A DNA stretch of 64,000 nucleotides, taken from contig JACPKQ010000003.1 in NCBI GenBank assembly GCA_016186995.1, positions 14,160-78,159 of the forward strand, in the 5' to 3' direction. Within the stretch, counting starts at the first letter, position 1, and the number at the start of each line of letters is the position of its first letter. Source of the stretch: Deltaproteobacteria bacterium. Lineage in GTDB: Bacteria; Bdellovibrionota; JACOXK01. Positions 1-64,000 of the stretch are shown piece after piece. The notes under the pieces are model-generated. The model ran no database searches. It was not told where the DNA came from and saw only the letters and a list, made by a program, of their open reading frames with translations. The position numbers and the translations under genes were made by a program.

Positions 1-585
1 TCAATTCAAAAACAAGCACTGAATCGAATGCTTTTTCCTGTAGGGCATCTTGAAAAAGGTGAAGTGAGGAAAATAGCAGAAGAGCAGGGGTTTGTTACGG
101 CCCATAAGCCTGAATCTCAAGAGATTTGTTTTGTAACTAACGACGATTATAAATCTTTTTTAAAACCTTATATTGAAGCACAAGTTGGGAAAATTAAAGA
201 CGAAGCTGGAAATATTGTTGGGGAACATCAAGGTTACATGAATTATACAAAAGGGCAGAGAAGGGGGTTGGGGATAGCTCATTCCGAACCACTTTATGTA
301 AAAGAAATTGATTCAAAAAATAATGAAGTCAGGGTCTCTCAGAGAGGATCTCTTTTTGAGAAGGGTTTTGTTTGTGAAAAAATGAATTGGTTTACAAGCC
401 ATCACAATAGAATATTAGAAGTTAAAACAAGGTATCGGCAAAAAACAGTTCCCGTTCATATTGTGGAAGAAAAAGAAGGTTTTTTACATGTTAAGCTTCA
501 AAAACCTTTATTTGCTATTTCTCCTGGACAGGCAGCTGTGTTTTATGAAGGGGATCGTCTTATTGGCGGCGGATGGATCCATTAG
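1..585 (+). CDS. mnmA: tRNA-specific 2-thiouridylase MnmA, C-terminal part
   Basis: The reading frame is open from base 1, so the gene starts outside the window and only its last ~194 codons are present. MnmA is known to thiolate U34 of tRNA-Lys, -Glu and -Gln in the cytoplasm. Visible family features are the block LFPVGHLEKGEVRKIAEEQG, the segment ESQEICFV that carries the persulfide-forming cysteine, GYMNYTKGQRRGLG, and a C-terminal beta-barrel that ends GQAAVFYEGDRLIGGGWI. The upstream P-loop half lies outside the window. The end overlaps one possible start (573) of the following rnc gene, which suggests a shared transcript with rnc and der. Confidence 0.93.
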   Translation, partial: SIQKQALNRMLFPVGHLEKGEVRKIAEEQGFVTAHKPESQEICFVTNDDYKSFLKPYIEAQVGKIKDEAGNIVGEHQGYMNYTKGQRRGLGIAHSEPLYVKEIDSKNNEVRVSQRGSLFEKGFVCEKMNWFTSHHNRILEVKTRYRQKTVPVHIVEEKEGFLHVKLQKPLFAISPGQAAVFYEGDRLIGGGWIH

Positions 586-632
586 GGCTGTGTTTGAGTA
601 ATTTCAAAAAATATGTTAAAAAACAGGCGATT

Positions 633-1334
633 ATGCCTCTTTCTAAAACCGATACATTAAATGAACTACAAGCACAAATAGGGTATTTTTTTAAGGATCT
701 CGAGCTTCTTAAAAAGTCTCTTACCCATGGTTCTTATTATCACGAGAATAAAGATCACTCTTCCCATAACGAAAGGTTTGAGTTTTTAGGAGATGCTATT
801 TTGGGTTTTGTGATTTCTGAAATTTTAATGGATGCTTTTCCATTGAAAAGAGAAGGGGATTTATCTCAAATGAGAGCCGCTATTGTGAACCAAAAAACAC
901 TAGCAGAGATGGCATCTCAACTCAACTTAGGTGAGTATCTTTATTTAGGAAGAAGTGAAGAAAAAACAAATGGTAGAGAGAAGCCCTCTATTTTGGCTTC
1001 TGCTGTTGAGGCTCTTATAACAGCTATTTATAAAGATGGTGGATTTGAAGAAGTAAAGCTGTGTATCCAAAACTTGTTTTTAAATATTGTTAAAAAAATT
1101 GAGACAGAGTATGAAGTTATGGACTCTAAATCAAAGCTTCAACAACTTTTACAAGGACGTTTTAGAATGGTTCCTTCCTATCACATTGTATCTCAAGAGG
1201 GGCCTGATCATCAAAAAACTTTTGAAGTGAAGCTTACGTTCCAAGGCAAAGAGTTAGCAAGAGGTAAAGGTAAAAATAAAAAAGAAGCAGAGTGCCAGGC
1301 AGCACGCCTTGCACTTGAGAGTATAGAAATATGA
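633..1334 (+). CDS. rnc: Ribonuclease III
   Basis: RNase III cleaves double-stranded RNA during rRNA and mRNA processing. The signature ERFEFLGDAILGFVI sits near the N terminus with the acidic catalytic residues. A second acidic cluster follows (SAVEALITAIYKDGGFE), and the C-terminal third is a dsRNA-binding domain (DSKSKLQQLLQ to KNKKEAECQAARLAL). I chose ATG 633, giving 233 aa and an N terminus (MPLSKTDTLNELQ) of usual length. ATG 573 would add 20 residues and overlap mnmA by 13 bases. The stop overlaps the der start as ATGA, so the two genes are probably translationally coupled. Confidence 0.95.
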   Translation: MPLSKTDTLNELQAQIGYFFKDLELLKKSLTHGSYYHENKDHSSHNERFEFLGDAILGFVISEILMDAFPLKREGDLSQMRAAIVNQKTLAEMASQLNLGEYLYLGRSEEKTNGREKPSILASAVEALITAIYKDGGFEEVKLCIQNLFLNIVKKIETEYEVMDSKSKLQQLLQGRFRMVPSYHIVSQEGPDHQKTFEVKLTFQGKELARGKGKNKKEAECQAARLALESIEI

Positions 1335-2665
1335 TTTACCCAAAGGTGGCTATTATCGGAAGACCTAATGTCGGCAAGTCCACCTTATTCAATCGTATGG
1401 TTAAGGGAAGAAATGCTATTGTTGGAGCTGAGGCAGGCATTACCCGAGACCGCCATGATGCTTTTGTTTTTTGGAAGACAAAAAAATTTCAGATCATGGA
1501 TACTGGTGGTATTGAGCCTACTGCGTCTCTAGATCTTGATCTTCTCATGCAAAAGCAAGTAGAACTTGCTTTAAACGAAGCAGAGCTTGTTTTATTTTTG
1601 CTTGATGGAAAGTTTGGAGTTCATCCTACAGATAAAATAATTGCTCAGAGTTTAAGAAGAAAAAAGAAAAAAGTTTTGTGGGTTATCAATAAAGTAGATG
1701 TACCCAGGCTCGAACCAGATCTTTACGAGTTTTATGAGTTGGGAACCGATGCTTTTTATTATATTTCTGCAGAGCATGCTTTGGGTATTGAACAGCTTTT
1801 AGATGATATTGTAGAGGGACTTCCAGAAAGTAAGGAAGAGGAAAAGATAGAAGAAGAAGTGAAAATTGCACTTGTTGGGCGGCCTAATGTGGGTAAATCA
1901 ACTCTTGTAAATAAGCTTTTGGGGCAAGAAAGATGTTTGGTAAGCCCGGAAGCGCTTACAACACGAGATGCTATTGATACTTATCTTGTACGAGACCATG
2001 TTCTTTTTACGCTTATTGACACAGCAGGTATTCGAAAAAGAAATAAAGTAAATACAGATTTAGAGTTTTATGCAACCACTCGAAGTGAAAAAGCGATCAA
2101 GAGAGCAGATGTTGCATTTCTTTTGATTGATGCAGAAGATGGTATTGTTGAACAAGATTTAAAAATTGCGAACTCTGCCATTGAAGCAGGAACTTCACTT
2201 ATGATTCTTGTGAATAAATGGGATCTTATCCACAAAGATACAAAAACCGCTCAAGAGTTTGAAAAGGACTTTCGATATAAGTATCCACAATTTCATTGGG
2301 TGCCTCTTATTTTTCTTTCTGCTTTAACAGGGCAACGTGTTCATAAACTTTTAGACATGTCCCTTGGAATTCTAGAAGAAAGAAGGAAGCGTCTTACAGG
2401 AGATGTACTTAAATTATTTTTAGAGAGAAAACTGGAAGAACTTTCTCCACCTTTTTATCGTGGGAAAAAACCTCGTATTTCAAAACTTTCTCAAATGGAT
2501 GTTTCTCCGCCTTTATTTTATTTTAAAACAAATCCAATCAATAGTATTAAGGATTCTTATAAGCAGTATCTCCAAAATGCGCTTCGTGATGAGTTTGGAT
2601 TTCGGGCTACGCCTTTAAAATGTGTTTTTCGAAAAACTATTCATCACCGTCCCTATCATTCTTAA
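1331..2665 (+). CDS. der: Ribosome-assembly GTPase Der (EngA)
   Basis: Der carries two tandem GTPase domains and takes part in 50S ribosome maturation. Both G1 motifs are visible (GRPNVGKSTLFN near residue 10 and GRPNVGKSTLVN near residue 180), with G3 motifs DTGG and DTAGIRKR and G4 motifs NKVD and NKWD. A C-terminal KH-like domain follows (PPFYRGKKPRISKLSQ). The length of 444 aa is normal. It overlaps the end of rnc by four bases. The first G-domain has a long charged linker (SKEEEKIEEEV) before the second G-domain. A repeat-rich spacer follows with no obvious terminator. Confidence 0.97.
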   Translation: MIYPKVAIIGRPNVGKSTLFNRMVKGRNAIVGAEAGITRDRHDAFVFWKTKKFQIMDTGGIEPTASLDLDLLMQKQVELALNEAELVLFLLDGKFGVHPTDKIIAQSLRRKKKKVLWVINKVDVPRLEPDLYEFYELGTDAFYYISAEHALGIEQLLDDIVEGLPESKEEEKIEEEVKIALVGRPNVGKSTLVNKLLGQERCLVSPEALTTRDAIDTYLVRDHVLFTLIDTAGIRKRNKVNTDLEFYATTRSEKAIKRADVAFLLIDAEDGIVEQDLKIANSAIEAGTSLMILVNKWDLIHKDTKTAQEFEKDFRYKYPQFHWVPLIFLSALTGQRVHKLLDMSLGILEERRKRLTGDVLKLFLERKLEELSPPFYRGKKPRISKLSQMDVSPPLFYFKTNPINSIKDSYKQYLQNALRDEFGFRATPLKCVFRKTIHHRPYHS

Positions 2666-2670
2666 CCATT

Positions 2671-2815
2671 TTCCCTGTCACGCCTCAAGTGCTTTCCCTG
2701 TCACCCTGAACAGCCCTTCTGTCACCCTGAACAGCCCTTCTGTCACCCTGAGTGTAACGAAGGGTATAATCATGAAGTATATTCTTCGCGTTGCTCAGAA
2801 TGACAGCATTCGAGT
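2671..2815. repeat. 21-bp tandem repeat plus inverted 'GTCACCCTGA' repeat
   Basis: The unit GTCACCCTGAACAGCCCTTC(T) occurs twice in tandem (2700-2720 and 2721-2741). A partial third copy at 2742 continues as GTCACCCTGAGTGTAACGAAG. Earlier degenerate copies (CCTGTCACGCCTC, CCTGTCACCCTG) precede it. An opposing arm, GTTGCTCAGAATGACAG, lies near 2789-2806, so the last unit can form a long imperfect hairpin. Short open frames here only translate the repeat (VTLNSPSVTLNSPS) and are not genes. Confidence 0.75.
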
Positions 2816-2823
2816 CTATGTCA

Positions 2824-2981
2824 AAAAATGGTTGCCATCTGGAGCGTAAGTCAAGCGCAGCCAATGTTTTCAAATATTCAGAATTTCGGATCCCGGACAG
2901 TGCTTGAGCACTTACGGGATAATGAAGAATCCGGTATGACAAGTGTAGCGAGCCATGAAGCGGAAGATAGTAACCATTTTT
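2824..2981. repeat. ~157-bp palindromic element, copy 1
   Basis: The outer arms at 2824-2840 and 2965-2981 are inverted repeats (15 of 17 positions). Inside is the core hairpin ATCCCG-GAC-AGTGCT-TG-AGCACT-TA-CGGGAT. A homologous element lies at 19054-19210, with near-identical core, the same spacing and the same AGCGAGCCATGAAGC block. The outer arms differ between the copies yet each stays self-complementary. The element is non-coding and fills the der to transporter gap. Confidence 0.7.
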
Positions 2982-3102
2982 AAGAACTGACAACAGAAAA
3001 TGCTGGGATGGCAGAGTACTTTTTGGATGCAACTAAGATTTTGACTTGCATCTCTGTGTTAAATTTGTAGAATGAAATCTTTTCTAGATTTTGGAGGCCT
3101 AT

Positions 3103-4581
3103 ATGTCTTTACGAGAACGTTGGGGAAGTCGATCTGCTTTTGTGATGGCAGCTATTGGAAGTGCTGTCGGATTAGGGAACGTATGGAGATATCCTTATGT
3201 TGTGTACAAAAGCGGGGGTGGGGCTTTTCTCATTCCTTTTCTTGTTGCCCTTTTAACGGCCGGAATCCCTCTTATGATTCTCGAATATTGGCTGGGTCAA
3301 AGAGCACAAGCAGGGGCTCCACAGTCACTTAAAAAAACACACAAAAATTTTGAATGGGTGGGCTGGTGGGCTCTGATGGCTGCACTCATTCTTACTTTTT
3401 ATTATGCGGTTGTAATGAGTTGGTGTTTTAATTATTTGTATTATGCATGGAGTCTTCCTGAATGGTCCCCCAATGCTAAAGATTTCTTTTTTGCAAAAGT
3501 TTTACAAGTGTCTTCAGGGCCCTTTGATTTTGGCGAGTTTCCTTATGTGGCTTGGCCTGTTGTTATGGGTTTAGCCATTTCTTGGATTTCTGTTTATTTA
3601 ATTATTTGTAAAGGGGTGGCACGAGTCGGAAAAGTTGTTTTGATTACTGTACCTCTGCCTGTGATACTTTTATTAATACTTGTCATCCGTGGTATGACAT
3701 TGGATGGATCGGGGGAAGGGCTTAAGTTTTTTTTAGAACCTAATTTTGCTGCACTGAAGGATCCAACAATTTGGCTTTCTGCTTATGGGCAGGTTTTCTT
3801 TTCTTTAAGTCTTGGCTTTGGAACTTTAATTGCTTATGCAAGCTATACACCTAAAAATTCAGATATTACAAATAATGCTTTTATTGTTTCTTTAGCAGAT
3901 TGCGGCATTAGTTACATGGCGGGTTTTGCTATTTTTAGTACACTTGGATATCTTGCTTTTTCTCAAGGCCTTCCTGTTCAAGATGTTGTTTCTAAAGGCC
4001 CTGGACTTGCTTTTATTGTTTACCCAACAGCTCTCAGTCTTATGCCTTTGGGTGCTATTTTGGCTGTTCTTTTTTTCATTATGCTTTTGACCCTAGGAAT
4101 TGATTCACTTTTTTCAATGGTTGAGGGTGTTATTGCAGGGGTACACGATAAATGGGGTTTTTCTAAAGGAAAGCTTGTGGGGCTTTATTGTATTTTTGCA
4201 TTTATGATGGGGTTACTTTTCGCATCCAAGGCGGGGCTTTATTGGTTAGATATTATTGATCATTTTGTGACTGAATACACACTTCTTCTTGTAGGACTCT
4301 TTCAGTGTGTTGCTGTTGGATGGTTTTCCAATATTAGCCAAGCAAGACAAGAAATTAACAAACAAAGTGATTTTTCGTTAGGAATCTGGTGGGAGCTTTG
4401 CATTAAATATATAGCTCCAGTGATATTGGTAGCTATTTTAGGATCGAGTCTTTATCAAGAACTTCAAAAACCTTATGAAGGTTATCCTTCTCAAGCTTTA
4501 GCCATTGGAGTGGCTATGACAGCATCGGCTTTTTTAGCCGGCTGGCTGTTTGCTTCACTCAAAGGAAGACATCATGAATGA
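3103..4581 (+). CDS. Sodium-dependent amino-acid transporter, NSS/SNF family
   Basis: This is an inner-membrane Na+-coupled symporter of the neurotransmitter:sodium symporter family. The N terminus has the family signature WGSRSAFVMAAIGSAVGLGNVWRYPY split over TM1, followed by a GGGAFLIPF block, and about a dozen hydrophobic segments follow. I chose ATG 3103 because GGAGG at 3093-3097 is a Shine-Dalgarno at correct spacing. The upstream TTG at 3091 lies inside that signal. The 3' end overlaps a tiny membrane-protein gene by eight bases, as in methionine/alanine transporters of the MetP-MetS type. The substrate cannot be read directly, and methionine or small neutral amino acids are the inference from context. 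Confidence 0.92.
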   Translation: MSLRERWGSRSAFVMAAIGSAVGLGNVWRYPYVVYKSGGGAFLIPFLVALLTAGIPLMILEYWLGQRAQAGAPQSLKKTHKNFEWVGWWALMAALILTFYYAVVMSWCFNYLYYAWSLPEWSPNAKDFFFAKVLQVSSGPFDFGEFPYVAWPVVMGLAISWISVYLIICKGVARVGKVVLITVPLPVILLLILVIRGMTLDGSGEGLKFFLEPNFAALKDPTIWLSAYGQVFFSLSLGFGTLIAYASYTPKNSDITNNAFIVSLADCGISYMAGFAIFSTLGYLAFSQGLPVQDVVSKGPGLAFIVYPTALSLMPLGAILAVLFFIMLLTLGIDSLFSMVEGVIAGVHDKWGFSKGKLVGLYCIFAFMMGLLFASKAGLYWLDIIDHFVTEYTLLLVGLFQCVAVGWFSNISQARQEINKQSDFSLGIWWELCIKYIAPVILVAILGSSLYQELQKPYEGYPSQALAIGVAMTASAFLAGWLFASLKGRHHE

Positions 4582-4681
4582 TTTATCGTTACTAGCATGG
4601 GCAATTATGGGTGTTAACTGTCTTATTTTTTATGGTGGTCTTGCTTATTGTTTGACTGTTGCCATGAAAAAGAAGAAGTAG
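4574..4681 (+). CDS. MetS-like small subunit of NSS transporter
   Basis: This 35-residue frame starts MNDLSLLAWAIMG, has one hydrophobic span that includes the GGLAYCL motif, and ends in a basic MKKKK tail. It overlaps the NSS transporter stop by eight bases and ends six bases before ychF. Small single-span proteins of this shape are known partners of MetP-type NSS transporters (methionine/alanine import small subunit). Size, topology and position agree, although the sequence itself is too short for certainty. Confidence 0.75.
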   Translation: MNDLSLLAWAIMGVNCLIFYGGLAYCLTVAMKKKK

Positions 4682-4687
4682 ATCACT

Positions 4688-5785
4688 ATGGGATTATCCT
4701 GTGGCATTGTAGGCTTACCCAACGTTGGTAAATCGACCATTTTTAATGCGCTGACTCAAAGTACAAATGCGCCCATGGCGAATTACCCTTTTTGTACCAT
4801 TGACCCTAATGTAGGGATTGTTTCCATTCCCGATCCGAGGCTTCAAAAAATTGCTGCTATTTTTAAACCAGAAAAGGTGACCCCTAATATCCTTGAGGTT
4901 GTCGATATTGCTGGGCTCATTAAGGGTGCTAGCTCTGGGGAGGGTTTGGGAAATAAATTCTTAAGTCATATCAGGGAGGTACAAGCTATACTTCATGTTA
5001 TACGTTGCTTTGAAGACCCTAACGTTATTCATGTGAGTGGCTCTGTGGATCCTTTGCGAGATATTGAGGTTATTAATACTGAATTAGCTTTGGCAGACCT
5101 TGAAACAGTTTCAAAGCGTTTGCAAAATGTAGAAAAAAAGGCAAAAAGCCAAGATAAAAAAATGATCAAAGAGCTTGAAGCCATAAAAAAAATTAAAGAA
5201 ATTTTAGAAAAGGGCGAGCTTGTTCGAAAAGCACATCTTTCAGAAGATGAAAAAGTGATTGCTCAAGAACTTTGTCTTTTAACTTCAAAACCTGTTCTTT
5301 ATGTAGCTAATGTTTCTGAAGAATTTCTTAATAAAGATTCTGAAGATTTTCTTATACTTAAAGAATATGCAGAAAAAGATCAGGCGGAGGTTTTGAAGAT
5401 TAGCGGCAAAGTAGAGGCAGAACTTGCGAGTTTAACTCCAGAAGAACAAAATGAGTTTTTAAAAGATTTAGGAATTGAAGAGCCAGGATTGCACGTTCTT
5501 ATTAGAAAGGCATTTAAACTTCTCAATTTAAGAACTTTTTTTACTGCTGGCCCTGAAGAGGTAAGGGCTTGGACAGTTCGAGGAGGTTTTAAAGCCCCTC
5601 AAGCAGCAGGTGTGATCCACTCTGATTTTGAAAGAGGGTTTATTCGAGCTGAGGTTTATCATTACAATGATCTTCTTGCCCAAGGTTCTGAGGCTCAAGT
5701 CAAAAATAAAGGATTACTTCGTCTTGAAGGAAAAGAGTATGAAGTTCAGGATGGGGATATGATGTACTTTCGCTTTGCTACTTAA
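4688..5785 (+). CDS. ychF: Ribosome-associated ATPase YchF
   Basis: YchF is an OBG-family P-loop protein that prefers ATP and binds the ribosome. The P-loop is GLPNVGKSTIFNALT. Other visible motifs are NYPFCTIDPNVG, the G3 region DIAGLIKGASSGEGLGN and the NxxE-type element NVSEE. A C-terminal TGS domain runs from LNLRTFFTAGPEEVRAWTV to the end (DGDMMYFRFAT). The length of 365 aa is standard. It starts six bases after the small transporter subunit, so it may be read through from that operon. Confidence 0.96.
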   Translation: MGLSCGIVGLPNVGKSTIFNALTQSTNAPMANYPFCTIDPNVGIVSIPDPRLQKIAAIFKPEKVTPNILEVVDIAGLIKGASSGEGLGNKFLSHIREVQAILHVIRCFEDPNVIHVSGSVDPLRDIEVINTELALADLETVSKRLQNVEKKAKSQDKKMIKELEAIKKIKEILEKGELVRKAHLSEDEKVIAQELCLLTSKPVLYVANVSEEFLNKDSEDFLILKEYAEKDQAEVLKISGKVEAELASLTPEEQNEFLKDLGIEEPGLHVLIRKAFKLLNLRTFFTAGPEEVRAWTVRGGFKAPQAAGVIHSDFERGFIRAEVYHYNDLLAQGSEAQVKNKGLLRLEGKEYEVQDGDMMYFRFAT

Positions 5786-5923
5786 TACACTGTAATTTTT
5801 ATAATATTAAACGTTGTTCTTTTCAAAGTATTCTCAATTCTCAAGTAATAAGTTCTTTAAATAAATATAAAATTATTTTTTGAATGTGATGGTATGTATT
5901 TTGCTTAAGTAAGAAACGATTTT

Positions 5924-7234
5924 ATGAAGCGGTTTATCTTTCTTATTTTTGCAATTACTCTTTCACTTCAGTTAACAGCTTGCCATGATTATGTGAATAC
6001 AGATTATCTTGATTCAGATTTTAATACTTATCTCTCAAATTTGAAAAGCGAGTGGATTCAGGGAAAATATTTTGATTCAAAAGAGAGGTATGTGAGTGGA
6101 GCCTTGTTAAAACTTCATATTCAAAAAATAAAAAAAACTATTAATCATTTTCCAAATCTTGAAGGAAGAATAACTGCCAATCCACAGGAAACGGTTTTAT
6201 GGATTCAAAAAAATAATCAGAAAATAATAGAATGGCATCATGAAATTGCAGAAAGTGCCAAAGATGTTCGAAGTCTTATTTATGATATTTCTGAAAATGC
6301 TTATGAAAATAAGGGAAGTGAAAAAGGTGCTCGAGATTCAGTGCTTGTTTACTTTGGATTACACTATTATCGAGAGCTTCAGCAGAGTTTGGTTGAAATA
6401 GCTCTTCCAGTACTGCTTGTGTTAGGATCTGAAACTTTTCAGGGAGTTGAAAAAATTGAGCAATTTAAAAAGCTACTCTTGAACCGTTACTTTGAACAAG
6501 TGGGGCTTTCTTTTGTGATTCATGAAGATTTATTTAAAGTGGCACAAGAATTGAAGCTTTATCTTGAGAATTCTTTGATTCCTACTGATTTAAATGAAAT
6601 TCTCTCAAATACATATAAAAAATTTGTTTATTCTAAAAAAGAGGATTCAGAAAGTTTATCTCAAACATTTTCACAGCTTTCAGAGAAAGACTTGATAGAA
6701 GTGAATCATACTATTCAAAAGTTCAAACAAGAATTTAGTAAGATAAGTCTTCTTTATCAGCCACAATCTGATCAAGCAGCTCTCCTAGAATTTTTTGGGA
6801 TATTAGGTGGTATAGGCGTTCTTTCTTTATCTCAGTTGAATCGGCGTACTTTTTTAGACTCGTTAGTTGTTTTAGGAAATTTGACTTGGGGGCTCGTCAA
6901 CACTCTTGCAGGGGCTGGTATTATTTTAGCAACTGCTATAGCATCACCTTTTACAGATCGGATTGATTTTCCTACATTTCAATTAGCAAAAAATGGAAAA
7001 CAAATTTATGTTGATGTGAGTGGAATGTATCTATTATCAGGAAAAATGAGTTTAGGGCTGTGGGAGTTAAGTAATGGGTATGGATGGTCTGCTGTGTCCG
7101 AGCATGAAGGCGGTCACGCTACACAATCAGCTGTTTTAGGCCCTTTATACATTCCCGTAGTTTTGGTTTCTTATGCCAGCGTTCAATCTCAGGGTGGTTT
7201 TGTTGAGGATTGGGCCGATATCTGGGCTTATTGA
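5924..7234 (+). CDS. Putative lipoprotein with HExxH motif
   Basis: The product was not recognised as a named family. It starts with a lipoprotein signal (MKRFIFLIFAITLSLQLTAC) whose lipobox is LTAC, so it is probably anchored to a membrane by Cys20. The middle is alpha-helical and charged. A hydrophobic stretch around residues 285-345 (GILGGIGVLSLSQL to ILATAIASPF) may be membrane-associated. Near the C terminus, EHEGGHATQSAVLGPLYIP at residues 393-411 contains an HExxH zinc-binding motif (H394, E395, H398), followed by the tail DWADIWAY. This suggests a zincin-like hydrolase, but no third ligand was identified. It stands alone between ychF and a convergent helicase gene. Confidence 0.75.
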   Translation: MKRFIFLIFAITLSLQLTACHDYVNTDYLDSDFNTYLSNLKSEWIQGKYFDSKERYVSGALLKLHIQKIKKTINHFPNLEGRITANPQETVLWIQKNNQKIIEWHHEIAESAKDVRSLIYDISENAYENKGSEKGARDSVLVYFGLHYYRELQQSLVEIALPVLLVLGSETFQGVEKIEQFKKLLLNRYFEQVGLSFVIHEDLFKVAQELKLYLENSLIPTDLNEILSNTYKKFVYSKKEDSESLSQTFSQLSEKDLIEVNHTIQKFKQEFSKISLLYQPQSDQAALLEFFGILGGIGVLSLSQLNRRTFLDSLVVLGNLTWGLVNTLAGAGIILATAIASPFTDRIDFPTFQLAKNGKQIYVDVSGMYLLSGKMSLGLWELSNGYGWSAVSEHEGGHATQSAVLGPLYIPVVLVSYASVQSQGGFVEDWADIWAY

Positions 7235-7310
7235 ACACAATCTATTTTAATACCGTATTGACATACGTCATTCTATATTTTTTACGGTTTGGGCTCAAGT
7301 TAATGTCTGA

Positions 7311-8483
7311 TTAATGGCGTTTATGTCGTCTCGATCTTCTTCGTTGGAAGCCTTGTCTAAAAGAATCAGATCTTTGTGGTTGTGGGAGAGTTGGGCCTTT
7401 AATTTTGTAGAGATCAGATATTTTTTTCCAAATATCATAATCTTCTGGAACAAGAAGGCTTAAGGCTTCTCCGTGAGCTCCTGCACGAGCTGTTCTTCCA
7501 ATACGATGAACATAATCTTCAGGAACTGCGGGAAGGTCATAATTGATGACATGTCTAATGTGATCAATATCGAGTCCACGAGCTGCAAGATCTGTTGCTA
7601 CAAGAATGCGATTTTTATTGTTTCGAAACTGTTCCATGGCTAGGTTGCGCTGTCCTTGGCTTAAACCCCCATGAATTCTTCCAACGGTATGTTTTTTGTC
7701 TTTCAAGAGTCGTGACAAACGATCGGTTCGGCGTTTAGTTCTTGTAAAAATGAGAATAGAGCCCTCTCTGGTACTGAGTTCATTGAGAAGGGTTTTATTT
7801 TTATCACTCTCGGTTGTTTGAATAGCAGATTGTCTGACTTCCATGACAGGTTTGTGAGCTTCCCCAACAGATACATGTACTGGATTTTTTAAATATTTTT
7901 GTGCTAAAGCTTCAATATGTTGTGGGAATGTGGCGGAGAACAGAAGTGTTTGTCTTAGTTGTGGAAGATATTTAAAAATTTCTCTTAATTGAGGTTCAAA
8001 CCCCATATCAAGCATTCTATCAGCTTCGTCTAACACCACTATTTTAGTTGTAGTGACTTTTAGATTTTTTTTGTTGAGGTGGTCTATAATTCTACCAGGT
8101 GTTCCAACAATGATAGAGGGTTTTCTAGAAAGAGATTGGATTTGTTTATACATTGAAGCTCCACCTACGATAAGGCTCAAAGAAAGCCTGGGGAATGGAG
8201 CTGTCATTTGTTTTAAAACATCTGCAATTTGGAAGGCTAGTTCACGTGTGGGGGCTAAAACAAGAGCTGACCCACCTGGTTCATTTCGGAGAAGATGAGA
8301 AATGAGTGGAACACAAAAAGCTACCGTTTTCCCCGTTCCTGTCTGAGCACACCCCAAGAGATCTCGTCCTTCAAGCAGTATAGGAATAGCTTTTGCTTGA
8401 ATGGGTGTGGGGATAGAAAAACCCATCGACCCCAATACGTTATGAAGTTTTACAGGTAGATCTATTTCTTTAAAGTTATTCAT
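7311..8483 (-). CDS. DEAD-box ATP-dependent RNA helicase (RhlE-like)
   Basis: The two RecA domains carry the full motif set: Q motif region FSIPTPIQ, motif I AQTGTGKT, Ia PTRELA, Ib TPGR, II DEAD, III SAT, V ATDLAARGLDID and VI HRIGRTARAG. The protein ends in a short basic tail (QRRRSRRHKRH) typical of RhlE-type helicases that bind RNA or ribosomes. At 390 aa it is a compact member. It lies downstream of two deoxynucleoside kinase genes on the same strand, 60 bases away, and may be cotranscribed with them. Confidence 0.94.
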   Translation of the reverse strand: MNNFKEIDLPVKLHNVLGSMGFSIPTPIQAKAIPILLEGRDLLGCAQTGTGKTVAFCVPLISHLLRNEPGGSALVLAPTRELAFQIADVLKQMTAPFPRLSLSLIVGGASMYKQIQSLSRKPSIIVGTPGRIIDHLNKKNLKVTTTKIVVLDEADRMLDMGFEPQLREIFKYLPQLRQTLLFSATFPQHIEALAQKYLKNPVHVSVGEAHKPVMEVRQSAIQTTESDKNKTLLNELSTREGSILIFTRTKRRTDRLSRLLKDKKHTVGRIHGGLSQGQRNLAMEQFRNNKNRILVATDLAARGLDIDHIRHVINYDLPAVPEDYVHRIGRTARAGAHGEALSLLVPEDYDIWKKISDLYKIKGPTLPQPQRSDSFRQGFQRRRSRRHKRH

Positions 8484-8543
8484 AATACTTCACTATTTTC
8501 ATTAGAGAAGGAGGAGGAAATTACTTGTATAACACAGTTATAC

Positions 8544-9176
8544 TTAAAACAATACTTGTTTCATCATAAGGTGTTCAGAGATAAGCCCTGCTACACGCTC
8601 AAAATCCTCGCGGCTATTAACGACATCGATGTTTTCAGTATCGATCACAAGAAGAGGGCCTTTTTTATAGTGTTCTGCCCAGTTTTCATAGTGTTCATTA
8701 AGTTGTTCTAAATACTCTTTTGGAATGTTTAATTCATAGCTACGCCCACGCGTTTGAATTCTTTTTTGAAGAACAGGGACCGAAGCTCTTAAATAAACAA
8801 GAAGATCAGGTGGTTTAAGATAGCTCGTCATAATGGAGAAAAGTTCTTTGTAGTTTTGATAATCTCTTTCTTCAAATTGACCTTTCAAATAAAGATTTTT
8901 TGCAAAAATTTCAACATCTTCATAAATGCTTCTATCTTGAATGACGGTTGTGTTTTGGCTGATCATTTCTTTATGATGTTTAAAACGTTTTGAAAGAAAA
9001 AATACCTGAAGATGAAAAGCCCATCTTCTCATTTCTCCGTAAAAATCAGAAAGATATGGGTTTGTATCTACAACTTCAAAGTAAGGTTTCCAACCAAATT
9101 TTTCTGAAAGAAGGGTTGTAATAGTTGATTTTCCAATACCAATGTTACCAGCAATAGAGACCATTCTGTTTTTCAT
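8544..9176 (-). CDS. Deoxynucleoside kinase (deoxyadenosine/deoxycytidine type)
   Basis: This enzyme phosphorylates salvaged deoxynucleosides to dNMPs with ATP. The P-loop is AGNIGIGKST at the N terminus. The DRS element (IQDRSIYEDVEIFA) is the catalytic-arginine region that in dAK/dCK enzymes reads E/D-R-S-x-Y. The lid-like RGRSYELNIP follows. The length of 210 aa is normal. The start has AGAGGTG as Shine-Dalgarno and overlaps the stop of the neighbouring paralogue by four bases, so the two are translationally coupled. Paired dAK/dGK genes are known from Firmicutes, where the products form heterodimers. That is an inference here. Confidence 0.88.
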   Translation of the reverse strand: MKNRMVSIAGNIGIGKSTITTLLSEKFGWKPYFEVVDTNPYLSDFYGEMRRWAFHLQVFFLSKRFKHHKEMISQNTTVIQDRSIYEDVEIFAKNLYLKGQFEERDYQNYKELFSIMTSYLKPPDLLVYLRASVPVLQKRIQTRGRSYELNIPKEYLEQLNEHYENWAEHYKKGPLLVIDTENIDVVNSREDFERVAGLISEHLMMKQVLF

Positions 9177-9814
9177 GCTTGCACCTCTTTGGGATAAGTA
9201 TTTTTTGGAGACCAGCCTAACTTTTCTTCTATTTTATTTTTAATGGCTAAATAATCATTTCTATGGGCCACAAAATCACGTTTTGAGATATCAATGACAA
9301 GTAGATTGCTTCCTTTGTATGTTTCAAAAAAAGCATCATATTGACGGCACAGTGTTGCAATGTATTTGTGATCCATATTTCTCTCAAAAGGGCGGTCTCT
9401 GTGTGCAATTCTTTTCATGAGATTTTCAGGCGTGTTTCTTAAGTAAACGACAAGATCAGGACTTAGGATTTTAGAATGAATACCATAAAAAACGAGAGAA
9501 AAAGTCCTAAAATCGTCAGCATTTAAGGTGATTTGAGCAAAAATTTTATTTTTATCGAAGAGATAATCACTAATAACCATGTCTTTAGAATCTTTTCTGT
9601 AATGCTCAAGTTCTCTTTGTTGGCGAAATCTGGAAAGAAGAAAATAAATCTCAGTATCAAAGGCGTATTTGCTTTTATTTTTATAAAAATCGCTTAAGAA
9701 GGGATTGTCTTCAACAATTTCGTAGTAGTCGCGAGCATTGTAATTTTGGGCGAGACTGCGAGTCAGTGTTGTTTTCCCTACTCCAATCACACCTTCGACA
9801 ACGATATACCTCAC
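9173..9814 (-). CDS. Deoxynucleoside kinase (deoxyguanosine type)
   Basis: This is the second member of a kinase pair. The P-loop is EGVIGVGKTTL, and the element ISDYLFDKNKIFA matches the SDYxFDKxKxFA form known from deoxyguanosine kinases. The lid region is RDRPFERNM. A longer frame reaches a TTG at 9880. I chose GTG 9814 because GGAGG sits five bases upstream and the product then begins (M)RYIVVEG like family members, giving 213 aa. Its last four bases overlap the next kinase. About 180 bases upstream separate it from rtcB and probably hold a promoter. Confidence 0.87.
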   Translation of the reverse strand: MRYIVVEGVIGVGKTTLTRSLAQNYNARDYYEIVEDNPFLSDFYKNKSKYAFDTEIYFLLSRFRQQRELEHYRKDSKDMVISDYLFDKNKIFAQITLNADDFRTFSLVFYGIHSKILSPDLVVYLRNTPENLMKRIAHRDRPFERNMDHKYIATLCRQYDAFFETYKGSNLLVIDISKRDFVAHRNDYLAIKNKIEEKLGWSPKNTYPKEVQA

Positions 9815-9994
9815 AGTGGCCTCCATAGATCCCATCGGCTCGGTCCCGGGATTCGTCAATTTGAATCTGGCGTTACCCAAATTTACTTCATCTTAAGAAG
9901 TATTCTTTTATTGGCAAGGAAAAATATTAGAAATGAATTTTCTTTGGGCAAAAAATGAAAAAAAGTTGAATTTTAGAGATCTCTCATATTTTCA

Positions 9995-11422
9995 TTAACC
10001 TTTGATACAGCCGAGAGGTTTTATTTTGGCAACTTTAAGTGTAATACCCTCTTCATCCATGGAGTTCACTACGTCTGAAACGTCCTTATAAGCAAAAGGC
10101 ATTTCTTCTGCCATTGTGCGTCTTCCTTGTGACATAACAAAAACACCTTGTTCTTCCATTTCTTTGTGAAGATCATGTTTCTGAAATTTTTTTCTTGATT
10201 GAGTTCGTGAAAGTTCGCGTCCTGCTCCATGACACGAGCTTCCAAAGGTTTCTTGCATTGCTTTGTGAGTGCCAACAAGAATAAAAGAATATCGCCCCAT
10301 ATCTCCAGGTACTAAAACAGGCTGACCAATCTCTTGGTAAGGTTTTGGGGTTTTAGGATGGTGAGGAGCAAAAGCACGTGTAGCTCCTTTTCTGTGAACG
10401 CAGAGTTTTTTAAGCTTTCCATCAATTTCATATTCTTCAAACTTTGCAATGTTGTGGCATACATCAAAAATAAGATGCATTTCATCGTAGGGAATAGAAA
10501 AAATCTTTTCTATGACTTCACGGGTTCGGTGCATCATGAGTTGCCTATTAGCCCAAGCATAATTAGCTGAAGCACTCATAGCACCCAAGTAGGCTTGTGC
10601 CTCAGGTGAAGAAAGTGGTGCACAGGCTAATTGTTTGTCAGGGATGTTGATTTTGTATTTGTGAAGGGCCTTTTGCATGACACGAAGATAATCGGTACAG
10701 GTTTGGTGACCAAACCCTCGAGACCCGCTGTGGATCATCACAGTGACTTGCCCTAGGAAAAGCCCCAAAACCTCTGCTTCTTTTTCACGATAAATTTCGG
10801 TAATGTTACCCACTTCTAAAAAGTGGTTACCAGAGCCTAAGGTTCCTAATTGCGATTTTCCTCGTTCGTAAGCCCTCTCACTTATGTGAGAGGGGTCTGC
10901 CATTGGAAGACAACCATTTTCTTCGATGAACTCTATGTCTTCCTTTTTTCCAAACCCTTGCTTAATAGTCCAACGTGCGCCTTCTTCTGCAATACGAGAC
11001 AGTTCTTTGTGTGTCAGTTTATAGGATTGCTCTCTTCCTACTCCACAAGGAATATTTTGAAAAAGAAGTGTGACCAGCTCTTTTATTTTTGACTGTACAT
11101 CTTTTTTGTGAAGTGGAGTTGTCATCAATCGCACACCACAGTTGATATCAAAACCGATACCACCGGGTGAAATAACTCCTTCATGAAGGTCCATCGCTGC
11201 AACACCACCAATAGGGAAGCCATATCCCCAATGAATATCTGGCATAGCTAAAGAATATTTTTGAATACCTGGAAGATGTGCCACATTGATAACTTGTTCT
11301 ATGCACTTGTCATTTTTGATATGCTGCATCAGTTTTTCACTGGCATAGATGCGACCAGGAACTCTCATATCCCCATGCTTTGGAATTTCCCAAACACATT
11401 TAGAAATTTTTTTGATTTTCAT
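9995..11422 (-). CDS. rtcB: RNA-splicing ligase RtcB
   Basis: RtcB joins 2',3'-cyclic-phosphate (or 3'-phosphate) and 5'-OH RNA ends with GTP and Mn2+. Metal and catalytic motifs are present: FDINCGVRL with the metal cysteine, GSGNHFLE, HSGSRGFGHQT, and near the C terminus SSCHGAGRELSR with the histidine expected to become guanylylated. The length of 475 aa is normal. It follows the archease gene with a four-base overlap, a known functional pair in which archease activates RtcB. No RtcA or sigma-54 regulator RtcR is adjacent, so regulation differs from the E. coli rtc operon. Confidence 0.96.
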   Translation of the reverse strand: MKIKKISKCVWEIPKHGDMRVPGRIYASEKLMQHIKNDKCIEQVINVAHLPGIQKYSLAMPDIHWGYGFPIGGVAAMDLHEGVISPGGIGFDINCGVRLMTTPLHKKDVQSKIKELVTLLFQNIPCGVGREQSYKLTHKELSRIAEEGARWTIKQGFGKKEDIEFIEENGCLPMADPSHISERAYERGKSQLGTLGSGNHFLEVGNITEIYREKEAEVLGLFLGQVTVMIHSGSRGFGHQTCTDYLRVMQKALHKYKINIPDKQLACAPLSSPEAQAYLGAMSASANYAWANRQLMMHRTREVIEKIFSIPYDEMHLIFDVCHNIAKFEEYEIDGKLKKLCVHRKGATRAFAPHHPKTPKPYQEIGQPVLVPGDMGRYSFILVGTHKAMQETFGSSCHGAGRELSRTQSRKKFQKHDLHKEMEEQGVFVMSQGRRTMAEEMPFAYKDVSDVVNSMDEEGITLKVAKIKPLGCIKG

Positions 11423-11832
11423 ATGTCAAAGATAATGTTTGTCTGAAAGTTATTTTTAATTTTTTTTATTTCAAGTTCATGATAGGTCACTGCTTTAATG
11501 TCATTATGAATGGTATGAAGTTTTGGATTGTAGGCTACAAACCCAACTTGGCATCTTAGGTGAGTAGGAGAGAGTTGTAAAACTCTAAAGTTTAAAGGAA
11601 TTTTTCTGTCACTTTCAAAAATGTAAACAAGCTCTGAAAGCCATGAAACAAGAAGATCTTCATAATCTTCTCCTTCAACTTGAATAATGAGATCTTCAGT
11701 TGAGCTCCATTTTTGATGGTTTATTATAAGATAAAGATAAGCTTTGGCTGCTTCTTCAAAAAGCTTGGGGCGAGATGTGGCTTTAATCTGAACAGCCAAG
11801 TCTGCTGTATGTTCCATAATTTTAAAAACCAT
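11419..11832 (-). CDS. Archease, RtcB activator
   Basis: This 137-residue protein has the archease signature at its N terminus (FKIMEHTADLAVQIKA) with the conserved His and Asp. The block GEDYEDLLVSWLSELVYIFE and the C-terminal DIKAVTYHELEI also match family patterns. Archease is a small metal-binding protein that helps RtcB guanylylation and multiple turnover. The gene overlaps the start of rtcB by four bases, which strongly supports the assignment. Its start lies 24 bases from the divergent radical SAM gene, so the intergenic region must hold closely spaced promoters. Confidence 0.93.
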   Translation of the reverse strand: MVFKIMEHTADLAVQIKATSRPKLFEEAAKAYLYLIINHQKWSSTEDLIIQVEGEDYEDLLVSWLSELVYIFESDRKIPLNFRVLQLSPTHLRCQVGFVAYNPKLHTIHNDIKAVTYHELEIKKIKNNFQTNIIFDI

Positions 11833-11856
11833 AGTCTCATGATAGCATAAAATAAG

Positions 11857-12876
11857 GTGAAAGAAGCTAGTTTCTACCGAAAGCTAAGGTCTAAAAAAGT
11901 TCTTTGTGAGTTATGCCCTCACCTTTGTGAAATTGAAAATAAAAAGCTTGGTTTCTGTGAGGTTCGAGAGAATCAAGAGGGGGTTCTTTATTCTCTTAAT
12001 TATGGAAGGCTTAAAAGAACCAAAGTGTTGAGAATTGAAGAGCTTCATCTTTTTCACTTTCTACCAGGAAGTAAGACGTTAGCAATCACAACAGTAGGAT
12101 GTAATTTTAGGTGCGATTATTGTAATGTATCTGATATTGCCATTGAAAAAATAAAACCTATCTTAGGAAGGACTCTGCATCCAAAAGATGTTGTGAAATT
12201 AGCACAGCATAATAAGTGTGACAGTATTACGTATGATTTTACAGAGCCCACTATTTATTATGAATATGTTTATGAGATAGCAGAAGAAGCCCACAGGGTA
12301 GGTTTTAAAAATATTTTTGCAACCAATGGTTATATACAAGAAGAACCCCTTCAAAAAATTTTACCCCTTCTCGATGCGGTTGTTTTTTATCTTAAAGGTT
12401 TTAATGAAGAAAATTACAATTTTATTATGCGAGGTCATTTAGAACCTGTTCTTTTTTCTTTAAAAATAATTGCGGAATCGGATGTGTGGCTAGAGGTTAA
12501 AACGTCCTTTATTCCAAAATTGAATACAGATTTTCAAGAAGTTCAAAAGATCATTCTTTTTTTGAGAAGCCTGAGACCAGATATTCCTTGGCATATCCAT
12601 AAAACAGACCCTCAATATAAGATGAAAGGTCGAGGCCCTATGTTAAGAAAAGATTTAAAGCATATTTATGAATGTGCCCTAAAATTAGGTCTTTCTTATC
12701 CTTATGTTGCTAATATTGCACATAGTAAGTTTCAAAACACTCAGTGCCCTTACTGTGGAAGCATTGTGATTTATCGTGTCCACTATCAATTTAAAAAGAG
12801 CTATTTAAAAGATGGGTGTTGTCATACCTGTGGACATGTTATCCCAGGAGTTTTTCAAAACCCCGCTAGTACTTAA
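11857..12876 (+). CDS. AmmeMemoRadiSam-type radical SAM enzyme (PflA-like)
   Basis: The 4Fe-4S radical SAM motif is CNFRCDYCN (CxxxCxxC) near residue 86. The N terminus carries extra cysteines (CELCPHLCEIENKKLGFC) typical of the AmmeMemoRadiSam group of PflA-like proteins. The C terminus has a CPYCG and CCHTCGH zinc-ribbon-like pair. It starts with GTG 11857, because the frame is closed by TAA just upstream. The other members usually named with this system (Memo-like and AMMECR1-like proteins) are not in the window. Its last eleven bases overlap the convergent permease gene. The substrate is unknown. Confidence 0.85.
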   Translation: MKEASFYRKLRSKKVLCELCPHLCEIENKKLGFCEVRENQEGVLYSLNYGRLKRTKVLRIEELHLFHFLPGSKTLAITTVGCNFRCDYCNVSDIAIEKIKPILGRTLHPKDVVKLAQHNKCDSITYDFTEPTIYYEYVYEIAEEAHRVGFKNIFATNGYIQEEPLQKILPLLDAVVFYLKGFNEENYNFIMRGHLEPVLFSLKIIAESDVWLEVKTSFIPKLNTDFQEVQKIILFLRSLRPDIPWHIHKTDPQYKMKGRGPMLRKDLKHIYECALKLGLSYPYVANIAHSKFQNTQCPYCGSIVIYRVHYQFKKSYLKDGCCHTCGHVIPGVFQNPAST

Positions 12877-14128
12877 TATAAGAAATACCTTCAATGGGGG
12901 TAATTTGAGAAGCTCGCTTAGAAGGTAAATAAGAAGAAAAAAACGAGATAAAAAGAGCAACGCACCCAATAAGAATATAATAAGTATAGTTAATATCAAC
13001 AGGAATGCTTGTTTGATAATAAATATCAGGCAGCTCAAAAGGTTTAAGATATTTAATAACCAAACATACTATACTTCCGAGTAGTAGCCCCACAAGAGTG
13101 CCTGAAACACCAATTAAAAGGCCCTGTATTTGAAATATTCTTTGTACAGATTTTTTAGGAAGGCCTAAGGCCTGAAGAATAGATATTTGTTTTTGTTTAT
13201 GGGCGACCAACATGAACAAAGTTGCAATCATGCTAAAAGAGGCAATGATAAGTACAAAGCACAGGATGAAAAACATAGCTATTTTTTCAAGCCGGAATGC
13301 ATAAAAAAGATTTTCATGCATGATTTGCCAATCTTCTATTTTAAAATCGTTACTAAAAAAAGGTTTTAAGAGGATCATTGTATTTTCTGTTCTCAGTGGA
13401 TTTTCAATTTGTATTTCATATCCATGAATCATTTTTGAATTTTCTAAAAATTTTTGACCCTCTTGCAAATGAATATAGGAATATTCAGAATCCACTTCAA
13501 AAATGCCTGTTTCAACAACACCCGTTACTTTAAATTTTTTTGTTTTAGGTATTGCTCCCAGTGGGCCCATAGAGGAAAAAGGTGAAACAATATTAATTTC
13601 TTCGCCTTCAAAAATTCTTAAACGTTTAGCTAACTCACTTCCTAAAAAAAGTGAGGGTTGTTCATTGTGGGGTTCGAGATCTGTGAGGGTTATTTTCTTT
13701 TTATCTTTTAAAGATAAGGGTTTTAATTTATTTGAAAAGGGAATGACAGTATCAATTGTATTTGGATCAATCGCCTTAAGTTGCGTTCCAAGGGTTGCAT
13801 ACGTTGTTGAAATCATCATTTCAGAAGAAACAAAAGAAGAGATACCTTTAATGTGAGGTAGTACTTTTATTTTTTGGAAGATGTCATTGTTAGGAAGGAA
13901 GCCTTCATGATTTTTTTTTTGAATAACAATGTGTGAGTGGCTATTAATGAGCTTCTGGGTGAGATCTTTTGTAAAGCCACTCATGATAGAAAGAACAATC
14001 AGTAAAGCAGCCACACCAATACCCACACCCAAAAGAGAAATAATGGTAAGAAAAGAAAGGGTTCCTTTGTGCTTTTGAGAAAGTAAAAAGCGTAAGCTCA
14101 AGAACCATTCTGAATTGTGAAATATCAT
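12866..14128 (-). CDS. LolC/LolE-type lipoprotein-releasing ABC permease
   Basis: This is an inner-membrane permease of the MacB/FtsX class. It has one N-terminal transmembrane helix (residues ~25-50, TIISLLGVGIGVAALLIVLS), a periplasmic domain of about 220 residues, and three C-terminal helices of the FtsX domain that end SSYLPSKRASQITPIEGISY. The spacing and the N-terminal RFLLSQKHKGTLSFLTIIS block match LolC/LolE, which pulls lipoproteins from the inner membrane with LolD. No LolD ATPase is nearby. It follows the gene at 14144-14989 by 15 bases, so the two are probably one operon. Confidence 0.88.
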   Translation of the reverse strand: MIFHNSEWFLSLRFLLSQKHKGTLSFLTIISLLGVGIGVAALLIVLSIMSGFTKDLTQKLINSHSHIVIQKKNHEGFLPNNDIFQKIKVLPHIKGISSFVSSEMMISTTYATLGTQLKAIDPNTIDTVIPFSNKLKPLSLKDKKKITLTDLEPHNEQPSLFLGSELAKRLRIFEGEEINIVSPFSSMGPLGAIPKTKKFKVTGVVETGIFEVDSEYSYIHLQEGQKFLENSKMIHGYEIQIENPLRTENTMILLKPFFSNDFKIEDWQIMHENLFYAFRLEKIAMFFILCFVLIIASFSMIATLFMLVAHKQKQISILQALGLPKKSVQRIFQIQGLLIGVSGTLVGLLLGSIVCLVIKYLKPFELPDIYYQTSIPVDINYTYYILIGCVALFISFFSSYLPSKRASQITPIEGISYIKY

Positions 14129-14143
14129 GAGACAAGAAGTATA

Positions 14144-14989
14144 TTAGAAACGCTCAAGAACGTAAAGCACAGGATTGATTTCATAAATATCAAAATGGGT
14201 GAGCTCATCTGTTTCAATATAGTTTTCTCGTGGTAATGGGCTCGTCAATATATTGAAAAATGACTTAAGCTCCCTGGGAAGAATATCTTTTTTAGGTTTT
14301 TTAATGATAAGGCGTCGTTTATCTTTTTGAAAAGAGTTTTTATCTACAAGAAGTAATAAGCTTTCCTCTGAAACACTAGGTACAGAGGTCGAATGTAATT
14401 CACCGAGATATTCTTCTCCACCATCAATATAAACATGATAGGTCACTGTACGAGGAAAAAAGCTTTCAACTGTAAAAATAAGCTCCTCATCTGTAATATC
14501 AGGATCTACTTTATATTCTTGTCTAAATTGGCGTACTTCTTGTAAAAAATTTCTAGCAAAATCTCTTGTTTCAAAAGTAAAGATATAGAAATCAACGTTT
14601 TCAAGTATGGATTTGGACTGATTTGAAAAGTGCTCTGGTAGGTTTTCTGTTGTGGGATTGGGATCAAGAAGATCACTATTTTCAAAATCATGCGATAGAG
14701 GCTGTAAAAAAGGAGATTGAGAGGTTGGAATACGTGGAGCTAATTCAATATCTTTGATCTCTTCTGGTTTTGCTAAAGATTGTGTCTTTTCTTCAATTTT
14801 CTCTTCCTGAGTTTTTTGAATCACTTTTTCTGCTTGGGCTCTTTTTGTTAAGGTGGGCTTCCCGCTTACGGATTCAAACTTTTGTTCTTGATTTTGAGTT
14901 GAATAAAGTCCCGCATGGCTTCCTAAAGAATAGGATAGCCACACAAGAAAAAGAGACAGCAAACTCACTTGAACAACCACTTTTTTCAC
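14144..14989 (-). CDS. Membrane-anchored hypothetical protein
   Basis: The family was not recognised. It starts with GTG 14989 preceded by GGAG. Residues 5-25 form a single hydrophobic signal anchor (VVVQVSLLSLFLVWLSYSLG). A charged, proline-rich low-complexity linker follows (residues ~45-125, rich in E/K/P). The C-terminal domain of about 150 residues ends in INPVLYVLERF. The protein is therefore probably periplasmic with one inner-membrane anchor. It lies immediately upstream of the LolC/E-like permease, so a role in envelope or lipoprotein traffic is possible but only inferred from position. Confidence 0.7.
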   Translation of the reverse strand: MKKVVVQVSLLSLFLVWLSYSLGSHAGLYSTQNQEQKFESVSGKPTLTKRAQAEKVIQKTQEEKIEEKTQSLAKPEEIKDIELAPRIPTSQSPFLQPLSHDFENSDLLDPNPTTENLPEHFSNQSKSILENVDFYIFTFETRDFARNFLQEVRQFRQEYKVDPDITDEELIFTVESFFPRTVTYHVYIDGGEEYLGELHSTSVPSVSEESLLLLVDKNSFQKDKRRLIIKKPKKDILPRELKSFFNILTSPLPRENYIETDELTHFDIYEINPVLYVLERF

Positions 14990-15227
14990 AGGAACTCCGT
15001 TTATTTCCTTATATTACAAATGGAATGCCAAATCTAACCCATTGATATAAGACATCTTTTTTAAAAATAGGGTGACAAAAAGGGTGTGAAAAGTGAACAG
15101 GATGTGAGGCGAGGAATCAAAGAAGGGCTTTAAGCTTTTGAAATTAAAGGAAAGTTTTATTGTTTAGAGCTTAAACAGTTGTTTTGACTTATTTTTTTTC
15201 TATTTCTATCCGATAAGTATGTGAGCT

Positions 15228-18200
15228 ATGGCTTCTTTTTCTTTAAATCATAAAAAAATTTTAGTGAGATCTCTCATTTTTGGGGGTGTGTTTCTTGCTA
15301 TTATTTTTTCATTTCTTATTCTACTTAACATTCTAGTGAATCCTGATCTTTGGAAGGGAAAACTAGAAACTTTTTTAAAAACTTATGTCACAGCAGAAAT
15401 AAGTCTCGGTGATTTTAAGTTTCAAACACTCAAGGGTTTAGGGCTTGAAATTGATAATGTCGAGGTTGTTCAAAATGAAAAGAAAGTTTTTTCCACTCGA
15501 AAATTAAAGATTCTTCTCTCCCCACGTTCTGTTTTAAGATTTCGTCCATCATGGCGTATTGTCTTTGAAGAACCTCAAGCTTTTTTAAGTTTAGGACGGG
15601 ACGACCGATTTAATTTTTCTGATCTCATTAAAATACAAAAAACAAGAACAGAAGAAAATGAAGAAAAAAAAACAAGCCTTGTCATGAAGTTTTTGGCGGC
15701 CTCTGTTTTTGATTTTCATTTTAATAATGGAAAGTTTGATTTTGTGAATGAGAAAAAAAATCAAAGTGTACACTTAGAAAATTTTTCTTTGGATCTCACT
15801 CGAATGGGTATTGATCAGGAAATTGGAATTCAGTTGAAGGGGGTACTGAGTCCCTTTAAAGATTTTGGGGTGAGTTTAGCAGGAGAATCAGAATTTTCTG
15901 GAAACGTACGGTTGCTTTCGCTTTCCCCTTTGAAATTTCATACAGCAGGCTCTTTTAATTTAGATAAAGTAAATATCACTTATCAAGAAGAGCTTTTTTC
16001 AAAGCCACTAGGTAGTAAACTTTCTTTTTACTCTTCCTTGACGGTGGAAGAATTTCAAAAATATTTAGGAGAATTTCATATTGGACTTGAAGGGGTGAAT
16101 ATTTTAGGAAAAATCGAAGAGGATGAAGTTCTTGTTGAGACAAATTATTTTGTTGCCGAGAGTCTTAAAAAGTTTCTAAAACCTCTTGAAGTTCTTGATA
16201 TTTCCGGAGGGGTGCAGCTTAAGCTTTCTTTAAAAGGAGAGGGATTTCAAAAAAGAAACCTTAACCTCATTACAGATAATGTTTATTTAAAAATACCACC
16301 TATTCTAAAAGGTGCTCACATTGAAGAAAAAGTGAAGGTTAATGGCCACTATGAAGTAGATCTTGAAGGGGTTGAAATTCAGAAATTAAAAGGTACGGGT
16401 GGTGTTGATTTAACACGCGCAAAAATTGTTTACGAAGGTGATCCTAAAAAAACTTATTTTAAAAAAGAACCTATGGTTCCCTTGTTCGCACAAGGGGAAT
16501 TTCAATATACTCAAGAAAGTGGCATTTTTTTTAAAAAACTAGAAGCCCAGTTGGATCAGTTTTCTTTTCTTATTTCTAAGGAAGCTTATTTTAAAGATTG
16601 GAACCATAAAAAAATATCCCTTGAAACTTCACAGCTTGATTTTGAAAAACTTGCGCTCTTTTTCCCAACTATTCAGGGAATGAAGATAGAACAAGGTATT
16701 TTAGAACCCACGGTCTTTGAGTTTGATAATACTCAGTTAAGATCTCATATTGTTTTTCATAATATAAGAGGAGATGTTTCTGCACTTCCAAAACTTTCTC
16801 AAAAAACTTTCATTCAAAAAGGATTCTTTGGCCTCACTGGTGAAGCCCACATTGAACTTGATGGAAATACACTTACTTATTTTGATGGCAAAGTTTACTC
16901 TGATTTAGACAAAGTTCATTTTCAATATGGCGACTATTTCCAAAAATCAGACAATCAATCACTTAAAATTGAATCAGAAGTTTCCTTGAAGGGAGAGAAA
17001 TGGATGACCCAAGGAAAGCTTAAATTCAGGGATTTTGGGGTTTCTTTAAGTGGGGAAATGTTTAATGAATTTTTAAAAATTCATTTTGTAACAAAAGAAG
17101 TTCATGTTGAAAATGTTTCTCAATTAAGCCCTTTTTTGAAGGATTATGATTTAAGACAGGGGTTACTTGATTGTGAAGCGAGTATTACTGGAAATATTCG
17201 AGGTCCATTTGTTCAGATAGATGGGGCTCTTCATAAAGTTCAAGGTAAAATAGCCTCGAAAAAAGAATTGGCTCCAGGGCTTAACATACAAGGGCCTTTT
17301 TTTGTAAACTCTGATTTTAAAGTAGTAACAGATCAAAAAAGTACTCAGATCAAGTCTTTAAAAGTTGAACTTTTTTTAAATACTTCAGAGATTGAATATA
17401 AAAATTTATTTAAAAAGAAAAAGGATGAAGATTTAGAGTTAAAACTCATGGCTTCCCAAGAAAATGGAAAAACACTTATTCAGGAAGGAGATTTAAAATT
17501 TAAAAATATTCCTTTTAAGATTGGGGGTTCTATTACAGATCTTAAAAAAGGTATTTTTAATCTTTCAGTTGCTTCAAAAATTTCTGATATGAGTGTTTTG
17601 CATTCAACTATACCACAACTTAAAGAAATGGAAGCTCAGGGTGAAATAGTTTTTTCCGGGACGGTACAAAAAAAATCAGAGGAGGAAAAAATAAAGTTCA
17701 AACAGGATATCACTCTTCAAAAAGCTTCCTTAAAATTAAAAGGCTTGCAACCCCGACTTCACAATATTCAAGGTAGTTTTACTTTGGAAGATAAAGCCTT
17801 AACAATTAAAAACCTTCAAGTACGGGCAGCTGATTCTGATCTGACAGTTTATGGAGATTTAAAAGATATAGATCATCCTAAAGGAAGCTTTTCATTTCAC
17901 TCAGATTTTTTTAATTTTGATAAAGTATTACAAGGTGACGAAAAAAGAAAACCCAGCACTCAAGAAAAAAGCGATAGCATGGGTATTGTCGAAACCCTAA
18001 AAACTGCACCTTTTTTCAAAAACCTAGATGTCTCAGGAAAAATTGATTTTAAAAAAGGTATTTTAAGCCAGTTTCAGTTTGAAGATTTTTCTGCCTCGCT
18101 TTCTTTGAAGGGGCTTGTTTTTAATCTTACAAAATTGAGTACTAAAACTTATGGTGGAAAGATAGCGGCAACTACAATGATTCGTTTTACAGATGTTAAG

Positions 18201-18764
18201 CCTTCTTATGTTTTTGAAGGTGCTGTAGCAGATTTAGATTTGCAAAAATTCATTGCTGTTAAAAATGAGAAATTGAGTGATGAAATTCAAGGAAAGTTTT
18301 TTACACGCTGTATTGTAAGTGGAGAGGGTGTCCTTTGGGAACATTTTGTAAGCAATGCCCAAGGTAGTGGGGAGCTCATCATTAAAGATGGTAAGTTTTC
18401 ACATCTTAACATTATAAAATCTGTTTTAGATACTTTAAAGGTTTTTGGAGCCCAAATTCCTTCTGATTTAGATATCTCTGGAAATTATGAAAAGTTACAG
18501 GGCAATTTTGTTTTAGAGAAAGGAAATATCAAAACTGATAATCTGCGTTTAGATGCAAGAGATTATTATGTTACTTTAGATGGTATTTATAATTTAGATA
18601 CAAGTTTGGATTATAAAGGAAGATATAATTTTAAAAGAAGAGGATTTGGGTTTCCTATCTATGTCGACATTACAGGAACTTTAAACAAACCCGAAGTTCA
18701 CCCCGATGTTCAGGAGTACCTTAAAAACATCATTACCAACGTCATTACAGACATCTTTAACTGA
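15228..18764 (+). CDS. AsmA-like outer-membrane biogenesis protein
   Basis: This 1178-residue protein has one N-terminal membrane helix (residues ~12-38, LVRSLIFGGVFLAIIFSFLI) and then a long beta-rich periplasmic region. The first part, WKGKLETFLKTYVTAEISLGDFKF with LGLEIDNVEV, matches the AsmA N-terminal pattern. The C-terminal part (SGELIIKDGKFSHLNIIKSV to TGTLNKPEVHPDVQEYLKN) matches the AsmA_2/DUF-type C-terminal domain. Such proteins are thought to bridge the envelope and move phospholipids or affect outer-membrane assembly. The upstream 238 bases hold TTGACT at 15184, a possible -35, but the -10 is weak. It stands alone and is followed by repeats. Confidence 0.82.
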   Translation: MASFSLNHKKILVRSLIFGGVFLAIIFSFLILLNILVNPDLWKGKLETFLKTYVTAEISLGDFKFQTLKGLGLEIDNVEVVQNEKKVFSTRKLKILLSPRSVLRFRPSWRIVFEEPQAFLSLGRDDRFNFSDLIKIQKTRTEENEEKKTSLVMKFLAASVFDFHFNNGKFDFVNEKKNQSVHLENFSLDLTRMGIDQEIGIQLKGVLSPFKDFGVSLAGESEFSGNVRLLSLSPLKFHTAGSFNLDKVNITYQEELFSKPLGSKLSFYSSLTVEEFQKYLGEFHIGLEGVNILGKIEEDEVLVETNYFVAESLKKFLKPLEVLDISGGVQLKLSLKGEGFQKRNLNLITDNVYLKIPPILKGAHIEEKVKVNGHYEVDLEGVEIQKLKGTGGVDLTRAKIVYEGDPKKTYFKKEPMVPLFAQGEFQYTQESGIFFKKLEAQLDQFSFLISKEAYFKDWNHKKISLETSQLDFEKLALFFPTIQGMKIEQGILEPTVFEFDNTQLRSHIVFHNIRGDVSALPKLSQKTFIQKGFFGLTGEAHIELDGNTLTYFDGKVYSDLDKVHFQYGDYFQKSDNQSLKIESEVSLKGEKWMTQGKLKFRDFGVSLSGEMFNEFLKIHFVTKEVHVENVSQLSPFLKDYDLRQGLLDCEASITGNIRGPFVQIDGALHKVQGKIASKKELAPGLNIQGPFFVNSDFKVVTDQKSTQIKSLKVELFLNTSEIEYKNLFKKKKDEDLELKLMASQENGKTLIQEGDLKFKNIPFKIGGSITDLKKGIFNLSVASKISDMSVLHSTIPQLKEMEAQGEIVFSGTVQKKSEEEKIKFKQDITLQKASLKLKGLQPRLHNIQGSFTLEDKALTIKNLQVRAADSDLTVYGDLKDIDHPKGSFSFHSDFFNFDKVLQGDEKRKPSTQEKSDSMGIVETLKTAPFFKNLDVSGKIDFKKGILSQFQFEDFSASLSLKGLVFNLTKLSTKTYGGKIAATTMIRFTDVKPSYVFEGAVADLDLQKFIAVKNEKLSDEIQGKFFTRCIVSGEGVLWEHFVSNAQGSGELIIKDGKFSHLNIIKSVLDTLKVFGAQIPSDLDISGNYEKLQGNFVLEKGNIKTDNLRLDARDYYVTLDGIYNLDTSLDYKGRYNFKRRGFGFPIYVDITGTLNKPEVHPDVQEYLKNIITNVITDIFN

Positions 18765-18791
18765 TTAGATAAAAACTTTAAGTTCTTGGTG

Positions 18792-19033
18792 GTCACCTCA
18801 TATAAAGTTACCTAGTATATTTTTCAGGCACAGCGGTTGTTTTTCCCTGCGAGAAAAACACCGCACGCCTCTCGGCCTCGCTCTTTTTTACTGTATAGGA
18901 AAGGCTAACTTAACTACAGGAGTCACTTTTTTATGAATCATTTTTGTGAAACTAAAAAATGATTCATAAAAGCCTAGGGCCCGCTTAGGCCTCCGAGACG
19001 GCCTTCAAAACATACTAGGTAACTTTATGTGAC
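18792..19033. repeat. 242-bp palindromic (MITE-like) element
   Basis: The ends are inverted repeats. ATAAAGTTACCTAGTAT at 18802-18818 is matched exactly, inverted, at 19012-19028, with GTCAC/GTGAC outside (18792 and 19033). Inside are two more hairpins: GCGGT(T)GTTTTTC paired with GAAAAACACCGC (18833-18864), and ATGAATCATTTTT paired with AAAAATGATTCAT (18933-18967). No coding frame is present. The overall form is that of a miniature inverted-repeat element or a structured repeat. It lies 28 bases after the AsmA-like gene. Confidence 0.72.
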
Positions 19034-19053
19034 AGAATTTGAGTTTATGTAAA

Positions 19054-19210
19054 GCTAACCTTTCAAATTTTGCGGAAGTAAAGCGCAGCCTACGGTTCGT
19101 AAATATTCAAAACTGTGTATCCCGGACAGTGCTTTAGCACTTACGGGATCAAGAAGAGTTCATGTTGGATAACTACAGCGAGCCATGAAGCAAAATTTAG
19201 GAAGGTTAGC
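19054..19210. repeat. ~157-bp palindromic element, copy 2
   Basis: This is the homologue of the element at 2824-2981. The outer arms are GCTAACCTTTCAAATTTTG (19054-19072) and its near-perfect inverse at 19191-19210. The core hairpin is ATCCCG-GAC-AGTGCT-TT-AGCACT-TA-CGGGAT at 19119-19149, followed by AGCGAGCCATGAAGC as in copy 1. The arm sequence differs from copy 1 but is still self-complementary. Together with the 242-bp element it fills the spacer before accD. Confidence 0.7.
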
Positions 19211-19305
19211 AAGAACCTAAGTATCGGAAACAAAACACCCAGTCCCAACTCTCTCATGGATAACTGTAACTTGAAAAGTTGTGTAAATTATGAAAGATAT
19301 AAAGC

Positions 19306-20148
19306 ATGCCTTCATGGTTTAAAGAGATCCAAACCCCCAAAATCAAAACCCGAAATGAAGTTTCAAAAATACCTCAAGGAGTGTGGGTTAATTGTTCTCG
19401 TTGTCGAGAGATCATTCATAAAGAAGATTTAAAAAAACATCTTTTTGTGTGCGTGAAGTGCAATTATCATTTTCGTGTTTCTGCTTATCAAAGAGTAGAA
19501 ATGCTTTTAGATAAAAATTCTTTTCAAGAATATGATCAAGATTTAACCTCACCTAATCCACTTAATTTTGAAGATAGTATGACTTATGAAGAGAGGCTTC
19601 AAAAGTCAGAGAAAAAAACAGGGTTAAAAGATGCTATTGTAACAGGGTATGGCACAATTAATGGGGGAGAAGTTCTCATAGGCGCTTTTGATTTTAGTTT
19701 TATGGGCGGCAGTATGGGGCTTGTTGTAGGTGATAAAATTGCACGTCTTTTTGAAAAGGCAATACTCACAAAACTTCCTGTTATTATTATTTCTTCTTCA
19801 GGAGGAGCGCGTATGCAGGAAGGGATTATTTCTCTTATGCAAATGGCAAAAACACTGGCTTTATTGTCCCAATTTCGAAAAGCAAAAAGGCCTTTTATTT
19901 CTGTTTTAACAGACCCAACAACAGGGGGGGTGGCAGCAAGTTTTGCAATGAGAGGAGATATTATTTTAGCAGAGCCTGAAGCTCTTATTGGATTTGCAGG
20001 GCCTCGAGTCATTGAACAAACAATAAAACAAAAGTTACCTCAGGGTTTTCAACGGGCTGAGTTTTTGCTTGAACATGGCATGATTGATATGATTGTTGAC
20101 CGAACTGAGCTTAAAACTCAACTTTCAAAACTTATCAAAATGCTGTAG
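19306..20148 (+). CDS. accD: Acetyl-CoA carboxylase carboxyltransferase subunit beta
   Basis: AccD transfers the carboxyl group from carboxybiotin to acetyl-CoA, with AccA, in fatty-acid synthesis. The N terminus (MPSWFKEIQTPKIKTR) and the four-cysteine zinc ribbon (CSRC and CVKC, residues ~31-53) are typical. The crotonase-like core follows with GGSMGLVVGDKIARL, SSSGGARMQEG, DPTTGGVAASFAM and FAGPRVIEQTI. The length of 280 aa is normal. It is followed after ten bases by folC, the common accD-folC order. AccA is not in the window. Confidence 0.96.
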   Translation: MPSWFKEIQTPKIKTRNEVSKIPQGVWVNCSRCREIIHKEDLKKHLFVCVKCNYHFRVSAYQRVEMLLDKNSFQEYDQDLTSPNPLNFEDSMTYEERLQKSEKKTGLKDAIVTGYGTINGGEVLIGAFDFSFMGGSMGLVVGDKIARLFEKAILTKLPVIIISSSGGARMQEGIISLMQMAKTLALLSQFRKAKRPFISVLTDPTTGGVAASFAMRGDIILAEPEALIGFAGPRVIEQTIKQKLPQGFQRAEFLLEHGMIDMIVDRTELKTQLSKLIKML

Positions 20149-20158
20149 TTTCACTTTC

Positions 20159-21406
20159 ATGACGAGTGAAAAAAGTTATTCTTTAGACCAATATTTTCTT
20201 CAGTACCCACCTCAAAAGCAGGATTATTCTCTTAAAGCAATAGAAAATCGTTTGGATGAATTGGGTGGATTTCATAAGGATCTAAAAGTTATCCATGTTG
20301 CTGGTACTAATGGTAAAGGTTCTGTATGCGCTTATTTAACATCCATTTTAAATAAAGCTCACTATTCTGTTGGAACTTATACTTCACCCCATCTCCTCAA
20401 TATTAAAGAGCGGATTCAAATAGATAGACAAATGCTTTCTGATGATGAGTGGTGGAGTGCTGTAGAAAAGTATCAATCTTATTTTCAAGGACTTTCTTAT
20501 TTTGAGGTTCTCACATTTTTATCTTTTATTCTTTTTAAGCAGAGAAATGTTGATTTTGTCGTTTTAGAAACAGGAATGGGAGGGCGGCTTGATGCTACAA
20601 ATGTGTGCCATCCACTTTTAAGTGTTATTACAAATGTAGATTATGACCACATGGGTCATTTAGGAAATACTTTAGAAAAAATCGCGTTTGAAAAAATGGG
20701 TATTATTAAAAAAGATGCTCCTGTTGTCAGTGGCCTAACGCAAGAACCACTTCAAAATAGACTCAGAGAAAAAGCCTATTCTTTGAATTCGCCAAGTTAT
20801 CTGTTACACAAAGACTTTCAGTATGAGTTTAGTGCTTTAAAATATCCTCACAAAAATCAGTTTGTTTTTTATGGAGAAGAAAAAAAAACATTTGAAGATT
20901 TAAACATTTGGAATTTTTTCTTATTTGAGAATCTTTCACTTGTGCTTAAGTGCGTGGAGGTTTTAAGGGAAGAGGGGATTCTTATTTCAGAGGAAGCTTT
21001 GGAAGAAGGAGTGAGAGATTTTAAGTGGCCAGCAAGAATGGAAATCATTCAAAAAAAGCCTCTCATTTTATTTGATGTGGCCCATAATCCCCATGCGTTT
21101 CATTGTTTGAAAAAGAGCTTGCTTAGTTTCTTTGATTGGGATCACATTTATTTTTTGCTCGGCATTGTACGTGATAAAGAGTGGTCTCAGATGATAGATA
21201 TTATTCAAACTTTAAACCCTATTATGGGGGTTGCCTCTTTTGAATCTCAAAGAAGCTGGGATGTTCACGATATTAAAAACGTTGAGTTTAAATTTTCTTC
21301 TATGAAGGAAGGCTTTGATTTTTTTAAAGATAAACTTACTGAAAGTGATTTATTGTGTGTGACGGGTTCTCTTTATTCAGTTTCTGAAGTTAAAAAATAT
21401 GTTTAA
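20159..21406 (+). CDS. folC: Folylpolyglutamate/dihydrofolate synthase
   Basis: FolC adds glutamate to folates, and in many bacteria also makes dihydrofolate from dihydropteroate. The Mur-ligase-type ATP motif is VIHVAGTNGKGSVCAYL. The substrate block TSPHLLNIKERIQID and the segment METGMGGRLDATNV follow. The C-terminal ligase domain contains FDVAHNPHAF. I chose ATG 20159, ten bases after accD. The frame is open further upstream to 20093 but that part overlaps accD coding sequence and lacks family similarity. The 3' end overlaps lptD by eight bases. Confidence 0.94.
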   Translation: MTSEKSYSLDQYFLQYPPQKQDYSLKAIENRLDELGGFHKDLKVIHVAGTNGKGSVCAYLTSILNKAHYSVGTYTSPHLLNIKERIQIDRQMLSDDEWWSAVEKYQSYFQGLSYFEVLTFLSFILFKQRNVDFVVLETGMGGRLDATNVCHPLLSVITNVDYDHMGHLGNTLEKIAFEKMGIIKKDAPVVSGLTQEPLQNRLREKAYSLNSPSYLLHKDFQYEFSALKYPHKNQFVFYGEEKKTFEDLNIWNFFLFENLSLVLKCVEVLREEGILISEEALEEGVRDFKWPARMEIIQKKPLILFDVAHNPHAFHCLKKSLLSFFDWDHIYFLLGIVRDKEWSQMIDIIQTLNPIMGVASFESQRSWDVHDIKNVEFKFSSMKEGFDFFKDKLTESDLLCVTGSLYSVSEVKKYV

Positions 21407-23618
21407 CCTAAAAAAAATCTTTTTTTTCATATTTTGTATTTCTTTCTTTTTTCATTATTTAAGCTATGCCGCCCTATCAAATAAAATTCACTATAAAGCT
21501 AAAAACTATTCATTTGATCCACTTACACAAAAACTGATTCTGTCAGGCGGAATTGATTTTGGTTATGGGGAAGATAAGGTTCAGGCAGAAAAAGCAGAAA
21601 TTGATATTAAAAATAAAATTATTACAGTTGAGGGTCAGGTTCTTCTTAAAATAAGTGATGGAACTGAGATTTCTGCTCAAAAAGTTATTTACCATTATGA
21701 TACCCAACTTGCTAAAATTTTTGAAGGAAGAGTGACTCAAGGCTCCAGCATTCTTGTTGCTTCAGAGGTTGATAAAGTAGGACCTAAAAAATACAAGCTT
21801 ACAAATGGTTATTGGACATCTTGTCAGCATTGTGAAGATGAATCACCTGATTGGAGGATATGGGGGCTTTCAACAACAGCTACCATTGAAGAATACGGTT
21901 TTGTAACAAGTCCTGTTTTATATATAAAAGGTTTGCCTGTTTTTTGGTTGCCTTTTCTTATTTTACCCATCAAAAATGAAAGACAATCAGGTTTGTTGTT
22001 TCCCAAACATTCTTTTAGTGACAACCATGGATGGGCATTTTTAAACCAGTTTTTTTTGGCTTTAACTCCTCATCAAGATATGACATTTTCTCATCATTGG
22101 TATGAAAAAAGAGGACAAAAGTATGGTTTGGAATATCGATTAACACCAGCACAAAATTTTTCAGCCGTGTTGAACTCTTATTATCTTAATGATCGTAAAT
22201 ATGGAAAAATCTTCCCTGAACGTCGAGGGGCTGCTTTTTATAGACATTCATGGGATATTTCAAAAAATTGGAGCCATAAATTTAAAGCTGCATGGTTAAG
22301 TGATGCAGATTATCCAGATGATTTTTCTAAAGAAGTTTCTCATTTTTCTGGTGAGACACCCTTAGAAAAGAGCTCAGCTTCTGAATCCAATTTTTTTGTA
22401 TCTTGGCATACCCCTTATAGTAATCTAACAACTGAAGCTGTATATTATCAAAATCTTTTGTCGGCTCACCCTCGCAATTCAAATCAAAATACAGTACATA
22501 AATTGCCAGAGCTTGGTTTGTTTATTCATTCGCTACCATTTTCACGTGATCTGCCTCTGTATTTTAACTTAGAAAGCTCTTATGCTCATTTTAGTAATTT
22601 AGGTAAAAATGATTTTATTGATGGTAATAATAATGGACAATTCGATATTAAAAATGAACAAGATATTTTGTTGAAGGCTCATCGCCTCGATTTATTTCCA
22701 AGGCTTATATTGCCTTTTCATATGGGAAAAGCTTTTGAATTCATACCTGAAGTAGGGTATCGTGATACGCGTTATCTTAAAGGAGCCTCTCAAGGTTGGG
22801 GAACTCGTTCTCTTTTTCGTTTTAGAACAAATCTTTTAACCAATTTTGAAAAGATTTTTTATTTTCCAGAAGAAAAGGAAGTGAAGGCTTCAAGGCATTC
22901 TGTTGAACCACGTTTGGAGTGGACTTATATCCCAAGAATTGAAACCACAGGGTTGCCTCAGTTTGATAGTGTAGATCAGATTGAGGCTTCCCATAAAATA
23001 AGTTATTTTCTTTCAAGCTGGCTTCATTTTAAAAACGTTTCACTAGATGAATCAAATAAGAAAGAGACCCATACTTACCCAAAGGCTTTAGAGTTTCGAC
23101 TCTTTCAAACACTCGATTTAAAAAGGGTTTTTAATCATGAAAAAAATCCTTGGGAGGATTTAACAGCAAAATTACAACTTGATTTTTTACATTTTGATGC
23201 ATCAATAGAAAATATTTTTGATGGAAACCGTTTATTTTTAAAAAATAATACAACAAGTTTTACTATATCAGATAGTTTTTCTAATTCTTATACGTTATCC
23301 CATAATTATGTTAGAGATACATCTCACAACGTCAGTTTTGGGGTTAACCTTAATTTTATAGAGTGGCTCAAACTTTATGGAACGAGTAATTACTCGTTAA
23401 CGAGTCATCAATTTTTAGAACATAAGGCAGGTTTTCAAATTTTACCTACTTCACAGTGTTGGATGTTCAAAATGGATTTAATAAATACAAAAGATAGAGG
23501 ATGGATTTATACTGTAGCTTTTGAGATTATTTTTAGCCCCGAAAGCAAAATTCTTCTTATTGATCCTGCGACTGAAAATCCTCATGAATTTTTAACAGGT
23601 TCGAAAAAACCAAAATGA
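21399..23618 (+). CDS. lptD: LPS-assembly outer-membrane protein LptD
   Basis: LptD is the outer-membrane translocon that inserts lipopolysaccharide, so the organism very likely makes LPS. A signal peptide (residues 1-24, KIFFFIFCISFFFHYLSYAA) is followed by an N-terminal OstA/LptA-like domain (DKVQAEKAEIDIKNKIITVEG). The conserved boundary motif GYWTSCQHCEDESPDWRIW comes next, then a long beta-barrel with alternating aromatic strands. The C-terminal barrel has FRFRTNLLTNF and SVEPRLEWTYIP. It is 739 aa, within the family range. It overlaps folC by eight bases and pabA by four, a tight operon. Confidence 0.92.
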   Translation: MFNLKKIFFFIFCISFFFHYLSYAALSNKIHYKAKNYSFDPLTQKLILSGGIDFGYGEDKVQAEKAEIDIKNKIITVEGQVLLKISDGTEISAQKVIYHYDTQLAKIFEGRVTQGSSILVASEVDKVGPKKYKLTNGYWTSCQHCEDESPDWRIWGLSTTATIEEYGFVTSPVLYIKGLPVFWLPFLILPIKNERQSGLLFPKHSFSDNHGWAFLNQFFLALTPHQDMTFSHHWYEKRGQKYGLEYRLTPAQNFSAVLNSYYLNDRKYGKIFPERRGAAFYRHSWDISKNWSHKFKAAWLSDADYPDDFSKEVSHFSGETPLEKSSASESNFFVSWHTPYSNLTTEAVYYQNLLSAHPRNSNQNTVHKLPELGLFIHSLPFSRDLPLYFNLESSYAHFSNLGKNDFIDGNNNGQFDIKNEQDILLKAHRLDLFPRLILPFHMGKAFEFIPEVGYRDTRYLKGASQGWGTRSLFRFRTNLLTNFEKIFYFPEEKEVKASRHSVEPRLEWTYIPRIETTGLPQFDSVDQIEASHKISYFLSSWLHFKNVSLDESNKKETHTYPKALEFRLFQTLDLKRVFNHEKNPWEDLTAKLQLDFLHFDASIENIFDGNRLFLKNNTTSFTISDSFSNSYTLSHNYVRDTSHNVSFGVNLNFIEWLKLYGTSNYSLTSHQFLEHKAGFQILPTSQCWMFKMDLINTKDRGWIYTVAFEIIFSPESKILLIDPATENPHEFLTGSKKPK

Positions 23619-24199
23619 TTCTACTGATTGATAACTATGATTCTTTTACTTTTAATCTTCTTCAGTATTTAGAAGAAAATAAGATTTCAGTTGCTGTTGT
23701 AAAGAATGATCACATTTTTTCAAATAAATTAATTCTCAATAAATGCCAGGCTCTTGTGATTTCGCCAGGGCCGGGAGTTCCAGAAACTTCCGGAGAAATT
23801 CTTCGACTCATTCAAGAATATGCTCAAAAAAAGCCTATTTTAGGTGTTTGTTTAGGGCATCAAGCACTTAATAATGCCTTTGGAGGAAGATTAAAACACG
23901 CGCAAAGAATTATGCATGGGAAAACATCACGCATGAGCCATGATGGGCGGGGTGTTTTTTTGAACCTTCCTCAAGAAACACCAGTTATGCGTTATCATTC
24001 TTTTGTGGTTGATGAAGAGTATCTTCCAACTTGTCTTAAGGTGACCGCACGAGCAGAAGATGGAAGTATTATGGGGCTTCGCCATGAAAGCTTACCCTTA
24101 GAAGGGGTACAGTTTCATCCAGAGTCTATATTGACAAGTTTTGGAAAAGCGATTATCAAAAACTTTTTAGATTTCAATAAGTTAGTTAATTCTGTCTAG
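23615..24199 (+). CDS. Class I glutamine amidotransferase, PabA/TrpG type
   Basis: This subunit releases ammonia from glutamine for aminodeoxychorismate or anthranilate synthase. The opening MILLIDNYDSFTFNLLQYL is diagnostic. The oxyanion segment SPGPGVPETSG, the nucleophile GVCLGHQAL (Cys) and the His-Glu pair in VQFHPESILTSFG complete the triad. No TrpE/PabB partner is adjacent. Its place with folC favours folate (PabA), but the same protein often serves both pathways. ATGA overlap with lptD shows coupling. Confidence 0.9.
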   Translation: MILLIDNYDSFTFNLLQYLEENKISVAVVKNDHIFSNKLILNKCQALVISPGPGVPETSGEILRLIQEYAQKKPILGVCLGHQALNNAFGGRLKHAQRIMHGKTSRMSHDGRGVFLNLPQETPVMRYHSFVVDEEYLPTCLKVTARAEDGSIMGLRHESLPLEGVQFHPESILTSFGKAIIKNFLDFNKLVNSV

Positions 24200-24224
24200 A
24201 ATTATATTCTTCCGGAGAGTTTTT

Positions 24225-25226
24225 GTGGTTAAAGTGGGTATTAATGGTTTAGGGCGAATAGGACGTTCTATTTTTCGTGTTGCATTTCAAAATGCAAACT
24301 TTGAAATTGCAGCCGTCAATGGGTTAGATTCAGCTCTCACCAAGGCACATTTACTCCAATATGATTCTGTTCATGGGCGTTATCAACGCTCTGTTCAAGT
24401 GACTCAAAGGGGTTTTTCGGTTGATGGAAAAGAAATTTCTGTTTTAAACTTTTCTCATCCATCCTCCATTCCTTGGAAAGATTATGGGGTTTCACTTGTC
24501 TTAGAGTGCACCGGTGTTTTTCGAAAAAGAGAACAAGCAGCCTTGCATTTAAAAAGTGGTGCTAAAAAAGTTATTATCTCTGCACCTAGTTCAGATGCTG
24601 ACCTTACAGTTGTTATGGGGGTTAATCACAAGGAATATAAGCCTCAAAGACATCATGTTATTTCAAATGCTTCTTGCACAACAAATTGTTTAACTCCTGT
24701 TTTAGCAGTTTTAGATAAAGAATTTGGAATTGAAAAAGCGCACATGACAACCATTCACTCTTATACCGCTGATCAAAGATTGTTAGATTTACCCCATAAA
24801 GATTTAAGACGTGCGAGAGCTGCTTCTTTAAATATGATTCCAACCACCACAGGAGCTTCAAAAACTGCAACCCTTGTTCTTCCGCAGTTGAAAGATAAGG
24901 TGACAGGTTTAGCTATGAGGGTTCCAACACCTTGTGCTTCTTTGATTGATCTTGTGGCACATGTGAGAAAAACTGCAACCAAAGAAAGTGTCAATCAAGC
25001 CTTAGAGAGGGCCAGTGAAACCAGGTTTAAAAATATTTTAGGTTTTTCGAATAAACCACTTGTTTCTTCGGACTACATAGGAGACCCAAGATCTTCTATT
25101 GTAGATGGAGAGCTTACAGATGTTGTGGGTGAAAACCTTGTGAAAGTGATTTCATGGTATGACAATGAAATTGCTTTTTCACATCGAATGGTTGAACTGG
25201 CAGAGCTTGTTGCCGAAGGTCTCTAA
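24225..25226 (+). CDS. gap: Glyceraldehyde-3-phosphate dehydrogenase
   Basis: GAPDH converts glyceraldehyde-3-phosphate to 1,3-bisphosphoglycerate with NAD(P). The Rossmann start is VKVGINGLGRIGRSIFR. The catalytic cysteine lies in SNASCTTNCLTPVL, the base is the His in TIHSYTADQRLLDLPH, and the end WYDNEIAFSHRMVEL is typical. The start is GTG 24225 with a GGAGAG Shine-Dalgarno nine bases or so upstream. It is the first gene of gap-pgk-tpiA-secG. Only one base separates its stop from pgk. The residue pattern around NGLDSALTKAHLLQYDSVHG is ordinary for the phosphorylating enzyme. Confidence 0.97.
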   Translation: MVKVGINGLGRIGRSIFRVAFQNANFEIAAVNGLDSALTKAHLLQYDSVHGRYQRSVQVTQRGFSVDGKEISVLNFSHPSSIPWKDYGVSLVLECTGVFRKREQAALHLKSGAKKVIISAPSSDADLTVVMGVNHKEYKPQRHHVISNASCTTNCLTPVLAVLDKEFGIEKAHMTTIHSYTADQRLLDLPHKDLRRARAASLNMIPTTTGASKTATLVLPQLKDKVTGLAMRVPTPCASLIDLVAHVRKTATKESVNQALERASETRFKNILGFSNKPLVSSDYIGDPRSSIVDGELTDVVGENLVKVISWYDNEIAFSHRMVELAELVAEGL

Positions 25227-25227
25227 A

Positions 25228-26436
25228 ATGCCGCTTCACTATTTTAATCATATCATTAAAACAGTTGATGAACTTCCAATTCATGAGGGAGACCGAGTTT
25301 TTTTGCGATGTGATTTTAATGTTCCTCTTGATAAGAATAGGAATATACTAGATGACACTCGCATTCGAGCTTCACTCCCTACAATCCAATATCTTCTTGA
25401 TAAAAAATCAAAACTTATTTTAGCCTCTCATTTAGGGCGCCCTAAAGATGCCCCCGCACAAGAGTTTAGCTTAGAGCCTGTTGGCAGACGCCTCTCAGAG
25501 CTTCTTAAAAAAGATGTTATTGTGGCAGATGATTGTATAGGTGAAGGGATTCAAAAAGTTTTAGAAGATGTGGGGCCTGAACAAATTCTTCTTCTTGAAA
25601 ATCTGCGCTTTAATTCTGGGGAAAAGAAAAATAACCCTGCTTTTGCACACCACATGTCTTTATTTGTAGATGTTTATGTGAATGATGCTTTTGGAGTAAG
25701 TCATAGATCTGATGCTTCTGTAGAGGCTTTACCTCATCTTATTAAAAGAAGAGGGTGTGGTTTTCTTATTCAAAAAGAGGTTGAAAATCTCACGCGTGTT
25801 TTGGAACACCCTGAAAGACCTTATGTAGCTATCATTGGAGGTTCAAAAGTATCTGACAAAATAGGGCTTTTAAGAAATCTTATGGTGAAAGCTGATATTG
25901 TGCTTGTAGGAGGAGCCTTGGCATATACCTTGTTGAAAGCAAAAGGGGTAGAGGTGGGAGATTCTTTGGTTGAGGATGAAAAATTACAATTAGCAAAAAA
26001 TCTTTTCGAAAAAGCAGTTCAAGAAAAGGTAGAGCTTGTTTTACCCTGTGATCATATTGTGAAAAAAGAAAATGAGAAAGATAGTGAGTATATCATGACG
26101 GAAAACCAAAATATTCAAAAAGGTTTTTGTGGAGTTGATATTGGGCCAAAAACAATTTCAAAATTTTCATATTATATTTCTCGTGCCAAAACTATTTTTT
26201 GGAATGGGCCTTTGGGTATTTATGAAAAACCTCCTTATGATGCTGGAACACGTGCTATTGCTCAATTAGTGGGTGAAAGTTCTGTCTATTCTATTGTAGG
26301 AGGAGGAGATTGCGTTGCTGCGGTTGCCCAAGCAGGGGTTCTCCATAAAATTTCTCACATTTCAACAGGTGGTGGAGCAAGTCTTGAATTTTTAGAAGGG
26401 AAAATTCTTCCAGGATTAATGAGCTTAAAATCATGA
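25228..26436 (+). CDS. pgk: Phosphoglycerate kinase
   Basis: PGK makes ATP from 1,3-bisphosphoglycerate. Visible motifs are the N-terminal substrate site VFLRCDFNVPLD and ASHLGRPKD, the basic/loop segment FVNDAFGVSHR-type (YVNDAFGVSHRSDASV), the hinge AIIGGSKVSDKIGLL and the nucleotide loop GGGDCVAAV with STGGGASLEFLEG. I chose ATG 25228 (402 aa), one base after gap. An open extension into gap has no PGK similarity. It overlaps tpiA by four bases (ATGA). Confidence 0.96.
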   Translation: MPLHYFNHIIKTVDELPIHEGDRVFLRCDFNVPLDKNRNILDDTRIRASLPTIQYLLDKKSKLILASHLGRPKDAPAQEFSLEPVGRRLSELLKKDVIVADDCIGEGIQKVLEDVGPEQILLLENLRFNSGEKKNNPAFAHHMSLFVDVYVNDAFGVSHRSDASVEALPHLIKRRGCGFLIQKEVENLTRVLEHPERPYVAIIGGSKVSDKIGLLRNLMVKADIVLVGGALAYTLLKAKGVEVGDSLVEDEKLQLAKNLFEKAVQEKVELVLPCDHIVKKENEKDSEYIMTENQNIQKGFCGVDIGPKTISKFSYYISRAKTIFWNGPLGIYEKPPYDAGTRAIAQLVGESSVYSIVGGGDCVAAVAQAGVLHKISHISTGGGASLEFLEGKILPGLMSLKS

Positions 26437-27239
26437 GAAAGCCACTTATTATTGCCAATTGGAAAATGAACCATCTTTTAGATGAGGCTTTAAAATTTCT
26501 TCAAGATTTTAAACGTGAAAGTGTTTTTTCAAGACTGGAATCCAAAAATGCGCCTGAAGTTGCCATAGCGCCTAGTTTTGTTCTTTTAAGTGAGTTACAT
26601 AAAAAACTTCAATTTAATTCCGTTAAACTTGTCGCTCAAAATGTTCATTGGGAAGAGAGGGGTGCTTTTACTGGTGAGGTTTCTCTTTCAATGCTCATCG
26701 ATGTTGGGTGTGATTATGTCATTATAGGGCATTCAGAAAGACGCACTCTTTTTGGGGAAACCAATGCTTTGATTCAAAAGAAAGTTGCAGCAGCGTTAGG
26801 AAAACACATAGGGGTTGTTTTATGTGTTGGTGAATCTTTAGAAGAGAGAGAAAGTGGCAAAACTTTTGATATAGTAGGAGAGCAACTCACAACTGCGCTG
26901 TCTTGTCATTCTCTTGAAACTTCCTGTCATTCCCTTGAAAAAGGGAATCCAGAATTGCCCACAAAGCTTGCAATCGCTTATGAACCTGTATGGGCTATTG
27001 GAACAGGGAAAACAGCTCTTCCAGAACAGGCTGAAGAGGTACATTTATTTTTGAGAAAACTTCTTTTAAAGCAGTATGGGGAGGTTGCAGATCAAATACG
27101 AATCCAGTATGGTGGCAGTGTTAAACCAGATAATATTGCAAGCCTCATGGCTCAGCCAAATATTGATGGTGCTTTAGTAGGAGGGGCTTCGTTGGAAGCT
27201 TCTTCTTTTGCTCACATCATTGAGAAGGCTTTTTTATAG
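26433..27239 (+). CDS. tpiA: Triosephosphate isomerase with an in-frame repeat insertion
   Basis: TpiA interconverts dihydroxyacetone phosphate and glyceraldehyde-3-phosphate. Family motifs are IANWKMNHLL (catalytic Lys), IIGHSERRTLFGE (catalytic His), YEPVWAIGTGK (catalytic Glu) and the phosphate loop IQYGGSVKPDNI with DGALVGGASL. At 268 aa it is about 15-18 residues longer than usual. The excess maps to residues ~157-177 (SCHSLETSCHSLEKG and following), encoded by a palindromic repeat, just before YEPVW. All catalytic residues remain, so the enzyme is probably active. It is coupled to pgk, and secG follows with its Shine-Dalgarno over the tpiA stop. Confidence 0.95.
   Translation: MRKPLIIANWKMNHLLDEALKFLQDFKRESVFSRLESKNAPEVAIAPSFVLLSELHKKLQFNSVKLVAQNVHWEERGAFTGEVSLSMLIDVGCDYVIIGHSERRTLFGETNALIQKKVAAALGKHIGVVLCVGESLEERESGKTFDIVGEQLTTALSCHSLETSCHSLEKGNPELPTKLAIAYEPVWAIGTGKTALPEQAEEVHLFLRKLLLKQYGEVADQIRIQYGGSVKPDNIASLMAQPNIDGALVGGASLEASSFAHIIEKAFL
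26903..26954. repeat. Palindromic repeat inserted in tpiA
   Basis: The motif TGTCATTC occurs twice (26903 and 26925 regions). The second copy forms the hairpin ATTCCCTT-GAAA-AAGGGAAT (26929-26948) followed by CCAGAA. The TGTCATTCCC...GGGAATCCAG form matches the intergenic palindromes elsewhere in the window (51288, 58381). It is in frame with tpiA and adds about 17 residues. Confidence 0.7.
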
Positions 27240-27242
27240 GAG

Positions 27243-27563
27243 ATGAATATGGAAAGTTTTTTTATTTTTCTTCATATCGGAATATGCGTTTTCCTCGTTC
27301 TTTCTGTTTTACTTCAAGTAGGAAAAGGTTCTGATATGGGTGCTGTCTTTGGAGGATCGAGTTCTACTATTTTTGGTACAACGGGGGCTACAACTTTTAT
27401 TACAAAGGTTACAACTGTGCTAGCTATTTTATTTGTTGTATCCTCTGTATATTTAACAGTTTCAAAAAAACAGAAATTATCTGTTTTTGAAGGTGTCAAA
27501 ACAGAAACAACTACACCTGTTGTCACACCTCCTGCTCCTCCAGAAGAACAGAAGAAAAATTAA
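27243..27563 (+). CDS. secG: Preprotein translocase subunit SecG
   Basis: SecG is the small third subunit of the SecYEG protein-export channel. Two hydrophobic helices (FFIFLHIGICVFLVLSVLLQ and FITKVTTVLAILFVVSSVYL) flank the conserved loop GKGSDMGAVFGGSSSTIFGTTGATTF. The tail is a short hydrophilic segment rich in T/P/E. The start ATG 27243 follows TAGGAG. ATG 27249 is also possible. It closes the gap-pgk-tpiA run and is followed seven bases later by a tRNA gene. Confidence 0.93.
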   Translation: MNMESFFIFLHIGICVFLVLSVLLQVGKGSDMGAVFGGSSSTIFGTTGATTFITKVTTVLAILFVVSSVYLTVSKKQKLSVFEGVKTETTTPVVTPPAPPEEQKKN

Positions 27564-27569
27564 ATTTTT

Positions 27570-27652
27570 GCTCGGGTGGTGGAATTTGGTAGACACGTAC
27601 GCTTGAGGGGCGTATGGGGAAACCCGTGCTGGTTCGAGTCCAGTCCCGAGCA
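27570..27652 (+). tRNA. tRNA-Leu (anticodon GAG)
   Basis: The acceptor stem GCTCGGG (27570-27576) pairs with CCCGAGC (27645-27651) and the discriminator is A27652. The anticodon stem TACGC/GCGTA encloses the loop TTGAGGG, so the anticodon is GAG. A long variable arm and a TTCGAGT T-loop with CTGG/CCAG stem are class II features of leucine tRNA. The 3' CCA is not encoded (TTT follows). Confidence 0.93.
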
Positions 27653-28084
27653 TTTGTCATTCCCGCGACCCCCCATTCTTTTTAATTGATGCGAAGCAGC
27701 GCTCATATTTAGCTGCATCTTCAATGCAAATGTTTGTGTTGTAAAAAAAATAAAATCTTTATCGTTTAAGATTTGATAGGGATTCATATTGACTTCAACA
27801 TTTTTGAAATTTCTAACATAATTGTTTTCCATTGATTTTGATTTCCAAATTGTTTTTGATGTTCTAAGTCTAAAAAATTGATAACATGTCCCTTAAAATC
27901 TTCATAGGATAGACTTTCAAGATTTTTCAATGCAGTCCGGCATAGATGTATTATGTACTATTATTGATGTTTTTATCAATAGAAGAACATAATGACTTTT
28001 GAGGTAAAGATTTTATAGTCTTAGGTCGATATGCCTATAGTCGATATGGCCTATAGAAGAGCATATTTAAAAATGAGGGCTAAG
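27653..28084. other. Gene-poor spacer with possible gene remnant
   Basis: The stretch starts with a partial palindromic repeat (TGTCATTCCCGCGACCCC, 27656-27673). On the minus strand, 27957 down to 27784 is open for 57 codons without a start codon. It reads like a protein tail (ALKNLESLSYEDFKGH, then FLDLEHQKQFGNQNQWK), so it may be the end of a degraded gene. No family was recognised. The rest is AT-rich and should contain the promoter for the phosphatase-kinase cluster, but I cannot place it reliably. Confidence 0.35.
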
Positions 28085-28732
28085 ATGAAAAGAATCTTAT
28101 TTGTACTGGTCATATTTACAGTGTTTTGCGCTATGAGCAGTTTCGCAGAGGATAAGGCAGAGTATGAAAAAGAAAAAATGCCGCCTGCTAAATTAGAGAA
28201 ACAAAAGCTTGTCAAAGCGCTTCAGGACGGTGGTTATATCATTTATTTTCGTCATCATATAACTGATGATAAAAAAGTCGACGAAGACAGAACAAATCTT
28301 AAAGATTGTTCAACACAGAGAAATTTGACAGCGGAAGGCAAAAAAGGTTCCATTGAGATTGGCCGGGCATTCAGAAAATTAAAAATAAAAGTATCATCTG
28401 TTATTTCAAGTCCCTACTGTCGCTGTCGTGATACAGCAGTTCTCGCCTTTGGAGCAACAGAACTTGATGATGATCTTCAATTTGCCATTTATGATGGGCC
28501 AGAAGAGCGCAGACGAAAGGGACAAGCGCTAAGAAAACTTCTATCTCAAAAACCAAAAGAAAAGACAAATTCTGTTATCGTATCGCATACTGCAAATTTA
28601 AAGGAAGCAGCCAATATTTGGCCTAAACCCGAAGGAGTGGCAATCATCTTTGAGCCAAACGGGAACGGCCAGTTTGAATTTGTTGGCATAGTATTGCCCG
28701 ATGAATGGAAAAAATATTTAAAACCAAAATAG
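28085..28732 (+). CDS. Secreted histidine-phosphatase-family protein (SixA/PGM-like)
   Basis: The mature part has the histidine phosphatase fold. Its phospho-accepting segment is YIIYFRHH (the usual RHG is RHH here). The second arginine lies in SSPYCRCRDTA and the second histidine in VIVSHTANLKEA. I chose ATG 28085, preceded by GAGGG, which gives a good signal peptide (MKRILFVLVIFTVFCAMSSFAE). An upstream in-frame ATG at 28031 would bury it. Location is therefore probably periplasmic. It lies 13 bases before a histidine kinase. A phosphatase acting on periplasmic small molecules is likely, and a role in the adjacent signalling is only positional inference. Confidence 0.8.
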   Translation: MKRILFVLVIFTVFCAMSSFAEDKAEYEKEKMPPAKLEKQKLVKALQDGGYIIYFRHHITDDKKVDEDRTNLKDCSTQRNLTAEGKKGSIEIGRAFRKLKIKVSSVISSPYCRCRDTAVLAFGATELDDDLQFAIYDGPEERRRKGQALRKLLSQKPKEKTNSVIVSHTANLKEAANIWPKPEGVAIIFEPNGNGQFEFVGIVLPDEWKKYLKPK

Positions 28733-28745
28733 CCGGAGTTTAAGA

Positions 28746-30146
28746 TTGTTTTTTAAAAAAAAAAATTTTAGAAAGATTAAGCTTTTTTTGATTCCAGCTG
28801 TTGTAGTTGGTTTCTCAGCAGCACTCATTTTTATTGAGTTCAAGACATTCAAATTCCAACAAGAAAGCTTCGTTGCCTTCTCAAAAGACCAGATAAATTT
28901 AATTCAGATTTCAAAACAACTTGCACTCTTCTCTTCCCAACATATTTTAATGATTCAACTTTTAGCAAAAGCAGGCACTGAATTTGATGAGGAAGAAATA
29001 TATGAAAATGGAAGACCTATTTTAGATAAAATTGAAAGACTGAAAATTAAAATTACTCCTTTATTTAAAAATACTTACTTGCAGTCCAAAGAGCCATTAG
29101 ACGAAATTATGAGAAAAATCCACAACTATTCTGAATTTATTACTTCAGTGGTGGCAATATCTTCAGTAAATTTAAAGTTGGCAAATAATTTTATGATAGA
29201 AGCCAATAAGGAATTCTCACTTCTTCATATTTCTTTTGACAATTTACTGCTCTCATCTGGCTCGCGCAATCAAAATAAGTTTAATTCAATGTTAGAAAAT
29301 ATAAATAAGTCTACTGTTCAATTTGGTTTCTCCGTTATTTTATTGGTGCTCATCATTTCACTTATAAGTCTCTGGCTTTCGCGTTCCATACAATCTCTAA
29401 GTGCGTCTAGAGAGAAATTACTGTTGGCAAAAAGTGATTTAGAGGAGAAAGTTGAGTTCTTGGAAATGGCTTCTCATGATATGAAAGCCCCTTTAGCGAT
29501 CATTCAACTGGCTTCTAAAAGTTTAAATAAAATAAAAACAGATAGAGAACAAAGGAAGCTTTGTGAGATGATAAGCAAACAAGCTGAGAGAGCTATAGTG
29601 CTTACTTCTGATTTGTTAGAGGTGAGCGCACTGGAAACACAAGAGCTTCATATTCAAAAAATAAGCATTAACGTCAAAGATTTATTAATAGAAATGGCTG
29701 ATGACTTTAGGGAATTGGCAAAAGAGAAAGGCATTGGAATTTCAGTTGATGAAATTGAATCATCTTTGTCAGTTTATGCAGATGAATTACGTTTAGAGCA
29801 AGTTTTAAGAAATCTTCTTTCAAATGCTATTAAATTTTCAAATAAAGGGACGATTACAATGTCTGCCCAAGAGGTTGCAAAGGATCATGAGAAATTTATT
29901 GCATTTTCAGTAAAAGATGAAGGACGAGGTATCCCCAATGATAAAATTGGTAAAATCTTTATCATGTTTACTCAAATGAGTACCGAAGATCGCAAGCGCG
30001 GCATGGGTTTGGGATTAGCTATTTGTAAGAAAATATGTGAAAAACATAAAGGTGAAATATGGGTTGAAAGCGAAGAAGGAAAAGGGTCAAAATTTACTTT
30101 TATCATCCCAGTTTCTGGAAGCACTATGAGCAAAAACGCTGTTTAG
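28746..30146 (+). CDS. Membrane sensor histidine kinase
   Basis: The start is TTG 28746 with CCGGAG just upstream. TM1 spans residues ~11-31 and TM2 ~193-211. Between them is a ~160-residue, all-helical periplasmic sensor domain with no recognised fold. A short linker leads to the HisKA H-box (MASHDMKAPL, His244) and a HATPase domain with N-box LRNLLSNAIKFSNKG, G1 DEGRGIPNDKIG and G2 RGMGLGLAICKKICEKHKG. There is no attached receiver. It is 18 bases upstream of the H-NOX gene, so it belongs to the same transcript. Confidence 0.9.
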   Translation: MFFKKKNFRKIKLFLIPAVVVGFSAALIFIEFKTFKFQQESFVAFSKDQINLIQISKQLALFSSQHILMIQLLAKAGTEFDEEEIYENGRPILDKIERLKIKITPLFKNTYLQSKEPLDEIMRKIHNYSEFITSVVAISSVNLKLANNFMIEANKEFSLLHISFDNLLLSSGSRNQNKFNSMLENINKSTVQFGFSVILLVLIISLISLWLSRSIQSLSASREKLLLAKSDLEEKVEFLEMASHDMKAPLAIIQLASKSLNKIKTDREQRKLCEMISKQAERAIVLTSDLLEVSALETQELHIQKISINVKDLLIEMADDFRELAKEKGIGISVDEIESSLSVYADELRLEQVLRNLLSNAIKFSNKGTITMSAQEVAKDHEKFIAFSVKDEGRGIPNDKIGKIFIMFTQMSTEDRKRGMGLGLAICKKICEKHKGEIWVESEEGKGSKFTFIIPVSGSTMSKNAV

Positions 30147-30164
30147 TATAATGAGGAGGGAGCT

Positions 30165-30719
30165 ATGAAAGGACATATATTTCAGTTGTTTGAGATCTTT
30201 GTTAAAGAAAAACATGGAGAAATGGTTCTGGATGAGCTTTATAATGAAACAAGTATTCCGGAAAATGTTATTCCTTTTTTAAAGCCGCTCACTTACCCTG
30301 ATGAGTATTTACTAGGAATGATTTCAGCGTTATCATCAAAAACAGGACTCTCTGTTGATCAGATTGTTTATGACTATGGAAAACATCTGGTTCCAGGTCT
30401 GCTTGAAATGTATCCACAACTCATCAAGAGTATTCATTCTACAAGTGGGATCTTAAAGAGGGTAGAGCATATTCATGTGACTGAAATCATGAAATTATAT
30501 CCTGATGCCACACCGCCAGATATAAAACTTAAAGAATGGGATGAAAGCAAACAGGAAGGAGTCCTTACTTATTGTTCTCCAAGGCATTTATGCAGGTTAG
30601 TAGATGGTGTGTTAGATGGTCTGGCCGATCGATATAAAGAAAAGATCACTTATCATCAGACTCATTGTATGAACAAGGGAGACAAAGAGTGTGTCTACAA
30701 GATTTCAATTATAAAATGA
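30165..30719 (+). CDS. H-NOX haem nitric-oxide/oxygen sensor protein
   Basis: This 184-residue stand-alone protein matches the haem NO-binding (HNOB/H-NOX) pattern: MKGHIFQLFEIFVKEKHGE at the N terminus, YPDEYLLGMISALSSKTGLS, LVPGLLEMYP, then KLYPDATPPDI and the haem-propionate motif YxSxR (Y136, S138, R140 in LTYCSPRHLC). His102 and His104 (EHIHV) are the candidates for the proximal haem ligand. The end contains THCMNKGDKECVYKI, as in known members. H-NOX proteins bind NO and control a partner kinase or cyclase. Here it lies between two histidine kinases, of which the soluble one immediately downstream is the most likely partner. It starts after a GAGGGAG Shine-Dalgarno. Confidence 0.88.
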   Translation: MKGHIFQLFEIFVKEKHGEMVLDELYNETSIPENVIPFLKPLTYPDEYLLGMISALSSKTGLSVDQIVYDYGKHLVPGLLEMYPQLIKSIHSTSGILKRVEHIHVTEIMKLYPDATPPDIKLKEWDESKQEGVLTYCSPRHLCRLVDGVLDGLADRYKEKITYHQTHCMNKGDKECVYKISIIK

Positions 30720-30747
30720 ATTTAATCTTATTTATGGACATTTAATT

Positions 30748-32022
30748 ATGTTTAAATATTTTTTAAAAAAGATTTTCAAGTCTCGAGATGAGCAACTCAG
30801 GCTTTTGAGAAAGAAATTAGAAAAAGAACACAATGCAGTGAAAATCCTTGAAAACTTTATTGAAAATAAATCGCGCGATTTTTTTCAACAGAAAGAAAAA
30901 TTCAGAGGATTATTAGAGGCTGCACCTGATGCCTTTGTCATTGTTGATAAAGAAGGTAAAATCATCATGATAAATAATCAGGTGGAGGTGCTTTTTGGCT
31001 ATGCTCGCGAAGAGTTGATAGGAAAGCCTGTTGAAATATTGGTGCCGGAACATTTGCGCACAAAGCATGTTGAGCACAGAAAAACATATTTTGAGCAGCC
31101 AAAAAAACGGACCATAGGGATCGGATTGGATCTCTATGGTGTGCGAAAAGATGGTAGCAGGTTCCCTGTTGATATTGCTTTGAGTCCTTTGAAAATAAAC
31201 GGAGACTTCATTGTTACAGCGGCCATTCGAGACATTTCAGAACATAAGCAGACAGAAGAAAAATTAAGACATGCGGCAGCTGTTTCATCTGAAGCAGCAA
31301 AACGAGAAAGAGAGATGAGCGAATTAAAATCGGAGTTTATCCAGATGACTTCTCATGAACTAAAAACACCGTTAACCCATATTAAAGCTGGGGTATCCAA
31401 TTTAGAACATTTAAAGCTTGCTCCCAAAGTAAGAAAAAGAATATTTAAGATAATAGATGGTTCGATTCATCGTCTCAGTACGCTGATTAGCGACCATCTT
31501 GATTTAGAAAAAATTGAAAAAGGAAAAATGGAATATATTATTAAGCCTCACCACATTGCTCTGATGATTCGAAATGCGGTTGAATCATTTCATCTATTTT
31601 CAAAACAAAGAGGTGTAAGATTAGAGTATAAGATTTCGCACACAACTCCTGATGTTTTAGTTGATCCTGATAGATTTAATCAAATTATGACAAATCTTTT
31701 GCACAACGCACTCAAATTTACGCCAGAAGGGGGGGGTGTTACGGTATTTTCAAATATCAAAGGGGATTATTTGGAAATCAGCGTCAAAGATACGGGTTAT
31801 GGTATTCCAAAAGAGGAGCAGACAAAAGTTTTTGAAAAATATAAACAGGTCAAAGATAGACTTAAGAAAGGACAAATTGGCGGAACAGGGCTTGGTTTGC
31901 CAATTGTAAAGGCTCTCGTAGAGGGTCTGGGAGGTAAAATGAGACTGGAGAGCGAAGTCAATAAGGGAAGTTGTTTCTCGTTTACTGTACCGCTTGCTAA
32001 AAAACAGAAAAAGGTAGCTTAG
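30748..32022 (+). CDS. Soluble PAS-domain histidine kinase, likely H-NOX partner
   Basis: No transmembrane segment is visible, so the kinase is cytoplasmic. Residues ~12-50 form a charged coiled coil. Residues ~52-165 are a PAS/PAC domain (LLEAAPDAFVIVDKEGKIIMIN, VRKDGSRFPVDIALSPL, AAIRDISEHKQ). HisKA has its H-box at TSHELKTPLTHI (His203). HATPase follows with LLHNALKFTPEGGG, DTGYGIPKEE and GGTGLGLPIVKALVEGLGG. The gene starts 28 bases after H-NOX, and the receiver gene starts two bases after its stop. H-NOX-associated histidine kinases are known to be inhibited by NO-bound H-NOX, and that role is an inference here. Confidence 0.9.
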   Translation: MFKYFLKKIFKSRDEQLRLLRKKLEKEHNAVKILENFIENKSRDFFQQKEKFRGLLEAAPDAFVIVDKEGKIIMINNQVEVLFGYAREELIGKPVEILVPEHLRTKHVEHRKTYFEQPKKRTIGIGLDLYGVRKDGSRFPVDIALSPLKINGDFIVTAAIRDISEHKQTEEKLRHAAAVSSEAAKREREMSELKSEFIQMTSHELKTPLTHIKAGVSNLEHLKLAPKVRKRIFKIIDGSIHRLSTLISDHLDLEKIEKGKMEYIIKPHHIALMIRNAVESFHLFSKQRGVRLEYKISHTTPDVLVDPDRFNQIMTNLLHNALKFTPEGGGVTVFSNIKGDYLEISVKDTGYGIPKEEQTKVFEKYKQVKDRLKKGQIGGTGLGLPIVKALVEGLGGKMRLESEVNKGSCFSFTVPLAKKQKKVA

Positions 32023-32024
32023 CG

Positions 32025-32396
32025 ATGAAAAAAATTAAAGTCTTACTTGTGGATGATGAAAAAGATTTTAGAGAAATTATGCGGCCTGTATTGGAGGTTG
32101 AGGGTTGGGAAGTGATAGAGGCTTCTTGTGGAAAAGAAGCGCTAGAAAAAGTAAAACAAGAAAGACCCAATATTATTATTTTAGATGTCATGATGCCTAC
32201 TTTAGATGGTTTTACTATTTGTAAGGAATTAAAGACAGATGAGAAGTATAAAAATATTCCTATCATTTTACTCACTGTTAAATTTGGGAAGGCCGATCAC
32301 GAGCGAGGGATTGAAGTTGGCGCGGATGCCTATATTACAAAGCCTTTTGAAACAGATGAACTGATAAAACAGATTAAGAGTTTATTGCAAGCTTAA
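32025..32396 (+). CDS. Single-domain response regulator (CheY-like)
   Basis: This is a stand-alone receiver domain of 123 aa. The acidic pair is D10-D11 (LLVDDEKDF), the phospho-acceptor is D54 (IILDVMMPTLDG), the switch threonine is T84 (ILLTVKF), and the conserved lysine is K106 (YITKPFETDEL). There is no output domain, so it must act by phosphotransfer or protein contact. It starts two bases after the PAS kinase and is almost certainly its phosphorylation target. Confidence 0.93.
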   Translation: MKKIKVLLVDDEKDFREIMRPVLEVEGWEVIEASCGKEALEKVKQERPNIIILDVMMPTLDGFTICKELKTDEKYKNIPIILLTVKFGKADHERGIEVGADAYITKPFETDELIKQIKSLLQA

Positions 32397-32408
32397 AACA
32401 CATTGGCG

Positions 32409-32624
32409 CTAGTCGCCATCTACGAGATCTCTTACACATACATTTAAGCCGCTAGCAAGTTTCTTAAGTGTCAGATAACGTATATTTCTCATTCCTTTCT
32501 CAATTTCACTCAGGTTGCCCTTGGACATATCATTTTCCCACGCGAGTTTTTCAATGGTCATCCCCTTTTTAAGTCTCATATCACGGATTCTTTTCCCTAA
32601 TCGTATTAAGTGCATATTGCTCAT
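32409..32624 (-). CDS. XRE-family transcriptional regulator
   Basis: This 71-residue protein is a lone helix-turn-helix domain: LGKRIRDMRLKKGMTIEKLAWENDMSKGNLSEIEKG matches the Cro/cI HTH_3 pattern, with GMRNIRYLTLKKLASGLNV closing the fold. It is convergent with the upstream receiver gene (12 bases apart) and divergent from the second receiver gene. A perfect 16-bp palindrome in its own upstream region is a good operator candidate, which suggests autoregulation and control of the genes to the right. Confidence 0.85.
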   Translation of the reverse strand: MSNMHLIRLGKRIRDMRLKKGMTIEKLAWENDMSKGNLSEIEKGMRNIRYLTLKKLASGLNVCVRDLVDGD

Positions 32625-32658
32625 ATTTTGAATATTACAAAGAATACTTAAGTTCTGC

Positions 32659-32686
32659 GTTCGGTATACCGAACTCTATTATAGAG
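32659..32686. promoter_or_regulatory. Double-palindrome operator candidate
   Basis: GTTCGGTATACCGAAC (32659-32674) is a perfect 16-bp palindrome. It is directly followed by CTCTATTATAGAG (32674-32686), a second palindrome with six-base arms. Both lie in the 132-base divergent spacer between the XRE gene and the second receiver gene. This is the usual form and place for a dimeric XRE repressor site. Binding has not been shown. Confidence 0.55.
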
Positions 32687-32756
32687 ACCAGGAGCCTTCA
32701 TAGGCTTGACGATGCTATTAAGCAGGGAAATGAAACAAAACTTTTGAGAAGGCTTT

Positions 32757-33212
32757 ATGAAAAAGGAAATGTTAGAAGAACACTTTACCAACAATAGTGT
32801 TCCTCATATTCTTGTCGTTGATGATGACGATTTGTTTCGTCAGGTGATGTTTAACTTTCTAAGTAAAAAAAAATATAGTGTTCAAATATGTAAAAGCGGA
32901 AAAGAAGCGATTAAATATATGAAAGAAAAGCGTTTCGATATTGTATTCTGTGATATGGCCATGCCTGAAATGAATGGAATAAAGACAACCAAAGAGTTAA
33001 AAAAAATTGATCCAGAAGCTAAAATTATCATAATGACAGGTTACGCAGATGAAGATGATTGGCGCGAAATCCAAAAATCAGAAGCCTGTGGGGGGCTTCT
33101 TAAATCATTTAAAATGGATGATATTTGTTTAATAATTAAAAAATCTATAGAATTAAATAATAAAGAATTTAAAACATGGATTTTAAATTCTTTAAAAAAT
33201 ATCAAAAAATAA
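32757..33212 (+). CDS. Receiver-domain protein with helical tail
   Basis: The receiver domain covers residues ~16-130: acidic residues in ILVVDDDDLFRQ, phospho-acceptor D66 (VFCDMAMPEMNG), T94 (IIMTGYADED) and K116. The lysine is followed by Ser117 where proline is usual (LLKSFKMDD). A short charged tail follows and there is no DNA-binding domain. GAGAAGG precedes the ATG. It is downstream of the palindromic operator candidate. Its kinase may be one of those at 28.7-32 kb or the kinase-like protein that follows. Confidence 0.88.
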   Translation: MKKEMLEEHFTNNSVPHILVVDDDDLFRQVMFNFLSKKKYSVQICKSGKEAIKYMKEKRFDIVFCDMAMPEMNGIKTTKELKKIDPEAKIIIMTGYADEDDWREIQKSEACGGLLKSFKMDDICLIIKKSIELNNKEFKTWILNSLKNIKK

Positions 33213-33442
33213 TAGAAAAAATATCCCCGAGTCTTCTATATTTTGTGATAACAGCCTTTTTATAAAATTTTTGTGACATAGTACGAGTGATTAAATAATA
33301 TGCAAATACGTCTATAAAATGTGATTTTTATCTATAAATATATGAAAATACTCAAGGTTCTAACATTTGATGAGGTTGTACGTAGGCGTACCTGATGATG
33401 AGATTCAAGATTTTAATTTATATGCCGATGAGACTTATGAAC

Positions 33443-34933
33443 ATGAAACGTACAAAGAAACTCCTGTGGATGGCAGGAGTATCATTTGTTTTTATCATAA
33501 CAGCAATTAATCTTACATCCTTGTTCTACCTTAAAGCTGTAGGTGTTTTTAATAATATAGATTCTGTTTCTGATGAAAAGATTAAGCAAGCGCTAGGGCA
33601 GATTGATAAGAATTTAAAAATATTTTCTGAAACAGCTCATTCTATAATAAAAAATAATCAAGTTCATCTTTCTTTGCATCAATTAAAAACAAAAGAGTTA
33701 ACTGAATTTAAAAACATTTCTGAAGAAATAGATAAAAATCTCAAAAGCTTGGCTCGCGAAACAATACCTCATAAAAATATTTATAAGAAAATTCAAAATT
33801 TAAGAAAAATTATTTCAAATAGCGCCGCTTTCTTTTCTCATCCACTTTTTTCGATATCGGAAACGAAATCTGAAGCGCACATGATAAAAAAGCTCTTAGC
33901 AATAAGAAATAATTTTAAGTTGGGCATGGATGTCTTTGATAAGAGATCAAAAAAAGTCTATAGCCAGCTATCTTTACCAACACATAAGAGTTTCCTTGAG
34001 AGAGCACAGATCTTAAGTAAGCACATGAGACAACTTGTGTTGTCTCGTCAGCAATTATTAGATCTCCATGAAAATGAGGTGGCACAATTAGTTGCTATTT
34101 GGAAAGGCATAGAGAATTTAAATGCTTCTTATTCTGAAGTTCAGAATACAGCAATGATCGTGTCAAACTTGTCCCATGAATCATTAAAGAGTGTTAACAG
34201 TACATTAAGCTCTCTTGGAAAGAAAAGTAGAGGTATGGTATTAGCCTCACTTATTATTCTCATTTTAGCGGTGGTTGTAAGTGTTTTTATTTCAAAAAAT
34301 AAAGAAAACAAAGAAAAGAGGGTGATAACGGTCTACAAAATAAATCACGGGGAATTAGAATCAAAAAAAGTGACTACACCGATTGAGCTTAGTAAATCGC
34401 CTATAAAAATAAATGAGTTTAGTTTACTTGAGCTCATTAAAAATTGCTGGTCGACTACAATTGATGATGCTCTATTCAGTAGCAAAAATATTAAATTTTC
34501 AGAAATATTTCCAGAGACAGCATCTCTCTGCTATTCCGATGAAATTAAAATGAAACAATTGATTGATACCCTTTTAAATAACGCGATTAGATTCACAGAA
34601 AAAGGCACTATAGCACTCTCACTAGAAGAAAGAGGTAAAAACTTTATTATTAGAATAAAAGATACCGGCATAGCGATACCTCCAAAAGACCTAAAAGATA
34701 TTTTTGATGGGTATCACCGATCATTTGTTATGGCCACGGGTCTGTTGGACATGAGTATACGGACTCCTGCGTTGATTCTTGTTAACAACATGGTACACAT
34801 GCTGAAGGGTTATATGAATATTGAATGTGATGAGGAAAACGGGAATCTTTTTACTATAATCCTCCCCGTTCGCTATGGCGAACAAGAACAAATCAGTGAA
34901 CAAAGCGTGAAATTGTTTCCTCTGACCGTATAA
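33443..34933 (+). CDS. Membrane histidine-kinase-like protein lacking the H-box
   Basis: I chose ATG 33443, which puts the basic residues directly before TM1 (KKLLWMAGVSFVFIITAINL). ATG 33395 would add 16 residues. A ~230-residue helical periplasmic domain follows, then TM2 (MVLASLIILILAVVVSVFI). The cytoplasmic part has a HATPase-like domain with N-box LIDTLLNNAIRFTEKG and G1 box IRIKDTGIAIPPKDL. There is no HisKA dimerisation helix and no phospho-accepting His motif, and the G2 glycine box is replaced by ATGLLDMSIRTPALIL. It is probably a pseudokinase or an allosteric sensor. It ends 29 bases before a tRNA gene on the other strand. Confidence 0.78.
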   Translation: MKRTKKLLWMAGVSFVFIITAINLTSLFYLKAVGVFNNIDSVSDEKIKQALGQIDKNLKIFSETAHSIIKNNQVHLSLHQLKTKELTEFKNISEEIDKNLKSLARETIPHKNIYKKIQNLRKIISNSAAFFSHPLFSISETKSEAHMIKKLLAIRNNFKLGMDVFDKRSKKVYSQLSLPTHKSFLERAQILSKHMRQLVLSRQQLLDLHENEVAQLVAIWKGIENLNASYSEVQNTAMIVSNLSHESLKSVNSTLSSLGKKSRGMVLASLIILILAVVVSVFISKNKENKEKRVITVYKINHGELESKKVTTPIELSKSPIKINEFSLLELIKNCWSTTIDDALFSSKNIKFSEIFPETASLCYSDEIKMKQLIDTLLNNAIRFTEKGTIALSLEERGKNFIIRIKDTGIAIPPKDLKDIFDGYHRSFVMATGLLDMSIRTPALILVNNMVHMLKGYMNIECDEENGNLFTIILPVRYGEQEQISEQSVKLFPLTV

Positions 34934-34962
34934 AAGGTACTCCACGGTTAAAGGTTTAGGAA

Positions 34963-35036
34963 TGCGCCCGGCAGGACTCGAACCTGCAACCCTGTGGTTC
35001 GAAGCCACATACTCTATCCAATTGAGCCACGGGCGC
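34963..35036 (-). tRNA. tRNA-Arg (anticodon TCG)
   Basis: Read on the minus strand, the acceptor stem GCGCCCG pairs with CGGGCGC and the discriminator is A (T34963). The anticodon stem TGTGG/CCACA encloses CTTCGAA, so the anticodon is TCG. The T-arm is GCAGG-TTCGAGT-CCTGC. The 3' CCA is not encoded. Confidence 0.94.
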
Positions 35037-35065
35037 ATCATGAGATATTTACTTAAAGATCCTTG

Positions 35066-35524
35066 CTAATTCAATGGTTTTTGGCAGAATTCGCACATTC
35101 CCTTAATTTCACCTTTGATGGCAAAAAATTTGATACCCTTTTTTTCCAAGATAGTCTGAAAGAGATAAGTAAGTTCGTCATCTTCAACAGGATGATGTGT
35201 GTGGCATTCTGTACATTGAAAAAGAAGCCTGTTTTTTTGATTAAATTCAGGTTCAAAACGAGAAAACCCATCCCCCAAATGCGAGCGTATTGCAAAACCA
35301 TTTTTTTCAAGAAGTTTAATTGTTCTATAAACAGTGGCAAAACCTATATTTGGAACTTTTCTCTTAACCTTTTTATAAATTTCTTCAACGTTCAGTTGAT
35401 TTTCAAGTGTTGCAAAAATTTCAATAATAGCATTTCTTTGCTTAGTTGATTTAAATCCTTTTTTATTCAAAAAATCTTTGAGTATTTGAATTTTGTTTTC
35501 AACTATTTGTTCTCTTGTCATCAT
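35066..35524 (-). CDS. Fur-family metal-responsive regulator
   Basis: The winged-helix part shows GFKSTKQRNAIIEIFATLENQLNVEEIYKKV and the recognition segment IGFATVYRTIKLLEKNGFA. The C-terminal metal part has FQCTECHTHHPVED and a second CxxC (CEFCQKPLN), the structural zinc sites seen in Fur and related proteins. The length of 152 aa is normal. The start is the second or first of two ATGs at 35524/35521. A Fur-box palindrome lies 17 bases upstream, so it is likely autoregulated. It is divergent from the TolC/RND operon, which shares the intergenic region. Fur rather than Zur or PerR is the best guess because of the box. Confidence 0.88.
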   Translation of the reverse strand: MMTREQIVENKIQILKDFLNKKGFKSTKQRNAIIEIFATLENQLNVEEIYKKVKRKVPNIGFATVYRTIKLLEKNGFAIRSHLGDGFSRFEPEFNQKNRLLFQCTECHTHHPVEDDELTYLFQTILEKKGIKFFAIKGEIKGMCEFCQKPLN

Positions 35525-35540
35525 GCCTCCATATATAAAT

Positions 35541-35559
35541 GAGAATGATATTCATTCTC
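35541..35559. promoter_or_regulatory. Fur box
   Basis: GAGAATGATATTCATTCTC is an almost perfect 19-bp inverted repeat. It matches the classical Fur consensus GATAATGATAATCATTATC in 15 of 19 positions by eye. It sits between the divergent Fur-family gene and the TolC/RND genes, so it may control both. Confidence 0.8.
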
Positions 35560-35703
35560 ACTAAAATATCCATTTTTTATGCAATAGCAAGTGATTTTAA
35601 AATAAAATATTAACAAAAATTAACGGATTATTATTGAACATAGATGAGTTTTTTTTCTGCGTCTTTTCTTGTGTAAAAAAAGCTTGTGATATAGCATAAA
35701 AGT

Positions 35704-37164
35704 ATGCCCCTTTATGTGCTGTTCCTGAGTTTGATTTTGTTTCTTTCTCCTTGTCTTTTTGCTGATTCGGCACAAAAAACTTCTTTAGAGGCATTGCTTC
35801 TAAGGGCTCTTAAAGAGAATTTTGATATACACATTTCTGAAAGTACAGCTCATCAATCCTATTTTGATATTAAGGCAAAAAAGTCAGTTTTTGATTGGAC
35901 TTTGGATGGAGATTTTTCCTACAAAGATGATAAAGATGAAGCTGTCGCAGCTGCACTTGCAGCGAGTCGCTCAACACAATCGACCTATGGTCTAGGTTTA
36001 AGTAAAAGATTTTTATGGGGGACTCTTTTAGAATTAAAGCTCAATCATATTAAAACAAAAAGCAATTTTGCTGGGCTTGCACATAATCCTTATTGGGATT
36101 TAACTTACTCTTTTGGTCTCACACACCCTGTTTTAGAAAATTTCTTTGGTTTTTCAGATCGAAATGCGGTTCAAGTTGCAGAACTCACCTCTCAATCACA
36201 AGATTTAAATGAGTTTAGAAATATTGAAGTTGTTTTAAGTAATGTTGAAAAAGCTTATTGGGTTTTAATCTATAGTTATCAAAACGTAGAAATTAAAAAA
36301 CAAGCTCTCGAGAAAGCTCGAAAATTATTAACCTCTCATGAAAAAAAAATAAAATCAGGCTTGATTGAAGAAACCGAGCTTCTTGCTTCAGAAGCTAATG
36401 TGGCAACACGCCAAAGTGATTTACTTTTAGTTCAAAAAGAGTTGATTTCGAGTGACGCAGCGTTTCAAAAGTTTTTTAAAAGGAGTCAAAAATTTACGTT
36501 TGAGCCAGATGAGGAGTTTGTATATGAGAAAAAAACTTTGGATCTTGATGTAGGTATGGCTCAAGCTTTTCAGAAAAGATATGATTACTTAAGTGTTTTA
36601 GAGAATGCTAAGGCTCAGGATCTTAATCTTAGCGTTCAGAGTAATAAAAAGCTTCCAAAACTTGATCTTATTGCTACTCTTATTTCAAATGGTTTAGAAG
36701 GCCAGTTTCAAAATAGTCAGGATGAAGCCATGCGTTGGCAACATCCTACTTATGTTGTTGGCTTTAATATAAGTGTTCCTCTTAATAACCGATTAGATCA
36801 CAGTAATTTTTTAAAGGCTCAGGCGGAGAAGCAAAAAACTCTTTATCAGCTTAAAAAAACAGAACAAAATGTTTATTTTGAAGTGAAAGAGTCCTATGAA
36901 GCGTTGAAGAAATATGAAAAAATTGTGGCAAATAGTTTTAAGGTAGAAAAACTTCAAACACAAAAACTTGAACTTGAAGAAAAAAAGTTTAATCAGGGGC
37001 GTTCCTCACTTGATCTTGTGATTGATTATCAGGAAGATTTGTTAGCAGCGCAAACAAATAAATTGCAATCTATCTTGCAATACAAAGAAGCTTATATAAA
37101 TTGGCAATTAGCTCAAGGTGTTTTTGTAAAGGATCACACAATAGATTTAAAATTTAAAAGATGA
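35704..37164 (+). CDS. TolC-family outer-membrane efflux protein
   Basis: A signal peptide (residues 1-20, LYVLFLSLILFLSPCLFA) is followed by SLEALLLRALKENFDI, the usual start of TolC-type domains. Two outer-membrane-factor repeats follow, with long helices (EVKESYEALKKYEKIV and LELEEKKFNQGRSSLDLVIDYQEDLLAAQ). The length of 486 aa is normal. It overlaps the RND permease gene by four bases, so the two form one operon. Expected function is the outer-membrane exit duct. The substrate is unknown, and the Fur box upstream suggests a metal or siderophore link. Confidence 0.9.
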   Translation: MPLYVLFLSLILFLSPCLFADSAQKTSLEALLLRALKENFDIHISESTAHQSYFDIKAKKSVFDWTLDGDFSYKDDKDEAVAAALAASRSTQSTYGLGLSKRFLWGTLLELKLNHIKTKSNFAGLAHNPYWDLTYSFGLTHPVLENFFGFSDRNAVQVAELTSQSQDLNEFRNIEVVLSNVEKAYWVLIYSYQNVEIKKQALEKARKLLTSHEKKIKSGLIEETELLASEANVATRQSDLLLVQKELISSDAAFQKFFKRSQKFTFEPDEEFVYEKKTLDLDVGMAQAFQKRYDYLSVLENAKAQDLNLSVQSNKKLPKLDLIATLISNGLEGQFQNSQDEAMRWQHPTYVVGFNISVPLNNRLDHSNFLKAQAEKQKTLYQLKKTEQNVYFEVKESYEALKKYEKIVANSFKVEKLQTQKLELEEKKFNQGRSSLDLVIDYQEDLLAAQTNKLQSILQYKEAYINWQLAQGVFVKDHTIDLKFKR

Positions 37165-40100
37165 AATTTATTCAATTTTTTCTTTCGAAGTCTCTTCTTG
37201 TGAATCTTCTTTCAGTTTTTATTATTATAGCTGGGGGTTATTCTTTTTTTACTATGAAGCGTGAGGCGTTTCCTCATGTTTATCTTGATATTATGCGTGT
37301 TGAAACAATCTATTCTGGTGCCAGTCCTAAAGAGGTGGAAAAGCTTGTCACTATTCCACTTGAAGATGCTGTTAAAGAAGTAGATGGCGTGAAGGAGATT
37401 AAATCTCTTTCTGCTGAAGGGTTTTCATTACTTGTTATCACCATTGATGAAGATGCCAAAAATAAAGAAAAAATTAAAAATGATATCCAAAGGGCTATTG
37501 ATCGAGTGACCGACTTACCAGAAGAGGTCGAAGATCCAAATGTAAGAGAGGTTTCAACAAGCCAAACACCGGTTATTGAAATTGCTTTAAGTGGGGGGCT
37601 TTCTGAATTTGAATTAAGAAAAGTAGCCAAATATGTTGAAAATCAAATTGATGATTTTCCAGAAGTGGCAAGCATTTTCAAAAGAGGATATCGAGAGAGG
37701 GAAATTTGGGTTGAAACAGATCCGCTCAAACTCCAGGCTTTTCATATTTCACTTTCGCAAATGATTGAAAGTTTAAGGCTTAAGAATATTAATCAGCCCG
37801 GGGGAACACTCGATGATAAAAAAAGTACTGAGTATCTCATTCGAACAGTGGGTGAATTTACAAATCCTCAAGAAGTTGAAAATGTGATTATTCGTTCGAA
37901 TGATTTTGGATATTTAGCGCGTATTAAAGATGTTGCTACAGTCAAAGATAATTTTGAAAGAGAAACTTTGATTGAAAGAACAGAGGGAGAAAAATCTATT
38001 GGGCTTGTTGTTCTTAAAAAAGAATCAGGCGATATTATATCCCTTGTTCAAAAAATTAAGAAAAAAATGGAGGAGTTAAAACCTTTATTACCTCCTGGTT
38101 TAAATATTAAATATGCCAATGATATTTCTTACTATGTTCAAAGACGTCTTAATGTTCTTAAAAGTAATGCATGGGTTGGGATTGCTCTTGTTTTAGGTTG
38201 TTTGCTTCTTTTTCTTAATTTCGGAATGGCAACTATTACAGCCATGGGTATTCCTATTGCCTTTATGACGGCTGCCCTTGTTTTTGATTTTTTTGATTTG
38301 AGTATCAATCTTATTTCCATGTTTGGGCTTGTGATTGTTTTAGGAATGCTTGTAGATGATTCTATTGTGGTTGCTGAAAACATTTATTTTCATATTGAAA
38401 AGGGTGAAAACCCTTCTCGTGCCGCATTTTTAGGAACAACTCAAGTGATGAAACCTGTGCTGATGACGGTGTTTACAACTGTTGCTTCTTTTTTGCCCTT
38501 AGCCATGATGGAAGGCATTATGGGGAAATTTATCTGGCAGATTCCAGCTGTTGTGATTATTTGTCTTGTTGCTTCTCTTTTAGAGTGTTTTTTTATTCTT
38601 CCCTCGCACTGTGTTGATCTCATCATACCTTTAAAAAAACTTTCCAGAAAAAAAGCAATGGTTAAAGAAACTCATTGGTTTGAGAAATTGCTTTCTTTTT
38701 ATCTTAAATTTTTGAAATTAGCTCTTACCCATCGTTATAAATTTATGGGAGGAGTGGTTGTAACTTTTATTTTCCTTGTTATTGCAGCTCTTACCCTTAA
38801 GAGTTTTGTTCTTTTTCCTTCCCATGGCATAGAGATCTTTTTTTTAAGGGCAGAGGTGCAAGTGGGAACTCCACTTGAAGTTACTTATGAAAAAATGAAA
38901 CCCATTGAAAATCTTATTAGAAACTTACCAAAAAAAGAACTTGATACATTTGTGACCCAAGTGGGTATTGTGCAAGAAGATCCTAATGATCCTTTTGCTT
39001 TAAGGGGAAGTCATGTTGGGCAAATCATTGTTTATCTGACTCCTGAACAGAAAAGAAAAAGAACGGCAGCTCACATCATAGATGATTTAAGAGCCCAAAC
39101 AAAAGAAATCTCTGGATTTCAAAGAATTTATTTTGATCGTGTGAATCCTGGCCCACCTATTGGAAAGGCAGTTGCAGTACAAGTAATAGGGGAAGAGATC
39201 TCTGTGCTTTCTCAGATAGCCTCTCAAGTAGAAAGCTATCTTCATACATTGAAAGGTGTTTTTGATGTTAAAAATGATTTTGAAACAGGGAAAAAAGAGC
39301 TTCAAATAGTTGTTGATGAAGAAAAAGCTTCTCAAGCAGGGCTTTCCATCACAGAAATTTCAAAAACAGTTCAGTATGCATTTGAAGGAGGGATCGCAAC
39401 CATTATTAAAAAGCTTGATGAAGAAATTAAAGTAAGAGTTCTTTTGAGTGAACAATATAGAATAACACTTGAGAGCTTTGATAAAATTGTAGTACCTAAT
39501 TCGAATGGAAGACTCATTCCCCTTAATAAAGTTTCGAAATTAGAAACAACCTCAGGAATTTTTAACATTAAACATCTAGATAAAGATCGCGTTGTGACTG
39601 TGAATGCTAATGTTGATAATAAAAAAACAAGTTCATCTTATGCGAATAGTTTAGTTCAAGAAAAATTTAAAAATATTTCTCATGAATTTCCAGGATATAA
39701 AATTACATATGGAGGTGAACAAGAAGATACAGATAAATCTTTAAACAGTCTTAAAAAAGCTTTTTTATTTGCTTTTTGTGTTATTTTTATCATTCTTGCA
39801 ACGGGTTTTAATTCACTTTTACAACCTCTTATTATTCTTATGGCTATTCCGTTTGGTTTCATAGGTGTGATTCTTGCCTTTTTTCTTCATGGATTTTCCT
39901 TTAGTTTTATGGCCCTTCTTGGGATTGTAGGAATGATTGGTGTTGTTGTGAATGATGCCATTATTTTAGTTGAGTTTATTAATCAAAAGTTTGAGGAAAC
40001 TGGAAACATGATGGAAGCTTTGCTTGAGGGTGGAAAGAGAAGATTTCGACCTGTTATTTTAACAACGATTACAACAGTTTTTGGATTAGCTCCTGTTGTT

Positions 40101-40289
40101 TATGGTATTGGAGGGAATGACCCCTTTTTAAAACCAGCTGCACTTTCTATTACGTGGGGGCTTCTTTTTTCAACGGCTTTAACACTTCTTGTGATTCCTT
40201 GTTTTTATCTTATTTTAGAAGATGCAAAAAAATATATTCAACATAGAACTCAAAAAAGAATATCCTCTCCCTTGACGGGAGAGGACTAG
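37161..40289 (+). CDS. RND-family efflux permease (AcrB-like)
   Basis: This is an inner-membrane proton-driven pump with 12 predicted helices and two large periplasmic loops. TM1 is preceded by MKFIQFFLSKSLLVNLLSVF. The porter motif VETIYSGASPKEVEKLVTIPLED, the TM4 Asp pair (GMLVDDSIVVAENI) and GIVGMIGVVVNDAIILVEF in TM10 are visible. The TM10 lysine of AcrB (K940) is replaced, as in many distant RND proteins. It is coupled to the TolC gene by ATGA, but no periplasmic adaptor (MFP) gene is present. The last ~10 residues (RISSPLTGED) are encoded by a palindromic repeat that also supplies the stop region. Confidence 0.92.
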   Translation: MKFIQFFLSKSLLVNLLSVFIIIAGGYSFFTMKREAFPHVYLDIMRVETIYSGASPKEVEKLVTIPLEDAVKEVDGVKEIKSLSAEGFSLLVITIDEDAKNKEKIKNDIQRAIDRVTDLPEEVEDPNVREVSTSQTPVIEIALSGGLSEFELRKVAKYVENQIDDFPEVASIFKRGYREREIWVETDPLKLQAFHISLSQMIESLRLKNINQPGGTLDDKKSTEYLIRTVGEFTNPQEVENVIIRSNDFGYLARIKDVATVKDNFERETLIERTEGEKSIGLVVLKKESGDIISLVQKIKKKMEELKPLLPPGLNIKYANDISYYVQRRLNVLKSNAWVGIALVLGCLLLFLNFGMATITAMGIPIAFMTAALVFDFFDLSINLISMFGLVIVLGMLVDDSIVVAENIYFHIEKGENPSRAAFLGTTQVMKPVLMTVFTTVASFLPLAMMEGIMGKFIWQIPAVVIICLVASLLECFFILPSHCVDLIIPLKKLSRKKAMVKETHWFEKLLSFYLKFLKLALTHRYKFMGGVVVTFIFLVIAALTLKSFVLFPSHGIEIFFLRAEVQVGTPLEVTYEKMKPIENLIRNLPKKELDTFVTQVGIVQEDPNDPFALRGSHVGQIIVYLTPEQKRKRTAAHIIDDLRAQTKEISGFQRIYFDRVNPGPPIGKAVAVQVIGEEISVLSQIASQVESYLHTLKGVFDVKNDFETGKKELQIVVDEEKASQAGLSITEISKTVQYAFEGGIATIIKKLDEEIKVRVLLSEQYRITLESFDKIVVPNSNGRLIPLNKVSKLETTSGIFNIKHLDKDRVVTVNANVDNKKTSSSYANSLVQEKFKNISHEFPGYKITYGGEQEDTDKSLNSLKKAFLFAFCVIFIILATGFNSLLQPLIILMAIPFGFIGVILAFFLHGFSFSFMALLGIVGMIGVVVNDAIILVEFINQKFEETGNMMEALLEGGKRRFRPVILTTITTVFGLAPVVYGIGGNDPFLKPAALSITWGLLFSTALTLLVIPCFYLILEDAKKYIQHRTQKRISSPLTGED
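40263..40285. repeat. Palindromic repeat at the RND gene 3' end
   Basis: The sequence TCCTCTCCC-TTGAC-GGGAGAGGA forms a perfect hairpin and is followed by a partial second arm, AGGAGAGGG. It lies inside the last codons of the RND gene. No T-run follows, so it is more like a dispersed repeat than a terminator. Confidence 0.6.
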
Positions 40290-40312
40290 CAGGAGAGGGT
40301 AAGATTTAATAC

Positions 40313-40397
40313 GCCGGGGTGGCGGAACTGGCAGACGCGCATGACTTAGGATCATGTGGGTTATCCCGTGAAGGTTCAAGTCCTTTCCCCGGCACCA
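40313..40397 (+). tRNA. tRNA-Leu (anticodon TAG), integration target
   Basis: The acceptor stem GCCGGGG pairs with CCCCGGC, the anticodon stem CATGA/TCATG encloses CTTAGGA (anticodon TAG), and a long variable arm and the TTCAAGT T-loop mark a class II leucine tRNA. CCA is encoded here, unlike in the other two tRNAs of the window. The last 23 bases of the gene body (40372-40394) recur at 40580 and 45373, so the gene is the attachment site of two elements. Confidence 0.94.
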
Positions 40398-40602
40398 CTT
40401 CCGCGTTTTAAATTCACCTAGTTCTTCCTCATATTTAAACAAACATCCCATACCGCCTTCTCTAGGTTCGATCTTCGCCTTTCAGGCTCGTTCTCACGAA
40501 GAGAAGGTCTCCAGCTGCTATTCTAAAATTCAGATGCTCTTATTCATCGCATCTTCATTAAGAATAGCTACGCTTCCGTAGGTTCAAGTCCTTTCCCCGG
40601 CA
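40372..40602. mobile_element. Small non-coding integrated element (~208 bp)
   Basis: It is bounded by the tRNA-derived core at 40372-40394 and the copy at 40580-40602. Its left 35 bases (40395-40429) are identical to the left end of the large element (40603-40637). Its right 62 bases (40518-40579) match the right end of the large element (45311-45372) with one mismatch. Between the ends are only ~88 bases with an imperfect hairpin (CCTTCTCT...AGAGAAGG). No coding frame is present. It looks like an internally deleted derivative of the large element. Confidence 0.75.
40518..40602 (+). repeat. 85-bp direct repeat, copy 1 (right end + core)
   Basis: It matches 45311-45395 with a single mismatch (C40553 against T45346). 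It starts with a two-step hairpin: outer arms GCTATTCT (40517-40524) and AGAATAGC (40561-40568), inner arms AGATGC (40532-40537) and GCATCT (40549-40554). It ends in the 23-bp tRNA core. Confidence 0.9.
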
Positions 40603-40621
40603 CCACTTCCGCGTTTTAAAT

Positions 40622-40990
40622 TCACCTAGTTCTTCCTGAAGTTTGAGATTTTTGGGCATCGCTATTATAAAGAGCAATCAAGCGATTTTTTTCTCTGTTA
40701 AAACGATCGATTAAATCGTTTTCTGTTATGCCTTCAAATGTAACTTGGTTTAGATCAATACCTGTATGATATAATTCAATAAGTAGCCCGGAAACAAATG
40801 ACTGGGTGAAGGATCGAACGCCTTTGAAATCTAAATGTGTCACCTGATTCTATTCTCAAATAACCCGTATTTTTTTTAATAAACTGCCAGACTTCATTTA
40901 ATCCGATCCCTCTCTCACCTCTGCCTGGTTCAGGATTGAGTGCGCTTTTCTGAAGCTGGGTTTCGGTCAGAATAATTTTGTCCTCAGCTA
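40622..40990 (-). pseudogene. Remnant of HATPase + STAS-like (DUF4325-type) gene
   Basis: Two pieces in different frames are visible on the minus strand. The first (40980 to ~40840) reads ALNPEPGRGERGIGLNEVWQ and IKKNTGYLRIESGD, which resembles the G2 end of a histidine-kinase-type ATPase domain. The second (GTG 40843 to 40622) reads HLDFKGVRSFTQSFVSGLL and resembles the C-terminal half of a DUF4325 STAS-like domain. The two domains are often joined in one protein. Here the junction and the N terminus are lost, so the gene is broken. A stretch with higher GC (41000-41160) next to it has no supported gene. Confidence 0.4.
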
Positions 40991-41175
40991 TCTTTTTTAA
41001 GGAAAAGAAAACTTTTATGCGGGGCTCTGCTCTGGCGAGCAGTGAGGCGGGCAGCCTTCATTTTTACGCTTGGACGGGCGGATTTTTTGGCGGCAGTTTC
41101 TATTTTTCTTGCCCTTGCCCCACCACCCCCGTGCGCGGACAAGATTAAAGAACTCCCTAAAATCAATAAATCAAT

Positions 41176-41208
41176 ATGCTAACTATAGTATGTAGCATCA
41201 AAGTTAGC
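41176..41208. promoter_or_regulatory. Candidate operator for the control protein
   Basis: Nested palindromes lie directly before the control gene: ATGCT...AGCAT (41176-41198), the central ACTATAGT (41182-41189), and GCTAAC...GTTAGC (41178-41208). Control proteins of restriction-modification systems are known to bind such paired boxes just upstream of their own gene. Confidence 0.5.
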
Positions 41209-41210
41209 AA

Positions 41211-41453
41211 GTGGATATACTTCAGTTATCAATTATGAAAAGAGAAATCCTTATCAGATTTGGTCAAAAAGTCCGAGAAGAGCGTACAAGGTTAGGTTTG
41301 TCTCAAGAAGAACTAGCTGTACGCGCTGGTGTTCACCGGACTTATATCGGCATGATTGAGCGCGCAGAAAAAAATATCACACTCGAAAATATCGAAAAAA
41401 TCGCCAAAGCTCTTGAAATCTCGCTCGATAAGCTAATGAGCTTGGAAAAGTAA
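41211..41453 (+). CDS. XRE-type restriction-modification control protein
   Basis: This 80-residue (GTG 41211) or 72-residue (ATG 41235) protein is a single HTH: FGQKVREERTRLGLSQEELAVRAGVHRTYIGMIERAEKN, then ITLENIEKIAKALEISLDKL. Its size and the AGVHRTYIGMIERAEKNIT block are typical of C proteins, which delay endonuclease expression after entry to a new host. The endonuclease starts four bases after its stop. Neither start has a clear Shine-Dalgarno, as is common for leaderless C genes. Confidence 0.85.
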   Translation: MDILQLSIMKREILIRFGQKVREERTRLGLSQEELAVRAGVHRTYIGMIERAEKNITLENIEKIAKALEISLDKLMSLEK

Positions 41454-41457
41454 ATCT

Positions 41458-42054
41458 ATGGGAACAAATGAATTAAGAAAAAGAAAAATTTGGCAAGATT
41501 CCAGCGGAAGAAAAGCAGGAGTCGCAGAAAAAAAATTTTACGAAATATTGTCGAAAGAGTTTAAAGGCTCGAACTTTAGAGTGCGCTCAAAGCCAAAAGA
41601 ATTTAAAAATATCTACTCTAAAATAAAACTCAGTGATGAAGTTTTAGCAAATATTTATAACCCAGATGAAACATGGATACATGGAGTAATTCCAGATTTC
41701 GCTATAGATAATCTCAAAACTAATAAAACACTATACGTAGAAGTCAAAAGGCAGGATGGGTGGGTAGAAGGAAAACCCCGTAAGGCGGGTAGAGGAAATG
41801 CGCATGAGAGATCATGTAAGTTCTTCACGCCAGGATTACTAAAAATACTGAGAGAACACGGGAAGCTTGGTAACGATGTTTTACCATTTTGGATTGTCTT
41901 TCAAGGTGATATTGCACGTGATCCAAAACGTGTAAGAGAAATACATTGCTGGTACACTGGGTATTCTGCCAACTTTTTTTTGTGGAGTAATTCAGCAGAT
42001 CACAAATCTCTAGTTAATCATTTTAATAAGAAACTAAAAAATCTGTTAACTTAA
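41458..42054 (+). CDS. MunI-like type II restriction endonuclease
   Basis: The 198-residue protein has a PD-(D/E)XK active site: PDFAIDNL (Asp near residue 81) followed by LYVEVKRQDG with E and K. The segment GRGNAHERSC corresponds to the recognition-region motif shared by MunI and, more distantly, EcoRI (GNAIERSH). Length and motif order agree with MunI, whose known target is CAATTG. That target is only a prediction here, and CAATTG does occur in the window. It is coupled to the control gene, and its last nine bases overlap the convergent methyltransferase. Confidence 0.82.
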   Translation: MGTNELRKRKIWQDSSGRKAGVAEKKFYEILSKEFKGSNFRVRSKPKEFKNIYSKIKLSDEVLANIYNPDETWIHGVIPDFAIDNLKTNKTLYVEVKRQDGWVEGKPRKAGRGNAHERSCKFFTPGLLKILREHGKLGNDVLPFWIVFQGDIARDPKRVREIHCWYTGYSANFFLWSNSADHKSLVNHFNKKLKNLLT

Positions 42055-42786
42055 GAAGCATTCATTACTTTTCTTAAGCATATCTAATCCCCACGCTGAC
42101 CAACCCTTGATCTTTCTTCTTGCGAATAATTCAATGCGTTCCTGAGTTGGAAACATTTTTTCTATTGCTTGAATTACTTCTATTGGCTTCTCACTATGTT
42201 TTTTTCTTGGGCTTCGCACTAATTGTTGTATATTTCTTGCGCCTCTTGGTTTTGGTATTCTGCCTCGCTTGAACACCAAACATAACTCACAATTTGAAAG
42301 AGTATATTGCCCGGGATTATGGTTCATTTTGTCCCAAACAAATGCGACTGTTTTGTATTCAAATCCCCATGCTTCGCCCAACTCTATGGCTTGGGCTAAA
42401 TGCGGATTTGATGTCCACATGAACAAAAGGCAATCATCTTTTGCAATTTCGTGAACGGGAATCTTCATCAATTCACTAGTTTTTAATGTTGGGTACTTAA
42501 ACGTAGCCGAACTTATGAATATTTTTCTTGAGAAATCAATACTCTCTTTACTTTTGCTGCTTTTATCGAATTGCAATTTCCCATTATAGTACCAAGGTGG
42601 ATCAGCATAAATTACATTAAATTTTTTATTTGGTAATTTAGGATAAAGACTCGACAATGTATTTTGCTTTGTTCGCTTCGTGGCGTCCTCATTATAAATC
42701 GAATACCCAGTTCGTTTATTCGATAAACCGACTTCAGTTTGTGGTTGAGATTTAGCCATAGTCATTGATAACTTTGGTATACGCAA
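42046..42786 (-). CDS. MT-A70-type adenine DNA methyltransferase (M.MunI-like)
   Basis: The catalytic motif IV is DPPW in NVIYADPPWYYNGK. The motif-X/I-side segments are CLLFMWTSNPHLAQAIEL and the C-terminal block KKHSEKPIEVIQAIEKMF with ERIELFARRKIKGWSAWG, which is typical of the MT-A70 N6-adenine family that includes M.MunI. It is convergent with the endonuclease. Starts at 42786, 42765 or 42759 are all possible. I kept the longest (246 aa). The product would protect the host from the adjacent endonuclease. Confidence 0.85.
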   Translation of the reverse strand: MRIPKLSMTMAKSQPQTEVGLSNKRTGYSIYNEDATKRTKQNTLSSLYPKLPNKKFNVIYADPPWYYNGKLQFDKSSKSKESIDFSRKIFISSATFKYPTLKTSELMKIPVHEIAKDDCLLFMWTSNPHLAQAIELGEAWGFEYKTVAFVWDKMNHNPGQYTLSNCELCLVFKRGRIPKPRGARNIQQLVRSPRKKHSEKPIEVIQAIEKMFPTQERIELFARRKIKGWSAWGLDMLKKSNECFLS

Positions 42787-42896
42787 AGTTTTTTATTCAA
42801 GCAAGCTAAATTTTCTCAATACGACGCAACTTAAAATGTGGTTTGTGTTCACATTTCGATCAAGAAAAACTCCAAAATTCCGAAAAGAAGAGAAGG

Positions 42897-44405
42897 ATGA
42901 AAAACCTCACAAAAACCAAATATGTGAAAGGTGTGCGGTGCTTAAAGGCACTGTATTTGAACGTTTATCAGCCTGAGCTTGGAAAAGAGCCTGATGAATC
43001 TCAAAAAATGATTATGGCGCAAGGACAAGCGGTGGGAGAGTTTGCAAAAAAAGAATTTAAAGGTGGGGTTGATATTTCAAAGTCGGATGGAAAGTTTGAT
43101 GAACAGGTTCGCTTGACGAAAGAGGCTTTGAAAAAAGATGTACCCGCTATTTTTGAAGCTACTTTTTTGCATGAGGGTGTGCTTTGTAAAGTGGATATTT
43201 TGGAAAGAACAAAAAAGGGCTGGAATTTAATTGAGGTGAAATCTTCGACCAAAGTTACTGAAGAGCATATTCATGATGTAGCCGTTCAGTATGCTGTTTT
43301 AAAAGGGGCTGGGATTCAGGTTGAGCGCGCATATTTGATGCTTGTCAATACAGCGTGTATTTATCCTGATTTATCCAATTTTTTTAAAAAAGAAGATGTC
43401 ACAAAAGAAGTTGAAATGAAACTTTCCGAAGTTAAAGGGAATCTCAAAAAACAATTTGATGTTTTAAAATCTAAGCGTGAGCCCAAAATTGATATTGGGG
43501 AGTATTGCTTAAAATTTCCTGGGAATAAAAAGCCACGCGCGTGCGAATTTAAAGAACATTGTTGGAAGCATATCAAAGAAAATTCTGTGTTTGAACTTTA
43601 TCGTCTTAAAAAAGAAAAACAGTTTGATTTGTACACTTCTGGCGTGCTTCAGATTAAGGCTTTACCCAAGGGGTATAAGTTAAATGCCATGCAGGAAAGA
43701 CAAGTTGAGGCTGTTTTCTCCAAAGCGCCTTATATGGATAAAGCTGGAATCGGGGATTTTCTAAGTCAAATTGAATATCCCGTGCATTATTTAGATTTTG
43801 AAACTGCAAATCCAGCCATTCCCAGGTTTAAGGGCATACACCCATACGAGCATATCCCTTTTCAGTTTAGTTGTTTTGTGCGTGAGGAAAATGGAAATCT
43901 TTTATATCGGGAATTTCTACAACTTGGAACAAACGACCCCCGTGAGGCACTTTTGAAAGCACTTTTAGAGGGTATTCAAAATCGAGGATCAATCTTTGTT
44001 TATAATGCCGTGTTTGAAAAAAGAATTTTAAAAAGTTTGGCAAAATCGTTTCCAAAGTATGAAAAAAAGATAAATGGGATTATTGAACGTATTGTAGACA
44101 TGATGGATATTTTTTTGAACTATTATTATCATCCAGATTTTCATGGCTCCCTAAGCTTAAAAAAAATCGTGCCTGTTCTTGCCCCCTCTCTTTCATACGA
44201 AGGCATGGAAATTGCTGAAGGAGGATCAGCCAGCGCTGCTTATATGCGAACGCTCACAGAAGACCTCTCCGAAATCGAAATCAGCGCGATTGAAAAGAAT
44301 TTACGTGAATATTGTAAGAAAGACACGCAAGTCATGGTAGAAATCCACGACTTTTTTTTAAATCTTTTGTCAGATAAAAAGCAGAAAAAACAATGTCTAA
44401 AATAA
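42897..44405 (+). CDS. DUF2779 nuclease-like protein
   Basis: I chose ATG 42897 after AGAGAAGG (502 aa). The N-terminal half resembles Cas4/RecB-type PD-(D/E)XK nucleases: FEATFLHEGVLCKVDILE, then the core LIEVKSSTKV and, later, Cys residues (YCLKFPG, RACEFKEHCW) that could hold an Fe-S cluster. The C-terminal DUF2779 half looks like an RNase-H-fold exonuclease: HYLDFETANPAIPRF, VYNAVFEKRILKSL and YCKKDTQVMVEIHD carry the spaced acidic residues. The function is not known. Position next to a restriction system suggests nucleic-acid defence or repair. It overlaps the HAD gene by 13 bases. Confidence 0.8.
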   Translation: MKNLTKTKYVKGVRCLKALYLNVYQPELGKEPDESQKMIMAQGQAVGEFAKKEFKGGVDISKSDGKFDEQVRLTKEALKKDVPAIFEATFLHEGVLCKVDILERTKKGWNLIEVKSSTKVTEEHIHDVAVQYAVLKGAGIQVERAYLMLVNTACIYPDLSNFFKKEDVTKEVEMKLSEVKGNLKKQFDVLKSKREPKIDIGEYCLKFPGNKKPRACEFKEHCWKHIKENSVFELYRLKKEKQFDLYTSGVLQIKALPKGYKLNAMQERQVEAVFSKAPYMDKAGIGDFLSQIEYPVHYLDFETANPAIPRFKGIHPYEHIPFQFSCFVREENGNLLYREFLQLGTNDPREALLKALLEGIQNRGSIFVYNAVFEKRILKSLAKSFPKYEKKINGIIERIVDMMDIFLNYYYHPDFHGSLSLKKIVPVLAPSLSYEGMEIAEGGSASAAYMRTLTEDLSEIEISAIEKNLREYCKKDTQVMVEIHDFFLNLLSDKKQKKQCLK

Positions 44406-45052
44406 AAGGAATCCTCTTTGATCTCGACAATACGCTCATTGATTTTATGAAAATGAAGCGGATGGCCTGTTCTGAAGCTGCTTCTGCCATGATTGGGGCT
44501 GGGCTAAAGATGGAGTTTGAGACGCTGGAAAAAGAACTCTTTGGTTTTTATCTAAATTACGGCATCGAAGGAGATTACCCTTTCACAGATTTTTTAAAGA
44601 AACATAATGCCTACACAGATGCAATACTTGCTTCGGCCATCAATGCATATCACCGTGTGAAAAGTGCGTTTTTGGAGCCTTACCCTGGTGTGATTCCAAT
44701 GTTTGTAAAACTGATTAAACAAGGCATTAAGCTTGGCATTGTAACCGATGCGCCGTCTTTAAAAGCGCATCAACGCATTGATGCCATGAAACTGCATGGA
44801 TTTTTTGATGTCGTTGTCACAGAAGCTAAAAAGCCAGATTCACAAGGTTTTTTGAAGGCAGTTGAAAAATTTGGATTAAAACCCCAGGAAGTCATGATGG
44901 TGGGCGACTGGCCAGAAAAGGATATGGTGGGTGCAAAAAAAGCAGGTTTAATTGCATGCTTTGCAAAATATGGCCACTCTGTGGGTGTTGAAACAGCTAC
45001 AGAACCAGATCATACGATCCATAAGATCGAAGAGCTATTAGAAATTTTATAA
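44393..45052 (+). CDS. HAD-superfamily hydrolase
   Basis: The three HAD motifs are present: I, FDLDNTLIDF (nucleophile and acid Asp); II, LGIVTDAPS (Ser/Thr position with TDA); III, KKPDSQGF and MMVGDWPEKDMVGAKKAG with the Lys and terminal Asp pair. The cap is helical and inserted after motif I, so it is subfamily I. The length is 219 aa. It overlaps the DUF2779 gene by 13 bases and is likely coupled. The substrate, probably a small phosphorylated metabolite or nucleotide, cannot be told from sequence. Confidence 0.85.
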   Translation: MSKIKGILFDLDNTLIDFMKMKRMACSEAASAMIGAGLKMEFETLEKELFGFYLNYGIEGDYPFTDFLKKHNAYTDAILASAINAYHRVKSAFLEPYPGVIPMFVKLIKQGIKLGIVTDAPSLKAHQRIDAMKLHGFFDVVVTEAKKPDSQGFLKAVEKFGLKPQEVMMVGDWPEKDMVGAKKAGLIACFAKYGHSVGVETATEPDHTIHKIEELLEIL

Positions 45053-45091
45053 GTCTTGTCTTCGTTTCTGAGAAGATGAAAGATTTTATTT

Positions 45092-45244
45092 ATGATCGTG
45101 AAACGCGGAAATAAATACGTTTTGTATTCCAGAAGCAAAAGGAAGGGCAAGCGGCGACGCTTAGGTGTTTTTAAAACCAGAGAAGCTGCTTTAAAACGAG
45201 AGCGACAAATTCAATATTTTAAGCATTTGAAAAAGAACAATTAA
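45092..45244 (+). CDS. Small basic protein (50 aa), element-borne
   Basis: This 50-residue frame starts MIVKRGNKYVLYSRSKRK and ends in KHLKKNN. It is rich in Lys and Arg and contains GVFKTREAALKRERQIQYF. The form 'K-YVLYS...G.f.T..AA..RE.qIqYFK' is familiar from small phage and genomic-island proteins of unknown role. It lies just inside the right end of the element. No clear Shine-Dalgarno is seen. Confidence 0.55.
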   Translation: MIVKRGNKYVLYSRSKRKGKRRRLGVFKTREAALKRERQIQYFKHLKKNN

Positions 45245-45310
45245 ATTTTATTTATTCTTTTTTGAGCGGTATAATTCTGTCATGCGTTTGTGGCACTCGT
45301 AATCGCCACA

Positions 45311-45395
45311 CTATTCTAAAATTCAGATGCTCTTATTCATCGCATTTTCATTAAGAATAGCTACGCTTCCGTAGGTTCAAGTCCTTTCCCCGGCA
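45311..45395 (+). repeat. 85-bp direct repeat, copy 2 (right end + core)
   Basis: This is the second copy of the sequence at 40518-40602. The outer hairpin arms are kept (CTATTCT and AGAATAG), and one inner arm carries the single mismatch, which still allows a G-T pair. It ends at the core A45395, after which chromosomal sequence (TCATTTTTATGG) follows. This marks the right border of the large element. Confidence 0.9.
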
Positions 45396-45401
45396 TCATT
45401 T

Positions 45402-46832
45402 TTATGGTTTCCAGATGTTGTCTTCATCCCCATTGACACCCATAAGGTAGATAAGATCTTCCTCTTCTTCAAAGTTAGATTGAGTGAGGTTTTGGAGTAT
45501 TTTTTGGTAAGAACGTGTTTTTCCTTCTAAGAAATAATCGAGAAAAGCAAAAGTATTAGGAACTGAAGTAGTGCTATATGTTGGAAGCCCTGATGTAATA
45601 ATTTCTAAATTGTGAGTTCCCCCTTTTTTTGTAAAAAATTGTCCTTTGAAATAAGGATAGGTGCTACATCCGTTAAAAAAGTAAATTTGGTATTTGTCTT
45701 TATTAAATTGAATATCTTGAAAATCACGAGAGGTGAGATCAAGGTTACCCCCTAATCCTGAATGGCCATCATAAAGAATAATATCTGCATTTTCAAAAGC
45801 AGGTTTGACGTAATAGTGAAAAGTATAATCTTTAGATTCAATAGAGGTATCTGTAAGAAGAATTTGTATTCTTATGTTTAAAGGTGTTTTAAGTTTGGAA
45901 GTGCTAGTTTTTTCTAACTGAGTTAAAAAATTAAGCCCTTGAGCAAAACTATTTTTTCCATCTCGGTTGCCATCTCTGTAAACGCGAAATAATTCTTTTT
46001 CAACAATTTTTTTAAACCCTCTTGATTGAAGTTCCTTAATGATTGTTCGATAGGCTTTATAAGCATCATCTTTTTTTCTACGTTTGACCCTTTTTGAATT
46101 TTCAAAATTGTGAACATCCACATCATCCATGTATCCAAAGAAAAGTGCTATATCGAGTGTTTCCCCGTTTCCATTATCACTATAAAGTTTGTCATATTCT
46201 GGGTAAGAAAGTTTTGTGCTTTTTTTTCTCTTAAGCCTTCCTTGTGTGCGAACAACATTGATGTTGTCTTTTTTAAGCCGACATTGTGGTAAATCTGGGT
46301 CCCAAAAATACCAGAAATCTTCTTTTGAATTATACTCTCTATCCGTGCAAGGATTGAACTTTTTAGAAAAACTGAGGTCATAAATTTTATCAGGTTCAAG
46401 GGGAAGTTTAATAGGAACTTTTCTTATAGCTCTCTTATAACTTTTGCCTCCAAAAGCTTCTTTGTCGAAAACAACAGTTCCTTCAAAATCATAGTGAATT
46501 TTTTTACGTTGTGGATCACTCGTGTTTTCTATTTTTTTAAAAGTGACTTTATAGTGATGATTTTCTCCTAAAACACCCTTATAACCAAATTCTTTGTAAA
46601 ATGATTCAGATTGAAACGCACCTACAAGGTAATCGAGTTGTTGTTCAATAATGGGAAGTGTTTCATGTCGATCGCCTTCGTTAAGTTTTAAAAAATTAAT
46701 ATCGCTTGCAAGCGCTTCAAGAACTGTACTAAAAGTAAGAGTTGCCTCTGTTGATCGCAATCCATAATAACTATGTGACAAAAAGGGAATCAAGCAAAGA
46801 ATGAAGATACCTATGCGAAACATATACTTCAT
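45402..46832 (-). CDS. Secreted caspase/gingipain-like protein
   Basis: A signal peptide (residues 1-22, MFRIGIFILCLIPFLSHSYY) points to export. The N-terminal half has beta-rich segments and several conserved Cys. The C-terminal part resembles the caspase fold: a beta strand leading to ADIILYDGHSGLGG with His357, then YQIYFFNGCSTYPYF with Cys389, followed by ITSGLPTYS. This His-then-Cys order at strand ends is the clan CD dyad seen in caspases, gingipain-like and clostripain-like peptidases. The target is unknown. It lies just outside the integrated element, and its stop is seven bases from the border. Confidence 0.75.
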   Translation of the reverse strand: MKYMFRIGIFILCLIPFLSHSYYGLRSTEATLTFSTVLEALASDINFLKLNEGDRHETLPIIEQQLDYLVGAFQSESFYKEFGYKGVLGENHHYKVTFKKIENTSDPQRKKIHYDFEGTVVFDKEAFGGKSYKRAIRKVPIKLPLEPDKIYDLSFSKKFNPCTDREYNSKEDFWYFWDPDLPQCRLKKDNINVVRTQGRLKRKKSTKLSYPEYDKLYSDNGNGETLDIALFFGYMDDVDVHNFENSKRVKRRKKDDAYKAYRTIIKELQSRGFKKIVEKELFRVYRDGNRDGKNSFAQGLNFLTQLEKTSTSKLKTPLNIRIQILLTDTSIESKDYTFHYYVKPAFENADIILYDGHSGLGGNLDLTSRDFQDIQFNKDKYQIYFFNGCSTYPYFKGQFFTKKGGTHNLEIITSGLPTYSTTSVPNTFAFLDYFLEGKTRSYQKILQNLTQSNFEEEEDLIYLMGVNGDEDNIWKP

Positions 46833-46846
46833 TATTATTAAATTTT

Positions 46847-47431
46847 TTATTTTTTTTTGTCAAACGGTTCTATACCACAAGCTTTGAGTGCTTGTATGAC
46901 TTCTTCAATAGGCAGCCCTATAACATTTGTAAAAGATCCTTGCACTTTTTCTATAAAAGGGTCTTTTATTTCTTGAATGGCATAGCCTCCTGACTTATCT
47001 GTCACATCATTGTTATCTATATAATTTTTGATTTCTTTTGTATTTAATTTTCTAAATCGTAGTCTCGTTAAAACAGTTTGAGAAATTTCTTTTTGTGACT
47101 GTGTATCTAAAATAGTAAAGCCCGTTATAACATCTTGAGAGACTCCAGAAAAAAATTGAATCATGTGGAAAGCTTCGTTTTTATCTTTAGGTTTCTCAAA
47201 TATTTTTCCTCGGCACACAACAAAAGTGTCTGCTGCAAGAATAACTCCTTCTTTTTTTTGAGCACCATGACGCGCCTTATCTTTTGAAATCTGAGTCGCG
47301 TTTTCTTGGGGTGAAAGTGTAGGGTTTATAACCTCGTGAATTCCACTTGGACACACTTCAAAATCAAAACCTGCTTTCTTAAGCAGTTCTACTCTGCGTG
47401 GTGAACTTGAGGCAAGAATCAATTTTTTCAT
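46847..47431 (-). CDS. maf: Maf-family nucleotide pyrophosphatase
   Basis: Maf proteins hydrolyse non-canonical or pyrimidine NTPs and are linked to septum control. The opening LILASSSPRRVELLKKAGF is diagnostic. VILAADTFVVCRGKIFEKP holds the catalytic Asp, and DKSGGYAIQ with GSFTNVIGLPIEEV are other family blocks. The length of 194 aa is normal. It overlaps the dusB end by four bases, in an operon on the minus strand. Confidence 0.95.
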   Translation of the reverse strand: MKKLILASSSPRRVELLKKAGFDFEVCPSGIHEVINPTLSPQENATQISKDKARHGAQKKEGVILAADTFVVCRGKIFEKPKDKNEAFHMIQFFSGVSQDVITGFTILDTQSQKEISQTVLTRLRFRKLNTKEIKNYIDNNDVTDKSGGYAIQEIKDPFIEKVQGSFTNVIGLPIEEVIQALKACGIEPFDKKK

Positions 47432-48408
47432 GCGGCTTTGGTTACTTCCAGGGTGTCAAAATATTGATGAATCATTTCATGTATTTGAGAAAGATCGAGA
47501 ATGGTTTGAATGTTTTTTCTAAAAACATTGCTGTGAGGAAGGCCTTGGGAATACCAAGCAAAGTGTTTTCGCATAAGAATAATACCTTCTGGATGACCAT
47601 ATCTTTCAAGAGACCATTCTAAATGGTTGAGAATCTGATTTTTAATATAATGGGGTGTGGGTTCAAAAACATTTTCTTTATTTTGCATTCCAAGAATTTG
47701 CTTAAAAAGCCAAGGTCTTCCTTGAGCTCCGCGGCCAATCATAACACCATCACACCCAGTTTCTTCAAGCATAGCTTTGGCTTTAAAAGCATCAGTCACA
47801 TCACCATTCCCAATAACAACCATAGAAGTGTTTTCTTTAAGTTTTTTAATTTTTGCCCAACGCGCCTCTCCTCTAAAGCGATCTACTTTTGTTCGAGCGT
47901 GCATAATAATACCTACGCAACCTTCACCCTCTGCTATTTTTGCAATTTCCAAATAATTCATATGAAGGTCATCCCAACCCAGTCTTATTTTAATTGTCAG
48001 GGGTAGGGGTGTTGCTTTGTGCACAGCACGAATTATTTTTTGAACAAGAAGTGGATCGTTCATCAGTGCACAACCTGCTTTTGTTTTTGTAACTGATTGA
48101 GAAGGGCACCCCATATTGATATTAAGAATTTTAGCTCCGGCATTATAGGCCATGCGTGCTGCATCTGCCATAATGTGAGGATCATCACCTGCTAATTGAA
48201 TGCCTACAGGTTGTTCTTCAGGGTGAAGATCCATTTTTCGAAGGGTTTTGACCCCTCCGTGAAGGACAGAGTTAGAATTAATCATTTCGCTAAAAACGAG
48301 GCCACACCCGTAGCGTTTTGCATAAACACGAAAAATCATGTCCGTAATGCCTGCCAGAGGGGCAAGCATAAGGTTGTTTTCGAGTGTGAGATTTCCTATT
48401 TTAAGCAT
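47428..48408 (-). CDS. dusB: tRNA-dihydrouridine synthase (DusB type)
   Basis: This FMN enzyme reduces uridines in the tRNA D-loop. The N terminus is LMLAPLAGITDMIFRVYAKRYG, followed by VQLAGDDPHIMADAARMAYNAGA. The active-site cysteine is in NINMGCPSQSVTKTKAGCALM. The FMN-phosphate region is DGVMIGRGAQGRPWLF. The length of 326 aa is normal. It is coupled to maf by four bases. Confidence 0.95.
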   Translation of the reverse strand: MLKIGNLTLENNLMLAPLAGITDMIFRVYAKRYGCGLVFSEMINSNSVLHGGVKTLRKMDLHPEEQPVGIQLAGDDPHIMADAARMAYNAGAKILNINMGCPSQSVTKTKAGCALMNDPLLVQKIIRAVHKATPLPLTIKIRLGWDDLHMNYLEIAKIAEGEGCVGIIMHARTKVDRFRGEARWAKIKKLKENTSMVVIGNGDVTDAFKAKAMLEETGCDGVMIGRGAQGRPWLFKQILGMQNKENVFEPTPHYIKNQILNHLEWSLERYGHPEGIILMRKHFAWYSQGLPHSNVFRKNIQTILDLSQIHEMIHQYFDTLEVTKAA

Positions 48409-48483
48409 AGACCAAAACCTCTATACCCTCATACCCTCCCTGTCATCCGGAGTATGTGTTCATGACAACTTCCTGAGTTTATC

Positions 48484-48666
48484 CTATTTTCTTTTTTTGG
48501 ATTTTGTTTTTGATATTTTAAGCTTATGTCCACAGGTAGGGCATTGTTTAAGATCGAGAGATTCATTTACTAAAGCTTCCACAAAAGCATGGGGTGTTTT
48601 TGTTTTCCGAGTTAATTTTTTATAGGTTGTCTTATCAAGAAGGATGTTAAGATGAAATTTTTCCAT
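48484..48666 (-). CDS. Small zinc-finger-like protein
   Basis: I chose ATG 48666, giving 60 residues (MEKFHLNILLDKTTYKKL at the start). A longer frame reaches 48747 but overlaps the patatin start and adds hydrophobic residues without a signal. The tail carries CPTCGH (zinc-binding CxxC followed by H) and then a Lys-rich end (KISKTKSKKRK). The family is not recognised. A small DNA- or RNA-binding protein is possible. It lies upstream of dusB on the same strand. Confidence 0.55.
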   Translation of the reverse strand: MEKFHLNILLDKTTYKKLTRKTKTPHAFVEALVNESLDLKQCPTCGHKLKISKTKSKKRK

Positions 48667-48727
48667 ATCATGAGTATACCCAAAACTTGTGAGAAAAAAA
48701 TCTATTTTTATGTGATATAATCTTAAC

Positions 48728-49864
48728 ATGGTTAAGGGGCGACACAAAAGTTTAGGTATCGTTTTAACCGGTGGGGGTGCAAGAAGTGCCTATCCACTTG
48801 GGGTTCTCAAATTTATTTTTCATGATTTGAATGTTAATCCTCAAGATGTTGTTCTTGTAGGTTCTTCTGCAGGGGCTATTAACGCTCATTATCTTGCTCA
48901 GAATGCCCATCGAGGTTTTGGTGTCATCATTAATGAGCTTTGTGGTGTTTGGGAAGGTCTTCATGTTGAAAGTATTTATAAAACAAATATTTCGAGTATT
49001 TCAAAACTTGTAGGGCGTTGGCTTTACAATTCGACTATTGGAAAGCTGAGCCATAAACAAAAGATAGAATCTTTTTTAGATTCAACACCGCTTTACGAAC
49101 TTTTAAAATCGCTTTCAGATACAAGACAACTTCACAAAAACATAGAAGAAGGTGTGATTAGTGGCTTGGGTATTACAGCGACCCAGTATGGTACGGGGCG
49201 AGCCATTACTTTTTATCATGCTTCCCCTACAAACCCCGTGAAGAAGTGGTGGTATCCAAAAAGAGAGGGTGTGCCTACAAAAATTGGTTTAAAACATGTT
49301 CTTGCTTCAGCTGCCATTCCTGTTCTTTTTCCTTCTGTACGAGTTGGTAAATATTTTTATGGTGACGGAAGTGTTCGGTTTACAGCCCCTTTAAGTCCAG
49401 CCATTCATATGGGAGCAAACAAGATTCTTGCTATTGGCTTAAGAAAGATTGAAACCTCAGAGCTTGTTCCAGCTCAAGAATATCCTTCGATTGCTCAAAT
49501 TGGGGGTACACTTCTTAACGCTATTTTCCATGACTCTTTAGATTATGATGTGCATACGCTGCGGAAGATTAATAAACTGGTACAAATTTCACGTGAGTCT
49601 TTAGAAGATTATGTTTTTATTAATACGATTCTTGTTCAGCCCTCAAGAGATTTAGGTATTTTGGCATTAGCTTATGAACAATCTATGCCACAAAAGCTTA
49701 AGTTTCTTTTAAAAAGTTTAGGTTCTCAAGGTAGGGGTAGTGCAGACCTTTTAAGCTATCTTCTCTTTGAAGGTATCTATATCAAAAAACTCATACAGCT
49801 AGGCTATGAAGACGCTAAAGCCAGAAAAATCGAAATTGAAACTTTTTTTTCTGACCATAAATAG
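48728..49864 (+). CDS. Patatin-like phospholipase
   Basis: The oxyanion loop GGGARSAYPLGVL comes first, followed by the nucleophile motif VGSSAGAIN (G-x-S-x-G) and the second dyad residue in GDGSVRFTAPL, where the usual DG[GA] is DGS. The length of 378 aa includes a C-terminal helical extension. No signal peptide is visible, so the enzyme is cytoplasmic or exported by another route. Its role may be in lipid turnover. The gene precedes the trigger-factor promoter by about 15 bases. Confidence 0.88.
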   Translation: MVKGRHKSLGIVLTGGGARSAYPLGVLKFIFHDLNVNPQDVVLVGSSAGAINAHYLAQNAHRGFGVIINELCGVWEGLHVESIYKTNISSISKLVGRWLYNSTIGKLSHKQKIESFLDSTPLYELLKSLSDTRQLHKNIEEGVISGLGITATQYGTGRAITFYHASPTNPVKKWWYPKREGVPTKIGLKHVLASAAIPVLFPSVRVGKYFYGDGSVRFTAPLSPAIHMGANKILAIGLRKIETSELVPAQEYPSIAQIGGTLLNAIFHDSLDYDVHTLRKINKLVQISRESLEDYVFINTILVQPSRDLGILALAYEQSMPQKLKFLLKSLGSQGRGSADLLSYLLFEGIYIKKLIQLGYEDAKARKIEIETFFSDHK

Positions 49865-49879
49865 TTTTTGTAGAAGAAG

Positions 49880-49908
49880 TTGAGAAAGTCCTCCATATGC
49901 AGTATAAG
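49880..49908 (+). promoter_or_regulatory. Sigma-70-type promoter for tig
   Basis: TTGAGA (49880-49885) and TATAAG (49903-49908) are separated by exactly 17 bases. They lie 30 bases before the tig start and its GGGAGG ribosome site. The pair is the best promoter seen in the window. Confidence 0.6.
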
Positions 49909-49937
49909 GTGGCTACGCATTTCGGATGGGAGGATTC

Positions 49938-51254
49938 ATGAAAGTTACAGTTCAAAAACATAACGATTTAGAGCAAAAATTAAGCATTGAAGTGCCAGAA
50001 GTAGACATCCAATCAAAGATTGATGAGGTTCTTAAAAAACTTCAAAAAAAAGTAAAAATACGAGGTTTTCGGCCTGGTAAAGTGCCTCTTGAGGTCGTAA
50101 AAAAATTCTATCATGACAATGCTCGTTCTGAAGCACTCGATGATCTCATTAATGAGTCCTACAAAAAAGCTATTAATGAACATCATTTAGAAGTCATTGC
50201 ACATCCTCGTATTGAGAATCTTGAGTTTGAAGAGGGAAAGCCTTTGAAATATACGGCTTATGTTGAAGTGCACCCTGAAGTACCTCTTAAAAAGTACAAA
50301 GGTTTAAGTTTAGTGAGAAACAAGCTCAAAGAAGTAACCTCAAAAGAAATTGATGAAACGCTCGATCACATGAGACAATCTCGTGGTGAGCTCACCACTT
50401 TAGAGAAAGATCGTCCTACCCAAGAAGGTGATTATTTAATGTGTCTCGTTACTATTCACGAAGTCTTTTTAACACCTAAAATTAAAGAATTTCTTAAAAA
50501 GTTAAAATTAGAAAAAGGCTATGCTCATAGTTACATGATTCTTGTTGATAAAAAAAACGATCTGGGCAAACAATGTATTCGAAAAAACAAAAATGAAGAG
50601 TTTGAAATTAAGCTTAAACTTCCAGAAGATCTTAAAAAAGAAATTAAAACTTCAGAAGAGCTCCCTCTCAAAGTAGTCATTCAAGAAATGAAAACTTTAA
50701 AACTACCAGAGTTAAATGATGATTTTGCAAAATTGCTCGGCAAATACAAAGATCTCAAAGAAGTTAAGGAAGAAATCAAAAAGTATTTGGAAGGGCAGAG
50801 AAGGGGTGAAGTAGATCAAAAATTACGTGATGATCTTTTAGAAAAGTTAGTTGAAGAAAACCCTCTCCAGCTTCCTTCACAGCTTTTAAATCGGCATGAA
50901 GAACAAGTTAAAAAAGTGGCTCGAGAGGATCTTCTAAAAAGCCAATTTACAGAAGAAGAAATTAATAAATATTTGAAAGAGAATGCAAAAAAGATAAAAG
51001 ATCGTGCGTATTTTGAATTAAAAATTTCCATGTTGCTACACAAGGTGGCTCACGTTGAGAAACTAGAAGTAACAGAAAAAGATCTCCAAACAAAACTAGC
51101 GCACATTGCTTCTCACAGTGGTGTTTCTCTTGAAGAGGTTGTAAAAACTTATCAAGAAAAGGGGTGGTTTTCACAATTACATCGTCAAGTTGAAGAAGGG
51201 AAAACCATAGAGCATTTATTAAAAGAAGCCTCTGTGAAGGAAGCAGTTAAATAG
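49938..51254 (+). CDS. tig: Trigger factor
   Basis: The ribosome-bound chaperone binds nascent chains. The N-terminal ribosome-binding signature is GFRPGKVPLEVVKKFY. The middle should hold the PPIase (FKBP) domain (EGDYLMCLVTIHEV to PLKVVIQEMK), where the region is diverged and contains an insertion (FLTPKIKEFLKKLKLEKGYAH). The helical C-terminal substrate domain follows. The length is 439 aa. I chose ATG 49938, which has GGGAGG seven bases upstream. It heads tig-clpP-clpX-lon, the usual proteobacterial order. Confidence 0.94.
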   Translation: MKVTVQKHNDLEQKLSIEVPEVDIQSKIDEVLKKLQKKVKIRGFRPGKVPLEVVKKFYHDNARSEALDDLINESYKKAINEHHLEVIAHPRIENLEFEEGKPLKYTAYVEVHPEVPLKKYKGLSLVRNKLKEVTSKEIDETLDHMRQSRGELTTLEKDRPTQEGDYLMCLVTIHEVFLTPKIKEFLKKLKLEKGYAHSYMILVDKKNDLGKQCIRKNKNEEFEIKLKLPEDLKKEIKTSEELPLKVVIQEMKTLKLPELNDDFAKLLGKYKDLKEVKEEIKKYLEGQRRGEVDQKLRDDLLEKLVEENPLQLPSQLLNRHEEQVKKVAREDLLKSQFTEEEINKYLKENAKKIKDRAYFELKISMLLHKVAHVEKLEVTEKDLQTKLAHIASHSGVSLEEVVKTYQEKGWFSQLHRQVEEGKTIEHLLKEASVKEAVK

Positions 51255-51287
51255 ATAATATCATTGATATTAATCTTGAAACTCTGG

Positions 51288-51307
51288 ATCCCAGCTTGCG
51301 CTGGGAT
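51288..51307. repeat. Palindromic repeat upstream of clpP
   Basis: ATCCCAGC-TTGC-GCTGGGAT is a perfect eight-base-pair hairpin preceded by CTGG and followed by GACAC. It has the same 'GGATCCC...GGGATGAC' form as other palindromes here. No T-run follows. Confidence 0.6.
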
Positions 51308-51345
51308 GACACTATTCAAGCCTGGTGTTGCTTAAATATTGTCAC

Positions 51346-51374
51346 TTGAAACCACACCCTAAATCCAGTAAACT
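51346..51374 (+). promoter_or_regulatory. Sigma-70-type promoter for clpP
   Basis: TTGAAA (51346-51351) and TAAACT (51369-51374) are 17 bases apart, 59 bases before the clpP start. The -10 lies inside a small hairpin (AATCCAGTaaACTGGGTT). Confidence 0.5.
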
Positions 51375-51432
51375 GGGTTTAAGTGGTTGATTATTCTCTT
51401 AATAAAAACAATAGGTTAAAAGGAAGGTGGAT

Positions 51433-52020
51433 ATGAGTTTGATCCCGATGGTTGTAGAGCAATCAGCGAGAGGCGAAAGGGCCTATGATATTTATTCACG
51501 CCTTCTTAAAGAAAGAATTGTTTTCTTAGGAGGTCCTGTCACAGATGATGTTTCCAATCTTCTCATTGCTCAATTTTTATTTTTAGAATCCGAAGCGGCA
51601 GATAAAGATATTGATTTTTATATTAATTCTCCTGGGGGGAGTGTGACTGCTGGTTTAGCTATTTATGATGTCATGCAATATATTAAATCTGATGTCAAAA
51701 CTTATTGTTTAGGTTTTGCTGCAAGCATGGGAGCATTACTTTTATCTGCAGGGGCGGCAGGAAAAAGATATAGCATGCCTAACTCTCGCATTATGATTCA
51801 TCAACCATTGGGTGGTTTTCAAGGGCAAGCAACAGATATTGATATTCAAGCAAAAGAAATTTTGGCACTTAAAAAAAGATTGAATGAAATCCTTGTCAAA
51901 CATACAGGGCAATCCTATAAAACGATAGAAAAAGATACAGATCGTGATAATTATATGTCGTCTGAACAAGCAAAGGCATATGGGCTTATTGACGCTATTG
52001 TTGAAAAGCGTGAAGGATAA
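51433..52020 (+). CDS. clpP: ATP-dependent Clp protease proteolytic subunit
   Basis: ClpP forms the tetradecameric peptidase chamber. The catalytic Ser is in [14 protein letters not shown], the His in [19 protein letters not shown] and the Asp in the [18 protein letters not shown] region. The start ([19 protein letters not shown]) is typical. I chose ATG 51433, six bases after AGGAAGG. The GTG at 51427 would overlap the ribosome site. The length of 195 aa is normal. clpX follows after three bases. Confidence 0.97.
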
Positions 52021-52023
52021 AAT

Positions 52024-53313
52024 ATGAGTAAAGGAGAAATAGGAACGCTTGTTTGCTCATTCTGTGGAAAGAGCCAGAATGAGGTTAAAAAACTCATTGC
52101 AGGGCCTACAGTATACATTTGTGATGAGTGTATCGATCTTTGTAATGATATTATTGCAGAAGATACCACAGATCAAGGCACGCAAGGGCTTGGGAGAATT
52201 CCAAAGCCTGTTGAGATTAAAAATACCCTTGATGAGTATGTTATAGGACAGGAGCAAGCTAAAAAAATACTTTCTGTCGCCGTTTATAATCATTATAAAA
52301 GAATTACTTCTCGCGTGCGAAATAAAAAATCAGACATCGAGCTTCAAAAGAGTAATATTTTACTTATTGGCCCCACAGGAAGTGGCAAAACACTTTTAGC
52401 TCAAACACTTGCAAAAATCCTCAATGTTCCTTTTACCATTGCTGATGCAACAACCTTGACCGAAGCGGGTTATGTAGGTGAAGATGTTGAAAATATTATT
52501 TTAAGTTTACTGCAATCCTCTGATTATGATGTCGAACGTGCTGTGCGAGGAATTATATATATTGATGAAGTTGATAAAATTGCACGTAAAGGGGATAACC
52601 CTTCTATTACTCGAGATGTGTCAGGTGAGGGTGTTCAACAAGCGCTTCTCAAAATTATTGAGGGTACTAAAGCCTCTGTTCCACCCAAGGGTGGGCGGAA
52701 ACATCCTCAACAGGATTTTTTACAGGTTGATACAACCAACATTCTTTTTATCTGCGGTGGTGCTTTTGTAGGACTTGATAAAATTGTTGAACAACGCACT
52801 TCCAAAAAATCAATGGGAATTGGTGCTAATATTAAATCTGATCAAGAGAAAAATTACTCAGAGCTTATGACTCAGTTGCAACCTGAAGATTTGCTTAGGT
52901 ATGGGCTCATTCCAGAGTTTGTAGGACGTCTTCCTGTAACTGCTTCTCTCCATGATTTAGATGAGCCATCTCTTGTGAGTATTTTAAAAGATCCTAAAAA
53001 TGCACTCACTAAGCAATATCAAAAACTATTTGAATTTGAGAATGTAAAGTTAAGATTTACAGATGAAGCCCTTCAAGCTGTTGCTAAAAAGGCAGTGAAG
53101 CTCAAAACTGGGGCTCGTGGGCTAAGGTCTATTCTTGAGCAAACCATGCTTGATGTCATGTATGAACTCCCCTCTCAGAATAATGTGAAAGAATGTTTAG
53201 TAAGTGATAAGACAATCAACGAGAATCAAAGACCGATTCTCATTTATGAAGAAAGTGATAAAAACCAAGTAGATTCAGATGACTCGGGTGAAAAAGAGGC
53301 TGAGTCTGCTTAA
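52024..53313 (+). CDS. clpX: ATP-dependent Clp protease ATP-binding subunit ClpX
   Basis: ClpX unfolds substrates for ClpP. The N-terminal zinc domain has [18 protein letters not shown] and CDECIDLC. The AAA+ core shows Walker [16 protein letters not shown], Walker [14 protein letters not shown], the pore loop [12 protein letters not shown] (GYVG), the ClpP-contact loop (IGANIKSD-type region) and sensor 2 [13 protein letters not shown]. The length is 429 aa. It belongs to the clpPX-lon block. Confidence 0.97.
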
Positions 53314-53328
53314 AACAGAAGGGGGAAT

Positions 53329-55755
53329 ATGACGGAAAAAAAGAAAGTCATTGTGCCATTGTTGCCTTTGCGCGATGTCGTTTTATTTCCGTACATGGTT
53401 GTACCACTTTTTGTAGGAAGAGAAAAATCTATCAGTGCATTAGAAGAAGCACTTTCTAAAAAGAAAGATATTTTTCTTTGTGCTCAAAAAACTGCAAAGA
53501 CAAATAATCCAGGACCAGAAGATTATTATTACGTAGGGACACTTGCTTCTGTTATTCAACTTCTTCGTTTACCTGACGGAACTGTTAAGGTTCTTGTTGA
53601 AGGGGTACGTCGAGCAAAAGTTATTAAACTGCTTGGTGAACAAAAATATTTTCTTGTTGAGGTACAAGTTCTTGAAGAAGAGTCTTTAATCTCTGATGAA
53701 AAAGAAATTGAAGCGCTTATGCGAAGTGTAAAAACTTCTTTTGAGAAATATGTGCAGCTCAATAAGAAAATTCCTCCTGAAGTACTTATGTCTGTTTCTT
53801 CTGTTGATCAGCCAGGAAGGCTTTCTGATACTATTGTGGCTCATATTAGTCTTAAGCTGACCGATAAACAGCAGTTACTTGAATTTGCAGATCCTTCTCA
53901 AAGGCTCAAGAAACTCTATGAGCTTTTACAGGCTGAGATCGAGATTCTTCAAATTGAGAAAAAGATTGCAAGCCGTGTTAAAAAGCAAATGGAGAAATCT
54001 CAAAAAGAATACTATTTGAATGAACAAATGCAGGCTATTCAAAAAGAGCTTGGGGATAAAGAAAATGAAATTGATGAGCTTGAGAGTGCCATTAAGAAAA
54101 AATCCTTACCTAAAGAAGCACAAGAGAGAGCAGAAAAAGAACTCAAAAAACTTAAGATGATGTCGCCTATGTCTGCAGAGGCAACTGTTGTGAGAAACTA
54201 CATCGATTGGATTTTAGCGCTTCCTTGGAATGAATACACGAAGGAAAAAATTGATTTAGAGAAAGCCCAAGGTATTTTAGAACGAGATCATTACGGGCTT
54301 AAAGATGTGAAAATTCGCATTCTTGAGCATTTAGCAGTTCAAAAATTAACACAAGATAGAAAAGCTCCTATTCTTTGCTTAGTAGGACCTCCCGGGGTTG
54401 GAAAAACCTCTTTAGCAAGATCTATTGCTGAGGCTACTGGAAGAAAGTTTGTGAGAACTTCTTTAGGGGGTGTGCGTGATGAGGCAGAAATTAGAGGACA
54501 CAGAAGAACTTATATAGGAGCCCTTCCAGGAAAAATTATTCAAAGTCTTAAAAAAGCAGGTTCTAATAACCCACTCTTTTTACTCGATGAAATTGATAAA
54601 ATGAGTATGGATTTTAGAGGCGACCCATCAAGTGCCATGCTTGAGGTTTTAGACCCTGAACAAAATAATACTTTTAATGATCATTATCTAGAACTTGATT
54701 ATGATCTTTCTCAAGTGATGTTTTTTACAACAGCAAACTCTCTTCATGGAGTTCCACGTCCGTTACTGGATCGAATGGAGATTATTTCTCTTTCTGGCTA
54801 TACGGACACTGAAAAATACCAAATTGCTGTTCGCCATTTAATTCCAAAGCAGATAAAAGCGCATGGTTTAACCGAAAAAAATATTCAATTTTTACCTATC
54901 GCAGTTAAAGGAGTCATTAATAAATATACGCAAGAAGCGGGAGTTCGAAATCTTGAAAGAGAGCTTGCAACCATTTGCAGAAAAGTAGCAAAAACGATTG
55001 TTGAAGGTGAGGGTAAAAAGAAAAAAGATAAAATAACAACGATTACAAAGAAGATGACATACAAGTTTTTAGGAGCTCCACGCTATCGTTATGGCAAGGC
55101 TGAAGAAGAGCACGAAATAGGGCTTACCAACGGGCTTTGCTGGACACAAATGGGTGGAGATCTTCTCTCAACTGAGGTTTCTATTGTACCTGGTACAGGG
55201 CAGTTAACTCTTACTGGGCAGCTGGGAAGTGTGATGCAAGAATCTGCTAAGGCAGCTATGAGTTATGTTCGTTCTCGTGCTGAAGAGCTTGGGCTTGATA
55301 AGGATTTTTATCAAAAACTAGATTTTCACATTCACGTGGCAGAAGGGGCTATTCCTAAAGATGGGCCTTCTGCAGGGATTACTTTAGCAACCTCGATTAC
55401 TTCAGCTTTGCTTGAAGTACCTGTCAATCGTCAGGTGGCTATGACAGGTGAGATTACTTTAAGAGGGCGCGTTCTTCCTATTGGAGGCTTGCGTGAAAAG
55501 CTTCTTGCCGCACACCGTGGTGGTATTAGAAAAGTGCTTATCCCAAAATATAACGAGAAAGATCTCAAGAGAATGCCTGATAAAGTTTTAAAAGAGCTTG
55601 AGATTATTGCAGTGTCTCATATGGATGAGGTTTTACCTCATGCACTCGTTCTTAAAGAGGGACAAGTACTTTTTCAAAAGCCAAAAAAACCTAAGGGTGA
55701 AAGGGTCCCTTTAGCAAAATCAATTACGATAGATGGTCCTACAGTCACTCAGTAG
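53329..55755 (+). CDS. lon: ATP-dependent protease Lon (LonA)
   Basis: Lon degrades misfolded and regulatory proteins. The N-terminal substrate domain ([24 protein letters not shown]) and coiled coil ([16 protein letters not shown]) are typical. The AAA+ domain has Walker [17 protein letters not shown], Walker [11 protein letters not shown], then [21 protein letters not shown]. The protease domain holds the Ser in [14 protein letters not shown] and the Lys in [19 protein letters not shown]. The length is 808 aa. A clear terminator follows 17 bases after the stop. Confidence 0.98.
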
Positions 55756-55772
55756 GGGTTTCAGAGTTCAAT

Positions 55773-55802
55773 AAAAAAGCCTCTCGTATGAGAGGCTTTT
55801 TT
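55773..55802 (+). terminator. Rho-independent terminator after lon
   Basis: AAAAAAGCCTCTC-GTAT-GAGAGGCTTTTTT forms a 13-base-pair stem with a T-run, directly after lon. It can also act on the minus strand because an A-run precedes the stem. Confidence 0.9.
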
Positions 55803-55822
55803 ATTTAAGAGGGTGACGTTTT

Positions 55823-55888
55823 TTAGAACAATCCGATCAGTCCGAATATGAGAAAGGTTAAAATTACGATTCTTATAATAATATCCAT
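55823..55888 (-). CDS. 21-aa hydrophobic membrane peptide
   Basis: The frame starts MDIIIRIVILTFLIF and ends GLIGLF, so almost the whole peptide is one membrane span. AGGAG lies nine bases before the ATG on the minus strand (GATAGAGGAGAAAAG). No other gene covers the region, and it is placed downstream of two lipoprotein genes on the same strand. No family is recognised. A short regulatory or stress membrane peptide is possible. Confidence 0.45.
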   Translation of the reverse strand: MDIIIRIVILTFLIFGLIGLF

Positions 55889-55926
55889 TTTCTTTTCTCC
55901 TCTATCATCCTGGTTTAAAACAAGTC

Positions 55927-55949
55927 ATCCCCCGGTTAAACCGGGGGAT
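55927..55949. repeat. Perfect palindrome downstream of lipoprotein genes
   Basis: ATCCCCCGGTT-A-AACCGGGGGAT is a perfect 11-base-pair hairpin preceded by GTC and followed by CC. It lies eight bases from the stop of the 55957-56517 gene, so it may help end that transcript although it has no T-run. Confidence 0.6.
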
Positions 55950-55956
55950 CCATTAC

Positions 55957-56517
55957 TTAAATCTGTATATAAATGAATGCTGGGAATCCACTAAGACTGC
56001 CTTGTCCACCGCCTATTCTTCCAAAAGCATCTTGGAAGTTTTGGCAATTCATCTCATAAGGCATTTCAAGTCTTAAATTTCCCTCAATCTTTTTTCTGCG
56101 ACCTGGAAAATACTCTTTAAAGTAGATACCGGTATCTAACTTAATACGACTGTCATTGTCTGCATGGAAACGGGTTTTAACAACAGATCCTATTTCAGGT
56201 CTGACGTCATTTCTTGTAAAACTGTAAACAACACCACCGCAAAGTTTATCTCTGAGTTGAATCTGCATAGGTGTGAAAGGTAAAGCCAGAGAGCTTGTTT
56301 CAAAAGCATCTGGGCTCATGCGTGCTGTGATTTCCCATCTTCCAAGTGCGTCTTCAGCTGTATAGGTTTGTGAATCAACAGAAAAGCCACTTGTTGTATG
56401 ATAATCACCTGAATAAGATCCAGGGATCAGTGAATCTTGAGTCTTTCCACATCCCATAAGAAGCAGCAGTCCTGTAACGAGAGTTACAATCATTGTTATT
56501 TTTATGAGTTCTTTCAT
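55957..56517 (-). CDS. Hypothetical lipoprotein
   Basis: The family is not recognised. A lipoprotein signal (residues 1-23, ELIKITMIVTLVTGLLLLMGC) ends in the lipobox LMGC. The mature part of ~160 residues is beta-rich: RWEITARMSP, MQIQLRDKLCGGVVYSFTR, SRIKLDTGIYFKEYFPG. One extra Cys pair (CGGVV, MNCQNF) may form a disulfide. It follows a similar-sized lipoprotein gene with a 17-base gap, so the two are probably one operon. Confidence 0.7.
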   Translation of the reverse strand: MKELIKITMIVTLVTGLLLLMGCGKTQDSLIPGSYSGDYHTTSGFSVDSQTYTAEDALGRWEITARMSPDAFETSSLALPFTPMQIQLRDKLCGGVVYSFTRNDVRPEIGSVVKTRFHADNDSRIKLDTGIYFKEYFPGRRKKIEGNLRLEMPYEMNCQNFQDAFGRIGGGQGSLSGFPAFIYIQI

Positions 56518-56534
56518 TTTTCTTGTCTCCTTTC

Positions 56535-57071
56535 TTAGTTAATCTTTGAGTCCACATCATTGACGTGTGACTCAAAAGTACCTATGACTGAGCATGTTTT
56601 TTGTACATGGCAGTCCAATCGAACATCTGAGTTGATACGACCACTCGCATCAACATTTCCTACAAAACTTAAAGTTCCTTGATTATCTCGATAAGTGACA
56701 TCAATATGATTTTGATTTGCACTTCCTGAAGCATCTTGAAACTTATAAAAATAGAGCTTTCCATTTTTCTTGGCCAAAAGAATAACTTCACTATGTGAAG
56801 AGGTTTCAATATTTTGCCCGTCTGTTTTATAAGTGAGCTTAGCAACAACATCTTGAGGGCTGACACCCTGACCAAAAATCTGTTCTAAAGCACGAAAGTT
56901 TTGGACATTAATTTTTCCAAAACTGACGGTGTGTCCTTCAGGAAAATTTGTGCCACCTGGAACCTGTTTAAATTCCGCATAAGGAATTTGTTGAGCTCCT
57001 TCATTGAGTTTTCCGCATCCAATGGCGGATAACCCAAAAATAATGAGTGATAATAAAAATATTTTTTTCAT
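56535..57071 (-). CDS. Hypothetical lipoprotein
   Basis: The family is not recognised. A signal peptide (residues 1-18, KIFLLSLIIFGLSAIGC) ends in the lipobox SAIGC. The mature 160 residues are mostly short beta strands (EVILLAKKNGKLYFYKFQD, HIDVTYRDNQGTLSFVGN) with a C-terminal Cys pair (LDCHVQKTCSV). It is the first gene of a two-gene lipoprotein operon, and the similar architecture suggests the pair acts together. Confidence 0.7.
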   Translation of the reverse strand: MKKIFLLSLIIFGLSAIGCGKLNEGAQQIPYAEFKQVPGGTNFPEGHTVSFGKINVQNFRALEQIFGQGVSPQDVVAKLTYKTDGQNIETSSHSEVILLAKKNGKLYFYKFQDASGSANQNHIDVTYRDNQGTLSFVGNVDASGRINSDVRLDCHVQKTCSVIGTFESHVNDVDSKIN

Positions 57072-57452
57072 TTTACTACTCCTACGTACCTTCTTACTTT
57101 ACTTTTTTTCCGGTCTCTCAAGCCGGGGTCTATCTCTCAGTTCAAGTAAAAAGCAACTCGTGTGCCAGTTTTTAGAATATAAAACTGAATAAAATCAATA
57201 TGTTGGGATGGATGACCTCAAATACAAGGTAACATTTCACGTCACTTATGAATGGAAAAACTATTTTCTGAATGATTTAAAAGAGTTAAGACATATTTAG
57301 TTTTGAAGATGGTTTAAAAGTTTTTTTTGTGGGGATTAAAAACTAAGAAATAACAACAAGTTAGCAAGCTACACTTTTTTTGTTAGGCACATGAAAAAAT
57401 CTTAAACACTTTAGTCATTGCGAGGGCAGAGGGCCCGTGGCAATCTTAAGCT
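57072..57452. other. Gene-free divergent spacer with a repeat
   Basis: No gene is supported here. It separates the lipoprotein operon from the recombinase gene and must contain both promoters, which I could not fix. Its right end (57416-57448) carries GTCATTGCGAGGGCAG and GGGCCCGTGGCAATCTT, with ATTGC/GCAAT arms, a dispersed-repeat form. The repeat ends four bases before the xer start, where no Shine-Dalgarno is visible. Confidence 0.5.
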
Positions 57453-58334
57453 ATGGATGAACATATTTCTCTTTTTTTAAATGCTATTAAAATTGAAAAG
57501 GGTCTTTCATTGAATACCTTAGAATCTTATTCTAGAGACTTAGTGCATTTTCATCAGTATGTTTTAGATAAACACAAGAAATGGCCTCTTAAAAGAGAAA
57601 TTATTATTCAATATTTAGCTCATCTTTATGATTTGGGTTTATCTTCCAAAAGCGTAGCAAGACATCTTTCAAGCTTGAGAAGTTTTTTTAAATTTCTCTC
57701 TCAAGAAGAAAAAATTAAGGAAAACCCAACTTGTGATATTGAAATGCCTAAACTTCAAAAAACGCTTCCTTCGGTTTTGTCAGAAGAAGAAATGAAAAGG
57801 CTTTTAGAAGCTCCAGATGGTAAAACAGTTTTAGGCATAAGGGATCAGGCCATGCTTGAGCTTCTTTACGCTACGGGAATGCGTGTTTCAGAGCTTGTTT
57901 CTCTTTCCCTTCATGCTTTTGATATGAAAATTGGTTATCTTAAGGTTCAAGGTAAAGGGTCTAAGGAAAGACTCATCCCTTTTGGAGATATAGCCAAGGA
58001 AAAGCTAGAAAAGTATCTAGAAGAATCTCGTCCAAAATTAGATAAAAAAAATAATCAGAAAGATGTTTTTTTAAGCCGAAAGGGTGAAAAGATGTCCAGG
58101 CAAAGTTTTTGGTTGCTTCTTAAAAAATATACGCTTAAAGCAGGTATTACAAAAGAAATGAGTCCTCATACTTTAAGACACACTTTTGCAACGCATCTTT
58201 TAGAGCGTGGAGCAGATCTACGTGTTATTCAAGCTCTTTTAGGGCATAGTGATATTTCTTCAACTCAAATCTATACGCATATCAGTCGTAAAACTTTAGA
58301 AGAAACTTATAAAAAGTTTCATCCACGTGCTTAA
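57453..58334 (+). CDS. Tyrosine recombinase XerC/XerD
   Basis: The N-terminal core-binding domain (LNAIKIEKGLSLNTLESYSRDL) is followed by a catalytic domain with all key residues: Arg in LYATGMRVSELVSLS, Lys in GKGSKERLIPFG, HxxR in SPHTLRHTFATHLL, His in LLGHSDISSTQIYTH and the Tyr nucleophile. The length of 293 aa is normal for XerD-type chromosome-dimer resolvases. It is a chromosomal gene with no island around it. It is also the only tyrosine recombinase in the window, so it is one candidate to move the tRNA-Leu elements in trans. Confidence 0.93.
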   Translation: MDEHISLFLNAIKIEKGLSLNTLESYSRDLVHFHQYVLDKHKKWPLKREIIIQYLAHLYDLGLSSKSVARHLSSLRSFFKFLSQEEKIKENPTCDIEMPKLQKTLPSVLSEEEMKRLLEAPDGKTVLGIRDQAMLELLYATGMRVSELVSLSLHAFDMKIGYLKVQGKGSKERLIPFGDIAKEKLEKYLEESRPKLDKKNNQKDVFLSRKGEKMSRQSFWLLLKKYTLKAGITKEMSPHTLRHTFATHLLERGADLRVIQALLGHSDISSTQIYTHISRKTLEETYKKFHPRA

Positions 58335-58380
58335 AAAATAACACTTTACAATCACAACAATCATTATCACACTTCAGCCT

Positions 58381-58410
58381 GTGTCATCCCCGCCTCCGCG
58401 GGAATGACAC
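58381..58410. repeat. Palindromic repeat (TGTCAT...ATGACA)
   Basis: GTGTCATCCCCGC-CTCC-GCGGGAATGACAC pairs in 12 of 13 positions. It lies between the recombinase and the phosphate symporter genes. The form matches the TGTCATTCCC repeat inside tpiA. Confidence 0.65.
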
Positions 58411-58452
58411 ACTGTGAAAACCAAGGTTTATTGAATATAAGGATTTGATTCA

Positions 58453-59583
58453 ATGAAAATGCTGAATAGTTGGGCAAATGGGGCTTCAAAACTATTCAGT
58501 GTTCTATTTCTTCTTTTTATTTTTCTTCTTGCCATTCAACTTTTAGGAGATTGTTTCCATCTTTTAGGAAACGATTTTTCAGTTGAGCTTGTTAAAACAA
58601 CCTCAGACCCGTTTGTTGGGCTTTTTGTGGGTATTTTATCAACCGTTCTTGTTCAGAGTTCTTCAGTAACAACCTCTGTCATTGTGGGGCTTGTTTCAGG
58701 AGGGGCTCTTTCTGTTCACAACGCAGTTCCTTTGATTATGGGTGCCAATATTGGCACAACCATTACAAGTGCACTTGTTTCTTTAGGCCATATTTCTCGT
58801 CAAAAAGAATTTGAAAAGGCTTTTGCAGGCGCAACCATGCATGATTTTTTTAATTTAATCACAGTGCTTATCCTTTTTCCTATTGAGCTTATGACGGGTT
58901 TTTTGGCCAAGACGGCTTCTTATCTTTCAGGCTTTCTTTATGGATTTGAAACGTCTCATCAATTTGAAAGCCCCATCAAAATCATTATTAAACCTGCTGC
59001 TAAATTTATTAAACACTCTTTATTAGACTTAACAGGAGATCCAAAACTGACTGGGATTTTTATTTTTTTTCTTACTCTTGTCGGAATTTTTGCCTCTCTT
59101 TTTTTTCTGGTTAAGATTTTAAAATCTACCCTAGTTCAAAAAATAAAAATTTTTGTGGATAGGGTTTTTTCTTCAAGTGGAATGCTGACAATGTTGATCG
59201 GTATTATTATTACGGTCATGGTGCAATCAAGCTCTATTACAACCTCATTTATGGTGCCCTTGATTGCAACAGGCATTTTATCATTAGAGCATGCGTTTCC
59301 ACTTACTTTAGGTGCAAATGTAGGCACAACAGTTACAGCTCTTATGGCCGCCCTTGTAGGAAATATTGCTGGGCTTACTATTGCGCTTGTGCACTTGTTA
59401 TTTAATGTTGTGGGTATTCTTATTATTTATCCTATCCCTAAAATAAGAAGAATACCTATTTGGTGTGCCATAACACTTGCTAAAGTGGCTGTTCAAAGAA
59501 GGGTTTTTGCTTTAGTATACATATTTGTAGTTTTTGTTTTTATTCCGCTGGCTTTTATACTGGTCAGTCGATTTATGAAATAG
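58453..59583 (+). CDS. Na+/phosphate cotransporter (NptA/PiT-II type)
   Basis: This inner-membrane protein has two inverted repeats, each with the QSSS motif: STVLVQSSSVTTSVIVGLVSGG and TVMVQSSSITTSFMVPLIATG. GANIGTTITSALVSLG and GANVGTTVTALMAALVG pair with them. The length of 376 aa is normal for the short form without an attached PhoU domain. The following gene, ten bases away, encodes a PhoU-like protein that probably regulates it. Confidence 0.92.
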   Translation: MKMLNSWANGASKLFSVLFLLFIFLLAIQLLGDCFHLLGNDFSVELVKTTSDPFVGLFVGILSTVLVQSSSVTTSVIVGLVSGGALSVHNAVPLIMGANIGTTITSALVSLGHISRQKEFEKAFAGATMHDFFNLITVLILFPIELMTGFLAKTASYLSGFLYGFETSHQFESPIKIIIKPAAKFIKHSLLDLTGDPKLTGIFIFFLTLVGIFASLFFLVKILKSTLVQKIKIFVDRVFSSSGMLTMLIGIIITVMVQSSSITTSFMVPLIATGILSLEHAFPLTLGANVGTTVTALMAALVGNIAGLTIALVHLLFNVVGILIIYPIPKIRRIPIWCAITLAKVAVQRRVFALVYIFVVFVFIPLAFILVSRFMK

Positions 59584-59593
59584 GAGAGATAAT

Positions 59594-60265
59594 ATGTTTA
59601 AAGAGTTTCTTAAATTATGGTCTCAAGAAAAAACACTTTTAGAAGAAATGAATGACATGTTCGATGAGATGCTTGAAAAGTCTGAAAAAAATTTTCATGA
59701 TGTCACAGAAGCTCTTTTTTTAGGGGGAAATTTACCTCAATTGAAGGTGCAGGTGCGAGCTGAAGATCATGAAATTAATAAACTAGAACAAGCTATCCGA
59801 AGAAAAATTGTGACCCATTTAAGTGTTGGCATTTCTTCGTTAGCTAATATTAATACGGGGCTTATTCTTATGAGTGTTGTTAAGGATGTTGAAAGAATTG
59901 GAGATTATGCAAAAAATATTTTTGAAGTTTTTGAAAAAACATCTATTCTTCAAGAAGACGCTTATCATGATCGGTTGTTAGAAATTAGAAATACTATTTT
60001 AGAAACATTTAAAGATGTTAAATTTTCTTATAAAGAAAGTAACGAGGCCAGGGCGCGTACTGCTATTAGTGTTGTATCTCAATATAAAGACAAGTGCGAT
60101 GCTATTGTTGAAGAGCTTTTAGATAATCCAGTTCAATTTGCTGTTGCTTATGCACTTTTAGCGCGTTTTTTCAAAAGAACTTTAGGGCATTTGGGCAATA
60201 TTGCTACAAGTGTTGTCATGCCTCTTGATAAGTTAGATTATTTAGATGAAAAGAGTTTAGCTTAA
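59594..60265 (+). CDS. PhoU-like regulatory protein
   Basis: This 223-residue all-helical protein has the PhoU-type metal motif VKDVERIGDYAKNIFEVF and a second helix repeat with RTAISVVSQYKDKCDAIVEE. It lacks any membrane segment. In the family, such proteins control phosphate uptake and can be fused to NptA transporters. Here they are separate genes in one operon. It ends one base before the reductase gene. Confidence 0.85.
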   Translation: MFKEFLKLWSQEKTLLEEMNDMFDEMLEKSEKNFHDVTEALFLGGNLPQLKVQVRAEDHEINKLEQAIRRKIVTHLSVGISSLANINTGLILMSVVKDVERIGDYAKNIFEVFEKTSILQEDAYHDRLLEIRNTILETFKDVKFSYKESNEARARTAISVVSQYKDKCDAIVEELLDNPVQFAVAYALLARFFKRTLGHLGNIATSVVMPLDKLDYLDEKSLA

Positions 60266-60266
60266 A

Positions 60267-60896
60267 ATGAGTTCTATTCCTAAAATAACTGCCGAAATTG
60301 TTCAAAAAAAAAATCTCACTCCAGAACTTTGGATTTTATGGCTTAAACCATCACAAAAATTTGAATGGCAACCAGGACAGTATTGCACTTTGGGTTTTGA
60401 AGGTACCGAAAGACCTTATTCTATTTGTAGTGCTCCTAGTGAAGGTATTGTTGAACTCTTCTTAGAAGTTGTTCCGGAAAATCTCAAAACAGAAAGATCT
60501 CTGACCCCTAAACTTTTAGAATTAGATGTAGGCACTCACATTGAAATGAGAGCGCACGCGAAGGGTAGGTTTTTGGTGGATAAAACGTGTACGACACGAG
60601 TCATGGTCGCAACTGTTACAGGTATTGCTCCTTTCATCAGTATGATTCGAGCTCACATGGAAGGATATTATGGAGAATGTAAAAAGCCTTTTTATATTTT
60701 CCAAGGAGTGAGTTATATGGATGAGTTTGGTTATGAAGAAGAACTTAAAAGATATCATGCTAAAGGGAAGGTTTATTATGTTCCTACAGTCAGCCGTCCA
60801 CAAGAGCCTAGAAACAAAGCATGGCGTGGAGAAATAGGACGGGTTAATGAAATTTTAGATCGTTATTTTAAAAAATTAGCAATTCAACCCATTTAA
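60267..60896 (+). CDS. Ferredoxin/flavodoxin-NADP+ reductase, C-terminally truncated
   Basis: The FAD domain has QPGQYCTLGFEG and the FAD-binding RPYS (R49, Y51, S52). The NAD(P) domain shows MVATVTGIAPFISMIR, then FYIFQGVSYMDEFGYEEEL and YYVPTVSRPQ. At 209 aa it is about 30-40 residues short of the usual length, and the CGxPxM motif and C-terminal aromatic tail are missing. A matching tail is visible downstream in another frame (60881-60955). The protein may be inactive or reduced in activity. It follows the PhoU-like gene by one base. Confidence 0.8.
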   Translation: MSSIPKITAEIVQKKNLTPELWILWLKPSQKFEWQPGQYCTLGFEGTERPYSICSAPSEGIVELFLEVVPENLKTERSLTPKLLELDVGTHIEMRAHAKGRFLVDKTCTTRVMVATVTGIAPFISMIRAHMEGYYGECKKPFYIFQGVSYMDEFGYEEELKRYHAKGKVYYVPTVSRPQEPRNKAWRGEIGRVNEILDRYFKKLAIQPI

Positions 60897-60955
60897 AAAC
60901 AACACTGGTTCCGAAAGGATTTCATGTGAGAACCGAAGCTTATTTTAACGTTTAA
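60881..60955 (+). pseudogene. Displaced C-terminal tail of the NADP reductase
   Basis: In the -1-type frame relative to the reductase, the sequence after its stop reads LKTTLVPKGFHVRTEAYFNV and then a stop. The block PKGFHVRTEAYF is what one expects at the end of Fpr-like reductases. The intervening CGxPxM-coding sequence is absent, so a deletion with loss of frame explains the truncated gene. Confidence 0.55.
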
Positions 60956-62037
60956 AACCTAATCTTATAAGTCCAGTCATTATACCAGCTGGAAAGAATG
61001 TTATCGGTTAAAATTTCTTCTTTTTTCTTGAAGGGTATTCCTGAGCTTCTATGGCCTACAAAAAGCAATATAGGAATAAATAACTGAAAAAGATTAATGT
61101 TTATTTCTTGATGTGAATAAGAGCTATCAGCATTATCAAAATGTGAGCCAGCAATAATGAGGCGGGGAATAGTATCAAATCTTTCTAAAAATTCTTGTAT
61201 GAATTGAGTTCTTTTCTGGCTGATTTTTTCCCCTGCCATGCTCATATAAGTTTGAAGAAGGTTGTGAGGTAGATTATCAGAAAACCTCATTAAAAAGAGC
61301 GATGCTATAAAAAAGTTATCATGTTGCTGACCCAGCATTTTTTCACTCAATGTAAGCTCTAAAATGTGTTTAATTTCTTCCGGTTTTAATTCAATTATTC
61401 TTTTTCCTGGAAAGTAGGGTCTTTGCCAGTAAGCAAAATGCATGAGTGCTCGGGCCCATTGTGCAGGCTTGTTTTTATAATTTCGGATGATGTAGAAAAC
61501 TGATTCTGAATGATTTATTTTTCCAATAGCCTCAAGAGTTTTTGTGAAGATACTATCTTTAAAATAGTGACTTTGAAATTCAAGACTGTTTTCAAGTATG
61601 TGCCTTAACAAAGAGTGTAAATGAGGAAGTGCATATTCAATTTGCAGTTCTGAAATAACTCCAAGAACACGATTGAGTCGATTGTATTGAGTTGTGAAAG
61701 TGCACAGATATGTATCTCTTTCATAAAGTAAGTCAATAATGAAAGATTTACCATATATTTCTTTCGAAATTTTTAAAAGACTTACTCGTAAAATATAAAC
61801 ATCTTCTTCTTCTTTTTCTAAAGAGAGAAGCATGTAATTTTTAAGAAGATGAATGTCTTCTTGGGTTTTTATAAGTTTAAGAGCTTCATCTAAGTTGTAA
61901 AACCGTTCTTTCTGGGACCTTTGTATTTGAAATTTTTCAAGGTGTGACTCTAAAGGTGAAACCTCTTGTGCAAAAAGAGGAGGCAAGAAAAAGACTCTTG
62001 TTAAAGAAGCTATAATAAAAACTTGAGACCACTTCAT
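60952..62037 (-). CDS. Secreted helical-repeat hypothetical protein
   Basis: The family is not recognised. A signal peptide (residues 1-24, SQVFIIASLTRVFFLPPLFAQ) suggests export. The mature part is almost all alpha-helical, with repeated units like ISELQIEYALPHLHSLLRHIL and KINHSESVFYIIRNYKNKPAQW, compatible with HEAT-type repeats. A hydrophobic turn and RSSGIPFKKKEEIL precede the C terminus (WYNDWTYKIRF). It is convergent with the reductase and overlaps its displaced tail by four bases. Confidence 0.65.
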   Translation of the reverse strand: MKWSQVFIIASLTRVFFLPPLFAQEVSPLESHLEKFQIQRSQKERFYNLDEALKLIKTQEDIHLLKNYMLLSLEKEEEDVYILRVSLLKISKEIYGKSFIIDLLYERDTYLCTFTTQYNRLNRVLGVISELQIEYALPHLHSLLRHILENSLEFQSHYFKDSIFTKTLEAIGKINHSESVFYIIRNYKNKPAQWARALMHFAYWQRPYFPGKRIIELKPEEIKHILELTLSEKMLGQQHDNFFIASLFLMRFSDNLPHNLLQTYMSMAGEKISQKRTQFIQEFLERFDTIPRLIIAGSHFDNADSSYSHQEININLFQLFIPILLFVGHRSSGIPFKKKEEILTDNILSSWYNDWTYKIRF

Positions 62038-62084
62038 ACTATGGAAAATGACTGCAAGTGTTATGCCACCATAGGAAAAAACTA

Positions 62085-62154
62085 AAGGAAAAAACTAAAA
62101 AAAGGAGAGGGTACCACGGGAGGGGATGTGTGGGAGGATGATCTCCCGTGGTAC
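62085..62154 (-). terminator. Long hairpin with T-run after the 62-64 kb gene
   Basis: GTACCACGGGAG (62111-62122) and CTCCCGTGGTAC (62143-62154) are perfect 12-base inverted repeats with a 20-base loop. Read on the minus strand, the stem is followed by CCTCTCCTTTTTTTAG and then more T-runs. It is 12 bases past the stop of the minus-strand gene, so it is a good terminator candidate. Confidence 0.6.
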
Positions 62155-62166
62155 TTTGAGTAAAGC

Positions 62167-63951
62167 TTAGCTTGCGTTCCCAACCTCTAGTGTAGCTATT
62201 TTCCAAGTTCCATCTGTTTGTTTTCTAAATTTTATTTTTGTTGAGGTTCCTGGAAAGTGAGCTACGGCATAATCCTTTTTAGGATAAGTAAAAGTTGCTT
62301 GATTTAAGAGTGCCCCTGGTAGTTTAGCAACTTCATTGCTGTGTTCTTTAAGCTGTCTTGCTAAGTCCTTTTTTAAAGGTTTTGCAAGGGCAACATGTTT
62401 GACGGTGTCTAGTTTTTTCTGAACAAATTCTTCTTGAGGTGTCGTTGCTAATTTCTGAACTCTATTTTTTTGTGTTCCAATTTCTTCAATCCGACCTGTG
62501 TAAAAGAGATCTTGCTTGTTCAAAGCATAATGATCTTTCTGAGTCTGCGTCCACGTTGTCATTCTTGTTTCTGGAAGAATTTTACAGAGCTCTGGTTTGT
62601 TCGTGGCACGAGCTACTTCACAGTCTTTAACATACTGCTGTCTTAAAGCATCGTATTTTTTATCTCGAAGTTTTTTCTGAAGATCAACTTCATCCTTAAT
62701 GGTTTGAAGTTCATCTTTGGAAAGACCTAATTCTGATTGAACAATTTTAGGTCTCAATTCTTTTTGCTGATTTTTTACTTTATTTTCTTGTTTTTCTAAA
62801 GCAGCCAAACGTTGTGGAATGCTTTCATAATGTTGTTTCACTCTTTCTTCAATGTTTTTTTTAAGTTCTTCAAGAGTCGGTACTTCTTTAACGAGGCGCT
62901 CACCATTCATTTTAAGTGTTAAATGAGTGAGGTCAAAAATCTTATCCATGTCATCAGCATTAAAATGATAGTTATCTTTAACGTCTTTAAGAAGTGAGGC
63001 CAGTTGATCTTTTAAGGTTTGACTGTATTCTTTGCGTTTTTCTGGGTCTAACTTGTCTTCTTCTTTCTGAGGAAGAAGAAGACGACTGACTGCAACCACT
63101 TCTCTTTTAATATTTTTCTTTGAGTCTTCTTCTTTCAGAAGTCCTTTAAAGTAAGTCCATGGAAGAAGTCCATGCTGAAGATAGCCGACTTCTTTTGTTT
63201 CTTTATTATAGGTTCTTACAGCGTCTATTTCAAAATTTTTCACTTCATCAACATCATCAACCCATACATTTTCTAACTTAACATTTTCGACACCTTGAAC
63301 TTCTAATTTTGTTTCATCAGAGAAATATTCTTTTTGAACTTCAACCCACTCTTTGCCTTCTTCATTGGGTGTTCTGACAAGCCAGCTCAGCTTTTCATCT
63401 TTAACACCCTGAAAAGCATAGGTTTCTTTAAATGTTTTGTTTCCTTCCAAGACTTGAAACTCAATCCAATCTCCTTTACGAAGCGTTTTTTGAACATAAG
63501 TTTTTGCATAGTCTTCTGCGTCAGTGTTGTCTGTTTTTGAAGTGACAAACTGAACACTCACGATGTCTTTAAGAGCAATTTTTGAAGATGTTCCATTTTG
63601 TAAAGCCACATCCCACACAGCTTCTTCTGATAAATAACCAAGAAGTGCTTTTCTAGCATCCGTCCTTATGACGGTAAGCAAAAGTTTTTTATCTTCGTAT
63701 TTGACTGGGTAAAAAAGGAGACTGTGAATGTCTCCAACAGGAATTTTCATTTGAAACTCTCCATTGCCGACATCTTTTGAAACAGAAAGTAGAAAATCGT
63801 TCTCGCTTCCTAAGGTGAGTGAGATCGTTTGCTCAGGGTTACTCAATTGTACTTGATATCCTGGTCCCCATGTTGCTGCTTTAGTTAAATGTACATTAAG
63901 CACAATGTGAAATAAAAAAACAAAAGTTAAAATCCATCTTCTCATCATCAT
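62167..63951 (-). CDS. Large secreted hypothetical protein
   Basis: The family is not recognised. I chose the ATG at 63951, after AAGGAG. A TTG at 63969 would place the ribosome site inside the gene. The N terminus (RRWILTFVFLFHIVLNVHLTKAA) is a signal peptide. The first ~250 residues are beta-rich (GPGYQVQLSNPEQTISLTLG, KLENVWVDDVDEVKNFEID). The second half is a long Lys/Glu/Gln-rich helical region, probably coiled coil (LEELKKNIEERVKQHYESIP, LAALEKQENKVKNQQKEL). The C terminus returns to strands (FPGTSTKIKFRKQTDGTWKI). A cell-surface or periplasmic structural role is possible. It has no visible partners in the window. Confidence 0.65.
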   Translation of the reverse strand: MMMRRWILTFVFLFHIVLNVHLTKAATWGPGYQVQLSNPEQTISLTLGSENDFLLSVSKDVGNGEFQMKIPVGDIHSLLFYPVKYEDKKLLLTVIRTDARKALLGYLSEEAVWDVALQNGTSSKIALKDIVSVQFVTSKTDNTDAEDYAKTYVQKTLRKGDWIEFQVLEGNKTFKETYAFQGVKDEKLSWLVRTPNEEGKEWVEVQKEYFSDETKLEVQGVENVKLENVWVDDVDEVKNFEIDAVRTYNKETKEVGYLQHGLLPWTYFKGLLKEEDSKKNIKREVVAVSRLLLPQKEEDKLDPEKRKEYSQTLKDQLASLLKDVKDNYHFNADDMDKIFDLTHLTLKMNGERLVKEVPTLEELKKNIEERVKQHYESIPQRLAALEKQENKVKNQQKELRPKIVQSELGLSKDELQTIKDEVDLQKKLRDKKYDALRQQYVKDCEVARATNKPELCKILPETRMTTWTQTQKDHYALNKQDLFYTGRIEEIGTQKNRVQKLATTPQEEFVQKKLDTVKHVALAKPLKKDLARQLKEHSNEVAKLPGALLNQATFTYPKKDYAVAHFPGTSTKIKFRKQTDGTWKIATLEVGNAS

Positions 63952-64000
63952 CCTTCTCCTTTTTTTCAAAAAAATTAAAATGTGGCAATTTTTCGCGCAC

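What the first reader, a model, noticed from the sequence alone, without database searches (positions are those of the whole stretch)
40313..45395. Two tandem integrated elements share left and right ends at tRNA-Leu(TAG)
The 23-bp tRNA 3' core occurs three times (40372, 40580, 45373). After copies 1 and 2 the next 35 bases are identical, giving a common left end. Before copies 2 and 3 the preceding 62 bases are near-identical, giving a common right end. This can only be read as two elements in series, one ~208 bp and one ~4.8 kb, of the same family. Neither encodes a recombinase. The pattern suggests a trans-mobilised cargo element family whose minimal ends are preserved in the small copy.
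Basis: seen in the sequence. Interest (0 to 1): 0.85.

Follow-up and report, generated by a model that had tools for sequence, protein, structure and literature searches.

The report
Hairpin mini-elements parked on tRNA genes
Beside this leucine tRNA gene sit two mobile-looking elements with the same ends, one almost empty and one carrying a restriction-modification system; they belong to a group of tiny, integrase-less hairpin elements, for which I found no earlier description, that occupy the ends of many different tRNA genes in this bacterial class, each flanked by a copy of its own tRNA's end.

Summary
Three copies of the tRNA-Leu(TAG) 3' end (40372, 40580, 45373) bound two units in series, 208 bp and 4793 bp, sharing a left end (58/58 identical, core included) and a right end (61/62). 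Neither encodes a recombinase. The large unit carries a MunI-type restriction-modification system plus a DUF2779 nuclease-like gene and a HAD gene. The locus is not unique. The 208-bp unit belongs to a family of structured elements (21 of 25 pairs with two-sided changes) found next to tRNA-Met/Ile, Arg, Ser, SeC, Leu, Phe, Ala and Asp here, and in a related genus. Nearly every copy at a tRNA is flanked by a repeat of that tRNA's own outer end, 3' or 5'. Other structural types (B-E) do the same. In types C and E a short segment is complementary to the element's own tRNA arm (C: 4 of 40320 permutations; E: three copies). tRNA-Leu(TAG) holds two units here, one in genome G001, none in G002: sites are differently loaded. 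A second cargo-bearing array lies at tRNA-Ala(CGC). No integrase other than Xer, no Y1, IS110 or reverse transcriptase was found in this genome (93% complete). Best reading: trans-mobilised mini-elements with arm-specific insertion into tRNA genes; enzyme unknown.

The parts
40313..40397 (+). tRNA-Leu(TAG), intact; insertion target
   Evidence: ARAGORN, Rfam RF00005 55 bits
40372..40397 (+). Core copy 1: tRNA T-stem position 51 to the 3' CCA
40372..40579 (+). Small unit E1 (208 bp), type A element with no gene
   Evidence: repeat analysis; dispersed repeat in own genome
40398..40429 (+). Shared left end of E1 (exact match to 40606-40637)
40451..40570 (+). Covarying hairpins SL1 and SL2 of E1 (covariance model R1 hit, 135 bits; G000:C21:54610-54729)
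40518..40579 (+). Shared right end of E1 (SL2 + GCTTCCGT)
   Evidence: end GCTTCCGT/CTCCGT conserved in other copies
40580..40605 (+). Core copy 2, between the two units; with both shared ends it makes a complete R-core-L junction (40518-40637)
40580..45372 (+). Large unit E2 (4793 bp), same ends, interior replaced by cargo
40622..40843 (-). 73-aa ORF, weak DUF4325/STAS-like match; probably a fragment
   Evidence: PF14213 E=0.0012, below cut-off
41211..41453 (+). Controller (C) protein of the restriction-modification system, XRE/HTH_3
   Evidence: PF01381 4e-18; PADLOC Control_protein 9e-24
41458..42054 (+). MunI-type restriction endonuclease
   Evidence: PF11407 7e-72
42046..42786 (-). MT-A70 family DNA adenine methyltransferase, convergent with the nuclease
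   Evidence: PF05063 2e-22; MTase_II 2e-63
42843..44405 (+). DUF2779 protein with Cas4/RecB-like nuclease domain
   Evidence: PF11074 1e-42, PF01930 6.5e-5
44393..45052 (+). HAD-family hydrolase
   Evidence: PF13419 5e-26
45092..45244 (+). 50-aa basic ORF, no family
   Evidence: no match
45311..45372 (+). Shared right end of E2 (61/62 identical to E1)
   Evidence: covariance model hit 42.6 bits (L100)
45373..45395 (+). Core copy 3, outer boundary; chromosome resumes

Best explanation
The locus is a two-unit array of non-autonomous integrative mini-elements at a tRNA gene. One unit is empty (E1) and one carries a MunI-type restriction-modification system (E2). The family consists of ~100-220 bp elements made mostly of hairpins. 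They enter a tRNA gene at a fixed point of its T-arm (or, in mirror orientation, its D-arm) and end up flanked by a copy of the outer end of that tRNA, so the tRNA stays intact. The hairpins would be the recombination site, recognised as folded DNA. An enzyme supplied from elsewhere, most likely a tyrosine-type site-specific recombinase of a visiting phage or integrative element, would join them to the tRNA arm. Material between two copies, such as the restriction-modification genes, can be carried along. Shown: family, structure, tRNA-end copies, several tRNAs, differently loaded sites. Inferred: mobility in trans, enzyme class, folded-DNA recognition, cargo transfer.
For: Own genome: copies at tRNA-Met/Ile, Arg, Ser, SeC, Leu (3' end) and Phe, Ala, Asp (5' end, antisense), each with a repeat of its own tRNA end (only 8 bp exact at Asp), right end CTCCGT, CTTCCGT or CTTCGT. 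Ten more model hits in the sister genus G001, some at other tRNAs. Covariation: 92.4% of cells paired, 21/25 pairs changed on both sides, 0/500 shuffles, slid controls 40-50%. G-T and A-C cells are nearly balanced (18 against 7; about 9 against 7 when the first pair, which alone holds nine G-T cells, is left out by hand), so no clear strand bias as a transcript would show. tRNAs with a >=15-nt 3'-end copy 40-330 bp downstream: 5/32, 8/29 and 4/36 in G000, G001 and G002, against 3/3064 mismatched pairs. Turnover: tRNA-Leu(TAG) holds two, one and no units in G000, G001, G002; Ser(GCT) has type A, type C and none. Nearly the same core (95.7% of 141 bp) sits at tRNA-Asp and tRNA-Ala, each beside its own tRNA's end. 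A second cargo array lies at tRNA-Ala(CGC). The repeat block matches in form the 26-bp T-loop core of phage Ms6 (PMC1762012).
Against: No integrase beyond XerD and a frameshifted XerC in the host, and only two tyrosine-recombinase hits, in the size range of XerC/XerD, in each of G002, G003 and G005. An ordinary integrase carries a fixed core for one tRNA and does not explain one core at many tRNAs with each tRNA's own end. I know of no phage integrase that uses the D-arm (own knowledge, not searched). Repeat length varies (8-77 bp), unusual for attachment cores. No circular junction could be tested.
Confidence: 0.5

Rival explanations
1. Target-duplicating insertion. A SINE-like or casposase-like process joins the precise right end of the element to a nick in the tRNA arm; repair on the other side gives a target duplication of variable length. 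The tRNA copies are then target-derived, not carried.
For: Right junction precise, left junction and repeat length variable (8-77 bp), in Val and Tyr even spanning the tRNA's terminator hairpin. Near-identical cores at different tRNAs with each tRNA's own end. The repeat matches the host at the variable base 51 in all five type A 3' copies read in the host.
Against: No reverse transcriptase in the host genome, one DGR/retron-like gene in G001. No terminal inverted repeats seen. A segment between tRNA and hairpins is shared by some copies but not by the Asp/Ala pair, which neither model explains simply. Cas1 was not searched.
Confidence: 0.3
2. The hairpins are functional RNAs or terminators co-transcribed with tRNAs, spread by recombination, and not a mobile element.
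For: Conserved covarying structure; position next to tRNAs; type C elements sit behind a tRNA terminator-like hairpin.
Against: Copies at tRNA 5' ends lie antisense to the tRNA; occupancy differs between relatives; no clear G-U strand bias; cargo between copies.
Confidence: 0.1
3. E2 is not a mobile member (this concerns E2 alone and can hold together with either insertion model for the family): a tandem duplicate of E1 lost its middle when an unrelated restriction-modification island arrived.
For: E1 and E2 ends are nearly identical while other type A copies are clearly more diverged, so E1 and E2 are recent duplicates. E2 lacks SL1. The MunI module travels alone in many phyla.
Against: Another array with cargo exists at tRNA-Ala(CGC). 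The outer ends of E2 are exactly the family's ends.
Confidence: 0.35
4. Chance or simple tandem duplication.
For: None beyond the short distances.
Against: 3/3064 mismatched pairs against 17/97 true pairs; dispersed family.
Confidence: 0.01

Closest known systems
Class II (T-loop) tRNA-integrated phages and islands, e.g. mycobacteriophage Ms6 (26-bp core AGGGGTTCGAATCCCCTTAGCTCCAC; PMC1762012)
   Same: Repeat block runs from the T-stem to the tRNA 3' end; tRNA stays intact; core changes can retarget to another tRNA.
   Different: No integrase; the same element core serves many tRNAs; also at 5' ends via the D-arm; unit mostly 100-220 bp.
Integron gene cassettes and attC sites (own knowledge)
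   Same: Cargo ends with a structured site whose fold, not sequence, is conserved; arrays of units in series; site mobilised in trans.
   Different: No GTTRRRY core at the junction (CCGT|RGGTTC); target is a tRNA arm; no integron integrase in the host.
REPINs and MITEs (PMC3116915, title and abstract seen)
   Same: Short, non-coding, hairpin-rich, repeated, need a helper.
   Different: tRNA-specific location with long tRNA-end copies; no Y1 transposase in the host.
IS110 bridge-RNA elements (PMC11208160, title and abstract seen)
   Same: A short segment complementary to target DNA (types C and E); consecutive hairpins.
   Different: No DEDD transposase in the host; long tRNA-end copies; complementarity seen on one side of the junction only.
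Tycheposons of Prochlorococcus (own knowledge)
   Same: Integrative elements at several tRNA genes with partial tRNA copies and varied cargo.
   Different: They encode a tyrosine recombinase and are kilobases long.
MunI type II restriction-modification system
   Same: R.MunI family nuclease, MT-A70 methyltransferase and controller protein in one module.
   Different: Housed in the tRNA element; recognition sequence not tested.

Membership tests
tRNA-integrated genomic island (tyrosine integrase) | Direct repeat of the tRNA 3' end at both boundaries | tested here: met
tRNA-integrated genomic island (tyrosine integrase) | Carries its own tyrosine integrase | tested here: not met
tRNA-integrated genomic island (tyrosine integrase) | One tRNA target per element lineage | tested here: not met
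   near-identical cores at tRNA-Asp and tRNA-Ala; many tRNAs
Integron cassette / attC | Conserved fold with variable sequence at the recombination site | tested here: met
Integron cassette / attC | R-box core GTTRRRY / RYYYAAC at the junction | tested here: not met
   junction sequences read directly
Integron cassette / attC | Integron integrase in the genome | tested here: not met
   only Xer-type hits in G000
IS110 / bridge RNA | DEDD transposase available | tested here: not met
   none in G000
IS110 / bridge RNA | Guide complementary to the target | tested here: inconclusive
   types C and E yes, type A no
IS200/IS605, REP (Y1) | Y1 transposase available | tested here: not met
   none in G000
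Retroelement / SINE-like | Reverse transcriptase available | tested here: not met
   none in G000; one in G001
Casposon-like | Cas1 integrase and terminal inverted repeats | not tested
   Cas1 not searched in the genome; no inverted repeats seen at the ends
MunI restriction-modification | R.MunI nuclease with cognate methyltransferase and controller | tested here: met

The most novel reading that the evidence does not exclude
A new class of nucleic-acid-guided mini-elements: the folded element uses a short self-carried segment complementary to the tRNA arm (about 5-10 nt, types C and E) to choose its tRNA gene, and the segment is re-matched after each move, so one element lineage can colonise both ends of any tRNA gene and ferry cargo, including a restriction-modification system, without its own enzyme.
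Probability: 0.18. Interest if true: 0.93.

Novelty: new variant of a known kind. Interest (0 to 1): 0.72.

Why it matters
tRNA genes are the classic docking sites for phages and islands, normally one integrase for one tRNA. Here a clade has many enzyme-less mini-elements that use many tRNA genes, at both ends, with structure conserved rather than sequence and, in some types, a tRNA-matched complementary segment. If mobile, they are minimal vehicles that load genes, here a defence system, next to tRNAs. They also offer a natural system for asking how tRNA specificity switches.

Tried and rejected
Rfam: no family for types A-C. Phage records by blastn and IMG/VR patterns: no family member; the CGGCTCCGTNGGTTCRA hits are tRNA genes (many with class II variable arms) or unrelated DNA, so that motif alone is not specific. 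Plasmid blastn with a type C stretch gave only short partial hits of the kind expected from tRNA genes. The G001 integrase beside tRNA-Ser(GCT) shows no linked copy of the type A model. A guide in type A elements: permutation test negative. Group I intron, ribozyme and omegaRNA readings: no Rfam support, and the antisense 5' copies exclude an intron in the tRNA transcript. Literature searches found no description of this arrangement, but that library is incomplete.

Full report
Observation. The three copies of the tRNA-Leu(TAG) 3' end lie at 40372, 40580 and 45373. Copies 1 and 2 continue identically for 35 bp past the 23-bp core. Before copies 2 and 3, 61 of 62 bases agree. Two units in series follow from this: E1, 40372-40579 (208 bp, no gene), and E2, 40580-45372 (4793 bp). 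E2 holds a controller protein, a MunI-type nuclease and an MT-A70 methyltransferase, then a DUF2779 protein with a Cas4-like domain and a HAD hydrolase. The C-R-M module occurs in genomes of many phyla, so it is mobile cargo in its own right. No recombinase is encoded in either unit.

The element is a family. A search of the host genome (1.68 Mb, 30 contigs, 93% complete; organism not named) finds further copies. With few exceptions each sits beside a different tRNA gene and is flanked by a repeat of that tRNA's own end: Met/Ile(CAT), Arg(ACG), Ser(GCT) and SeC at the 3' end, starting at T-stem position 51 and ending 0-7 nt past the tRNA; Phe, Ala(CGC) and Asp at the 5' end, in antisense (the Asp repeat is only 8 bp exact). 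One copy (L004) lies at a contig end beside a partial tRNA. The right end is CTCCGT, CTTCCGT or CTTCGT. A covariance model found 11 hits in the host (the last weak) and 10 in a second genus of the family (G001), and none in 189 other genomes of the phylum. In G001 five copies are not at tRNAs but share a T-arm-like 3' end, and two degraded ones at tRNA-Glu and tRNA-Thr show no repeat.

Structure. The core is two long hairpins, often preceded by a small third one. Across 22 aligned matches (the weakest of them doubtful) 92.4% of cells pair, 21 of 25 pairs have two-sided changes, no shuffle reaches this, and sliding the partners drops pairing to 40-50% (the alignment was fitted to the model, so it leans that way, but a free alignment of seven copies already gave 13 such pairs). 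G-T and A-C cells are nearly balanced once the first pair is left aside. That fits folding of DNA better than a transcript on one strand, but it is only suggestive.

Other types. A survey of the tRNA genes fetched from three genomes shows more structured insertions with tRNA-end copies. Type B: 5' ends of Val, Arg, Gln, His and Ala in the host. Type C: 3' ends of Val in the host; Met, Gly, Tyr, Trp and Ser in G001; Arg, Val and Ser in G002. Types D and E: G002. Counting only exact copies of at least 15 nt within 40-330 bp downstream, 17 of 97 tRNAs have one, against 3 of 3064 mismatched tRNA/flank pairs (the three genomes only); a small control genome gave 0 of 6. In type C a segment left of the hairpins is the reverse complement of the first nucleotides of the element's own tRNA target (for example AGGGATTTG at Trp, AGGACTTG at Met, GAGGATTC at Tyr; weakest at Val); only 4 of 40320 permutations match as well. 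Three type E copies show the same with the D-loop. Type A shows no such segment. The segments compared were chosen after seeing the pattern, so its permutation figure is somewhat flattering, on whole elements, gave 2 of 720. Part of the complementarity may reflect perfection of an inverted repeat after insertion; this was not tested.

Mobility. Occupancy changes between relatives. tRNA-Leu(TAG), downstream of the same RND efflux gene in host and G001 (61% aa identity), has two units in the host, one in G001 and none in G002 (the RND gene was not found beside the G002 gene). Ser(GCT) has type A in the host, type C in G001 and none in G002. Two type A cores that are 95.7% identical over 141 bp sit at tRNA-Asp and tRNA-Ala, each beside its own tRNA's end, while the stretch between tRNA and core differs. 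A second array with cargo lies at tRNA-Ala(CGC), G000:C24:7097-8690: tRNA, type B element, two unassigned genes, a second full tRNA-Ala, type A element, and an outer copy of the first tRNA's end. These facts support mobility and cargo carriage. Excision itself was not observed.

Mechanism. Enzymes: the host has XerD and a frameshifted XerC but no other tyrosine recombinase, no Y1, no IS110 transposase and no reverse transcriptase. G002 has two tyrosine-recombinase hits of XerC/XerD size. So any mobiliser is absent now, or in the missing 7%, or of an unsearched kind (Cas1 and serine recombinases were not searched). The repeat block has the form of the T-loop attachment core of phage Ms6, whose retargeting by small core changes was shown (PMC1762012). 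I therefore rank site-specific recombination in trans first, with folded hairpins as the site. Target duplication with a precise right and variable left junction is a serious rival, since near-identical cores carry each host tRNA's own end and repeat length runs from 8 to 77 bp.

Verdict. The finding is real and larger than reported. As a kind it lies nearest to tRNA-integrated islands and integron cassettes. It fails a defining feature of each (own integrase and single tRNA; R-box core and integrase), so I file it as a new variant and not as a member.

Noticed in passing
G000:C24:7097-8690 (L078): Two nearly identical tRNA-Ala(CGC) genes bracket two unassigned genes (179 and 164 aa ORFs) with a type B and a type A element: a second cargo array.
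   Followed up: partly
G001 L104, L105, L106, L107, L110: Five near-identical type A copies away from tRNA genes, with ends AAAACCTGCC and GGTTTTCGAATCAAAAACCGTGCC (T-arm-like).
   Followed up: partly
G000:C1:10001-10427 (L085, L086): xerC upstream of hslVU appears frameshifted in the host assembly; error or real loss not resolved.
   Followed up: no
L072 (G000:C12, tRNA-Val CAC): Elements at both ends of the same tRNA: type C at the 3' end with a 77-bp repeat that includes the terminator-like hairpin, type B at the 5' end.
   Followed up: partly
L250 15142-16365 (G001:C41): A 407-aa phage-type integrase ends 20 bp upstream of tRNA-Ser(GCT), which carries a type C element at its 3' end; link unknown.
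   Followed up: partly
L157 (G001:C139): Single reverse transcriptase gene (343 aa), DGR/retron-like by eye, in G001.
   Followed up: no
window 45402-46832: 476-aa protein beginning with a hydrophobic, signal-peptide-like stretch and a weak Peptidase_C25 match, just outside E2.
   Followed up: no
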